This document shows, piece after piece, positions 1 to 64,000 of a stretch of DNA of 64,000 nucleotides. The notes beneath the pieces are model-generated. The model was given only the letters and a program-made list of their open reading frames with translations, did not search any database and had not been told where the DNA came from. How positions within the stretch are numbered: the first letter of the stretch is position 1; each line of letters starts with the position of its first letter. Both the position numbers and the translations under genes were made by a program. Source of the stretch: Lepidurus packardi (Eukaryota; Arthropoda; Branchiopoda; Notostraca; Triopsidae); assembly GCA_023053545.1 (NCBI GenBank), contig JAKZAN010000005.1:8742001-8806000 (forward strand), given 5' to 3'.

Positions 1-237
1 GTGAATATATGAAAAGTCTATGTAGCAATGACTGCTGCAGTTTCGTTACAGTACATGTAAAGACTCCTTTGAAATTGATTCTAATATCCTAAAATGTTAT
101 TCTAGTAACTAATTAAAATGCTATGCATTTTATCGTTTTGAATCGGTCCTTTAAAATGTTATTCACAACAACCGGCTGATTCTAATAACAAGTGATTCTA
201 ACAACCAGTGATCATAATAAGCGGCATTTACTATATT
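1..237 (-). mobile_element. End fragment of a pogo/Tigger-like DNA transposon, cut by the window edge
   Basis: This stretch is an inverted, diverged copy of the left end of the element at 62814-63783. Shared blocks include CTGCAGTTTCGTTAC, AATTGATTCTAATAT, GAATCGGTCCTT and the terminal GTGATCATAATAAGCGGC near 208-225. The terminal repeat is decayed and no transposase is visible in this part. The rest of the copy lies outside the window, to the left. Confidence 0.6.
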
Positions 238-690
238 GTCAATTGCACATTTATTAATTTAATATATTATTAACTTAACACATTGCCAACTGAACCTTTA
301 TTAATGTATTATATAACGGACAAGTACTATAGTATTTATTTTATTAAGATCAACTTATATTAAAATAACATTCCTAGGAGTTCACAAAGTTCCATTTTTG
401 GCCCTTTAAATATTAAAACTTGAGACTCGCGTACATTGCAGAATGAATGTGAATGCGTGTCTGAACGTATGTTTGTAAGTACCTGAACCTTTCAACGAAG
501 AAAGTGATAACATATCTTAAATGTAAACTAAGTTTAACCATGAGTGTAGCTCACGCCATAAGATGGACTAAAACAATGTATTAAATTAATAGTGTAATAT
601 ATTGTCAATTGAATACATGGTTACTTCATTATATAATTAACAGATACTATGGCATTTGTTTGATTAAGATCAATTTCAATTTACCCTTAA
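235..690. repeat. AT-rich local duplication next to the transposon end
   Basis: Two diverged direct copies lie at about 232-375 and 595-690. Both start near TATTGTCAATTG and end near ATTAAGATCAA, passing through a TTATATAA segment and a TACTAT segment. The sequence between them (about 380-590) carries no open frame of note. It may be part of the same decayed mobile sequence as 1-237. Confidence 0.4.
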
Positions 691-1987
691 CAAGAGGGGA
701 CCAAAGGCTCAAAGTAAAAAAACAAAAAAAAAACATTTTTTAAAAAAGGTGAAAAGCAAAAAGAAAAAATTGTACTCGTAGCCTCGGCAACAAATAAAAG
801 TTATATAGCTCGCGTGTCACCTGGGTGGCTCTTCTTGAAAGCCAATAAAAAATAAATGATAACTGTACATTGGAATAGCTAAGCCCACTTTGCTACGCTC
901 TCTCGGCTCGATCAGCTCCGTCACGCTATTCGCCCTGTTTGAAAATCGCGTTCCGTTGCGTTGCGTTGCATGGACTTACGATTTCTTCATGTCCTCAGCT
1001 AGTTGGCGCAATTGAGGATCCACTTCATACTTTTGATTCAGCACCACCAACTGCATACAAAGAGAATGAGTATAAATTTCCAGCTCAACTAGCGGTTTTT
1101 TCTCGTTTCGTTTTCCTCACTCTTTTAAGAAATCACAACCGAAAAGCTGTCCCTTACACAAACCGTCTATGCAAATTACCCCAGAGGTCACGCATATTAA
1201 TCATTTGAAAGACCCAAAAAACCGGAAATATCCCCAAAGCTTGTTTAGCTCTTTTCTTTTCCCCGCCTTTTTGCTGCTTTTCACCGCACGAGTGGTTCTT
1301 TTTGGAAAGAACGCTACAAAGGTGAAGAGTTCTATTTCTTTTTCGTTGCTCCCCTCTTAAGAGTCCACAAGAGGTCTCCTCAACTTAACTGGACCGCAAA
1401 TTTCTTAGATCCAGAGCAGATGACAATAGACCACACTCGTTATCTTCCAGTATCTGACAATCACCGAGAGGTCAGTTACCTTTTTACCTGCGGTGGTAAG
1501 GATGCTGTGGATTAGAACACTTGAACTTCTTCTTATTTTTTTTAAACCCCCAATCTAACTCGGTACCAATTCCCCTTTCCTTGAGAGAAAAAAGAGATAC
1601 AGAAGAAACGAAATAGAGCATGGCGCAAGGTCTTTCAACCTACGATTCTCCAATCAGTGTCTCTTAAATTGAACCGAAAAGAGTTTGGCACTGGAATTCT
1701 AATTAAACTCAAGCTGTATAGCAACATAAAAGCGTTTACGCTTTTTTGTTTATTTTTTGGTGTTGAATATCCAAACCACCTACGCCGTTTAAGTAATAAC
1801 AATAGTAAAAAGGGCGGGGACTATTTTTTTTGTGTATATATATATATATACATAAAAGACTCGCTCAAGTTCCAAAAACTCACGTGCATCGATTATGGTC
1901 TGATGTCACGAGAGCCGAGACTGTCTCATGTTGTTTTTTTTAGTGATACTGCTTTTAGTGCCTTTTGTCATCGTGCTGAAATTATTT
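691..1987. other. Intergenic, no gene supported
   Basis: Short AT-rich frames only. On the minus strand an AATAAA (complement of 1749-1754) lies about 235 bp beyond the stop of the B12D-like gene and could be its poly(A) signal. A short TA repeat sits at about 1837-1851. Nothing else recognised. Confidence 0.4.
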
Positions 1988-4900
1988 CTAACTTTCCCTA
2001 AAAACCGCGAAAAACTTAAACGAATAGGACAAAAATAAAGAAAGAATTATGGGAAAAACCTTGTTGGTTTTCGGACGATCCAAATCGTAGGTTCCCAAGT
2101 CGTATCCAGGAGTATCGCGCCGATTTTTATTGATTCTGTAAGAAGGATAGGTTGGAAGAAAATATAAAAAAAAAACGTCATTAATAACGATTTCAAGGAA
2201 AGTTTACAAAAAGCCCCGCCTACACCATAACTTGAGGAAACGGGAGCGAAAAAAATCAATGACTTTATTGCTTAAAGAAATCCTTAATTAATTTAGGAAT
2301 TTGGGCTCCCTGAAACTTGAATTATATTTCAAGTTTCTTTTACTAGAGATGAGATAGGCAAAGTATATGGAGCAGCAAAGCCTCTCGAGGGCGAAACGGA
2401 GCAAGAATAAGAGACAGAGCTGACAGAAAGAAAGACAAAGGGGTTCAAAAACTCTTTCGCGTTTATTTATAAATAACTTATATTTTTGAATTTTTAAGTA
2501 AAAAGGCTTCTTGTGAGGCACTAGGAATGTGCGCTGCGCATTAGGAAGGGTTTAAAGCCTCTTCCGATACCTTACTAGTGCTGGCCAGTAAGTACTAATG
2601 GCAATGCTAAGGAAAAAAATAAAAGAACAAACGGGGAAATGTAATCCTGTTAAGAAACTCGAGAATCTTTCTAAGGTTTCCTACTTCCGCTACTGAAATG
2701 GCCCAGGTGAGGAAAAAAAGAGAAAAGGAAGCTTATTACAGTTCCAACACTGGGTTCGATCAGTTCAGGTGTAAAGTGTCTGTTACGTCCTTTGAATCGG
2801 TAAAATATTTTTTCTTTTATAAATAACGAAAAGAGGACGTTAAGTGGTACACTAATCGATTTCGTCTGATGACAAAGATTTTTGAAAAAAGTTAGTTTGA
2901 AAGGACTTAGGTTTAATTGAAGGGGTGCGATAATAACATGAAAACAGAAAAAAATGAAGTGATTTTTTAAACTTATTTTTTGGTAAATATGGAAATTAAA
3001 TTGTTACTCACAGAAGGTCGTTCCTGGTGATCCCCATGTAGGTGATAAAGCTCACGACTCCCACCAAAGCGCCGCCCATAATGACGACTAAAGGGTACAC
3101 CTGAATAACGACAGCCCAGGTTAAAAAATAACTAAATTAAGTTGAAAAAAAATCAGTAAGAGCAAAAGGTAGAAATTCAATGTCGTATTAGCTACATATT
3201 AGTTCATCGTTTTTCCTCTGGTGGTAAAAACTAAAATCTGGATTTTTTTTTTTGGTACATGTCCCTCCCCTTTCTTTCTGGATTCCTCGACTCAATAACC
3301 GAACTATCTAGTCACCTAATTAGCGCTCGCGTAATTAACTAGTAACTAGCCAATTAAAATCGCCCTTTTGAGCACCTTTTCATGGTCGTTTCTTTAAAAA
3401 AAAAACCTACAGTATCGATCACCTGGGTCTTTATTAGAGTAGCTCGGGGTTGTGGGTGGTTCACTGGCTAGAAATATGGCGGAATTTTGGTATATTTGGG
3501 GTAGTTTTTTAGTGAATTAGCGACTTGTTCGTCCCAGGCATGATTTTTGATTACTCTTGAAGAGAATTCGAACATTTTAACACAATTTCTAACTGATTTC
3601 TTCGTCTCTCCCGGAAAAAAAAATCTATAGGGGCGCGAAAATGGAACGAAATGCGTCAGCAGGCAGCTACAGCACCGGGCCGATCCTTATTGACGCCGGT
3701 GGGAGTCCTAACGCGGACCAAACCTCCTCAGGCCGGTCTTCTCCAGTGGATGCAGCCCAAAACAAGCTGTTTGTGGGCGGCCTGAGCTGGCAGACGTCCG
3801 CCGAGAAGCTCCGGGAATACTTTGCGCAGTACGGTACTATCACAGACGTTTTGGTCATGAAAGACCCGCTCACCCAAGTAATAAACCAATTTTCCTTCTC
3901 GGAAATCAAACGATTTATTTGCCTTTTTCTACTTTTTTGTCTTTCTAGAGGAGTCGAGGCTTCGGATTTATAACGTTTGCCGATCCTTTGAGCGTGGATC
4001 GCGTGCTGGCCATTCCCGCCCACACGTTGGACGGCAAGAAGATCGACCCTAAACATGCCACCCCGAAGAATCGTGCCAAAACCGCGGCGGGGGCGTGTCC
4101 GGGTTCATCCCGTACGAAGAAGATCTTCGTGGGCGGTGTCTCGCAAGATACTTCGGCTGAGGAAGTCAAAGGCTACTTCTCCCAGTTTGGCAAAGTGGAC
4201 GAAGCGGTGATGCTCATGGATCAGCAAACGAAACGTCATCGCGGCTTTGGTTTCGTCACGTTTGAATGCGAAGAAGTGGTGGACCGAGTCTGCGACATCC
4301 ATTTCCACACCATCAAGAACAAGCGAGTGGAATGTAAGAAAGCCCAGCCCAAAGAGGCGGTCCTCCCCGCCGCCCTTTTAGCCAAACGAACCGGTAACGC
4401 CGCAGCCGGTGTTTTAATCAACGGTTTAAACGGTTTGGCCAGCATGGGATTGCCGCCTTCCAGCATGGGATTGACGGCCCAGCAATTGGCTGCTGCGCAG
4501 GCGCAGGCCGTTCAAGTGGCGGTCCAACAATCCGCCGGACTGGCCAATTACGGGAAATTCTACTCGGGCTATCCAGCGCTCGCCAGCTACCGGTTCAGTC
4601 CGTACAGCGTTCCCGGAGCGAGCGCAGTCAATAACACGCCTACCGCGACCTTAAACACGCCCAATGGCCTTACCAACGTCAACATCGCCTCTTCCCCGTA
4701 CCAAGGCTATAGTCTTACCAACGTCGACATGTCAAGTTTCCAAGGAGTCGACTGGAGCGCCATCTATGGGATGGGAATGTATGTCTAAGGCATTACTGCC
4801 CGCAGCCATTCTTCAGAAATCACTCAGAACTACAGAATTACAGCAATAAGTCAAAGAAATTTTTTGAGAGAAGACCTTTGGAAAGTTCCTGCTCCTTCCT

Positions 4901-6786
4901 GCAAAGCTTCTCCCTGATTGGGGAAGGAAAAACGAAGGGAAAATATATAAAACAGCAATAAATACGACAAAAAATGGGAAGAAATTGCGCGACGTATTAA
5001 GAAAAAGTATTAGCTTTCTATATATAATTCAGAGCTGTGGGGAACGTTACGGCTGGAAATGTTATTGAAGACGGGACGGAAGATGAAGAAGAAAGATGAG
5101 GATATTTTCTTGCCATTTGCCTTTTTTCGAACGAGACGATCTCAGTTGTGCTTTTTCATGGAAGAAAAACAAAGAAAAGAAAACGAAAGAAGAGAAAGAA
5201 ATAAGCTGAGCTTCGGGAAGACATCAACTATGCAGAAATTTCCGGCTGCTGCTACTTTAGGTGGTGGTGGGCGTGGTTTTGTTCGTTTCTTCTTTTTTTC
5301 TTGGAATATCCGTGCGTGCCAATTAGTACGGCGTCACCAGAAGTGTGCCAAAGAAGAACTTGCAAAAATTTGGCAAATTTTTTCCGAACTTTTCAAAGTG
5401 AACGTGTTGAGACAGCTGACTAATTCTTACTTAACATAAAAGATATTTGGATTGCGAAAAAATGATCCGATTTATGCAAGAAAACTAGACGACTTATTAA
5501 GAAAATGTACAAGTGTCACAAAACATGTTTTAGTCAATATTTGCGTTCCCCCTAAGTATTTTTTTGGATATCTTGTACGAAAACACAAACGGATTTGACT
5601 ATTCGGGTAAAAAAAGAAGTAAATTTCGCAAAAATTCTCGTTTGGTATGCAAGAAAAAGTCTATGCCAAAATGTTAGCGTTTTCGATTTTGGAACATGTG
5701 TGAATACTTGGCGCAACTTGAGCAATAATTTTCTCCCCAAGAGATCTATTATTAAATAGGAATGTAAAGTACTTAAAAATTAAGATGATTTAAAAAGTTT
5801 TTTTTTTTTTGGGGAACGTTTTCTTGCCTTTTCGTTCTGGTCGAATATCTGGGGGGAAAGGGTTTAGAAAATATTTGGAATCTACAGAAAACTCCTGCCC
5901 TTGGTTTATTTTTGTCGTTTATTGTTTGACATAATTTCACATATTCCCCCCCAATTTTGGTAGTCATGGTTAAGTAGTTTTAATTGGTAGTTCCATCACT
6001 AATTGAGTAATTTTTTTATGCTGGGCTTGCCATAAGAAAAGCCGTAGTAGTTGATGTTTTTGGTAGTTGAATTTGTTTAAAAAAAAAAAGAGACTGGTTT
6101 TCAGAAAAAAAAGTAGTTCGGGCCAAAAGCCAAATGTTGAAGTCAAAAAAAGCCTCTTGTAGTGTTGGATTTCTACTTCCAATAAAACCTGTCACTTGAC
6201 ATTTTTTTCTTGTAATTTTCTGAGCTGCCTTTTTTTACTGTATGAATTTAATGTCAGAATTAAATACCCTGGGCGTTTTTTTTTATCGTATTTTGGGAAT
6301 TTTTTTTATATTAGGAAATAGGAATAACTCAATGGGCTTACACAAATTAACGCAGTAATTAGTTTCGCATGGCATGCTTTACTGACTAAAAAAATACAGC
6401 ATGATTATAGCATGGATGATGGGGTAGTTGATTAACGTGGTTTTTTAGTCTTGTCAATTGATTTTTGACTCAATTTTGAGTTTGTTGAATCTCAGGGGCT
6501 TTTTGGGACAAAAGGAAAGTCGACGTCGGAAAAAGCTTTTTTTTTTAAAAATAAATAGAACCAACAAGTGATATTACTATGATCTTCCCACCCCAACATC
6601 CCGTCTTTGATACTTGAAAAGAAATGGATTCCGTGAAAGAGGTTAACACTTTATGAAGAAGAGAGAGAAAGAGTCTACATTACATGGACATTTAAATTCA
6701 ATTAATTTTTTTATGGAAAACAATTTTCTTACCTCGGGTGTCATACGCATCCTATTCATCAAGCGGGCTTGAGTTGCTGGATCCAT
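1988..6786 (-). CDS. B12D/NDUFA4 (MLRQ)-like small one-pass protein
   Basis: Coding exons on the minus strand: 6786-6733, 3100-3012, 2135-1988. Junctions are GT-AG and phase is kept, giving about 96 residues. After an 18-residue N terminus, residues 17-48 read [18 protein letters not shown] and then a membrane span followed by TRNDLLINKNRR. This fits the B12D family pattern (PEVYPL, Gly-rich span, then Asn and Lys-x-Asn-Arg), which is related to the NDUFA4 cytochrome-oxidase-associated subunit. I infer a mitochondrial inner-membrane protein. The last ~23 residues are hydrophobic and not family-like, so the final exon may end earlier (a possible donor follows KTNK). An acceptor just before the ATG implies a 5' untranslated exon further upstream. 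The whole Musashi gene lies in its first intron on the other strand. The family call is fair; the exact C terminus is uncertain. Confidence 0.6.
3641..4788 (+). CDS. msi: Musashi-family RNA-binding protein with two RRMs
   Basis: Coding exons 3641-3877 and 3949-4788, 358 residues. RRM1 (about 42-118) has RNP2 KLFVGGLSW and RNP1 RGFGFITF, with the single intron just before RNP1. RRM2 (about 137-212) has KIFVGGVS and RGFGFVTF. The linker pattern and the MKDPLTQ...RSRGFGF context are typical of Musashi proteins, which bind UAG-containing 3' UTRs and control translation in stem and neural cells. The C-terminal part is Ala/Gln-rich ([18 protein letters not shown]) and then Ser/Tyr/Gly-rich, ending [12 protein letters not shown]. 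An AG just upstream of the start (TCTATAG before GGGCGCG) suggests a 5' UTR intron. The gene is nested antisense inside intron 1 of the B12D-like gene. DAZAP1 or another hnRNP is a less likely reading. Confidence 0.93.
4957..4962 (+). terminator. Poly(A) signal of the Musashi gene
   Basis: AATAAA 169 bp after the stop codon. It is the first canonical signal downstream on this strand. Confidence 0.5.
4963..6732. other. Remainder of B12D-like intron 1, no second gene seen
   Basis: Purine-rich and T-rich low-complexity sequence. An open frame at 5059-5439 encodes Lys/Glu/Arg/Phe-rich sequence with no family resemblance and is probably downstream 3' sequence of Musashi. Nothing else recognised. 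Confidence 0.4.
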
Positions 6787-9056
6787 GACGTTTTTCTGCA
6801 ACATCATCAAGATAAACACTTCAAATTAAGTAAACGCATATGGTGTTATGTAATCATTCCAACATTGTAATATTTAACTTGCTTTTTTAATCATGATTTG
6901 ATATTATTGATTCTGAATTTTCTAGCAGACAACAGAAGAATTATTCTTTCTTAATTTCAGAATTTTCAGGAAAATCTTATTGGTTTAATGACTTTTTTCC
7001 AATACTTTATTTTGGATCTTGTGGTTATTTAAGTCGAGCGATACCACGGCACATTCCACGTTCGTAATTTGTAATTACTGTTCAATTTAAACCTGGTATA
7101 TTACTTTTCTTTTAATTTCTTAGTAAGTTAGGCTTTTACAGGTTAGTGGCATAATACGTCGTAGCTAGGTTCTACGTCACGTGATTTCAGCAAAGCTCCG
7201 GGTCTTAGATAAGCTTTGCCAATTAACCTTCGATAACCTGAACTGATTAATTCCTATTTTCGATCCTATCCTTCGCTTACCAGGAATCCTTTCAGCCAGT
7301 TATGGCTTTTTCCGCCTTTTAAAAAATCTGCAATCGGCATTTTGAATTATTCTTTGAATTTTCTTTCTTTGAGAATCTTAACACTGTTTTTCAACTGTTT
7401 CACTTGGTTCTATGTGAAATACTGAATCAAAACCCTGTTGCTTCCACTCGAACTTGGAACGTTCGTTTCGGGACAAAATTTTAGTAAGTTCTTACCCGGC
7501 AAACGTTGAATAGTCCCGTAAGGCAAACGTCGGAGTCTAGGAAAGTTCAAAGCGCGCCAAGTTAGAATTTCCAAAGGGAATAAAAGTTTGGAGGGTCAGT
7601 TGAACTCGATGAAAACGCCAATTCAACTCCTACACTTGTGAGCTTGGCTGGGCAGTAAGATGCAGATATATAGTGCTTGCGTACGTGACTCTTTCCAGGC
7701 GTAATATGGCGGATTTGCTACCCCGAGTCATATACGTCCTATCGCGGGGAATTTTGGGGCATTTTACGCTGGCGCAGACCTGAAACACGTTTTCCGTTCC
7801 TGGTAACTTGGGACCCTTCTATTCCGATTACTTCCTTTTAAAAACAAAACAAAAAACAACAACGAATATTGTCCTTTCTTTAGCGGAAGCGGTTCTACGC
7901 AAACGGGGAAGTTCGATTTATTCTCACAACAGAAATACAAACTTTTGAAATATAAGCGTATGGAACCGCAACAGTCGAGGTGACCTTAAAAAGCACGAAA
8001 CGAAACAAAAACAAACCATGTTATACGATAAGACTGAAGCTTCTAATTTTGTAATCCATTCCCTGCATAACGAACAGATAAGATAAAGTTAAATGTCCTT
8101 GGCGTTTCTGGAATTTTTTGTTAGAAAAATCATATATTTTGCCAGTAACATTTCCTCAGCGGTCACCTCTAATTTTTTTCTCAAGCCAAGTGTCAATATT
8201 AAAGTTGCTGTTTTTTTTTGCCTTGTCATGGTGTAAATATGTGCATATACACAACCCCGTGATGGTTTCAAATAGCACTCATGTTATGTTGGGCCATTGT
8301 AACACGTGAGTGGGTGCTCATTTAGGCGCCGTCGCGACGTCAGTTTGGACGTCACTTAATAGCCTTGTCCTTTTCGTGCCCCTACAAAACGTGGAGAACC
8401 ACACGTAGGCCTGCCGGTACCCCTATTTTTTATTACTGCTCAGTAAAATACCAACACGAGGGCTCTTATATTGATCCAAAATAGCGATTCTTCTTCTTAA
8501 CATCCATCCCTATATATAGAAATAAGGGTCGATTCCCATGGCGTGTGTGGCCTGCTCTCATATTAGGGTATATATTTCTGCCCTTTTCCAAATACCAGGC
8601 ACGGCTAGTGAGCCAGAAATGCGTTGTTTGCCTCCGGATCTTCTAAGTGACTGTTTTTGAAGGACTGCAACACACTGGATATTGACGGATCGTCGCAGAA
8701 ATAGAATAGGGAAAGGGCAGAAATAATCTTGGTACATTTCTGTACCAGAGATTGCATAGTCGTCAAGCAGTAACTGATTGCGGTAATTTATTGATTTCTA
8801 GCAATTTCGGTAATTTCCGAAGAGCAGGAATTTTGTATTTCCTACCGATAACAAGAATGTTTGTTTGCGAGTTTTTAGTAGACAAAAAGCAGGTTAAATT
8901 GCGATGCGGCGCGTACTCGGACATTTAGCAAGACAATGAAAGAAAGAGGGAAAGAAATTAAGGAATTATATCGTCGAGAGCAATATCCGAAACGGATATT
9001 GCTTGAGATCCGGTGCGGGTTTTTGTAATATTACTATAACCTAAACGAATAGAAAC
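6787..9056. other. Intergenic between the B12D-like promoter side and the tau 3' end
   Basis: No coding exon supported. Imperfect inverted arms TATTTCTGCCCTTTTCC lie at 8573-8589 and 8709-8725 (one mismatch in 17, about 120 bp apart). On the minus strand an AATAAA (complement of 8787-8792) could serve the tau gene, about 265 bp past its stop. Confidence 0.4.
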
Positions 9057-12000
9057 CTATTCAGAGGGTGCGTCTGCTTTCTCGACCTTCTCGGAGGAAA
9101 GCGAATCTTTGTTATCACTTGTGTCTGCCAAAGTTTCGCCTTCTTCCTTCTCTGGCTCTTCTTCTGCTGTTTCTTCTGCGGTTTGTCCTTCTCCTTCTAC
9201 TGCGTCAGTTTTATCTTCATCTTCTGTTGCTTCATTTTCGCCTTCCTCGTTAGGGGCAGTACCGGCAGGATCTTCTTTAATTACAATCTCATCTTCGTTC
9301 ACGTCTTCGACATCAACTACAACCGCATGGTGTTCATCTTCTTCGTATTCATCTGCCTTTTCAGGAACAATCGTAGCTTCTATGATTGGTTCCATTACCT
9401 CTTGAGGCTCGTCCGGAAAGTCGATCTGGGATTCTTCAGGATCTTCCAAGTCCAGCTCTGGATCTTCATGCCCTGGCTCTGGTTCATTTTCAGGTTCTGC
9501 GTCATCACTGCCATCTGCCGGGACCGATTCAGACTCGTTGACGAGTGCAGCCATCGCCTCGGGTTCTTCCACTTCTACTCCAACCATTTCTGCTGCCTCT
9601 TCCTGATCATTTTCGAGTTCTGGAACCGATTCTGGTTCTGGATCCGGTTCCGGACTAAAACCTGGAGCTTTGTCGCTACCAGGCGTCTGGAAGCAAGAAG
9701 AAATAGGTAAAAGTGTTCGAAAAGTGAAGTTGCTAGGAAACTCCTTTTGCGGACGGTACTGGCACACACAAACTGGCGTGGAACACTCAAAAACGATGTA
9801 TTTACAAAACTGTCAAAATGAATCCGAAAAGTGTATCGCTACGGTCTTGGTGTGAGCTGCAAAAAGGGCCATAGCAATAATAAGCTGTCTTAAAAAAGTT
9901 TCAAGAAAAGGAACAACCAAGTTTGGGAGGGAATACTAACTTAATTGAGTTCAAATCAAGGGGTGAAAGTAATTTGCATGGCCAGGCGTATCAGCTGCAT
10001 ATGGAAAACACGCATAAATATATATATTGAAATTTAAAAAGTGGAAAGAATCGAACTTGAAATAACGTGGACGATTTCGGTTAATTGGTGCTTTCTTACA
10101 TTAAACTTAAACGTAATTCTAACAGCCTAGTATTTTCTGTCTGGGCAGCATTAGAGAATTTTTGGTTTCTTAACGATAAGGGGCAGTTTTTCTTTTGCAC
10201 TGTGATTGCTTTTTAATTTTATGGAAGATTTTTGTCTATATATAGCACTAATAAGGAAAACTGTTTTGGAAGCGCAAGTTCTCCAGCTTCTAAGAATTAT
10301 TTCTAAAATAGTTTGGAATTAAAATCTTAGCCTTTTTATCAAAAAGTTTGAAAAAAAAATGAGGTTTCAGTGCTTGGGCCTTGTTATTCTAAATTATTCT
10401 TGTATGTTTTTTTCCCGCGAAGTTCATGGGTGGTTACCTCCTCCTTGGTCTGTTTCTTCGGCCAGGGGTTGTGGTGTGTGTGGAGCAGGGCTCTGTGAGA
10501 AAACAGATAACATCACACGTGAGCACAAAAAGAAACTCACACGCATTACAAACCATGTGAACTTTCGTTTCTTTGAGTACATATTAGAAAAAAACATCAA
10601 AACGCGAGTGGGCGTGGTGTAGTGAATGGCGTGAGTGATGAGCGTTGTGAACTGTGCTTAAGTACTTTTTTCTTACGCTTTCTACAAGGATGTTTACACA
10701 TTTAAAAGGTTTTAAACCGGTTCTTTTTAAGTTAGAAGTGAATTTGCGAACTAGAAATTCGAATCTCGCGCCAAGCTTACTTCATGACATTTCGAGTTCA
10801 AATGTCCCGCCTTAGCGTGCCGCTAGATGGTCCGCGCTACCTTGATTGACCGTTGGCGTTCAAACTTGCGCCCACCGCTACTTTTCACTGTTTTTGTCAT
10901 GATTTTCAATTGCTGAACTTCATTGCTTGTAATTATATGTTTGGGTGGTGGGGCGGATGGTGTTTGGGTTATTAACTAGGGGTGGTTTCTGTGTTACCTG
11001 AGCTCCCGAAACCCGACCTTCGGAACACAGGGAGGTGACCATGGACAGCGGGGTGTTCCTGCCTTCGTTAATTTGACGCAAGTAGGCTTTGTCATTGAAT
11101 ATCTTTTTGTCGCCTCCGCCAGGCAGGTGTTGAGCGTTCTCCAAAGATCCTATTTTACTCTGGGCTTTGTCTTTAAAATCCACGTGGAAGGAATCGACCT
11201 GAGGTGGGATTTATAACAAGAAATTCCTTAGAACTTTCTGGGCCTGGAATGGGACAATTAGACGGGCGCAAGGAGGAAGAACTTGAATACCTTTTTTCGC
11301 TGAAACAACTATAAAATTAGATAGAATCAATCAACCCATGCTGTCTTTGGCCAAGAAAAAATAATGCGATAAATGTATCATGTTGTTACTCTAAATCCCC
11401 CGGTATCCCCCAATGTTAGGAAGAATGTCACAGAAATAGGTCATACGCTTTTGACATTTGCCCATTAAGATGGATCCATTAGTTTAGGGAAGAAGGGGGT
11501 TTCCGTTTTTAGGTCACAAATGATCGTTCTGATAGTTCTGGTACAAGCATAGGTGGTTTCATGACGTGTCGTTTGTTATTTAAGTAACACGCGTATTATT
11601 TTTTTCTGGTGCATTCCTGCGACGATGCGAGCCAGCATGCACATGCAAAGGCAGTAATGCTACTTTCGCACGATTCACGCTAGTCAAATTCCCAAGCAAG
11701 CAAGCAAACACGCTGCTAATGAAACAAGAAAATTCTTGAGAAAAACTTACCTTTACATCCCCACCTCCTGGTACGTGCTTCGCGTTCGCAGTGGAGCCGA
11801 CTTTAGGTTTAGCTTTATCTTTAAAGTCCAATTTCTGTGTCTCGATCTTCTTATTGCCCCCACCTGGTTTGTGAGCCGCGTTTTCCATGGATCCAATCTT
11901 GGATTTCGCTTGCCAATTCAACTTTTGAGTGGTGATCTAGATTGGCAGAACCAATGTCAACAGTACAAATAGAAATATGTTGAAGTCAAATTGAATTTTG

Positions 12001-15000
12001 CAGATCGGGAAATGTTTTGCATTACTTTCTTCTCGCCTTTGGCGGGTTGATAGCTATCATTACGCGCGCCAACCCTGGGCTTGACTTCAAACTGCATTTT
12101 CTTGCTCTCAATCTTCACGTTTCCGCCGCCAGGTTTGTAGCTCGAATTATCCAACGACCCGATTTTTGACCGAACTCCCTTCAAGTTTGGCGAAGGAGCA
12201 TTCCCTACTTGGATTTTATTCATTGGAACTTCTATGGACAGAAATAGATAGAAACGTGTTAGTTAATACTATTTTTTCTGGAGCAGGCAGTTGGGATTTG
12301 AAAGCCTTTAGAAGGCTTCCTTTTTCTTAATTCCGTTGCAAGAATGGACTGGATCTATCCGGAGACTCTTCAAGTGTCATGCGGAAAGCTATATTGAGCT
12401 CCGGAAGTGCGTCTTGCAGTAATAAACAGTCGTGAAGTAATAAGAACCAGAAAAGACAGCAACAAAGTGCAAATTCGCCAACTCTTGTTTGGCGAACTGC
12501 TTACTTTTCTTGTTGGGCGAGCTTTGGCCACTGTTCCACGAGCTGCTCGGCGAAGACTTGGAAGAAAATAACTTACTCTGTCCCCCCACAGTAGATTTGG
12601 ATGGAGAACCAGGAGTAGTGGGAGTTTTGTTCTTGTTGGACTTCATACTCCGAGAAGGCGACTTGGACGGCGACGCGGACCCATCATTTAGCTCCTAATT
12701 TAATGCAGATTTATTAAAGAATTTCCTTAGCTAGAAACCTCGTCGTTTGAACATATAGATTTTTCACAGAAATGTATTTCTTGGCCTAAGTAATCTTTTA
12801 TGGAAATAGGATTCCCAACAGAATCTACTTCCTCTGGGAATACATTTCTGGAGAAGAATACATTTCCGTGACAGTATGTATTTAATGCCAAACTGTTCAG
12901 AAATTTAAATTTCTCAGACAGAAATATTTCTTCAGGAGAAGGATTTCTGTGGTAAATAGGAAATATGTTTTTTATTCAATTCAACTCTTTTGAGTTGATT
13001 TGGATATAAAAGCTTGAGTTTTTCTTTTTTGTTCAATTCAACTCTTTTTGAGTTTGAAGCTAAACTTCTGCCAGAGATCCATTCCTTTGTTTTCGAGTGC
13101 AAATTACCTTATCTTGCGTAGTTTCGTCAACACCGCTATCGTGATCACCTTCTAGAATGAAAAGGGAACAAAACAGAACATTTTTTAAGAACTTGGGCAA
13201 TGAAAATGGAGTGCGGACCATTCTTTCTGTCACTTTGCAAGTTATTGATCTGGCAGACGATGCCAAGATACCCATTACATCCGCCGGATGACTAGCGGAA
13301 CGTAATTTTTCTTTTTTTTTTCCAGCGCAACTTGGCAAAGTCTGGCTCATGGGTTATCAGTAGACCCTGCCAAAAGAAAGTTCGCAAAATTCTAACCTGC
13401 GTGCAAAGGGGGCCGGGGGGTGATCTTGGGTTCAAGGAGGACTTGGGAAGGTTGGAAGACGATTTCTTTCAAAATCTGGACCATGTCTTGCAGATTGGCC
13501 GCCTCTTCCCGTTTCGCCGAATTATTTCGCGAACGCGGATGTGCTTGGTGGGCAGGGCTGTTGGAAGCACGGGATCGGCTCAGGGGTGAATCGTTGTTGT
13601 CACACAGAGAATCAGGTAATGGATTCAATGGATTCACTGATTGCCCCGCGTCTCCCGGATTTAGAGTATTTTGCTCCATTTCTTTTTGAACTTTCAATTT
13701 CTTGGTTTGCTCTTATGATTAATTTGGTTTGCGACTGAGTTTAAGAGCGATTGGTAAAACTTTTGGTACTGGAGTGTTTACTTTGAACGACTAAAGAATC
13801 ACAGAGTTTCGCTAATTCGATTTTTTCGCCCCTTCTTTACTTCAGAAACGTACGAGTTGGACTAAGCTGGGACTATTTTTCCCGGTGACACGGCCAAAAA
13901 GCAGCAAGGGCAGCACTGTGCAGAAGCTGGACGCAAAAGGGGCCACGCCCACCTAAGCTCCTCCTATTCTATGGGGTGAAGTAGAAGTTCTAGAAAGCTC
14001 TTTCCCACCCAACCCCAACATTAGGGGATCAATAAGTCTGAGCAAATTCCATAAAATTTCCAAGTGAATCTCACTTTTTCTTTCTTTTCAAATTTTTGTG
14101 CTAAACAGGAACTTTATTAAAAAAAAAGACTTGGAAGATTCGTAAAACCTTACCAATTCTCTAAATCGTTGTTTCTCGAAATCACTGGTAAAACTTTGGT
14201 AATCCACCAAATAATTTCTCCAAACTTGAGAGTTTGGAGAGTCTTTTTTGATCTTGAACTATAAATCACACCTTTGTCGCGTTTCTCTAGTAAAAACAAA
14301 GCAGCGAAATAATGGCCGAATTTAATGCAGAAATGTAGCAGCAATTGGCTCCCGTAGTTCGGGAAATGAGATTCCATTCCAGCTTGCACGCAAGTGGATC
14401 GTTGCGAATTATCCGCGATATCTCGCATTCCTAACACCTCCTCCCCCCACACACAAACACTGCGGGGCAGTATAACGCAAGATTTCGTTTTAACGAAGCA
14501 GTTGGGTGGTAATATCAATATGGTCTTATGATACAAAAAATTGAATATATATTAAATTTTCCCCATTTTATTATTACTCACATTTTTGGGGTTATTAGAA
14601 ATAGTTCGAAATAAGAAATAAGTTGCGAAGTAATAAAACGATCCAAGCAAATTATTATAAGAGCCTTTCCCTTTAAATTATTGTGTCCGTCCACGGTAAT
14701 ATTTCCTTTTATGACGTATAAGTTTCCCTTAGCAAAGCTTGCTGGCAGAAGTCAATCTTTTATAAAAAGGAAACACGAAATTCCGGCCCTGTTTTTACTC
14801 AGATTTCTACCGAGAGAAATATAGGCAACTTCCTGTGACAGCCATAACAGTTTCTTGCGCTCCTTTATTGGCGAAGTTAAACAAGTGTGCTGATCGTGTT
14901 GGCACGCCCCTTTTGTACTCAATCACAGCTTGACAATAGTGTCTTTTTCGACCGAGCGACATGTTTTTGTGTGTTCTAGTTTAACACAGGCCGAGTTGGA

Positions 15001-16508
15001 TATATCCATAGCATGTCAGGGGCGGACCCGGCGCCGGTTGGTACTCCTACTTTACTCCGGATCCATTGCGAGCTTAAAGATCTTGTCTTCCTATATTAAG
15101 CACGCAACCGAGGCATTAAATTCTATGAAACATTAGCCCGTATTCTTGTGCCTATATACAGGAAAATCTCATACATGGTCTCCACCATTATGCCTCTACC
15201 TAAATCGTGCACTATTCCTCATTCATGCTATTCATGCTTACTGCCCAGAATTGAGATTGGAGAAAGGGAAGAATTTCTATTGTTACGCAATCTGGGGTAA
15301 GTTTTGTTCGAGATGACCCCGTTTTAGCATTATTGCGGTCCTTCTACAAAGCGCAGGCGTGGAATTTTATTGATTCGTTTAGTTTTAGCTCCATACACGT
15401 TTTAACTTTGTTGTTGTTCATATTTCTGCCGCTTATAAATTATCAAGGCCTTTTTCGGCACTTACTTGAAGCTATTTTAAGAGCACAAATAAAACTTTAA
15501 ATGGGGAATTTTTGCGTGAACGCTTTTGGAAAGAATATTCTCCAATTCATTATGAGGGAAAGTGACTGGGAATATATTTCTGCCGTTTGCAGGCTAGGTG
15601 TGCTATTACTTTGCATAGTAGCGAGTTCCGTGAGTCACCTATGCAGTTTATAGCCGGGAGCATCGTCCTGGACCTAATGTACGAAAAAGGCTAAAGCGTA
15701 TGAAATTGATCCCGAAACCCGAAATAATAAGTGAAAGGTGCGGAAATAATCCCCAAACATAAAAGCAGAAGGAAACAAGAGTCCTATAGCACTATTGTTG
15801 CGTGTCTCTTTTCATTTATATATATAGTAATGAGCCGGCATGATTCATGTATATCAGGCCAGTCCAGTCCCCCCACTAACACGACTCTTAGCAATGCTGT
15901 CTTTTCTTATCCCGACAATGTTTTCTTTAGTATTTTGGAACAACAAAGACCCCACTCTAGTTTTTCGTTTATAACGCTCGGAAATCAAGCACACACGAGG
16001 GTAAAAACTGCTGATATGATACTGAAACCTAAAGTTATTTAAGAAAATTCCTTTTCTCCGTTGGAATTTCCTGTTATCTGAGTGAAATGGGGATAAGGTG
16101 TGAAAAGTGAATAGAAACAATTGTGTGAGATTTCTAGCCCCTATAACAGGTTAGCTATGACGTCAGGTGTATATTTAGCGAGAGAAGGCTAAAAGAGCGT
16201 AAAATTTGGGGAATGAGGAAACGTCCACTTGTTGAAATCTCTCCTTCTGCTTCAGCCAAAATGAAAAGAAAGCGTTTTTAATTGCGGATAGAGACAGTCA
16301 ATTTCATAGGGCTAGAGGCTTAAGACGTTGAGAATTTAATTGACAACTTTGAAAATTCGAGTAGTTGGTTCAAGTGCGTGCTTAGTCTCATAGCAAATGA
16401 ACTGTATACACTTTTGGGAGTGAAATTACCTTGAGACGGAAGAGGTGTTGACTCATTAGGTTCTAATGAGACGTGTTCGCCAAGATTTTCTTCTGCGACG
16501 TCAGCCAT
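9057..16508 (-). CDS. MAPT (tau): Tau/MAP2/MAP4-type microtubule-associated protein (distal-promoter isoform)
   Basis: Coding exons: 16508-16430, 13151-13108, 12694-12505, 12231-12026, 11936-11751, 11198-10998, 9686-9057; 511 residues. A short acidic N terminus ([12 protein letters not shown]) leads to a Ser/Pro/Lys-rich region like the tau proline-rich domain ([17 protein letters not shown]). Five tubulin-binding repeats follow, with cores [15 protein letters not shown], a degenerate [44 protein letters not shown] and [15 protein letters not shown]. The last exon (209 residues) is an extremely Glu/Asp-rich tail, unlike the short C terminus of canonical tau. The protein should bind and stabilise microtubules, probably in axons. 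Junction phases agree throughout. A second first exon lies at 13679-13397. Identity of the repeats is beyond doubt; inclusion of every exon in one transcript is inferred. Confidence 0.93.
13397..13679 (-). CDS. MAPT (tau): Alternative first coding exon of the tau-like gene
   Basis: ATG at 13679, 94 codons plus one base, ending at a donor in GCACGCAG/GTTAGA. Its phase (1) equals that of the distal first exon 16508-16430, so both can splice to the exon at 13151. With it the protein would be 579 residues. The peptide starts [15 protein letters not shown], is Ser/Arg/Asn-rich in the middle, and contains a short amphipathic stretch [13 protein letters not shown]. No good acceptor with a pyrimidine tract precedes the ATG, which supports a separate promoter rather than an internal exon. 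Conservation is not recognised by eye. Confidence 0.6.
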
Positions 16509-19500
16509 GATTTCTGCCAATGGAACCAGTGGGACGGTAAACACAAATTATGTATGGGAAAAACGAAAGCTGGTCTGCTCTGCAGATATCCCACTGTGTA
16601 TCTCTTTCGGGTTATTGGGAATCGATATAGTGAATTATTGAAACTTTTAGGCGAGCGTAACACGATTGACCTTTCCAAAATGCGCACTAAAGACAACTTA
16701 AAATGGACTTGTAAGAAGCGTTTATTTTCCGCACTTTCTCATAACACTATTGGTGTCGTTATATGATTTGAGGAGAATACATTGCCACTTTTTACGCTTA
16801 CACGTGGTTTTTAGCGTATGGAGTTACAGATTGGGGGGAACGAAGTTGGTTCGGATTATATCGTGTTCGAGCAGTGGGGACCGACTGCGACCTAATGGTG
16901 CAAGTGCTCGATCATATGTAGGACCCAGGCTACTGCCAGTACAATATAAAGAGAGGGAGAGAGAACGCAAGGGAAAGACACAACCCGACCTAAACTCAAG
17001 CATGCAAGCCTTAGAACGCAGCCCCCATACTATACACGAAGACAAAAGACAAAAGAACTTTCCCGAAAGCAATGATAAACATGCATGATGGACAGGACCA
17101 TCATTCCTGAAGTTTGTAAAAAGCAAATGAAGAAAAGAAATGACTTTGACGAGGAGAACCTATTTTCTAAAGTCCCAGGAAAACAAGTGAAATGACCAAT
17201 AAGATTTATTGTCGTGATTTAAGGTTTGTTTAAGCGTCTACATGGGTTACATCTTAATCTATCATGAAAGTGTGATTGTCAACAGGGATTCATTTCTAAT
17301 CTTCACATCGACTCTAAATGAGAAATTCCATTTCTGAAGAGAAAGTTAAGCTCGTATCCTGTAGAAATCGTTAGTCCAACTTTTCTACGGAACTTCTGAG
17401 AAAGCAAAAGCTCTTAAGGTCATGAATCAAGGGATGTAAAGAGTTGGGTCAATTTTGTCACTTGTCACACAAGTCATTTCATTGTGATCCGTTACTGCGA
17501 CTTTAAGCCTGTTGCAGCTCTCGTGGTTAAAAATGGAGGTTACCAAGGAAACTGCCTTTGCTTATCTTTTCTTAAGCGTTGTGTAAGATTCGTGCAATTA
17601 CTTTCCAGTCAATATTTATTCTTGCCAGTTAAGATGTATTCCTTAATTTTTAATGCTATTTTGTTTCGTCTTCTAATGCAGATCGCCAATTGACTTTTGG
17701 ACCAGTCCTTGTACGTCTTATTACCATGCTTTACGGTTCTCTACCCGTCGTGAACGACTACAAGAAAGTCTGCAACTGTTGGCCTATTTGTTTCCCTCAT
17801 TTTCCTTGGAACAACGAGATTCCTCGCGATCATGTCGCGGCCTCGGTTCCGGACGCGGAAACTTGCGTTATTACCGTACAGAACATGTCACTTGTCAATG
17901 TTCCCATGTAGAACGTCGCGCCATCCGTGGGAGACGGACCTCGGAAACTTCACTGACATCTATTGATTATATTCCTCGTAGCCCGTGAGCCATTGTGTAT
18001 CATTTTCGGAGCTTCCTAGCAATAATAGCGCGTTTTATTTGCCACAAGTGAAGGCTGTCTTTCCTAAGCTTTCCAAGACAGCCACCTAGTGTCGTTTTAT
18101 TCGGAACGCAAAGACTGCGTTCAACGACGACTTAGCTTTGCGTTGCTTTGCGCATTCGCTTTCCAGCAAAATTGTTATATTTCGTTCCTTTTTTCTTTTT
18201 TTTTTATACAAAATGGAATCTACTATGGAATATATAGGCACAGTACAGTAATTCGTGATGAGGACATTCATGTCTTCCGAACTTAAAACGTCATTGCTTG
18301 AAATTATTAAAAAATTTATTTAAACAAAGGAGCGATCCGGACAGATGGGAAACACCCTCTCTACATTCTTTCAGTATTTTTGTTCACTGAAACAATAATT
18401 TTTCAATATTCTTTCTTGAAAAAACGTTTTGAGTGGCCAAACATGCACGCAATAACATCCATCCTTTCCCGTAGGAAAGTGTTTAGCCATGTGATAATAA
18501 GGTTCTACACCACGGTATAAGTTAACGCACACAGTATAAATTAGCACACAAAGTATTAATAAAGGTACATTTCGACGTTGTTTAGAGGTAAGGGACTTGC
18601 TTAAAGTCTGTAAAACCGTTGTCATAAAATCGTTTCGTTTTCTCTTAGGCTTTACATTCTGCTGTGTCCTCCCTTTTACCGAAAGGACGATGGACAACAT
18701 GCATGTAACTATTTCGCGTTAGCCGCGAATGGAGTTTAGACTCCATTTCGTCGTAACAATTACGCCCCATTCGAATGTATTTGTTCCGAGACAACCCAGA
18801 AGTTTTTGACTTACTAAGAAAACAAGGGATAAAAGAAGCATCACTAGTAGAACCCAATCCCGAGAATAATCCATTACGTTACAGTTCCGTATACAAGTTC
18901 TTCGCTGCTTATTTCGTTTTTACTCTAAATCCTCTCATTATAAGAGATGTATTCCTTCTTATTCTTAATTAGGAGTTCAATAAAGCACTACAACAAGTTT
19001 GTATACGCATACGGTATTTATTAAATCACACTTTCCATTAACCCACAAGAAACTTTTGCCATGCCCTCGAAATTCGCTATCTGTATTAGTTTGTGATGGC
19101 TTTAGAACGTGTAATTTAAACCGTCACCGTTTGGTGATGTCTGCGCCGAACACCAGTTAAAACAAAAAAAAAGTCTAAAAAGGAAATAGCTTTGCATGGT
19201 GAAGCAGCTTGGTTTGAAGAAAAAAGACAAGACCCTAGCTGTTACTTTTTAACTGCAGCGCTTTCCCATTTTCCTGCAGCGCTTTCCAGTTTTCCTACAG
19301 TTTGTTGGTGATGTGGGTACGCTTTTGACGTATTAACGTGATGCCTTTTCGGATATTCATTATTGCCATGTCTTACAATAAACGAAAAACAGAATTTCTT
19401 ATCTTTCTTTCGCTAATTGGGATTTTTTATCGTTAATTTAGTTGCAGTTTAATTGGACTTGGCAATTTTCCACAGGGATCGGGGGCGTGTTTTTCCACAT

Positions 19501-19862
19501 GAGCACTGCGTAGCGGCAGCTCCATGTACTAAGCATGCGCTACTGATTAGTTTGGCATGACGGTTTTGCCAGTCGTTATGTTGGCAAGTGTAAATAAGTA
19601 TTAATCGTTAACTTATGGCCGTATTTCTAGAATTAGTGCCTATGGCCTAAACTGTTACCAACTCTTCAACTTAATTCATTGTTGTTTTCAGACCGTAGAT
19701 ATGTGACTTTCTTCTCTGGTCTACATTTTCGTTCGGTTATTTCGCGTTTTAAGCGACCGTTTTTGACGTTTCGAACGAATCTGGCCTAAAAAGTGATTTC
19801 TGATAAAGGTCTTTAAGTAAAGTCGTTAAGATTATAAACTTAGGTTTGGAAGATTGAGTATA
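16509..19862. other. Intergenic between the tau and GAK starts (head to head)
   Basis: No coding exon supported on either strand. It should hold the tau and GAK promoters and their 5' UTR exons. Visible structure: a perfect 9-bp stem (18053-18061 with 18075-18083), and a 21-bp duplication CTGCAGCGCTTTCC at about 19253-19296. Confidence 0.4.
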
Positions 19863-22800
19863 ATGTCGGACTTTATCAAGTCGGCTGCTGGTTTGATCAG
19901 CTCGTATAGTGCAGGATTTAATGGAAGCGCTGGCATTACTCTGGGTTTGGGTTCTGAGAATCCATTAGTGGGACAAGTTATTGAAGTGGATCGTATGCAG
20001 CTGAAAGTGAAGAAATTATTGGCTGAAGGTAGTTTTTAATGATTTATTTCCCTTGATCTTTATTAATTGATTGTATTGGCTAATATATTCACATAATGTT
20101 TCACTTTTATAGGTGGATTTGCATTTGTGTTTGTTGCCCAAGATATTCAATCTGGTCAGGAGTATGCTTTAAAGCGTCTCATTGCATCCGATGCCGAAAC
20201 GAGCAAAACTGTGATGCAAGAAATCAGTTTTTTGGTACAAATCTCTAGTTTTTGTTTGTTTTGGGTCTTACGGTTTGTGTTGCAGAAAACGCTGGCCAAC
20301 CATCCCCATATTATTCAGTTTATCGCTGCCACAGCTGTTGAAAGAGGGACGTCTGGCAACAAAGAATATTTTCTCGTCACCGAGCTTTGTTCAGGTTGCT
20401 AAGCAACTTTAACACTTAAAATTAGCCAAATGCTAAATTTTAATCATTTTAGGAGGAGGATTGATTGACGCCCTTAACGTCAAAGGAGGTCCATTGTCTC
20501 CTGATTTAGTTTGCTCAGTATTTTGGCAACTTTGTAAAGCTGTACAAGCCATGCACAGCCTCAATCCTCCCATTATTCATCGTGATTTGAAAGTAAGCTA
20601 CACATTATCACCCGGTAAAAGCCTTCAATTTTGAGCTAATTTTGTGTCTTGTTCTTTCTAGCTGGAGAATGTCTTGTTGACTGTGGATGGTAGAGTGAAG
20701 CTATGTGATTTTGGAAGTGCTACCATGCAGCACTATCAGCCTGGACCTACTTGGAGTGCTGCTCAGCGTGGTTTACTGGAAGAAGACATGGCTAAGCATA
20801 CAACGCCCATTTACCGGGCTCCTGAAATGTTAGATACGTGGGATAATCGTCAAATTGGAGCTCCTGCTGATCTCTGGGCCTTAGGCTGCGTTCTCTACTT
20901 CCTTTGCTGCCATGCTCATCCATTCCAAGATGCTGCCAAACTCGCTATCCTGAATGGCAACTATGCTTTGCAAGCAGGTGGCCGTTACGATGCATTCCAT
21001 AGCCTCATACGTAATCCCTTCTTAAGTTAAGTATGAAGTATTTGATGCATTTCCGAAATATCTTCGTAGGAGGACTGCTGAAAGTTGAGCCTAATGAACG
21101 ACTCACTGTCAGCCAAGTTCTGGAGGGTTTGGCGGCCATTGCTGAGACCAAAGGTTACAATCTGAAAGCTACTGTTCCTCTAGAAGTCCGTGCAGAAGTT
21201 TCCCCCAATCCAGTGACAGGTCAGTAGCTACGTCTAAAGTACTTTTTATTGTTGTATTTTATGTCCAATTCAGTACATATTTAATTTCTATTTATTTCGT
21301 CATAGTTCCACCAAGGCCGGCAGAACCACCTTCGAGACCGCTTCCTCCTTCGCCTCAGCCACCCAGGCGACCTCCACCTGTGATGACAGCCCCCCCTTCG
21401 CAAACCATGCAAAACACCCCTCCTAATGCAGGTCTGTTTTCGTCGCTCAAGGGTGGAGCTGGCTCCTTTCTAAAGAACTTGAAGGATACTTCTTCCAAAG
21501 TGATGCAGAGCGTTCAACAGTAAGTTTCTTTCCGCACATAATCGGACACAAATAAGCAACTCTTTTATAACATAAAACTGTTTTCGACAGGTCAATTGGG
21601 CGCAATGAACTGGATTTGTCTTACTTAACTTCTCGTATTTTGGTGACGTCATTTCCAGCCGAAGGCTTGGAATCAACTTATCGAACGCATGTGGAAGATG
21701 TGCGAGGAGCTTTGGATGTCCGTCATGCGGGACATTATGCCATTTACAACGTGTCTGGGAGGAGTTACCCGCCCACGCGTTTCCCACAAGCTCGCGTAAC
21801 TGATTGTGGTTGGCCAGCACGTAAAGCTCCGCCCCTTAAGACGCTTATCGCTTTGTGTCGCAGTCTAGTGCAGTATTTGGAGCGAGATGAACGGAATGTC
21901 TGTATCATCCATTGTATGGTTAGTACTAGCCATTTATTAAATTCGAGTTATTTTCTTTTCTTCTGTTGTCTGAGTTTTTTTCTTTTTTTCTTAGGATGGC
22001 AAAGCATCTTCGGCTTGTGTAGTGGTGGCACTCTTTCTGTATTGCCGGCTCTTCCATACACCAGAAGAAGGTGCGCAGCTTTTTGCAGTGAAACGCTGCC
22101 CTCCAATGTTCAACCCGTCTCAACTTAGGTAAATTAAACCCTTTTTAATTTTTAAAAATTGCAGGAAATGCTATTTTTGCTTGACAGATACTTGAATTAT
22201 TTTGCTGATTTGGTCCGTGAACCTCCATTGCTTCCGCATAACCGCTCTGTTACTTTAACAGCAGTGACTGTACAGCCGGTTCCATTGTTTACCAAATTAA
22301 GGTACATAATCCACTGAAAAAAGCTCTGCCTTGTAGAGGACACGGTGAACTGCAAGTAGTTGATCATTTTTTTCAAAAGATGACATTGATGTCACCCCGA
22401 TGTCATGAGAATTGTGCAACTTGAACAAAAATTTAAAAAAAATATAAGGATATGATGGATTTTTTTTATATCTTAATAAAAATATCTTGGTGACTGCGTC
22501 AAAAGATTTAGATATATGATTCACTTAATTTTTCATAACTTTAATAAGTTTCAATAAATCTATCATAACTTTAATAAGTTTCAATAAATCTATCATAACT
22601 TTAATAAGTTTCAATAAATCTATATCTTTTGACGCAGCCTACCAACATATTTTTAGAAAGAGAATTTTCCAAATCTATTGATAAAGTTTTTTTTAAACTT
22701 TTGTTTCCAATTTTGCTTCAAGTTGCATAATTATGATATAGCAACACGTTCTTCGGATTTAGTGACAAAACAGGGTGTAATATATCACGCTGTCGTAACC

Positions 22801-25800
22801 GACACGCATATGTAACTTTTCAGTAAACCGAACCTAACCTAATTCATTTCCAATCCGACTCCAATTTTCAACTAGAAGTTTGAACTAAGGTTCTCCATTT
22901 CTTTTTTGACCGCGGGGTTTTTAACCGGAGAACCTGTTTTGATATGCAACACGTTCTCCGGATTTAATGACAAACGTATGTACTGAATCCGGCTATTGTT
23001 CGAAAGTGATACTACTGTCATTTTGGAACAATTGATTTTTCTTTTTTCAGCTAATGAAGTGAAAGAAACTACAAATTTGAACCTAACCTAATGCATTTCC
23101 ATTCCAACTACCAGTTTTTAACTCGAATGACACATGTTTGTCACTGTTTTTTCCGTAGAACGTTTGCAACAATGTGACACACCACGTGTTAATTTCATCT
23201 GCGGGTCTTGAAAAAGGAGAATATGATATGGCAGTATGATATCAGTGCCATCTTTTGACAAGAATTATTAACTAGTTGCAGTTCACAGTGGCCTTAAAAG
23301 AACATGAAAGTTGTATATTGACGTTTTATATTCTGGATTGTAGGGATGGCTGTCGCCCCTTTTTGGAAGTTTACCAGAATGAAGAAAAAGTCTTTAGCTC
23401 TCTGCAGGATTACGAGCGCATGCACATATATAATCTAGCTGATGGCAAGGTAGAATAGAGCTAAAATGAATATGAGAAAATTATTTATATTTTCTGTTTT
23501 AGTTTGTCTTGCCCTTGAATTTGCATGTGCTTGGCGACGTGACAGTCGTCGTAAATCATGCGCGAAACACGTTAGGAGGCGTGGTACAAGGGAGACCTAC
23601 TGGAATCAAAATCTGTCAAATCCAGTTCTATACTGGCTACATTAACCCCGGTGAAACTTGTCTAAAACTAACCACGTGAGTTCTACCTTGCGTAGTCTTT
23701 TTAAAGCTATCTGTACGTATGTTTGTTCGATTTAGACAAGATCTGGACGAGCTGGGAGAACCTGACCTGTACAGTCGCAGTTTCACGGTTTTCGTAAATA
23801 TTCAGGTCGCAGATTCCGATCATATGAGTCCATTACCAGCGCCCTGGAATGATGGGCGATCGCAAATCAGGCATGCCAAGTACTTATTCTCATCCCGTGG
23901 TGAAATGGAAGAGACTTTTGAATTATTTGGTAAAAAAAAAAAAAAAAAAAAAAAAATTCGAAACAAAAATTTTGTTAAGCAACTTTCTTCAATCCTCTTC
24001 CAGGACATCAGTCTCCGCCAGAAAACAAACCTGCTCCAGCTCATGTACCCATGCGACCTCCTCCCCCAGTCCCTTCGCGTCCCAAAGTAATTAACGGTGC
24101 ATTTTTAATTCGGAAACTTTTATTTAAAAAATTTTTATTTGTATTTCCCAAGGAGGTGGAGCCTTCAGTTTCTGCCGATCAACCCGAAGAAATCGTGGAT
24201 TTATTGAATCTGAGTAGCACAATGCCCACTGCTGCTGATCTCCAGTCAGAACATACGCCTAATATGGATATCCTGAATTTTAGTGACAACAGTACTGCTG
24301 ATCTACTAGGCGGCGCTGGTTTATCTGCCCCAGCGCCTTCGTCAGGCACTAGTAATCCCTTTGGTGCGTTCGATCCGTTCAACTTCAATTCGGCTCCCGC
24401 TGCGCCTGCCCGTCCTCCTGCTGCTGGTATCGGAAATAGTCCGAATTTGTTTGACCCCTTTGGTCAGACAGCGCCGGTCAACGTGAATGTCAATCAAGAG
24501 CCCAATCTGTTAGGAGGATGGGATTCAGTCATAAAACCCAATCTGGGTACAGCTCCGTCACCCATTCCCAATTTATTGGGTAATATGCCTCCTCGGTTGA
24601 ATCTAAACTTGCCCCGGAATGCTTCTAGTCCTAATTTGGAAGCCAATTTGGTTAAGGATCCCCTGGCAGACTTGGGTAATGCGACTTGGGTTTGACTATG
24701 TTATGAATGTTTGTAATAATTCATTTGATTCGTATTTTGGATAGGCTGGACTGGCATAAATCCTGCTCCAAATGCCGGAAAACCTTCTGTTAATGCATCT
24801 GCTCGTCTGCCAAGCCCTTCTTCAGCTTCAACGTCGCCACTTCACAGGCCAACGAACTGGCAAGTCCCACCGCCTGCGAGCAATTTGGCAGGAGCTGGAG
24901 TGGGGGCGGTACCTATCCGTACTCCGGTCAAATCGCCTGTAGATATCCATGCTGATTACTCTCGTACCCATTTCGAGAGCGTGTTTGGCAGGGGAGAAAC
25001 AGGTAAAAATGAGCCTCGTTCGTTTTGCACCTGCGACTTAAACTTAGACTAGCCAAACTTCCTTGACTTACGCTTATAAGTGTTCGTTTTAGCCCAAACA
25101 TGGAAAGTTTACAGAAGTCGACCTGAAAAGTTTTGAGTCAAAACGAACGCTTACAAGCAAAAAGTTTACAATTGCTCCACCCATGGGGCGGTGCTTGTAG
25201 AATATAAACAGAAACATGAATTGTTCGATATCGACAAACGAGATACATAAACGAGGGGCGGGGTTAAGTTTAAGTCTGGGGACAAGAGTCCCCGCAATAG
25301 ACTTGCCTGACTTGAGACCAAAACCAAAAGTCAACTTCCAAAGTTTAAGTCGACTAGCTAAAGAAAACGCTTATAAGCCCGAAGTCTACCTATCTCGAAC
25401 ACATAAGTGCAAAGTCTTGGGTAGACTTTTAAGTCGGCTTAAACTTTCGTCAAAACGAAAGCGGCTGTGGTTTTTTATGAATGTTAAGTCTGATATTTGT
25501 GGAATAGGAAAGGGAGGATTACCTAAACCAAAAGTGACGGGAGATTTCTTTGGTGATTTGCTGGGCAAGGGATTTGATTTTAACCCTAAACGAGAGGCAG
25601 GACCGCGTTCGATTAACGCGATGAGGAAAGAAGATATTGCTAAAGATATGGACCCTGATAAGTTTCACGTATTTGAATTTAATTTTACAAGGAAAAGTAG
25701 TGGGTTGATGTTTGCTTTTGAAAGGTTTACGAGTGGGTGAATGGTAAGACGCGTAATATTCGCGCGCTGTTGTGTTCATTGCACACGGTTTTGTGGGAAG

Positions 25801-26079
25801 GCACGAAATGGCAGGAATGTGGAATGCACCAGCTAGTTTCCCATGCTGATGTGAAGAAAATGTATAGAAAAGCGTGTCTGGTAGTCCACCCTGATAAAGT
25901 AAGGATTTTTTCACTCTTTCATTAAGCTAATGAAAAAGTAGACTAAGTTGATTATGTTTTTTGCCATTTAGCAAACTGGGACAGTGAATGAAAATCTGTC
26001 AAAACTCGTCTTCATGGAATTGAACGACGCTTGGAGTGAATTTGAGAACGATGCATCTCAACAAAACTTGTTTGCGTAA
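19863..26079 (+). CDS. GAK: Cyclin-G-associated kinase / auxilin
   Basis: Coding exons: 19863-20028, 20113-20234, 20286-20394, 20453-20592, 20662-21010, 21070-21219, 21306-21519, 21591-21918, 21995-22128, 22188-22301, 23344-23449, 23503-23675, 23736-23929, 24004-24086, 24153-24675, 24745-25002, 25508-25668, 25725-25898, 25972-26079; 1201 residues (human about 1311). Residues 50-335 are an NAK-family kinase (loop LAEGGFAFV, YALKRL, HRDLKLENVLL, CDFGSA, YRAPE). Residues 415-590 are PTEN-like with HCMDGKASSA; the Arg of an active HCxxGxxR loop is missing, as expected for auxilins. A C2-like domain follows to about 750. The linker has clathrin/AP2 type motifs (DLLNL, FDPF, NPFG, DLLGG). The C-terminal J domain carries VHPDK. 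It recruits Hsc70 to uncoat clathrin vesicles and phosphorylates AP2 mu. Tail to tail with COA7. Confidence 0.97.
22494..22637. repeat. Three 30-bp tandem repeats between 14-bp inverted arms (GAK intron 10)
   Basis: 22533-22622 is three near-identical 30-bp copies (TCATAACTTTAATAAG, then TTTCAATAAATCTA). They are bracketed by CTGCGTCAAAAGAT at 22494-22507 and its exact reverse complement at 22624-22637. This could be a small fold-back or MITE-like insertion. The host intron is the longest in the gene (22302-23343). Confidence 0.7.
22741..23110. repeat. Diverged duplicated blocks with AACCTAACCTAA (GAK intron 10)
   Basis: The block GCAACACGTTCT(T/C)CGGATTTA occurs near 22741 and 22944. The block GAACCTAACCTAAT(T/G)CATTTCCA occurs near 22832 and 23082. 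The spacing differs between copies. They look like parts of a dispersed repeat family that shares the CCTAA motif with the element at 48.0-48.5 kb. Confidence 0.55.
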
Positions 26080-26337
26080 AAATAAGTCCTGTATAAAAGC
26101 GACACTCGTCTTCATTTTTTAGTCGTTGTTAAACTTGCGTTAACAAAAAGCTACAGGAGAAAAAAAAAGTAAAAAGACAAGAATTCTTCGCTGTATTTCC
26201 AGTGTCTCTATGGCGTGGAGCTTTTTTGCCAGCCGTTATGTAGCCAGAATTGATCTGGTTTTATTTTATGTGCAGCACCGTTGAGTGTTTAACGAATTTC
26301 CCTTCGAGATTATCCGTCTCTGTGGTACCCCAGAAGT

Positions 26338-26343
26338 AATAAA
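26338..26343 (+). terminator. Possible poly(A) signal of GAK
   Basis: AATAAA about 260 bp after the GAK stop. It lies just beyond the COA7 stop side, so the two convergent 3' UTRs would nearly meet or overlap (an AATAAA for COA7 on the other strand is the complement of 26260-26265). Confidence 0.4.
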
Positions 26344-26456
26344 GAAAAAGAATGTTATAGATAAGCCGGCGACAACATGACAACGTGTTTTTAACTATTT
26401 GAATTAACTAATTTACATATTTCAGTGGACATTTTTTCGAATTCCAAGTCACAATA

Positions 26457-27202
26457 CTAACGATTTCCTTGTTGGAATTGAATAGTGCGCTGGCCCTTGA
26501 CTTGCTCCTGTAAATCAGAGGCAATAGTTTTGTACTTATCTGCCAAATCGAGGTTCTTTTCCGTCCCATCACCGTTTCGGTACATTTGACTAAGGTTTGC
26601 ACAAGCGTACATGTTCCCTAAATCGCAACTTTTGCTCGAGTACCGGAAAGCTTTAAGTGAATCCTTTTCTATGGTGTTGGGTACTCCACTAAGGAAAAGA
26701 CCGCTGATGTAGAAGCAAGCGACGGCGTTGTTCTTCTCACAAGACTTTTCTAGATATTTTAAGCCCTCTATGTGGTCTTTTTCTTTGGGTAAGTTCTTGA
26801 CGGTCATGACATTCATCAGCCCTGCTTGTAGACAGGAATCGGCATCGCCAAGTGTACAGCCCTTTTTGAAATAATCGAGTGCAAGAGAAGGATTTTCATT
26901 CTTAGTTCCTCTGCCAAGGAAAGCATAAGTGGCGAATTTGTGGCAGCTTCTGGAAAAGTTGTAGTCATCGCAAGTGGTCCTGTAGAGCCGACAGGCCTTT
27001 TCAAAGTCTTTGTTAACGCTTTCCAGGAAGTCGCCCAGTAAATGACAAACTGAGAATTAAGTAAATAAACTTAAGTGTTTTATTTACTTTTTGTTTAGCT
27101 ACCTTCGGGTTTTTTCTCTTTATAGCAGCCAAAGCGATACTCGATGCCCAGGTTTTCTAAAAACGCTTTAACTTCTGTCTCTTCTTTGAAATCAAGAGAC
27201 AT
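26457..27202 (-). CDS. COA7: Cytochrome c oxidase assembly factor 7 (Sel1-repeat protein)
   Basis: Coding exons 27202-27103 and 27049-26457; 230 residues, human about 231. The start MSLDFKEETEVKAFLENLG matches the family N terminus. Five Sel1-like repeats follow, each with paired Cys residues (for example GCTLGDADSC, SCEKNNAVAC, SCDLGNMYAC), ending with the family-typical ACANLSQMYRNGDG. COA7 is a Cys-rich, disulfide-bonded, haem-binding factor of the mitochondrial intermembrane space needed for complex IV. The single intron splits the first repeat region. Neighbour GAK is convergent. Confidence 0.95.
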
Positions 27203-30200
27203 TGTTTTGTTTTCGCGTTTTCGTACGACGGAAAGTGAATTTTGGAAGAACGCATTGCCTTCTCGTTTTTTGGTTCATGAAACAACCACCAGGAGCGCTT
27301 ATGATACAAATAGCGTACCGCTAATGGTTTATAAGACTTAATAGGCATTAAAGTTGATCTTTCAATTTATTTTTACTCAGGCTTTGGAAATATATTGGAG
27401 TGGGAAAATCCGCCAGTTTAAAGATATTCGTGGATTTCCTGGAAGCAGACATCTTGACTGTTCATTATCTACCAGCATGCCGAAACGCCCCTTATAGATG
27501 TTGGCTTCAAGATGTAACTACTGGACGTGGCTGGCAGTTAAGTTTGAGGTCTGTGAGGACCATAGGTTGTCATTGCAAAATTTGTATTCGTACTGTATTT
27601 GCGAGCTTTCAATAAAAATAGTTTAAAGCAAAGAAATGGCCTCGTAATATTTTGAATGATTTTAACTCGTACACCAAAATTAAAGAAGGATTTCTTTTTT
27701 ATATTTTTAAATACATTCAAATAAATACAATATAATGCAAACTTGTGAACATATGCAAAGCATGGCTATAGGAGAACCGTTAAATTTTTATAAATCGAAC
27801 AAAAGACGGATGCTACCCCATATACCGTACACCAGCTCAGTTCATATTTGTACTTATATAAGTTTCAACACCAAATAAATATAAGCGTATGACAGGGTGG
27901 GTAAGGCACAAGTCTCGTAATCGGAAGGTCGTGGGTTCAAATCCCAGTCGAGGCAATTTATTTAGTAAAAAAACGAAATATTAAATGGCTCCCTTTCTCT
28001 GTACCTCATGCCTTCTCTGCAAGTCTCCTATACCTATATTCAAAATTGTGAAGCTTCGGCATCACGAGCTCGAATATCGGGGATAGGAAACCGAGCAGGG
28101 GAGTTGGGATCAGGGAAAGGGGCGAGGCTCTCAATTTTTCGCTATTTTTGAAGGGGACCCTTGATACAGCATTATTCCTTATGGAGAAAAGCCCTGAAAA
28201 AGCTTTTCCAGCTCGAAAAGAAGCCGCGCCCCCTTTTTGGCAGAATCCACCAATAAAATTCGATATTTTTGTTGAGGCCACGCCCCTTCTCGCGGATTTT
28301 TTGAAAAAATCTCGCAAATATTTCCCAATTTACGCTTTTATTAAAAAAATTGCAAATTGTACAATAGATTTTACGAGAAACGTTCTGAGTACAAAAATGT
28401 AAGGAATACTGGGGGAAACAAAACGTCTTATTTCATTAATTTTCGAACCTAATTTTTTTAGCTATGAAAAGTCACAGAACAGAAATATAAACAGATTTTG
28501 GAAAACTGAGCGGCATTGCAATTTTTGGGAGGGAAAGCAATAATTTCACGAAAAGCAAAACGTGGGAAACAATCCTTACAATTCTACTCCATTCTAAATT
28601 ACAATAACACATAAAGTCAAACTCAATAGCTGCTATGTTGAACATCAGGAGCCGTCAATTGTGTCAATCTTGCCTGGAAGTTCAACAGCCATTTAGAAGC
28701 GTTGCTAATTGAAGCGTAAAGTATATAACCACCAGAACTACTGGTACGTGCAAGTAGCAAGGAATCTTATTTAGGGTCGTTCAATAGTGTTCTTCTCTTT
28801 CTGCATGCCAAAATCAGAAAGCCACGAACGTTAAACGCCTACGGTAAATACATTAGGTCTGAAATTCATGTAAACATATGGAAGATAAACATATTACCAA
28901 GAGATCGGTGTAGTTACAGATTTGGCACAAGTTCTTTCTTCATTAAATCTGCACAATCCAATAACTATAATCTCGATCGTGGTAAAATCTTGGATATAAA
29001 CACAATTCGACAGGGGAGTGACATGTATCCAACCTTCTCAGGACCCAACGGTTGAAGAAATTTCTGCTCATTGGCTAACCCCACAGATTCAAACAAATCC
29101 GTGTTAATTACGTCACAAAAAGGAAGACTAGCAGAGATGTAAGGAGGTCGGACTTTCTATTATTACGGAATTATTCAGTTCTATTAAATTATTAGACAGA
29201 TGTTAAACAATCTTTCAGAATCCCATAGATAACTCCCACGTGGCACGCAATGTTTTCAGCCAGCTTCATTCGCATAACAGGCAAACACAGAACTAGGCGA
29301 AGAATTATGGATGTCTCTCCTAGAAAAATCAATACTAGTCATATTAATTACGAACGCGAGCAGAAGTATGACAGTAATAACCCCAGTGGCATCGTCCGTT
29401 TTAAACGTGATAAAACGTCTTCATACCCAAACGTTTGAAATGAAACACCGCATTCAAAACACACCCAAACTCTACACACGAAACTAAATTAATGCTTATG
29501 GATCAATAGGAATGTTCTGTGTTAACTATAATAGGGTAAGATACACAAATTTAGCTTAAAAACAAAAACTATCTTAACAGTTTCTCTCCACACATGTTGA
29601 ACGTTCGGTTGCGCGAGACAGACTGAGGCGAAGCTAGATCGCAAGCTGGGGAGCCCCTCTTGCGGCCTCTTCAGTTGAGCGCGCTATTCAAATCTGATGG
29701 AACTCACAGTAAAAAAAAACATGTAAAGGTTTAACTTATAGAAATAAGACTGTCAAAGTTACTCAGGATAGCGCAGATCAACAATATAAGAAGGAAAACT
29801 GAATAACTGTCTGAAGGATCACATTCTGGTGCATTATCACATCCCTATAACAAAGACCATTCAACGCATATAGGAATTCTATCAGTCAATTTAAGTGATA
29901 CTTATGATGAATGGATTCTTTGAAACGTGATCCTTTCAAAAGGTACTTCTTCGGCACGCTTTTTTTTTTACAAATCCAGACCGTGACAAAGCATAGTGCT
30001 TGGGCTGAAAAGAGGATGGCGGTAGTTTCGAAGTGGCTACAAACTTTCCTGTAGTGCCTCTCCATACTAGGTGCTTCTCGCTTAGATAAGGATTACGCTT
30101 TAGCATTAGCCGGGAGTCATAATATAAAAGAAATAAATCATTCCAACCCCTCGCAGCTTTACGTCATTTGTCTTTTGAAATACTTGCCACGTAAGTTGTC

Positions 30201-30340
30201 TTACGAGGCGTAACGTATTTATAAGGAACGCTTTGATATCCCCGGAAGTTTTCTCTACTTCACACAGTTGCACACAATTTCTCCTACTGTATACTAAGTA
30301 CACTCCATTTATTTAGTCTTAACGTTGCACAAAGAAAGGT
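27203..30340. other. Intergenic, 3.1 kb, between COA7 and SPTLC1
   Basis: A tRNA-derived fragment lies at 27891-27955. A Cys-containing open stretch with an acceptor-like start (TTTTTACTCAG/GCTTTGG at 27379) and AATAAA at 27613-27618 might be an orphan last exon. Around 28.0-28.3 kb are GC-rich stretches with GGCCACGCCCC and GCCGCGCCCCC, probably repeat sequence. No gene recognised between 28.4 and 30.3 kb. Confidence 0.4.
27891..27955 (+). repeat. tRNA-derived fragment (SINE head or tRNA pseudogene)
   Basis: Contains a good pol III B box within GGGTTCAAATCCC and the run AAGTCTCGTAATCGGAAGGT resembling a tRNA anticodon arm with CGT (Thr). The anticodon stem does not pair and the 3' GTCGAGGC has no matching 5' acceptor strand, so it is not a functional tRNA. 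It may be the head of a tRNA-related SINE. Confidence 0.55.
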
Positions 30341-32551
30341 ATGGCACTCCAGTGGGATTTATACGAATTATATTTAGCTTTCTGGCAGGTAACAATTTTA
30401 ATTTGATAATTTCAAACCATTCAACGCTAGCAATTTTGAAGTGAATTAATTATTTTAGGCACCAGCTTACCATTTAATCCTAGAAGGTTTACTTCTGTTG
30501 TGGGTGCTTTGGCTTCTTTTCCGGAAAAGTTACAATCCCGCCGAAGTCACCAATCTCACCGAAAAAGTACATTTCAATAATCTTTATTTCTTTATGCCTA
30601 ATCCATAATCTTATAGGAAAAGAATGACTTGATTGCCACATGGGAACCAGAGCCTTTGGTACCAATACCGCCTAAATCACATCACGCCTTAAGTTCTCGA
30701 GTTGTAGATGGTCGAGTAAGAATAATCGCTTAATTAATTAATGCAAAACACTAAAAGCAGCATCCGCCACTCCTTTTATAATAGATTGGAAAGTACGTCA
30801 GTTTGGAAGGGCGTAACTGCTTGAACTTAGCGTCTCATAACTATCTCGGCTTAGCCGATTCACAAGAATTAGACACTGCAGCAATCAAATGTTTGAAAAA
30901 ATATGGAGTTGGTTCCTGTGGTCCTCGTGGATTCTATGGCACAGTTGGTACGCTTATTCTGTCTGAAATTTAACACGTTTTATGTGTATAACTAAATTTT
31001 GCAAGATTCGTTTGCGGTTTAAATTGCTTTTCTATTCTGTCATTTCCATTTTTTCAGATGTTCATCTTGAATTAGAATCAAGATTAGCCAAATTTATGAA
31101 CTGTCAAGAAGCCGTGCTGTACTCCTACGGCTTTTCCACTAGTGCCAGTGCTATTCCCGCCTATGCCAAACGGGGTGACGTCATCTTCGCGTAAAGTTCA
31201 CCTTGGATCCAAAGAAAACCGATAAATTACTCGTATTTGTTACCTATATTTTTGTAGAGATGAAGCTGTTCACTTTGCTATTCAGAAAGGATTGGATGCT
31301 TCCCGGAGTGAGATCCACTATTTCCGACATAATGATGTGGACCATTTGCGTCAGTTGCTAGAAAAGCAAGCTGTCGAAGAAATCAAAGTAAAGAAAGGAA
31401 TAATATAAATTCTTTTTTATACTAAAAACTTCACCTTTAGAACCCCAAAAAAGCCAAAGTTACCCGCAAATTCCTAGTCGTGGAGGGAGTATATATGAAT
31501 ACAGGCTCTCTTTGTCCCCTACCTGAGTACGTGGAATTGAAAACGAAGTACAAAGTCCGTCTTTTTATTGACGAGACTATCTCTTTTGGTACTATGGGCA
31601 AAAGTGGTCGTGGTATGACTGAATACTATGGCATTCCCGTAAGTAACTCCCCGAAAAATCTCATTGAAAAATACCAAGTTATTTTTTGTTATAAAAAAAA
31701 TTAGACTGATCATGTAGACTTGATTATGGGCAGCTTGGAACACGCCCTCTCTTCCATTGGTGGTTTTTGTGTGGGCACTTCTTATATAGTAGACCACCAA
31801 CGCCTTTCCGGACTTGGCTACTGCTTTTCCGCCTCTTTACCACCCATGCTGGCCGCCGCCGCCATGGCCTCGTTAGACTTGATGGAAGCAGACGAAGCCA
31901 TTCAAGATGAGAAGGAAGGCAGTACTTCCCTTTTTACCACGTTGCGCGACCGTTGTCGTTTTGTACACCAAACCCTCGCCCAATTAACGCCATACATGCA
32001 AACGGACAGCGAGGAAGAATCTCCAATGAAACATCTCCGTCTGGGCGCGGATTACCGCCGTGGGTGCCGCACCCACGACGAAGAAATATTACGGAACATC
32101 ACAGACGAAGTAAAAAAACAAAATTCCTTATTTCCCTAATAGACTGTAAAAATGAATCTTCTAATGGATTCTTAGATTCTCATTTCCTATTACGTTTTTA
32201 ATTAATGTGCTGTCCAACCTAATGAGCTTTTTTTTGTTACCGGGTGACTTTGGTTAATAAGTTTCTAATGAATTTTTGGCTTGCGAAGCTATTTAATTAC
32301 TACAGTATTTTTAGCTTAAGTAGCATTGAGTTAATAAGCTACTACATAATGACGTTTGCAATGTTATCTAGGCTTGTAAAAGAGGCGTAGCCGTGGTGGT
32401 AGCGGCTCAATTACCCGTCGACCGGTACTTGAAAGATCCCAGTATTCGCATTACAGTCAACCGATTGTTAACGGATGAAGAAATTCGCCAAGCGGTATCT
32501 AAACTTCGCCAAGCTGCCGAGAAAGTGCTTCAAGAATCGCCAGTGCAGTAA
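30341..32551 (+). CDS. SPTLC1: Serine palmitoyltransferase, long chain base subunit 1
   Basis: Coding exons: 30341-30388, 30459-30566, 30617-30715, 30785-30947, 31058-31190, 31258-31387, 31441-31638, 31705-32109, 32372-32551; 487 residues (human 473). The N-terminal span [17 protein letters not shown] matches the ER membrane anchor. The alpha-oxoamine synthase fold shows [15 protein letters not shown] (the Cys corresponds to human C133 of HSAN1), [29 protein letters not shown] and [18 protein letters not shown]. As in other LCB1 subunits, the PLP lysine site is absent ([13 protein letters not shown]). It pairs with SPTLC2 to condense serine and palmitoyl-CoA, the first step of sphingolipid synthesis. 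Confidence 0.97.
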
Positions 32552-32619
32552 ACTAGCGCATCACGAGTGCCTAACCGTCCTTCCTTTTTCCACTGTAGTC
32601 AGAACATAATTCCTTGCAC

Positions 32620-32625
32620 AATAAA
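32620..32625 (+). terminator. Poly(A) signal of SPTLC1
   Basis: AATAAA 69 bp after the stop codon. Confidence 0.6.
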
Positions 32626-32720
32626 CACATCCTTACTACAAAAATAGATATATAAATAAAAACCTGTTCTCGTTTAAGTAATTAAATCAGTAACCCAATC
32701 GTGGTATGTGGAGTCATTAT

Positions 32721-32746
32721 TATATATATATATATATATATATATA
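32721..32746. repeat. (TA)13 microsatellite
   Basis: Uninterrupted TA dinucleotide run of 26 bp between SPTLC1 and the Shisa-like gene. Confidence 0.9.
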
Positions 32747-32933
32747 GTGGCGTGATAAAACTTTCCATATTTAGACATTCCCTTTTCTCAATTCAACTTC
32801 AACTAGTGCAGTACATTATTAATCGGCATTAATACTTGCTTGAAGAGTGATACATACAATCTATCCTATGGACATGATGCAAAGGCACCGCTACACCATC
32901 ACTCTCACTAAAAATAGAATTAATTCAGCAAAA

Positions 32934-34332
32934 TTAATTACTGTTTTCTCCATTGTAGTCAGTTATTTGATACCTGAAAGCAACGGAATTCACCAACGAA
33001 TTGGATGACTCGCTTCCTGCCCGGAGGGTATATCGAGGGCACGCGTCTGTACCTGAATCCAAACCAAGTTTGTGAAAGTAACGGCAAAAAATTTCGTAGC
33101 GGAGAACGTGGTGAACGTTGAAAAACAAGGCACGATACAAAACGATTGGCAAGAGAGCGTAAGATTTTTACCTGTTGGTTGCCACGGTATCGATCGCTGG
33201 TAATTGGGCGGAGGATGATTCTGAATCGGACACGCCCTCAAGGACGAAGCTTGGTACTGAGGTGGTAAGTGACTTGCCTGCGAGGCTTGACTGCTGTTTA
33301 CTGGAAGAGGCAAATTCGACGTTCGTGAAACTAATCGCTCTTCCAGATTCTCCGCATCGACTGCTCTGCTTAGGCGCCCATTGTCCAGGCTGAATGGATG
33401 ATCTCGACAGACATTATTGCTCGGACCTCTTCCTGAAAGTGGCAGCGGCGTGATTGGCTGCTGCTGCTGCTGTTGGGCCCAATTGCCGCTCCAAGTCGAG
33501 TTGGTATTCAGTCCACTGGAAAGCGATCGTTCATGTAAAGTTGAGGATCTTTGGAGGCGATAAACTGGCGGTCCTGCTACAAAGAAATAGCAAAAGGAAA
33601 TAAAGCGAGGAAGTAAACTTAAAACACAAAAATCCCCCTCCAATTAGACCCTCCAATTCTCCTCATTTAAACACAAGCTTGGGACATAAAAACTTTGGCG
33701 TTTTGGTCTCGTTTCTATCGATCGTGGCTAGCTTAAGCTAACCACGAACAAGAAAACAAAAGAGATAAAAACGTAAAATAGGAATAAAAAAGATGTACTT
33801 GCCGGTTCTCCTTTTACTGTGTAGCAAGCAACCTGGGCATAAACAACAGGAAATGAGGAGCAAAAGCGCCAAACCTGCTGCAGCCCCTAACGCTATCCCC
33901 AACACTAACAACAATCTATGAAACGAGAAGACAAAAAATTGTTTTTCCTTTGGGCGCGAAAAGTAAGGAGGAAATTCACTTACGGATCTTCATGGACGGT
34001 GACAGGGGCGTTGATATTAGTATGCACGGCTTCGCCGCCAACTTGGCCTTTACAACAATAGCGCCACGTAGCTGTTCCACAACAATACAATTGCTCCCCT
34101 CGATTCGTTAAAGGGCATAAGAACCCTGTATTCCATTTGCCAAATGCATCGACGTATCCGGAGCAAAAGTCCTGGTCCAAAACTACGAAGAGAGAAAAAA
34201 AAAGATTTCGTTATTTATTTTATATCGGGAGCAGACATGGAGGGCAAAAAATTGTAAGTAACCGAAGTCCAATAAGTTAACGCTTGACTTACCCTCATGC
34301 TGGTGATCAAGTAAGAGCCCAGAGTCGACCAT
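32934..34332 (-). CDS. Shisa-like single-pass membrane protein (5' end unresolved)
   Basis: Exons read: 34332-34293 (first ATG visible), 34182-33984, 33915-33803, 33576-33172, 33052-32934; 291 residues from that ATG. The Shisa Cys-rich ectodomain is clear: FCSGYVDAFGKW, GFLCPL, LYCCGTATWRYCC. One membrane span follows (LLLVLGIALGAAAGLALLLL) with a juxtamembrane Cys cluster ISCCLCPGC. The cytoplasmic tail is Ser/Pro-rich with a Gln6 run and two PPxY motifs (LPPQY, PPPNY) that bind WW-domain ligases. The family acts as membrane adaptors on receptors (Wnt/FGF, AMPA). The intron after the membrane exon has a GC donor (ACCG/GCAAGT). A signal peptide is expected but not found, so the true first exon is missing. 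The last exon is the least certain. Confidence 0.8.
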
Positions 34333-34440
34333 TTTTCCGTAGACGACGCGAACACGAACGACTTTACCGCTTCTTGTCAACCAGGAAGGAAATGAGTCTC
34401 CCACCTCCCGCCACCCCAAGATAATAAACCAACTCAACAA

Positions 34441-36434
34441 GAATTACACACACCCTCAAAAAAGGAAAGTTTTTGTCTTCTTCGGCTTAACTTCAACTTC
34501 ACCGCGTTTGGATTCTTCCAAGCTGGTTGGAAATCCCAAACGCTATATAACGACCACACTCGGACGCTCCTCTTCCTTTCCTGAAGTGAAAAAGAAAATA
34601 GCCATTTCACTACACAAAACCCAAACCCCATGAAATCTATGCAATGTCTAGTGGTATTGACTTTTTTGGCATTTGGAACGTGGAGTAATTAAACTTAAGG
34701 ACGTAAAGAAAGTTCGTGAAGATGGATCTAGAACGATCTTGAGAAGATTTCGTAAACATATATTTACAATAATGACATCGCAATTGAAAGTGTTATAGCG
34801 TCTCGTAATAAAAGTAACTGTAATAGGAAATCTGATCTAAAACTCTAATAGTATCTGATCTGACTCATCAGGTACTACATTAATCTACTTCAGTCGCTTA
34901 CTTTTACAGGTCAACGAAACTTACAAGGCTCAATTAAAAGAAAAAAAGTCAGATAGATCTTCACAACTTAATGAGACCTTAATCTACTTCAACTGTTTAC
35001 TTTTACGGGTCTTCGAAAGTTACGAGGCTCATCATTAAAAGAAAAAAGTCTGATAGATCTTCACAACTTAATCTTAAATCTAAACTTCCTTTCAGAAAAG
35101 CATATAACGATCTTATCAACAACAAAACTCGCGAGATTTCTGAAGCATAATTACGACAGACGCTGCCCTATTCTGGATCAGACTAGCAAAGAAATCTAAG
35201 AGAAAAATCTCTCTTCTTTCTGCACTCAAACTTATAAAAAACGTTCCTGCTCGCACTCTTTAAATTTTCTTTTAGAAAAAACAATAAGAGGTTGGGGTTC
35301 AAGATGGATTCGTGCCAAGATCAGTCATGTTCTCTTGTTCTCTGTGCTCGCTCCGCTGCTAGATAACTTTGGTTATTAGCGGAAACAAGGACAGCAGCAG
35401 TAAGCGAGGATTTATAGTGGCCATTGTCGTCTCCGACTTGATTAATGCACCCAGACATTAATTCTGTCACTTCCCCCAAAATTCCGCACAATCCTTACCT
35501 CAAAATCCCAAATTTTATGCGTTCCTCGAAGTTCCCAATTCTCTAAATTCTTGGCTGTCGTAACGTCTTCAGATCTTGATTCCTTCGACTCTTGAATCTC
35601 TGTTCAGCATCCCAGCATGTTACAGATGAAAATCGGTTCCACACGGAGATAAAAAGAAAAGTAAAAACTCCTCACAGGCCAAAAACAGTGCCGCTTCTTC
35701 TTTCCCACTCCACAATGGTCAATCGATGAAAAAACGCGGGTCGTTTTTCATGCCTTCTTCTTTTCTTTCTTCCAGTAAACTGAAGCTGCCAGCTTGTCTT
35801 CTTCTCTATTGATCTCTCTTTCTCTCTCTCAGCGCAGTTTCACACAATCTTAAAAAACTCTTCCTTCCCCCCAAACCCCAACCAGCAATTAAAAGTTCCG
35901 ACGTTTTCCACGTCCAGTTCTTCAATGAACTCAGAATTTCGTCCCTTTCTTCGCCCTTAGCCCACGCGAACTTCGCCAGTATTACCGCACCGTAAACGTG
36001 TCTATCACGCTCTAACTCCAGTCAGACAAGATCTCCTCGAGAAACTCAACAGCTCCAGAACCAAATTTGTGGGGACTGCGTATACGCTATTGGCAGCATG
36101 GGGCTTGCGCCAAAACGACAAATTCTTCTCTTTCTACTCTTTAACTTCTTCTGCTGGCTGCTGTTCTGGGCCGCCGACGCGCCGCAACGACACTGATCCC
36201 GGTCCTAAATTTAACTTCCTCCCCCCCTCTCTCTTGAAACATGCAAAAAACGCCTCCCGTTTTCCCCGGTGACTCTTCTATTCAACTTTTCTCCCCTTAC
36301 AGCTATTTTAGAAAAAAAGGAGAGCTTCGCTTTTTTAAGTGTATTTAAAAAACACCCGAACTTTTACTGCAGGTCGAATTTCTACCCACAAAAAAACCAA
36401 TAAGCCAATATTTTTTTTCTACTTTTAGACGCAA
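34441..36434. other. Intergenic between the Shisa-like 5' side and the APEH 3' end
   Basis: Probably includes the Shisa-like promoter and first exon. A minus-strand ATG at 34631 heads an open frame that could be that exon but does not splice in phase with the known ones. A 99-bp tandem duplication lies at 34881-35072. The rest, including pyrimidine-rich 35.7-35.9 kb, shows no gene. Confidence 0.35.
34881..35072. repeat. Tandem duplication, about 99-bp unit
   Basis: Two direct copies starting TAATCTACTTCA (34881 and 34980) and each ending GATAGATCTTCACAACTTAAT. They are diverged by scattered substitutions. No coding potential is apparent. Confidence 0.75.
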
Positions 36435-36931
36435 TTACGACAAATGCGCTTGGAACCAGAGCGCCGTATTGACAAAGGAATCCATTTCCACTGGCACTTT
36501 CGACAAGGGGTGGCAGTCATCATACTGCAATAACCTTTAAAAAAACAAGATGAAGCTTGAGACAAAACAGCAGAGAGGGGGTTTAAAAATACAGCCTAAC
36601 ACTTCTGAAAAAAGAAATATAAAAAGAAAAAACGTTCCTGAAACCTACAAACCGAAAACATTAACAATGATAACAAGACGCAACAAATATTTAGTTAATA
36701 CGTTATGATCGTGTCGCCTATTGTCGTGCCGTTGATCAACGACAATAGGCGAAAGCCTACGTCGTTCAAAAATAAATAATAAAAAAATAAATTATTCATT
36801 GCGAAGTTGAGTATCTCCATTATGGTGAACCTTCATAGAGAAAGCACGAATATGCACTAGTTAAAGATCGTGTCGCCTATTGTCGTTCCGTTGATCCACG
36901 ACAATAGGCGAAAGCCTACGTCGTTTCACAA

Positions 36932-36963
<32 letters not shown>

Positions 36964-39900
36964 CTATGATCCATACAAAGTTAAGTATCTAAATTATTTT
37001 TACCTTCATAGGGAATGCACGAATCTACAATAATGATTAAGAGCAAACGCTCGGTGGCAGTGAAAATAGATTAAATGAAAAAAATAAAAAAAGGAAAAAG
37101 GGGAGAACGGAAAAAGCTATCAAGTGACACGCGAAAGTTTCCTACCTGACATTAATGCCACGCGATTTTAGGGCGTGGTAATACTCGAAACCCTGGGAGG
37201 GCGGTACCCGTAAGTCATTCTTGCCAATGAGCAGTAAAGTGGGCGCCTTGACTTGATTGACCCATTTCATGGGCGATTTCTCCAACATGGCCGCCAAAAC
37301 GTCACCGTTCATGGGGAACGGATCTTCGTTTCCTTGGCCCATCCCACTTTCCACCATAGACCTAAAAGAGACCCAACCAAACATTACAGATACATAAATA
37401 AGCGTTTTTTTTGTTTTTTTTTTTAACTTACCAATCTGGAATATCTGAAATGGAATACATGGTAGCCAAGTTGGTGACAGGATTTCGTGCAGACACTGCT
37501 TTGTAAAACTCCTGAAAACGGTAAAATGAAAATCGATACGTCCATCATTGTTCCAAATCTCCCAGCCTACCGGGTATTGAGCGCTTAAATGGGCGACGAG
37601 AAAGCCGCCATGTGACCCGCCGAATAGAACCATGCGTTCGCGGTCAAGTAAGGGACATTTCTTCAAGGCTTCCTGAGCCGCTGAATGAACATCCTGTACA
37701 TCCGCCGTGCCAATATGGCCGGGTAAAGCGTTCAAAAAGTCTTCACCAAAACCTAACGATCCTCTATAGTTCACCAGCAAAACTGCATAACCTAAAATAA
37801 GGAAAAAAATGTATATTATACAAACAAATCTTCAAATCGACAAAAGATTTGCATAACGCTTACCCAGCTGAAGGAAAAACAGGTACTCGGCGCGAAACTG
37901 GTCGTTAATCACCGAATGGGGCCCTCCGTGTGGCCACACGATTAACGGCATGCTTCCATTACTCGCGTCTTTCCCCGATTGGGGATAAACCAGCCAAGCA
38001 TCATAGATCGCTTCCCCTTAAAAAATAAAGAGGAAAAAACTAGAATTTTCGTTTAGAAAAGGAGCTGGGAGCCCTTCTCATCATGAATAATCAGCTCCAA
38101 CGAACCTCGTTGGGAAAGCAAGGCGTATGCAATATCCAAATTATCTCCTGGCAAAGCCTGGGGTGGTTGCAAGGGTCTCCAATCCATTTTTTCCTCGCCT
38201 CCCACCTCAGGCATTTTGCCCATGAATAACGTATCTGGGCTCGATAAGGAGTATCCTGCTACGAGCACCAAATCATCCTCCACGTCCAATAAACTCGTTC
38301 CTGTCGATGCTCCAGGCAAAGGTAACCTCAGGATTTTTTTGCTCTCTGTAAACTCGCACCAAAGATCGTTAAAAAAACGAGGAAAAGAATAAAAAAGTTC
38401 CATTCCGAACCTTACCAATATTGACAACAAAAGAAGTAGAATTGCCTTTCAGCGCCGTTGTTAGAACTAGACGTTGGTTATCGCCCAGCCAGCACCTTGG
38501 GGTCACATCAAAATAAAGTCCATTAAAATAATCGTTTTCTTTTTGGACTAGATCGATAATCTTGATTGCCTAAACCGAAAAAAAAATTAATTATAAGATA
38601 CGTATGCTGAGAAATAACTCTTTCGGACTTGAAATGTGCCTTGGGAGACGTCCGACGCGGAGCCAAAGGACCAATCAGCGCAAAACAAGGTCATGCCCGT
38701 ACGGTGGGGGCCAAACGCTTTAGATTGCATAAAAGACAAGCGTTTTCCATCAGGAGAGAACCTGGGAAAGGCCGAGCTCCATTCACGTTGGTGGTTCTCC
38801 ATTAGCAAAGCTATCAGAAGAACCAGAAGCTTAATTGAGCAAGGTAAAAGAGCTAACAGCTTTACTGAAGGAACCGGCTAAAGACGCATAGAAGAGGGAA
38901 CTTGGGCGATTGGTGCAATAAATCAACCCTAAGCGTCTAGGATCATTATCCCACGCTACTCCCACCACTCCATCGCTTTGGGGAGACCATGTTACCTAGA
39001 ATAACAGCGCGTTAACACTCGTTTACATAATTTAGGGCAATTTCCCGTTCGTTTAACCTGTCCAGGTGAATAAGTGGATGGAATGTTTTCCAGGACTGTG
39101 ACAGGAGAAGGATTTTCAGTGCAAGCTTTAAGATCGAAGATGCAAATCATGGGCTGGTGCTTGCCTGCTAACTGTTCTCCCCAGTCTTCCACATAATCAT
39201 ATTCTTTTCCCTAGAAGCATGAAAAGAAAAAGAAATACGACATCAACCACACATTAGTGTGCAAAAGAGTAACGTTTTACCCAGAGTTTTGGCTCTGCTC
39301 CAATTTGGTCAGGCGTATACTTGGAAAAGGGTTCCTTGGGAGCAACTTTCTTCTCAGCTAGGTACAAAAGCTTGGTTTCGTCTCGCGAAAACTCTAATGA
39401 CCCAAAAACTCCTGTGAATGTAGCCGAATGAATATTTAGTTGCTATATTCATTTTTTGTGTTTTTATTCGTCGTAAAGTATAAATACAAGAACCAGAGCA
39501 GCATTAAATTACCATCAGTGTAGACTCGACCATGGCTTTTAAATGATGCCATATCCCATGAATCTTTTAAGTAACGATCTTCCCATAGTTCCAAAAACTG
39601 TTTGGATGGGCCATTGCCAACAGGCACTTCAGTAATGACAGCCATATAACGCTCAGAAGGAGAAAAGGCCACTAATTTCCTACGACAGTAATTAAGTATC
39701 AATAAAAAAAAGTCCCCAAATGTGCCCTAGTTTTATAAGTAATTACCTGGAAGATACATCGTGTGTAGTGCCTTTGCTTAGTAAAGTAAGCTCGTTTTTC
39801 TTGATGGCTAAAGTCTCCTCCAATTTGCGCGATTCACCAAGGCAAACGTCCCGCTGGGTCCAACGGGCTACAGCATGAATACACTCGGAAGATTTGGCAC

Positions 39901-40000
39901 TATCACAACTAATTATTGGACCACAGCTTTTGAAAATACGAGCAGAACTCAAGCTCGCTACTCGAGATGCTTGTTTAAAACTGTGAATAATTTCTTCCAT
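36435..40000 (-). CDS. APEH: Acylaminoacyl-peptide hydrolase (oxidised protein hydrolase)
   Basis: Coding exons: 40000-39747, 39679-39513, 39411-39281, 39210-39058, 38995-38866, 38810-38629, 38569-38416, 38345-38073, 38016-37864, 37791-37571, 37511-37432, 37361-37146, 36534-36435; 737 residues (human 732). The N-terminal two thirds form the seven-bladed propeller (e.g. [39 protein letters not shown]). The C-terminal S9 hydrolase domain has the oxyanion HGGPHS, nucleophile GGSHGG, acid KNDLRVP and base His in YDDCHPLS. This cytosolic enzyme removes N-acylated residues from peptides and degrades oxidised proteins. The intron between 38073 and 38016 lacks an obvious GT at that point (GC donor, or GT at 38105 making the protein 11 residues shorter). 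The final acceptor was chosen as AAAG/GTTATTGCAG because it restores VRLLQYDD in frame. Confidence 0.95.
36707..37040. repeat. Duplicated hairpin unit with poly-G tract (last APEH intron)
   Basis: Two copies, about 159 bp apart, each carry a perfect 14-bp stem TCGCCTATTGTCGT / ACGACAATAGGCGA (36714-36727 with 36739-36752; 36873-36886 with 36898-36911) followed by AAAGCCTACGTCGTT. Both are followed by related sequence with CTTCATAG and GCACGAAT. The second copy has a run of 32 G at 36932-36963 where the first has AT-rich sequence. Confidence 0.8.
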
Positions 40001-40625
40001 AGTTTACTTCTACTTTAAACAACTTAAAAACAACAGGAACATGTAAACATGTGACTAATGCGCTGTCTTGATCACGTGTTTGCTGTCAGTGTCGAGTCAA
40101 GGTCACTACACGGGACTAAACGGATTTGAAACGATGAAACGGATTTTCTTTTACTCGTTTCTAATTATAATAATTATTAATGAATAAAAAAACCTTTACT
40201 AGATGCATTTGTGTCCTAGCTCAAAGAGCAAGTATGGATATTATTCTCATTTTCAGGATATTTGACAAGAAATCCGAAGGAGTGGCTTTTTTTTTTTATC
40301 CAAAGGCATTTAGTTCTCTCCGTTCATATTGGCATTTCTCTGGAGTGCCTCTTCTTGATTAGCAATACTGTCTAGTTCTAAGATATTTTCTGCAAACCAA
40401 AAGATGGTTGTTTCGCTTCTCTTTACTCATTTTGATAACGTATACAGAAGAATGGTATTTAGTGGTTAGAGATTGGTGTTCTAGCGAGCGATTTGATGCA
40501 ATATAGCATATCCAAGACAAAAATCGATTAAGCTGTATCGGACACTTTTACTATCGATGATAAAGAAAATCGATCACTTTCAGTGTTTTCAAGCAACACG
40601 TTCTTGTGCATTAAAAACAAACGAA

Positions 40626-41709
40626 ATGTCCGACAAAAAAACGCTTAGTTCAGGATTAACACCTGTATCTAAGTCAACAAAACTAAGTTTAACAAAGAAA
40701 AAGATTGAGTCGCCACTCGCCAAATATCCTTTTACACATTTCTGTATTACATTGTTAATTAATTAATTTTCGAGTTCTACGTGCAGGTTATATGTAGTAG
40801 AATATACATACGATATTTTATCGACGGTAAAAATCTAAATAATAATAATTACTTGCACTATGACATTAGATCCTTAACTTACTTTATATACGTACAATAA
40901 CGCTGGGCAATTACTCTGTATCATATGCAACACCGTGGTGAAAAGCGAATTGGTATGGACCGCCCACATTAATGGCCGGCAACACCGCGAGAACCTCTCA
41001 GCCTTAAAAGAGAGGAAAGAAAAGCCGAAACAACCCGAAACTGCCGTCCCAGCTCCCGTCAAGCGAAAACATGAACAAGATAATCCAACGTTCAAAGTAC
41101 CCGCTGCAAGTCCCAATCGAAACACCAAGTCGGCGCTTCCCTCAGATTTCTTCGAATCCTCTAACGCCAAGCCGCCTAAACCCATTAAAAGCATCTTAAA
41201 AAACAGTTCTTCAAATACACCGCCAATTGCTACCCAAAACCAAGGTCTTCCCACTCCTCAAATCGTCCAACCCAGTCCAAGCGTAGAAAAGGGTCCCATT
41301 CCTGCTGGATTCTTTGACGATCCTATGGCAGATGCCAAAGCTCGACAAATTGAATACAAAGATCCCAGCCAAGAGGAATGGGATAAATTCACAAAAGAGA
41401 TAGCAGAGGCTGAGCTTGAAGCCCGGACATTAGTCGAAGAAGACGTCGAGGAGGCTGGGAAAGAACGTACGTTAGAAGAAATTGACGATCAATTAGATAA
41501 TTGGTCAAGGTAAAAAAAAGAAAAAAAAATACGAAACGCAAGTTAAGCGACTCTGTTTTTTAAATAGGGTGGTAAATCTCGTGAAGAAGAAGGAAGCATT
41601 GCTTACCAAACGGACTACTCCGACTAGCCATGAAGATTCTTCGTCTAGTGCTGATGAAGAAGAGTGTTCCGAATTTTTGGATTGGCGGTCCAAAAAGACA
41701 TTTCGATAG
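40626..41709 (+). CDS. ZNF830: ZNF830 (CCDC16/Omcg1)-like zinc-finger splicing factor
   Basis: Coding exons 40626-40723, 40892-41509, 41568-41709; 285 residues (human 372). The N terminus has KKKIESPLAKYNNAGQLLC, as in ZNF830 (SPFAKYN..GQLSC). It is followed by one C2H2 finger CIICNTVV...HINGRQH (matrin/U1 type). Further shared blocks are SALPSDFF, IPAGFFDDP, EEWDKFTKEI, an acidic coiled-coil segment and the C-terminal FLDWRSK. The human protein is nuclear, linked to spliceosome function and genome stability. Exon 1 to exon 2 uses a U12-type AT-AC intron: donor ATATCCTTTT at 40724, branch TCCTTAAC at 40871, acceptor TATATAC ending 40891. No GT-AG alternative restores the conserved AKYNN junction. 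Divergent from APEH, 626 bp between start codons. Confidence 0.92.
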
Positions 41710-41749
41710 TAGAATGTTTCAAAAAGAGCGAACAGAGATTTTGACATAC

Positions 41750-41755
41750 AATAAA
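41750..41755 (+). terminator. Poly(A) signal of ZNF830
   Basis: AATAAA 41 bp after the stop. Confidence 0.6.
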
Positions 41756-41785
41756 CACTTTCCATACAATTGCCATGTAGTTTTT

Positions 41786-41791
41786 TTTATT
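41786..41791 (-). terminator. Possible poly(A) signal of the tetraspanin (distal isoform)
   Basis: AATAAA on the minus strand, about 230 bp beyond the distal stop codon. Cleavage 10-30 bp past it would fall around the ZNF830 poly(A) site, so the convergent 3' ends would meet or overlap. Confidence 0.4.
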
Positions 41792-42017
41792 ACTCTGAAT
41801 CCATCAAAATGGGACAAGGAAAATGTGTGAAGAAATATAGACAGAAACAAGCCAACAAACTATTAACCTGAATAAAAAAAATTCGTTAGGATTTTCTTCT
41901 TTTCGGCTGCCAAGGAAGTTTTCTAAAAAATCGAATGTTTTTGCACAGCGGAATGCTTTGAAGATTGAAAAACCCGACAATCACCGCCACATAGACACCT
42001 CCTTTCGACCCAATTAT

Positions 42018-42083
42018 TTAGTCCAATTGCGTAACAGGACTCATCATGTTACGGTAGCGGTACACGGTAATGAATCCAGCCAA
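42018..42083 (-). CDS. TSPAN13/31: Alternative distal last exon of the TSPAN13/31 tetraspanin
   Basis: Preceded by an acceptor (TTTTTACTACAG) and in the same phase (0) as the proximal last exon, so it can replace it after the exon at 42579. It encodes 21 residues and a stop. The end of the fourth span is followed by YRYRNMMSPVTQLD, keeping the YRYRN membrane-exit motif but with a different cytoplasmic tail. The similarity of the two exons argues for exon duplication and mutually exclusive use. Confidence 0.75.
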   Translation of the reverse strand: MAGFITVYRYRNMMSPVTQLD

Positions 42084-42292
42084 CTGTAGTAAAAATTAAA
42101 AGAAAATTTAATAGACAATCCATCGTTTTCTCCTGCAAAACAACACAAGAAAGTCCCGAAAAAAAAAAGCATTTCCAAACTAAAGAATAACTGTTTTTAT
42201 GGACCTAAAATTAAGTTTGGGGTTAATACCTGATATTTTTAATACAATTTTCTCTGTGTGATGCCTTTCATGTTATGATTTGCAGTTTTTGG

Positions 42293-43389
42293 TTAGAGGA
42301 AAGCAGAAGGGTTAGCCCGTGGATCCTTTTGGTTTCGGTAGCGGACAGTCAACCACACGCCCACAAACTGGTACAGCATATGGAAAGTGGTTAAACAAGA
42401 AACAAGAAACACGCAAACCACAAAAGTAACAGAAGTGACACGAAAGAGACAAAATCACCCAAGCCAGAATCGAATTTAGGGAATGTGAGGGGAGTGATTC
42501 ACATCAAAACCCGTCCAGAAAGCCAGGTTATTATGTGCAACTAAATCTTTTAAAGTGATAAGTTTTATTCAAATTTACCTCGGTAAAGGAAAAGAAAAGT
42601 CCAACTCCTCCAGAGGCACGGAAAGCGGAGCTGATCATTTCGTGAGTTTTACTCCAGCAATATTGACATACTTTCCTGTCAGGTTCTCCATTCGAATCAA
42701 CTGGGCACTGAAATTGTTTCCAAATTAATTACATAGAAAGTTCAACAAATGATCTATAACATACCGCTTTGGAATTATGGCAAGTAGCGTTCTTATAGTT
42801 CATATTGTCAGAATCGAAGCCACAACAGTCGAAGGTGTCCTGGAAAGTTTCCAGCGTATTATTATCCGTGTTTTCCCAAGCTTGTGCCGCCAAAAAGTGT
42901 TGTTGATCTTCATTAAATGCCAAACAGGCACAGGCTATGCTGAATTGGATGATGAACAGCAAGAAAAGGACCACCATATACTGAAACAAAACGAAGAAAA
43001 ATTTAAAGACCTTAAACTTACGAGTTTTCTGTTTCTTCCAAAATCGAAGACATTTTTTCTTTTCCTTAAAAAAAAATAAAGGCTTACGAAGAAAAGAAGA
43101 ACTTGGTGATGTTTTACTGTTCCAATTAAGCCCAGAATGGCTATCATCAAGAGGAAAACGCCACAAGCAACGATACCGCCCACGATTGGTACGCTGGAAA
43201 CATATCCCACAGTTTGGCTGTACGTCCCAACGCCAATTAAAATGAATCCAACCAACTAGAAAATGAATCCAACCGACAAATAGTTAATAATTTGGCCATT
43301 TTTTAATAAACTGACGCACTAATACTTACGATATAGAAGATGTTGAGCGCAAAAAGCGAGTTTTTAGAACAAGTGAATCCGCCACACAT
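42293..43389 (-). CDS. TSPAN13/31: Tetraspanin, TSPAN13/TSPAN31 group (proximal last exon)
   Basis: Coding exons: 43389-43330, 43255-43088, 42980-42765, 42707-42579, 42367-42293; 215 residues (human TSPAN13 204). It starts [20 protein letters not shown], almost the TSPAN13/31 start. Four membrane spans are visible. The loop between spans 1 and 2 is short, and [13 protein letters not shown] is highly conserved. The large loop contains DCCGFD plus further Cys residues including [15 protein letters not shown] leads into the last span. The last exon ends [15 protein letters not shown], which matches my memory of the vertebrate TSPAN13 C terminus almost residue for residue. Plasma-membrane or secretory-pathway scaffold. 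A second, distal last exon exists at 42083-42018. Confidence 0.95.
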
Positions 43390-45688
43390 GATTGCTGCTT
43401 TTTTGCTGAGAGAACAATTGGACTGAATGTAGTGAACGTCCGGACTAGATTTGACGAAAGGGTTTCTGCGAAAATCAAGAAAATCAGCGATTTTATCTAG
43501 ATTCAGATAAAAAGTGACAAAAGTAAGTGACACATATGCTATGTCTAGTCAACGAAATGGGAGGGCCCACAAGTGACTCAACAGCTGAACACGACTGCAA
43601 CACAGAATAACGTCCTTATCTTATCTTGAATTTCAGTACGTTCTAAACAAAGATGCGTAAGAAAAGCTGACGGGCGGGCTATAAATCACAAACAAGAGAT
43701 AAGCCGTAAGGTACGCTAGCGGTTTATTTTGCAACCGTTAAACTACCTGAAAAGTAAATACGATTTTTGTGGAATATGGAAAAATACGAAATAAAGCTAG
43801 CTAACGCTAATTTACTACTATGCTAATAATGGTACTCGTGTACTTACTTTAACCAGAAACCACACAATTAGCCCGCAAGCCACGTAAGCTCCTTGTCACC
43901 GTCTGTCAGCTTCAGCCTCTTTATCGAAAACATACGTCCTTAGGTAAAGAACCTCGAGTTACCTCAAAAACTTCAGTTCGCAGTTTACCAGCTGTGGTAA
44001 AACCGGGCAACGTGAAATGGTAAAATGCGAAACAAAGTTAATTAGGAAAATTGTCTCAACATATGCAAAATTAAAGGGAGTAAAATTAACAAGACAAAGT
44101 GTAATGTCAAAATATTCTAAAAAAAGGAAGTAAGGTAAAGAAGACCTAAAACTAGATGAAAAAAGACCGATAACCCAGGAGAAACCAGACGATTCCCTGT
44201 AGATCATTCAGCACGAGGATACGTTCATCGAATAGACTGATCCCCGTAATTTGGCTAAAAATAGTTGAAAAATACCTAAAAATGGACCAACATAATTGAA
44301 AAAAGACCTATAAGTCAAAAGAAATCAGACAGTTCTCCTCATTCCTCGTAGACGGTTCTCCGCATTCTTCGTAGAACGAAGAACATGCGTTCCTCGAATT
44401 GACAAACTGAAAATAAAACGGTAGCAAATTACCTGACATGTAGTAGGATTGGTTTCTATTCACATAATGGCTGGCGTGATCTAATTTACGCCACTATGTA
44501 ACCTTTATACTGTGGTTTTAATCAGTGACTTGGGGAAAGGAAACGATTCCTCGACCTTATTCTTACCTCGACCTCGCAAACACTCGGACTTCCAAAAGTT
44601 TGAACTCGAACTTTGTCATGGGCAGACAATCGTGAAAACACCACGGAACTGAAGAAAGGTCATCACGAGACAACACGGAGCACAGGCCTATGTAAAAAAC
44701 AGAAATTAAAAAATTTAAGGAATTTGTTCAATGGGCGACGACGGTGCCATGGGCGAAGTTCAATGAACGAGGCGGCTGAGGGAAAGAGATACTACTACAC
44801 ACACTTAACACTCTTTCGTCGTTGGACTTGTCTTGACGCACTAGGAATTGAAGACAGGACACAAAGGAATCATAAGAATGAGCCAAATGCTTCCACAGAT
44901 GAAACTGCTATTCCTGTCTGGGCTGCGTTCATCAGTAGAAGCTTCCCAAACCCGTTGACTACCCGTGACCCCAGAAAAGCTTTGTTGTTACCACCGAACA
45001 CCTAACGAATGGCAAAAACGAAGACTTTTCTCCACCAGGAAGTCAAAAGTTGCGGGAAAAGACCTAACCGGCCACAACACTTGAACTGCGGGCATTCCTG
45101 TTCCTTCTGGTTCTCCTGATTCCCACAGAGGGTTAATTAGCTGCCTCCAAGCAGCAGAATATCAGCTTAGCAGACTAAAGTTGGATGTTTTCATCTGCAG
45201 AGGATGACGGAAGGCCAGGGATGAAGTAGGCTAAGCGCGACGGAAATGTTCGTTGGAGAGAAAAAGACCACTGCACACTTAACACCGCACTTTTTTTGAG
45301 TGGCGTAGTCCTGACCAGCTTTAATTAGCACTTGAACTAATCCACACATAGACACAGAAAACGAGAAATTATCTGCCGTATCTTCGCGTCTTTTCGCTTT
45401 TTGGCCTAGGTACGTTGGTGTGATCTAATTTCATTAGCCGGTAAAGGTTATACAGTCGGAGATTCATTTTAGCGGTTTAATAACGTTATTCACACTAGCT
45501 ATGCTCAAATCTAAGACATACGGGGCTATATCGAATTGCCTACCAATCAGAATCAGAACAGTTCCCAGTCCAGTTCGCATTCCATAACTCGCTGTTCGCG
45601 TCTGAGGAAACCCGGCAACAGGGGCGGGAACACAGTGCAGACCCACCACTCGCCATTCCTCGCAAGGGGAACATCAAAACACCGAGAA
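43390..45688. other. Intergenic between the tetraspanin and SNX starts (head to head)
   Basis: Should contain both promoters. An imperfect direct repeat starts with GAAAAAAGACC at about 44158 and 44298. The frame at 44613-45005 has no family resemblance and no ATG start. The sequence 45536-45688 is open in frame with the SNX start but looks like 5' UTR. Confidence 0.4.
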
Positions 45689-47723
45689 ATGGCAGCAATT
45701 GGTGCCGTCTTAGATATTTCAGGTTCTTCTAATACGATTGACGAAAGCCAAGACGTGAAAACGAAGCTTTTAGATATCTCAAAAACCCCTGGTCTCAATG
45801 CCTTAGTAACTTCGATCGTCTCTTTTTATTTTTATCCAAACCTCATTAGCCTTTTATTTGTTAAAAAATAGGGTAAATCATCATCTGTGGATAGTGTGCT
45901 GTCCTTTCAAAATGAAGAGTTGACAGGTCCAGCAGAATTCTGCATCACGGACGTCCGCGACTTGCAAATCTGCGTAGATAACCCACAAAAGCATTCAACA
46001 GGCTTGGAAACGTTTATTACGTTCCGTGTTACCACCAAAGTACCCCAGACTTCTTTTAAACGCTTAAACTAAGTTACAGATAATTAACCTTGTTATTTAT
46101 AGACTTCGCGAGCGGAATTTGACCAGACGGAATATGTCGTCCGCCGGAGATACAATGATTTTGCATGGTTGCGAGCCCGTTTTGTCGAAGCCTTTCCTAC
46201 TCAAATCATTCCAGTAGACGTTTCTGAAGATAATATTTAGGAGACGTACATAATATTTTTGTATAAGTAGCCCTTGCCGGAAAAACACACATTACGGGAG
46301 CAAATTGATCGTTACGACCAGAACTTTATCAAATCACGAATGATGCTACTGAATCGCTTCTTGAATCGCTTTGCGGATCACCCTGTTTTAAGCTACGATA
46401 GGACTCTTAAAGGATTTCTCACTGCCAAGCAAGCGGTAAACTTAAATGGTTTCCAAAGTACCTTCCTAATCACAAGATAAATACTTAAAATTACCACTAA
46501 AGCGTTTAAATTAAACTTGGGTTATTAAAATGTCACAAAAGAAAGCTTAGAAAATATCAATTTTAGACAATCAAGCATTTTACTAATAGCTTTTTACTAG
46601 CTACTAATGATGCCGTTTCTTTTTTAGGAGTTTTCGGTTATGCGGAAAAATGGGCCAGGAATCTTGCTTAGGATGTCCGAATCCTTCACTAATTTAGCTG
46701 CCACGTATATGGTTAAAGAAAGGACACTAGAATTCGAGAAACTGTATGATTATGTTTGCAAACTGGGATCCAAGTTGGGTGCCATGGATAAAATCGCTAG
46801 TCGAATTCATAAAGAACGCCACGGTTAGCTAATTACTGTAATTCGTTCACCAGTTCCAAAAGCTTTTTTTAAAACCTAGAGTATTGGCAAGTACTGCAAC
46901 AACTCCAGCCAGTTTTATCCTTGTGGGGAGCCACGGAGCAAGATTTGAGTCCTGCTATTTCAATCACATCTCAAGCTATTAGTCAGTCAGCTGCTGCAGT
47001 GAGGAATGTGCTGGATAATCACAAAGAGAAAGTCGCTTTGGTATATCTAAAATATATATAAATGAATTATATTTAAATTGTACTATATAAATCTAGCCTT
47101 TGAAAGAATATGTGTTGTATGTGGATGCTGTAAAAGATGCGGTGAATCGCAGGGATGCCGCTCAAATCGAGTACGAGTTAACTATGGATGATCTTTGTAA
47201 GAACAAGCAAGAGCAAGAAAAGGTAAAATGTTTTATTAAATTTCGTGCAATATTTGAAATGGATCATTTCTTAGTTGGAAAGTGATTCCCTAACCGAGCA
47301 AGGATTCACGTTCGGATTGAACATGTGGAAAAGTCCTGAAGAATTAGCGGTCGATAAGAAGCTTAGCTTGGTTAAATCCGAGAAGAATCTTCGTCAACAA
47401 GTAGAAGTAATAACTTTTTGTATTGCGCAGAAAAATCGATTTTTTGCTAACGTGGCAGTTTAGATTAATCGGGACAAAATGGAGTACGCAAATGAGAACT
47501 TACGAGCGGATTTTGAGCGTTGGAATCGGATAAAGAAAGATGAGCTCAAGGCTATTTTGCTGTCTATGGCTGACGAACAAATCGAGTTATATTCTAAGGT
47601 AATACTACGTTTAATTATATTTTAGTATTAAAATGTATCGTGTTATATTAGTCTTTGGAAGCTTGGCGAAATGCATTGCCTCTTATCAAGAACGGTATGG
47701 ATAATAAAGACAATCGCAGTTAA
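45689..47723 (+). CDS. SNX30/SNX7: Sorting nexin, SNX7/SNX30 group
   Basis: Coding exons: 45689-45805, 45872-46039, 46103-46213, 46271-46435, 46628-46823, 46880-47040, 47097-47222, 47275-47406, 47464-47598, 47652-47723; 460 residues (human SNX30 437). The PX domain (about 55-175) has LQICVDNPQKHSTGLETFITFRV in two conserved blocks, YVVRRRYNDFAWLR (phosphoinositide-binding Arg and RRYxDF), PLPEKH and FLNRFADHPVLS. A BAR-type helical region (about 190-450) includes GPGILLRMSESF, KIASRIHKERHEYW, YVLYVDAVKDAVNRRDAAQ and LRADFERWNRIKKDEL. Such PX-BAR proteins tubulate endosomes and act in SNX4-type recycling and autophagy. VPS26 of retromer lies next on the same strand, possibly by chance. An upstream in-frame ATG-less extension is treated as UTR. 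Confidence 0.94.
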
Positions 47724-48020
47724 AGTGTATGTTTCTAATTTATCTTTCCACACACTCATACATACGGCATATTCTGTCGAAATGTTCCAACTCTATCGTT
47801 TCCTGCACCTCCGTGATATTGCTTTATAAATTTTGGGTGTAAATACAAAACCCTCTCGAACAATAGTCCCACAAGTCGTGTTTGAAGATTTCTTAATTCA
47901 GGTCTATAGAAGGTGAGAAATCAAACATAGGCACATTCGGATTCGTCGCATAACTCTGGATCACACTGCCAAACGTAGACGAAAACGAGGAACGGACGAA
48001 AAGGAAATTCGCTGTTGAAA
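47724..48020. other. SNX 3' flank
   Basis: Just under 300 bp. No further gene; T-rich with a possible SNX 3' UTR. Sequence from about 47990 begins the fold-back element arm region. Confidence 0.35.
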
Positions 48021-48539
48021 GGAAATTTCGGGACGTAGACACAAGGACGACTCGACAATTGGACTACGGTGTACCCGACAAAAGGAATATGGGCCCGACT
48101 TAAGGACTGCAAGCCCCGACTTAGGGACTACGGACCCCGACAAAAGGACTTCGGTTCTATAATCTTTCAAGGGACCAGTAGCATTTCGAGTTCAAAATCT
48201 CTTCTTATTGGTTTAGCGCCAAAGAGATTAAAGACCCCGACGTAAGGACTACAAAACCCTAACCTATCCTAAACTAACCTAGTCCTAACCTAACCAAAAC
48301 TAGTCATAACATAACCTAACCTAACCTAGTCCTAACCTAACCTAACTAACCTAGTCCTAACCTAGCCAATGAGAAGATATTTTTTGATCTCGAAATGCTA
48401 TTGGTCCCTTGAAAGATTATGGAATCAAAGTGTTTTTGTCGAGGCTTGTACTCCTTAAGTCGGGGACCGTAGTCCTTTTGTCGGGTACACCGTAGTCCTA
48501 TTGTCGAGTCGTCCCAATGTTGCGTTGCCGAAATTTCCT
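48021..48539. repeat. Fold-back element with a telomere-like (CCTAA)n core
   Basis: The left arm (48021-48216) and right arm (48364-48539) are reverse complements with gaps. Shared blocks, read inwards, are GGAAATTTCGG, GGACGACTCGACAAT, GGACTACGGTGTACCCGACA, AATCTTTCAAGGGACCA and TAGCATTTCGAG. Inside the arms a 20-24 bp minisatellite (GGACTACGG..CCCCGAC) is repeated. The core, 48256-48366, is made of CCTAACCTAA and CCTAGTCCTAA units, resembling the arthropod TTAGG telomere repeat. No coding frame. Confidence 0.75.
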
Positions 48540-48701
48540 GCGTCAAGTAAGGGGTGCGAGCGGCGAACCGCGCGGTGTTCGGTGGCATTCGATTCACAAG
48601 AAGACAAGTTCGATTTCGAACAGAACGTTCAGCATACATCTTGTCAATAACAGTTGGTAGACTTGGGATTAGCTAAGTGGCGTTCGGGGGCGGAAAATAA
48701 A

Positions 48702-50663
48702 ATGGTAAATCGAAAATATAGCTTTCATGCGAACACAACTGATTAGATTTTTGTACTTATATTTTTTACTTGTTTGTCTCGTCTTTTCGTTGTCTTTAAA
48801 ACTCTCGGAAAACTTTGTATTACAACAGATAAACACCATAACATAAATAAATATCTCTCAAGCAGAAACTGCACATGACATCTGTGCTGAAATGAATGAG
48901 TCCTTTCCGTTGGAACTCTTATATGCTAAACCTTAATTTCTCTTTAACACTCGAATAGAGCAATATTTGAATAAAGCTAAAAGTTTCTTATTAACGAAAG
49001 ATATATGTTCCACCTTTTCAGAGCTTCTTTGGGTTTGGGCAAAGCGCGGACGTCGATATTGTACTACTGGACACAGTAAATCGACGGACTGCCGAAGTCA
49101 AAACTGAAGATGGCAAAAAAGAAAAACTCTATTTGTATTACGATGGAGAATCCATTGCTGGCGAGGTTAAAGTTACCTTGAAAAAACATGGTTCCAAATT
49201 GGATCATCAAGGAATCAAGATTGAGTTTATTGGCCAGATTGAAATGTACTATGATCGGGGAAACCACCACGAATTCACGTCTCTAGTTAAAGAATTGGCC
49301 AGACCGGGAGAGTTGGATCACAACATGACCTATCCCTTCGAGTTTAACCAAGTAGAGAAACCTTATGAAACCTATACAGGCACCAATGTTCGCCTAAGGT
49401 AGTTATCACAATTTTAACAATTTTTAAATACTAGTAATTTCACTAATTAAATTGATACTATTATGTTAGGTATTTCTTGCGAGTGACCATGGTACGTCGT
49501 TTCTCTGATGTAATGAAAGAACTGGACATTGCAGTACACACCCTGTGCTCCTATCCTGAGATGAATAGCTCGATTAAAATGGAAGTTGGAATCGAAGATT
49601 GTTTGCACATAGAATTCGAGTACAACAAATCAAAATACCATCTGAAAGACGTGATTGTGGGCAAGATTTACTTCTTGCTCGTCCGTATTAAAATTAAACA
49701 CATGGAAATAGCGATTATCCGAAGAGAAACCACTGGCTCAGGTATTCGTTTCTCAAATCTCTTTAATTTTCTTGTTGATTTAACAAGAATTTGGGGTTTC
49801 TTTTCTGGGGTTGATAAGTAGGACCAAATGTGTTCAACGAAAATGAAACGATTGCCAAGTACGAAATCATGGATGGGGCACCAGTACGGGGCGAAAGCAT
49901 TCCAATTCGTGTGTTTCTGGCAGGTTATGATTTAACCCCCACCATGCGCGACATAAACAAGAAGTTTTCGGTCCGCTATTACCTCAACTTAGTCCTGGTG
50001 GACGAAGAAGAGAGGCGTTACTTCAAACAACAGGCAATTTATTTTTTCTTTCTCAAATTGTTTTTCAGACTTCAAATCGAGATCTGTGATAAATCTGAAC
50101 TTTTCTCTGAAAATAATCTTGCTCTGCTCCGAGCGCAAAAGCACTCGCTCCGTGCCGGTGCAGGATTAGTGCACCCAGTTGGGCACTGACCTAGTGCACA
50201 TTTTAGACACGTTGAAACTTTGATTAGTAGTCGAAGCGAGTTTATAGAATTTTCCTGATTTTTTTTTTTAAGTTTTAGTAAAACAGACTTGTTTACCTTG
50301 AAATTTCGTTTCTAATCAGGTTTACTTTAATTTTCCGTATTCAAGTTTTCTATCAGACTGGACTGAAAATCCCAAACCGGATGTGACGTCCTGAGTCTGT
50401 TTCGAATGTAAATGAGACCGTTTATTACAGCCCTTGTTTGATTATTCTTCTAGGAAATAACGCTGTGGCGCAAAGGGGACCGGATACGGAAAAGCATACA
50501 GAGTACAATGGTCACGCCTTCTTTGTTGCCCACTCCCACTTCCCCCGATTCGCAGCCCAACGGTCGTCAAGAACTTCAGAAGGAGATTGAAGAAGAAACA
50601 ACGCCCAGTCCTGAGATCAATTCGACAGAATCTTCGGAGCCTCAAGCCATTAGTGAAGAGTGA
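48702..50663 (+). CDS. VPS26: Retromer subunit VPS26
   Basis: Coding exons: 48702-48704, 49022-49398, 49470-49741, 49822-50033, 50454-50663; 357 residues. Exon 1 supplies only the ATG, cut directly by a donor (ATG/GTAAAT), and exon 2 begins [15 protein letters not shown]. The arrestin-like fold is nearly complete: [85 protein letters not shown] and [20 protein letters not shown]. The tail is acidic/Ser-rich as in other VPS26 proteins. It forms the retromer core with VPS35/VPS29 for endosome-to-Golgi and recycling sorting. The last intron uses a GC donor (CAACAG/GCAATT); the join [11 protein letters not shown] is the conserved one. Confidence 0.97.
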
Positions 50664-53410
50664 ACCCCGCCCCGTTACCTTTAACCACTCCCTCAAAAAA
50701 TATTGTTTAAAAATAAGTATTTTTTTTTTCTTTGGGTCGTGCCAGCAAAGTCAATGGAGTGTTTTGGGGTATGGATATGCAAGTTAATTAAATTTACTTT
50801 CGTTATACTTCTTTTTTTTTTTTTGTCTTGTTATTCATTCATTGCTTCTTGAATTCATTCCCCATTAAAGACACACAAATTGACTTTTTCCTTTTTTCTT
50901 TTGACACACAACTTAAACTAATTTACAAACACCCATGCGAATAAGAAACGAAAATGAAATGAAAAGTAATGGAAAGCTATGATAATTAAAACAAGATCTG
51001 TATACATTAATTGTACACATTACAAAAGAAATTTAGTCGTATTATATTGGGCAAAAGAATGGACCCTCTTTTGTAACCATAACTGCGCTGTGTCATGGCT
51101 TTGATTGTTTTTCTTTTTAGTGACCTAGATTTTTGAAATTCCGAAATAGTATAAAGCGGAATATAAGATGACAGCTCACATGGGTTATGATAAACAATAA
51201 AAATTGGCTCTGTAAATAAATTGTGGAGCTTACCAAGTTTGTATGACGTGCCCAAGCATCCGAGACAAGTAAAAAGTGGAATAAAAACGACGTAAAATCT
51301 CATCTATCAAGCTATTTGACGCTAGCGCCCAAGTTTCACTTTTCGGGGAAAAGACCCAACGTTCATTTCGCAATCAGGCTCCAGAATTTTTCAAAAAAAT
51401 TGAAATTAAATTAATGCAGACCGTTCGCTAGTTTGTAGTGACCATATTTTCGCAAATATCTCTTGTTAGTAAAGCTGTAGACTTTAAAAAAGTTCTTAAA
51501 AAGCGAATAAATTTGCAGAAAATGTCTTAAAATTCGCAAGCAATAGAATGAATAACTTTAAACAAGACTTAACTCTGATTATAGTTAGTTATACCGTTTC
51601 GCGAGTTATTAGCTAAAATTTAGTAGTCTAGTTATTTAGTAGTCTATAGTAGTCTAGTACTGCTACTGTAGACATCTATCTTTCAAATCTTATAAGTTTG
51701 AAAATTATAAGTTTACAACGAAGAAAGGTTAGATGCAGTAATTCCCGGTAAAGTAGGTGCTTTACTTGACAAATTATCGCCAGAGAAGCTAGCAAACAAA
51801 CTTATCTAATGTTTTCATCATTACGCAAATACGAAATCATAAAATTGTCCTAGTTGAACCCCTCGTTTCCGTGGAAAGTTGTTTAGTTGCTAAACGTTTC
51901 TTTAATCTTCGAGAGAAGCATCTCTCCCAGAAGGAAAACACTTAGCATTATCTTGAATGAAAAGTGAAGCCTACCGAGGTCATTATTCTCTTCCGCAACA
52001 GGTTCTCAAGGTTAGAAAGAAACCAAAACCTTATTCAAATCTTGGTCCTGATCACAGCTGTGGCGCACCTGTGCTGATGCCAAGCCCTTAGGGCAGAACT
52101 TTTAGGGTTGCTCGGGCAACGCGAAAGTCCGTTGTTCCGTTTTTCTTTCTTTTGCTCGGGAACCGAAACTATTATGGCCCCAGCGATACAGAAACACCAG
52201 TTTTAGTTCGAACTTACTCCAGTGTAGGTGTGACGCACCTAGAAAATTTCCCAAAACCATTCCTATTATTTGGTATTTCCCTTGAAACTTTATCAATTCG
52301 GATCCCCGGTTATCGGTGAGTGACAATTACAATCTGTATTGCTGTAAAACAAACGACGCTTAAAGTAAAATCTGTGTGACGTCAGCTCAACCAATACGGC
52401 GTTGAAACGTAATCGTAGGACTAAAAGCATTCCACTTCTCAAATGCATTAAGTGGAAAGATGAAAACCTAACAGCCATGTGCTATCATTAAGCTAATCAG
52501 CTGGTTGGATAATTTGCAACAAAGAAAACTTTTCTAACAGGTAGGTAGTTTAGAGAAGATACAGATAGCAATAATGATAAAATACCGTTCCAAAATTCAG
52601 CTTCCTACAATTTTGTTTTTTGTGTTGAAACACATAGTTGGATTACTAAGGAGATATGAGTTGAAAAGACAGTGAAAAGAAGATAGAAACGTTGATTTTA
52701 TTGAAAAGGGTGAGTGAACTTTAGCGTTGTCAAGTCGTATGCAAAGTAAAAGAAACAGGTGTTTACTCGGCCAAAAACAGCTCATGGCAAGTCTTCTAGA
52801 ACGCATTTGTCGTTTCCATCTGTCTTGCCTGCTAAACTCGGGGAAAAAGGTAGAAACAATAGAGAATTAAAAGAGAAAAAGAAGAAAGGAAAACTAATTG
52901 AAAGTAATGATAGTTTTACGTTTTAATTTGCACGTACTGCCATTTTGGAGTTCCCCAAAATAAAAAATGCACAAGTAACGTGAAAAACCGTTGTAATTGC
53001 AAGTAGACTACATTTTCCGCTTGATGCTATATTCAAAATGTCATTAGAAATTTCAAAGATAACATGGAGTAAAGGGTCACGTACATTTGCCATTGAAAGC
53101 TTTCGTTTCCCAGCTAATTACCGTGATTCCAATAAGAAACAGAGAGAGAGTAGTGATCGAAATTGAAACTTGTAAATTTTCTCGAGGTACAGATCACGTT
53201 TTTGGGTAAAATCAGAAGAAAAAGTGATCGAACTTTCTCCTTGAAATTTGAATTGTTTCTTTTCTTTGGAAAAACAAAACAGTTTTTTGAGGGGCACTGT
53301 GGTATACAGAGAAAGCGACTCGATTGTTACCATTGTTGACGTTTCGTGAGTGGCACAGATACGAAAGGAGCAAGAGTGAAGTGGTTCAACGAAGAAACCG
53401 AGGGAGAAAT
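50664..53410. other. Intergenic, 2.7 kb, between VPS26 and FAM107
   Basis: Start holds the VPS26 3' UTR. TAGTAGTCTAG units are repeated at about 51618-51660. No coding exon recognised on either strand. The FAM107 promoter is probably near 53.1-53.4 kb. Confidence 0.4.
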
Positions 53411-56172
53411 ATGCGTTTGGCTGGCGCCGTGGCAGTTTTACCCGTTCCGCTGGTTCAAGTAAGGCAATTCGATTGGGGAAGAAGATTTTTTGTATGTCAA
53501 TAGCACAGAAAGTATAATTGGAAATTCAACAAAATTCGAAACATGTCACATCAGCAATTTACTATTTTCCAATGTTTTTTTTTTTGTTTTTTTCATTCCG
53601 CCTTGTCGGTCAAGGTTTGAATCCCTTTAATTTCATAATTTTGAGAAAATTTTCAAAAATTTGGATTGTTAAAATTCTCAAACTTATTATTCAAGAACGT
53701 CAGACTCAAGGTTGTCAGAATTTGATATTTGAACATTCATGCTCATAATTCAGAAAATATTTTCCAAAGATTTAACCTATCTTTTACGTTTTTCCCGCCC
53801 ATTTCAGCACAACAACCGAAATCTGCCGCTGTCATCCTTAGATAACGGAGTTTCAACATCTTCACGAGGTAAAGTATTTGCCTCCCTTACTTGTTATCAA
53901 ACTCACGTTTTCAAGCTTGAAACTAACAAAAGATATAAGAGCCTCTTATGGAAATTTAAGAGTCTGGTTTATCCACGCTTGAGATGCATTCTCGCTCGCT
54001 CTTTAATACGACTCCGTTCTAAACAAATTCAAGGTCTTTTTTTAGCTCACATCTTTGCACGTTTGCGATATAATAGAGTCGACCGTGAATAAGGAAAATG
54101 AAATTAAAAAGAAAGATCTCCACGCGTGATTGAAACTTTTTTTTGCCGTTGTGAAACATAATCGCTTTGTTAATGTGAGAAGTAAGAAAGAAAACAACTC
54201 AGTGTTTCTTCACGACGAAGCACTTGACCCCTTTTTCCTTATACGCTTAAAAACGGACAGAAGATTAAGTCGAATGTAAACATTTCCTAGCATCACGTCT
54301 ATAATTTACAACTATAACTATTGTTAGTTATATACACTATTTAACTATACAAGTTAACTATACTAATTTAACTATACTAACTAATTTAGTAACGTCTATA
54401 TATAACTATAATGTACTAGCTATAATTGTGCTAATGTTGACTAAAGAATCGCCAGATAATCTCTTTTAATCAACTTACTCATTTTTTGCAAAATCTCGGA
54501 AAATGTGCATCCGTCGCAAAGACAATCAGTAACTAAAATTCCCCGTACCCAAAACCGCAAGAAAACCCCGAATCTACAAATAAAAAAGGGAAAAATCTGT
54601 CTTGCTTGAAAACTTTCTAAGGTTTTTCTCTAAAAGCGTATAAAGTTCCCAAATATGGTCAATATTTACAAAACCTTGGGGTAAGCCTCTATGAATCCTC
54701 TTAGTCCCCCACTCCTCCAAACTTTCCATCAGTGGCGCTCTCTGAAAAGGCCTACTTTCGTTTTCTTTCACAGTTTCATGATAACATTTGCAAGCACAGA
54801 AGCCAACGTAATAATAGCAAGATCTTCTCAAGCTTTCACCCCCCGTGAAGTGTAAAAAGCCGCTGAACTATGCCAGTGTAAACCAAAAAGGGAGGGGCTT
54901 CTAGTCATATCACTAGTTCTCCTTCCCCTCCTTCCCACCCACCCCCAGGCTTCCACATACGCCACAATTACTGCACATGAGCTCATCAATGCTGAGCCCT
55001 GTGTGTAAGAAAGCGTTAACAAGCCTTCAAATCCTTGTGTATTGTTTAGTCTAGGCCCAGTCCTTTCCCATCCTGATCAGCCAAACTTCTTTTAAGTCTT
55101 GGAAGTTTTCAAAAGTATTTCAAACCAAGTGCGGAAATCCTAATCAGAACCACTACGACAACTTCCTGTATGAGCATAACTGGAAATCAGTTAAAGGTAG
55201 ATAACACGTTACTAGAGAGAGTAGTGAAAGAGACCTTACAAGTTTAGTGCTTGAATTTCTAGCCTAGAAAAGGAGAAAAATTTGGTCACCGCCAAGAAGT
55301 GCGTAAAGCTTTTGAAAATCCAATTAGCAGAAAATAGGTTCAGGTAAGTGAAACCGTGTCAGTTTCAGTTAGTTTTTAGCCATGTTTCCGCGCAGCAAAT
55401 CTACATCTTTTGCCGACAAATTAGCGTATTTTGAATCGCAACAATCAGTTGACTTCGTCTCTACTTTCTGTACAAATCAACGCATTAATGCCTAGATTCA
55501 TATTCGTGCTTTGGTTTCAATTCGTCATAGACCTTTCGTTACCAATTCGTGGTAGTGAATTCGTACCAATTCTTCCTGTTTTTTCTTTCGTTTTCTCTAG
55601 ATTCTAGGTTGAGTGCAACAATGATTCCCGAGTCGGAATTCGTGAGTGAATCTGATTCGCATCAATCCGAAGGTTTAATCATGGCTCGCAAAATTGCGAA
55701 TCCTTGTTTGGAGTCTACGGAACGTCGTGATTTACACCGCGAATTGGCCTTTAACCAGAAAACGTAAAAATAAAAAATAAAATAAAAAACTTAAGTTAAC
55801 TTTTTATGGATTCCTTCCAGGGGCAAAAACGTGCTAGCGCAGAAAAGCGAGCTCCAGAAAGCCTTGGAAAGACACAGGCAACAGCAATTACGTAAAGATG
55901 CAGAGCAAGAACGATTATCGTCCAGAACCACGCTCGAGAAAACGTTAGAGGAAAGAGCTCGTCGACTGGAACAGGTAGATCCCTCTAGAATTGCATTAGA
56001 CTCACCTCAATTTCCTTAAAAAAAATACAAAAAATAATATTCACTATTTCCTTAGTTGGACCCCGAGTCCAATAACGATATCAAGGCCAACGGTGATACA
56101 GATCAAGTGGAATTCTTGCAAGTACATGCTCGCCTACGAAATCGAAATCCAGCCAATCTTCTCACACCCTAA
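53411..56172 (+). CDS. FAM107: FAM107 (DRR1/TU3A)-family actin-associated protein
   Basis: Coding exons of the long form: 53411-53458, 53808-53868, 55601-55763, 55821-55974, 56056-56172; 180 residues. A short form could start at the in-frame ATG at 55621 (137 residues, human FAM107B about 131). The domain is clear: KIANPCLEST, DLHRELAFNQKTGKN, KSELQKALERHRQQQ, then a long charged helix (EERARRLEQ). FAM107A/B bind actin and tubulin, bundle F-actin and respond to stress. The N-terminal exons join in phase (Q/H, then G split with AT to give Asp) but encode a segment I do not recognise. Splice-like segments at 55.17-55.35 kb may be a 5' UTR of the short form. Confidence 0.88.
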
Positions 56173-56359
56173 ACCTCTATATCTTTATGTCCTTTTTGAA
56201 AAGAGAAGTAAATAAGAAAACTGAAAACACCTCTCCAGAAGTTATCCACTGTTCACCCATCATTTTCCTACACTTTCGGTTTATATTGGCTTTAGAAGGA
56301 GAAAAACACAGCGCAGAGCCACAATCTCACTCTATTGTATGAAAAGGTGCCTTATTATC

Positions 56360-56365
56360 AATAAA
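56360..56365 (+). terminator. Poly(A) signal of FAM107
   Basis: AATAAA about 190 bp after the stop codon. Confidence 0.6.
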
Positions 56366-56900
56366 CATGTTATAGAAATTGCAGTGTCTAAATTTTTTTT
56401 TAAAACTCCGATTTTAAGTTCGCTACCAAACATTCTATATTGAAAGAAACCCTTACGGGACTCGTGGCGTCTCTGCGGCTTGGTCATACTGAACAGTACG
56501 ACCTACAATGGTCAATAAGGTGAACGTTTTCGCTTGACTTTCCCCCGTTTTCAACGTTGAGGTAATGAAAATAGGGGGAAACGGCAAGCCAGAGTTATGC
56601 TACGAGTGCGGGCAGCAGGCAGTCGAGAGTCGTACACCCAAGCGCGCCAATTCAAATCGCATCGATTCATATTTTGAAACGATTGTAGGGTATTAAATGA
56701 ATACATTAGCACTAAACAGGAACTAAAGTGTGTGCACAAAGAAACTTTCTAACCGTTTGTAAGTAAAAAATTGCTTCAACAATAGTAGTTTTTTTATTCA
56801 CCGGTAATTCAGTTTAATAGCGCAGATCCGATCTCGTAAATAGTCAAGTACAACATAACTCTTATTTCGAATAAATATACTTTGTAAAACAGAAAATAAC
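56366..56900. other. Intergenic between convergent FAM107 and the Gln-rich gene
   Basis: No gene seen. AT-rich 3' flanks of both neighbours. Confidence 0.4.
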
Positions 56901-57782
56901 TTAACCCAACATTGGCGTTCTTATTATATTATTCAGGTTATATACGGAACCTCCTTTCAAACCCGCTAGATTAAACTGATTATTAAAATTATTGTAACTT
57001 GCCAATCTCGAGTTGCTATTTAAACCCGCGAAATTCATATTCAAAGCCGCTAAACCTAACCTCTGAATGTCCGAACCCGAATTAACGCCATTAAGGGAAC
57101 TATACTGTTGTGGGAACGAACTGAAACCAGCTTGTTGTTGCAGAAGCGAGTTCAATCCTCCTTGTTGCTGTTGTAAAGAATGTATGCCCCCATATTGATG
57201 TTGCTGGAGCGAATTTAGCCCCCCTAATTGCTGCTGTTGGGCCAATAAGTGCTGCTGTAATAACAATTGCTGCTGGTTCTGCTGATTGAGCGCTTGTAGG
57301 GTATTAGGGTTCGTGTTGAAGGAATTCAAGCCACTTAACGGTCGATTACTTCCTAACTGCCCGAACTGCGGCTCCATGGCGGCCACTGCAGCGGCCGTTT
57401 GGGGTACGAATTTGTTTTGGTTGTTCTGCAGTGCGGCTAACTGTGCCTTATTCTTCTGATTCTGGTGTGCTTGAATGGCTAATAGCGCAGCTTGTTGTTG
57501 CGTCGCAGGTTTAACGCGGGCAGCTTCCAACTGTTGCGCTTGCAATTCTGCCAAAGCTCCTGATTGCGCCAGTTGACTATTTTGGGCGTACTGCTCAGTT
57601 AATTGACGTCCTTCCGCCTTTCTCGGCCGTGCATAAGATCCCGAGCATAAACAACACCCGATGAACACCACAAGTACTACACCTGAACCATAAAAGACAC
57701 CCAACAATACCAACTCAATTATAAAAAGACTATATTCCACAATTTCTAGCTTATTTTTACCTCGCGTGCTTTCTCGATCCAT
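56901..57782 (-). CDS. Gln/Asn/Leu-rich single-pass membrane protein, function unknown
   Basis: Start chosen at 57782 (MDREST) because a TATA box lies about 75 bp upstream; the in-frame ATG at 57824 would sit at the expected transcription start. Read through, it is 293 residues: a short N terminus, one membrane span (FIIELVLLGVFYGSGVVLVV) with a Cys cluster GCCLCSG, a basic stop-transfer RPRK, then about 220 residues dominated by Gln, Leu, Asn, Ala and Gly. The latter includes repeated (G)GLNSLQQ-type units (GGLNSLQQHQ, GGIHSLQQQQ, GGLNSLLQQQ). A 78-nt segment, 57760-57683, has GT and AG ends and is itself open, so splicing it out keeps the frame but removes half of the span. I do not recognise a family; the tail is prion-like in composition. 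Confidence 0.7.
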   Translation of the reverse strand: MDRESTRGKNKLEIVEYSLFIIELVLLGVFYGSGVVLVVFIGCCLCSGSYARPRKAEGRQLTEQYAQNSQLAQSGALAELQAQQLEAARVKPATQQQAALLAIQAHQNQKNKAQLAALQNNQNKFVPQTAAAVAAMEPQFGQLGSNRPLSGLNSFNTNPNTLQALNQQNQQQLLLQQHLLAQQQQLGGLNSLQQHQYGGIHSLQQQQGGLNSLLQQQAGFSSFPQQYSSLNGVNSGSDIQRLGLAALNMNFAGLNSNSRLASYNNFNNQFNLAGLKGGSVYNLNNIIRTPMLG

Positions 57783-57857
57783 GGCTATGCTAATGAAGCT
57801 ATGAAATTTGTGCGTGTTGCACACTCTGAAATCCCCAAATCACAGTCACAGACTGCT

Positions 57858-57864
57858 TATATAC
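57858..57864 (-). promoter_or_regulatory. TATA box of the Gln-rich gene
   Basis: TATATAA on the minus strand, about 75 bp before the chosen ATG. It implies a short 5' UTR of about 45 bp. Confidence 0.5.
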
Positions 57865-58158
57865 AAAGCTCGTTCAGGAAACAAAAGAGCCATATCGTCT
57901 AATCTGCATAACGGAACTACCTGACTGCTTTCCTGTTCCCATTCTTCCCTTCAAAGTTTTCAAGAAACTGTAGAGAGCTTACCATTTTTATGTGTCAGGA
58001 AGTACCATATTTCAAGCTACAATTAGTACTAAAGAAATTGTAAAACTAGACAAAACGACCTATATTGAGCTAAAAAATTCCTTATTTTGGTCACTGTCAC
58101 AATAACAATAAATTTGAAAGATGAAGACACATTTGGAATTGAACTTAAAGGGGCCTGT

Positions 58159-60055
58159 TTACCATGGCCAACACGGATCCGCACAATAACGAAGCCAACT
58201 TTCCACGTGACCAGTGCCAACATCCATCAGCGTCGTATACACCGTCAACTAACGAGAACGTGAATTCATCAAACCGCTTACTTAAAAAATCCATAATTGG
58301 ACCAACCCACTCCAAAAATCTCCAGAAATTCAATCAAAATTACTAGAAACTGCTGTAATTATTGTACTTGGTTTCTATCAAATTACTTTTAAAACGACAG
58401 TGTCGACTTCGAATGATGATACCATAAATGGATTCTATGCTATTTACAATGACTTATCATTGGCAGAATTACGGGATTTTTGGATGGCCAGATCTTTCTT
58501 TATTTTAAAGGATATTTTTCTTTTTTACTTTGTTAAGAACCGGGCGGGTGGAAAGAACGTTATAAATCGCTTCTTTAGTAATTCTTGCCTGACCTACTTC
58601 ATCTAGACAAGAAATAGCCGGCGTCCGACGATCGTCAAAGAAAGGTGGTTGTTTCCAATGATCGTAATTCGTTTCCACTAAGTACCAATGACTTTTTTGG
58701 CTCAGACTTCCCGTGCCCAAATACCAAACGTCCGCATCGTTCCGCCCACGCGTTATGACGCAACCCTAACCAACCAAGTGGTCCATGTTTTTCATGCTTA
58801 ATTAGTACGCATTGGGCTAGTAAGGCCTCTAACGGGAACATTATTTCCCTGCCTATTTTTTAATTGTTTACCTCATCGGAAGTGTTTCCACCGACGATGA
58901 AGTACATGGGAGCTAATAAAGGGGCGTTTCTTAGAATCGCTACGGCGTCATGATAGTCTGTCGCGGATTCCAGAACATCACGAACCAGAAACCCCGCCCA
59001 ATGAGCAGAACGATCGCCCATCAACCAGCGGATAATACCCACAAACCCCCCATCCAGACCAAAACGCTCATCGAGAGTTAACGTAAACAATTTCTAAGCA
59101 AACTAACTTAGTTTTTAGAACAAAAGATATAACACAATCACACTTACGGGACGAATGCCGGTTAGCGCGCCAATATAACCTGCGAATCCTACTGTTTTAA
59201 ATAAAGTTTGACCACCTTTTTGGAAGTCGAATTCCGCTACTAAGGGTCTGAGAACTTCGGTCGTTAACCATGTGTGATTAACCAAATCCCACCTAAGCGA
59301 ATACAACTCGTTTACTGTCAATCTTTTGTTTTTACTTTAAAAAGATAAGGATCTGAATTTATTACCCCATAAATAAGCCAAAATCCAAGTTTCTCGCATG
59401 GTAAAGCTTGCCCTGCTCGTCTTGGGCCACAATACTGGTGCACACCGTAAAAACCTCGTAAAAGAGATTGTATAGAGTAATTTCCCCCAAGGAAATATTA
59501 GCAGCGCGTGCTAAACCTTGTAATTCAGCATAATAAGGCGCAGGCAAGGTTTTTGCTAAGTAAGGTAGATATTTGTCCACCCATTGGAATAATTTCCCGT
59601 GAAGCAGAAAATTCGTGATGTTCTTAAAATTATTCAGCAAAGCCAACGCCTTGAAACAAATGAGCAGTAATTAGAGCAGAACATGTAAATGATTCGAATA
59701 AGAGGATATTTACAGCGTCCTTTTTGTCTGCCATGAGCTCATCCCATCGATGTTCAGGATCCAAATCCAAGTTTATAACATACTGAGAAATTTTGTCCCT
59801 TTTAAATAATAAAAAAATTTATGGCGTTTGGGTTTTGCAATTTTGTCAAAGAATTTCTTCTTACTCTGCAGGGGGAGGATACTGGTTAGTAGCGCAGCCA
59901 CTAAATGGGTCCACACTTGAGATATTATTGTCTTTAATCTCAAAGTTGTTCTCGATGATAGATTGATCCTTTTGTATAATTTGTGGAATTCTACCCAAAG
60001 CGTAAACTTCGGGGCTTAAAATCGCCCAAAACACTAGGAATATTGCTCCCCACAT
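58159..60055 (-). CDS. ASAH1: Acid ceramidase (N-acylsphingosine amidohydrolase)
   Basis: Coding exons: 60055-59865, 59798-59714, 59649-59366, 59292-59148, 59093-58872, 58765-58529, 58248-58159; 417 residues (human 395). The N terminus MWGAIFLVFWAILSPEVYA is a signal peptide for the lysosomal route. The autocleavage site and catalytic nucleophile is Cys162 in VFTVCTSIVAQD. Other family blocks: INLDLDPEHRWDELM, HARNLDFGLFMGW, FAGYIGALTGIRP, ETNYDHWKQPPFFDDRRTP and the C-terminal LTVYTTLMDVGTGHVES ending ADPCWPW. These favour ASAH1 over NAAA. It hydrolyses ceramide to sphingosine and fatty acid. Acceptor of exon 2 was chosen so that EDKISQYVINL stays in frame. Head to head with RSU1 at 850 bp. 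Confidence 0.97.
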
Positions 60056-60905
60056 ACTCTATGATTAGCTAAAAAATAGTAAACTAAAGAATCAAGCGCT
60101 TTTACAAAAGCATACATATACCGGGATGTGGGAAACAAATAAAGGACCAATGCGTAATCACGTGAGTCACCACACACAACAACAAAATTCGGAATGTTTT
60201 GTACACAGCCTGTTGCTTATAATTGCTTGGATAAAGTTGCCACGGCGACACGAGACCGGGAGACTCAAAAATGCTGTACTCCTTTTTCAAGCCAAAAACT
60301 GTCTAGAACACCCTAACTTAGGGTCTATTGAAACGTCACGAAGAAAGTGTCACACTGTCGGCTTTTGGACTTTATAATAAAGTTAAAGGTAACGAAAGAG
60401 AAACGCTTTCAACTTTAAGAATTTACCTTCCTGAAAGCTATGATTCATTGGTGTGTAACTATCTTATTTATTTGACGTAAAATGTATGCTAACTGCACAC
60501 AATTACGCTAAGAACCCTAGAATTAGACTGCGTACTTTCAGTTTAATATTGTCACGGGTGGCCGTTTTTAACAATTTATTTCTGCAGCTATCCAAGCTGG
60601 ACCGACTTTCGTAGAATTTACTTTCTCCCTGTTATATAACTATATTAAGCAGTAAAATTCGAGCAATCGCTATCGTATTCCTTTATATCCTTGCCCCTTC
60701 CACTAATCTTATATTAGTCAATTTCCCCGGACATTACTCTCTAAACCGTTCAAATATTTTCAAATTCTCTTCCGCAACGGCCACGGCAAATGCTTTCGAG
60801 CTCGGCGGTAAGCTACGTTGCTGTTTTAGTGGGAGGTTACGCCATCTATGGGTTACTGTCACCAATCACGAGCAAAACAAGTGGGATTCTAGTTCTACTC
60901 CAAAA
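60056..60905. other. Shared 5' region of acid ceramidase and RSU1
   Basis: 850 bp between divergent start codons. No exon is visible besides likely 5' UTR. It must carry both promoters. Confidence 0.4.
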
Positions 60906-62442
60906 ATGTCGAAAGCAAAGAGAATTTTAGATGAATCGAGGGACACTAAAAACCCCGAAGTGGACTTGGTGGATAAAGGCCTTACTTCATTTGATGAAAT
61001 CCCTGGATTAAGTAAATTTTGCTACCACAAAAAATAGATTAGTAAATGGCAGCCAAACCTAACTAAAAAAATGGGTGTGGTTTTTTTTCTTTCGTATCTT
61101 ATTTTCAGCCACCATGAATCATTTAACGAGGGTATCCCTGACACATAACAAAATAACCCTTGTTCCACCAGCCATTGCTGATCTGGCCAATTTGGAAATT
61201 TTGAATCTGTTCAACAATACTATCGATGAACTGCCTGTTTCCATTTCTTCCATGCCAAAGCTACGTATCCTAAACGTTGGGTAAAAGCTAGATTACATTT
61301 AATTTAAAATGGCATCATTCAAATGAATGTATTAATCGTAGAATGAATAAGTTAAGCAGTCTACCGAGAGGCTTTGGTGCCTGCCCCATGCTGGAAGTTT
61401 TGGATCTGACTTACAACAATTTGAACGAAAGTTCTTTACCTGGTAATTTCTTCATGATTGAGACACTGCGAGCTTTGTATCTCGGCGACAACGAGTTCGA
61501 AACTTTCCCCGCTGGGATTGGAAACCTTAAAAACCTCCAAATCGTAAGCTTTTCCCAAATCTGGAATTTTCTCAGGAGTATTAAAACTGTTTCTTAAGTT
61601 GGTATTACGCGATAATGAGCTCATCGAGCTACCCAAAGAAATGGGCCAATTAACCCGACTACGCGAACTTCACATTCAAGGCAACCGCATTTCCGTCTTA
61701 CCCCCTGAAATCGGTAAAACTCGTTTCGATACTTTGAGAACTCCCACTAATGCCAAAAAAAATCTCGATTTAATCGCTTTTCAGGTGCATTGGACTTGAC
61801 AAGCAATAAATCAGTCGTACGAATGGAAAGTAACCCATGGGTTACGCCCATCGCTGACCAGTTGCAAGTGGGCGTGTCCCATGTGTTCGATTATATCCGT
61901 ACCGAAACATACAAGTAGTAAGTTGAATTCTTTTCTTTCTTAAGTTATATAGTTGCTCGGGAGAATATTTTTTCCTCCTATTTTTCCACTTGAAATGGCC
62001 TCATCGTCCAGAAAAAAAAATATCTGAAAAAAATGGGGATGTTTAAACTGCTTTTTTTCAGTGTGTACGGTCGACATATGAACGCCAATGGTCCTCGGGA
62101 CGCCAACACACACCGTACGGCCCAATGATCTTGAATCGCAAGGCACGCAGTACCAAATACTCTTTAAAAGCTCTAACTTTGGCCTTTTAATGAAATCAGA
62201 GACCTTGTCTTCCACGGCTAACTCCTAATACGCTTTTCCCTCTGGAATTCCCTTGAACCTGACTAGACTTTTTCGCGTTCTTTGAGGGACGCTCGACCTA
62301 ATTCTTTTCGGCTTTTTAAGTTCTAACACCGCCTTTTCCCCTTATTCGCAGTATCTACAGCCGTAACGTGAACGCTGGTGCTCCTCCACCACCCCGAGTT
62401 AACGAAAGGACCAAAAAGACTTCAAAAACCAAAGCTGGTTAA
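60906..62442 (+). CDS. RSU1: Ras suppressor protein 1, leucine-rich repeat protein (distal last exon)
   Basis: Coding exons: 60906-61011, 61109-61280, 61342-61543, 61599-61713, 61785-61917, 62352-62442; 272 residues (human 277). It starts MSKAKRILDESRDTKNPEVD like RSU1. About seven leucine-rich repeats follow (VSLTHNKITLVPPAI, LEILNLFNNTIDELP, LEVLDLTYNNLNESSLPGNF, LRALYLGDNEFETFP, LRELHIQGNRISVLPPEIG). The con-served cap NPWVTPIADQLQVGVSHVFDYI comes next. The distal exon adds YIYSRNVNAGAPPPPR and a Lys/Thr-rich basic end like the human tail. RSU1 binds PINCH in the ILK-PINCH-parvin complex at integrin adhesions and restrains Ras/JNK signalling. Confidence 0.95.
62062..62128 (+). CDS. RSU1: Alternative proximal last exon of RSU1
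   Basis: Acceptor CTTTTTTTCAG at 62061 and the same phase as the distal last exon, giving a 264-residue isoform. It encodes YVYGRHMNANGPRD then THRTAQ and a stop. This copy keeps the vertebrate motif YGRHMxAN, while the distal exon keeps the basic tail. The two start with Y-x-Y and look like duplicated, mutually exclusive terminal exons. Confidence 0.75.
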
Positions 62443-62799
62443 CAAACTTAACGATCTGACACCTCCCCCCCTCCACCTTTACCTTGGAAGTATCTGAAAA
62501 GTGCAAGATTTTGAGGGAAATTGGAAGCAATTTGTATGCTTAAAAAGAAGTGCTGTTGTAAGATGTGCCTTGAGTGCCAATTATAGCCTAACAAGTTACG
62601 ATGTTTGCTTATAGCTTACTTAAATCCAATAACTTTGTTGTTTCTGTTACGATTAAAACGCAAATATAATATTTACAACCCTACACATAACCTTTTGGTT
62701 CTTATTTATAGTAAGTTTAAATGTTTTTAAATTTATGGGGTTTTTTATTTATGTTTTGAGTTTGGATACTTTTTCAACATTTAACTGCTATTTCAACTT

Positions 62800-62805
62800 A
62801 ATAAA
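62800..62805 (+). terminator. Possible poly(A) signal of RSU1
   Basis: AATAAA about 360 bp after the distal stop, immediately before the transposon insertion at 62814. Confidence 0.45.
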
Positions 62806-62813
62806 TGTAAATA

Positions 62814-63783
62814 CAGTAGACGCCTCTTATTGTGATCACTGGTTATTAGTATCAACCGCTTCACGGATCAAACTTTTAAGGACCGATTCCAAATGATACA
62901 ATTCATAGCATTTTAACCTTTTATTAAAATCACACTTTCGAATATTAGAATCAATTTAAAAAGATTTTTCATATGTACAGTAACGAAACTGCAGTAGTGA
63001 TTGCTAGATGGACTTTGCGTTTTGACCAATCCTATCACTTCCAAACTACCACTACGCTACGCTTACGGAGATTCCCGTCTGAACTCCCCAGTTAATTAAA
63101 TGAGGAGATTATTTAATTAAATGACCACTTCCTTTACTGACTGGGAAAATTATAAGGGATATCGTGTTGAGAACTCTACCTAAGCGTCGGAGTAGGCTTC
63201 ACTGGAGTATTTCAGTGTTATTAGTTTTATTAGTGTTATTAATTTTTCTTAAATTCCTGAATTCCGAAGATTCAAGATCGCAGAATTCAAGAACTGAAGG
63301 TTCAAGCTCGCAGAATTCAAGATGCAAGATCACATAATTCAAGATTCGATTTCTTGGATTCGCGATCTTGAATCAATAGTTCGCAGAATTATATACAAAT
63401 GGCGACGAACAAGAAAAGAGTGGATTTAAATGTAAAAAAGAAATTGCCGCTCATTGAAACTTATAACAAATTAAATTTAAAGATTTTCCACAAAGGGAAA
63501 CGGGCGTTAAGTTAGGAATTCCTAAATCATCTCAATCGAAATGGTTGAAAATCGTTACGAAGTAAACAATAGTGGGTGCAGTGAATCTAGAAAAAGAAAA
63601 CGTGTAGGAAAGTGTCAAAAAGTAGACGGTACTTCGTTTCTTTGTTTTAAACAAGCCAGTTCGTTTCACACGCCGGTTAATCGTAGCATGTTCTAGGGCA
63701 TATTTCCGATTATTAGAATCTCCGGTTAATATAATTAATATTCACTTGACAAACCTGATCACAATAAGCGGCACCTACTACTG
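62814..63783 (+). mobile_element. Decayed pogo/Tigger-like DNA transposon with TIRs and TA target duplication
   Basis: The left end CAGTAGACGCCTCTTATTG and the right end, whose reverse complement is CAGTAGTAGGTGCCGCTTAT, share about 25 bp of terminal inverted repeat through TTATTGTGATCA. Each end is flanked by TA, the target site of Tc1/mariner/pogo elements. Length 970 bp. It contains a broken start of a transposase. Its left 200 bp recur, inverted, at the beginning of the window. Confidence 0.75.
63399..63590 (+). pseudogene. Pogo/Tigger transposase N-terminal remnant, frameshifted
   Basis: ATG at 63399 opens MATNKKRVDLNVKKKLPLIE, typical of the psq/CENP-B helix-turn-helix at the start of pogo-type transposases. 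The frame stops at 63515. The second helix GIPKSSQSKWLKIV continues in another frame from 63515. No DDE domain follows. Confidence 0.6.
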
Positions 63784-64000
63784 TACTTGACTGTGACATA
63801 TTGATTATTAAATGCTTATAATATTTACAGGATTTGTAAATAATTGAGTATTATTTAGAAATCTTGTATTTTAGGAGATTTTAAAAGCTGCTGAAATAAG
63901 TTTATACTATTGAACACTGTAGTAGTCGGCTTTTAGACCCGATGGGTTCCAGGTTCCATTCCACTGAATTGCTACATAAAAACAGAACGAAATGCTCTCC
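63784..64000. other. Right flank of the transposon, nothing recognised
   Basis: AT-rich sequence without frame or repeat that I can name. Confidence 0.4.

Follow-up and report, generated by a model that had tools for sequence, protein, structure and literature searches.

An AT-AC intron in the ZNF830 gene

Within the window (the whole 64-kb stretch of DNA that was analysed), positions 40724–40891 of the plus strand almost certainly constitute a true U12-type AT-AC intron, the first of two in a ZNF830 gene for which no second copy was found. The gene is organized as follows.

40626–40723, plus strand: ZNF830 coding exon 1, from the ATG to the AA of a split AAG codon, 98 nt
40724–40891, plus strand: AT-AC intron, almost certainly U12-type, 168 nt, phase 2
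40724–40733, plus strand: U12-type 5′ splice site ATATCCTTTT
40871–40878, plus strand: branch site TCCTTAAC, putative branch A at 40877
40890–40891, plus strand: AC of the 3′ splice site, its last base 14 nt past the putative branch A
40892–41509, plus strand: ZNF830 coding exon 2, encoding the zinc finger and the greater part of the coiled coil
41510–41567, plus strand: second ZNF830 intron, GT-AG, 58 nt, U2-type by its donor GTAAAA
41568–41709, plus strand: ZNF830 coding exon 3, stop codon TAG at 41707–41709

Judged by its predicted protein, the host gene is ZNF830. With both introns removed, the reading frame runs from the ATG at 40626 to the stop codon at 41707–41709 and specifies a product of 285 aa, in which the Pfam model ZNF380_CC (PF23406) matches residues 169–248 (E = 4.5e-30; 104.4 bits against a cut-off of 28) and two C2H2 models, zf-C2H2_jaz and zf-met (PF12171 and PF12874, respectively), exceed their cut-offs at residues 42–65. 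The N-terminal C2H2 finger and the ZNF380 coiled coil that together mark ZNF830 (CCDC16) are both present, and the gene name proposed in the initial annotation is borne out by these models. When the 108.6-Mb genome was searched in all six frames, the three exons of this gene were the three matches returned, and no second ZNF830 copy was found. At E-values up to 0.001 only two PDB sequences matched, both of them SF3A2, which has a related finger; the SF3A2 zinc-finger block aligns without gaps across the junction of exons 1 and 2. Additionally, a search for ZNF830 relatives among viral contigs gave one pattern match and no confirmed one. In humans, ZNF830 has been described, along with AQR, XAB2, ISY1 and PPIE, as a member of the complex known as XAB2 or intron-binding (PMC6315705), and a further report also places it in the intron-binding complex (PMC10208982).

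The stretch from 40724 to 40891 reads ATATCCTTTTACAC ... GATCCTTAACTTACTTTATATAC, and the next exon opens with GTACAATAAC. Its 5′ splice site, ATATCCTTTT at 40724, conforms to the U12-type consensus RTATCCTT(T), whilst near the 3′ end ATCCTTAAC at 40870–40878 agrees with the branch-site consensus TTCCTTRAY at 8 of 9 positions. Thirteen intron bases follow the branch site, the last of them 14 nt past the putative branch A at 40877, and the 3′ end, ..TTATATAC, falls at 40891 with ATAC as its final dinucleotides; a nearer AC, at 40881–40882, is only 5 nt past the putative branch A. The initial annotation had recognized an AT-AC donor, branch and acceptor signature, as well as an AAG codon split within SPLAKYNN, and both descriptions held: ATATCCTTTT, TCCTTAAC and the ATAC end are all present, and removal of 40724–40891 joins the ZNF830 frame in phase 2, dividing the codon as AA/G and the peptide as SPLAK/YNN. 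Retention of the intron introduces in-frame stop codons. Moreover, sliding the intron cannot yield the same mRNA, as the bases differ at both borders (A at 40724 against G at 40892, and A at 40723 against C at 40891). Sequence and frame are direct observations; from these we infer that the intron is spliced out.

Choice of the splice junction

We examined joins with donors at 40637–40900 and intron ends up to 40999, and found 5293 that kept the frame and left it open, whatever the dinucleotides at their ends. Only seven of these were GT-AG or GC-AG joins (four and three, respectively), and every one of the seven loses the zinc finger CIIC and scores between −15 and 18 against the SF3A2 zinc-finger block, in keeping with an earlier statement that no GT-AG choice restores the family sequence. 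The join at 40724–40891 scores 65 in the same test and heads the 46 AT-AC joins. With other ends, 41 joins score higher and 20 others are tied, and thus the block of the SF3A2 paralogue cannot fix the junction to the exact nucleotide. The peptide SPLAKYNN itself is produced by five joins, of which 40724–40891 is the only AT-AC one, the rest being TA-CG, AT-GT, TC-TA and CC-AC. It is the U12 donor and branch motifs that decide the exact junction, together with the human ZNF830 block IESPFAKYN.

To estimate how often such motifs arise by chance, we searched 100 copies of the window generated with a first-order Markov model. The pattern required a perfect AT-type donor octamer, then within 600 nt a branch site that departed from the consensus at no more than one position, and an AC 8–20 nt beyond it. 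In the Markov copies, such motif pairs had a frequency of 0.55 per 64 kb. The window itself holds a second pair, at 22453–22287 on the minus strand and without clear coding context, which was set aside as chance as it joins no clear coding frames. The motifs alone are not significant in 64 kb; their coincidence with the join that ZNF830 requires is what carries the weight.

These results bear directly on two other readings of the locus. In one, the intron that is removed has GT-AG or GC-AG ends and the AT-AC motifs arose by coincidence, for which both the chance rate of motif pairs and the existence of seven frame-keeping joins can be cited; as all seven of those joins destroy CIIC and none scores above 18 where 40724–40891 scores 65, we consider such an intron very improbable. 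In the other, the locus is a pseudogene, or exon 1 lies outside the gene and translation begins at another site. Against this, the frame of exon 1 opens with ATG and closes with KKKIESPLAK, which presumably resembles the human ZNF830 protein closely, and the 285 codons are free of stops in a gene whose second copy was not found, so that we give this reading hardly any credence.

Minor snRNAs and their predicted pairing with the intron

We found one match in the genome to each of the Rfam models for U11 (73 bits), U12 (111.4 bits), U4atac (61.8 bits) and U6atac (81.8 bits). All four, which the initial annotation had named as the RNAs to look for, exceed the Rfam gathering score and are taken as snRNA genes, whilst an Rfam scan of the whole window gave no matches. 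The U6atac gene is short, at 88 nt (L004, 1501–1588) against 126 model positions, and it lacks the first internal stem that the model has after GGAUGGAA.

On paper, the genome's own U11, U12 and U6atac pair with the sites of the intron. The predicted duplex of the U11 5′ end with the donor has an energy of −9.3 kcal/mol, which was equalled or bettered by 55 of 2000 random 14-mers, and that of U12 with the branch site, in which one A is bulged, has an energy of −9.1 kcal/mol, with 38 of 2000 random 16-mers as good. The random controls cover these two duplexes; the predicted energies of two more are −7.4 kcal/mol for U6atac with the donor and −27.0 kcal/mol for U4atac with U6atac. In the mechanism that we propose, U11 would pair with ATATCCTTTT and U12 with TCCTTAAC, U6atac would take over the donor from U11, and the minor spliceosome would then join 40723 to 40892, creating the codon AAG and the block SPLAKYNNAGQLLC ahead of the zinc finger.

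An AT-AC intron need not be a substrate of the minor spliceosome, as sodium channel genes contain AT-AC introns of the U2 type (PMC2831892), and the intron described here might be genuine yet removed by the major (U2) spliceosome. Introns of that class carry G at +5 (PMC2831892), however, whereas the ZNF830 intron has C at this position, along with a full U12 donor and a U12 branch site, in a genome where all four minor snRNAs are present. Removal by the major spliceosome is accordingly most unlikely, and use of the U12 pathway is the reading that we prefer.

Other candidate minor introns and minor-spliceosome proteins

Genome-wide, a strict, short-spaced AT-AC pattern had a single match, against five for a backwards control, and such motifs are therefore not enriched; the strict GT-AG pattern matched twice, against none for the control. 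All three matches sit between exons that can be joined in frame. The AT-AC candidate lies in an NHE-family Na+/H+ exchanger gene (Pfam, 44.7 bits; cut-off, 26.2), the peptide of which matched 13 PDB sequences (best E = 1e-13), and both alignments shown, which are to NHE9, run across the join without gaps. Of the GT-AG candidates, one belongs to an FHIT-like HIT protein that aligns gap-free across the join to 1ems (E = 2.4e-14), whilst the other belongs to a gene that we named TMEM41B-like by eye, its match to the Pfam VTT model (17.5 bits) falling below the cut-off of 33.9 and its peptide finding no PDB match. TMEM41B is listed with a U12-type GT-AG intron in both fly and human (PMC2831892). 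All three candidates share the donor and branch consensus of the ZNF830 intron, although they are shorter (71 nt in the NHE-like gene and 80 nt in each of the FHIT-like and TMEM41B-like genes, compared with 168 nt). The genome thus very likely uses minor introns, of which strict ones with the spacing searched are few.

Two further genes have U12-type introns in other animals. For STX6, an AT-AC U12-type intron is on record in both fly and human (PMC2831892); at the STX6 locus of the present genome we saw no U12-type intron, with exact matches to TCCTTAA, CCTTAAC and CCTTGAC all absent downstream of the first domain exon, and by eye the introns flanking that exon start with GTAAGT and GTAATT. 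The U12-type intron of STX6 has been lost, converted or missed. The second gene is a neighbour of ZNF830 on the minus strand (42300–43500) that encodes a tetraspanin (Pfam, 85.3 bits), presumably of the TSPAN13/31 kind. Its intron 2 (43087–42981, minus strand) reads GTAAGCC..TTTTGTTTCAG and is U2-type by eye, and at about 42020–42370 on the minus strand there are two putative alternative last exons, one of them with YRYRNMMSPVTQL. In fly Tsp97E and human TSPAN13, intron 2 is given as U12-type (PMC2831892), and if the positions agree, a U12-to-U2 conversion is possible.

With regard to proteins, PDCD7, which we take to be the U11/U12-59K protein, was found in the genome (E = 1.3e-16). The zf-U11-48K model matched four fingers, none of which was identified as U11-48K itself; one of the matches (L020) resembles, by eye, a two-finger protein of the Gtsf1 type. 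The CENATAC (CCDC84) model gave no matches in the genome in a search without a positive control, and such a non-match does not show absence. Depleting CENATAC in human cells had an effect on 92 % of the A-type minor introns (PMC8280824). One may speculate that the genome keeps AT-AC minor introns (ZNF830 and NHE) although CENATAC is lost, splicing this subtype in another way, and further that a failure to remove the U12-type intron of ZNF830, a gene that encodes a splicing factor, could make splicing at large depend on how active the minor spliceosome is; we regard this idea as improbable.

Other features of the genome

A GH7 cellulase gene (L016, 1501–1944) was matched as several separate exons on a 13.5-Mb contig of this animal-like genome, and because of this it is probably resident rather than contamination. 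One exon is identical to 4xnn at 99 of 131 residues and to 4gwa at 92 of 130, which are presumably the enzymes of Daphnia pulex and Limnoria, respectively; the genome is likely that of a crustacean near Daphnia. Four of eight contig ends were searched for tandem repeats. The end of contig C4 (L012) carries a tandem array whose units measure about 153 and 334 nt, with CCTAACC pieces scattered through it, which may be a degenerate subtelomeric repeat, and at one contig end the degenerate sequence CCTAACCTAACC hints at TTAGG, the arthropod repeat.

Comparison with known minor introns

On the basis of a BLAST search, a 2014 study suggested that minor spliceosomes may be absent from Daphnia pulex (PMC4202315). 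For the genome studied here, the snRNA genes that we found go against this suggestion, and if the genome is close to Daphnia they are direct evidence against stretching the 2014 view to it. A 2023 survey inferred pronounced minor-intron loss in the Pancrustacea ancestor and reported two copepods with no conserved minor introns and 75 % of minor snRNAs missing; a figure legend of that survey names Daphnia pulicaria as one of the species in its plot of minor-intron loss (PMC10639083). The main text of PMC2846911 makes no mention of Daphnia, crustacea, ZNF830, CCDC16 or ecdysozoa. The surviving ZNF830 intron is useful for the history of minor introns in Pancrustacea, and adds a conserved AT-AC U12-type intron together with a full minor snRNA set for a compact genome that probably lies close to Daphnia.

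In our literature search, the only work found to link ZNF830 with a minor intron, or CCDC16 with U12, was that of Lin et al. (2010). Table 2 of that paper gives Drosophila CG11839 as CCDC16/ZNF830 and its intron, 1 of 1, as AT-AC and U12-type (PMC2831892), and CG11839 is treated as a U12-type gene in four other papers (PMC2952598, PMC6199344, PMC7644725 and PMC12084885). The initial annotation had raised the question of whether ZNF830 orthologues share the intron position; gene, AT-AC subtype and place as first intron, the three features compared, all agree with the fly. The intron most likely goes back to the same ancestral one as AT-AC intron 1 of CG11839, and looks to be old and conserved. 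In contrast to the single intron of CG11839, the gene described here has an additional GT-AG intron, and it differs further from its human orthologue, as ZNF830 is intronless in mammals, presumably through retroposition (PMC2831892), whereas here it has two introns. A specialist would not be surprised by this finding: what we describe is of a known kind, an AT-AC U12-type intron in its already known host gene, and is ordinary for those who work on such introns.
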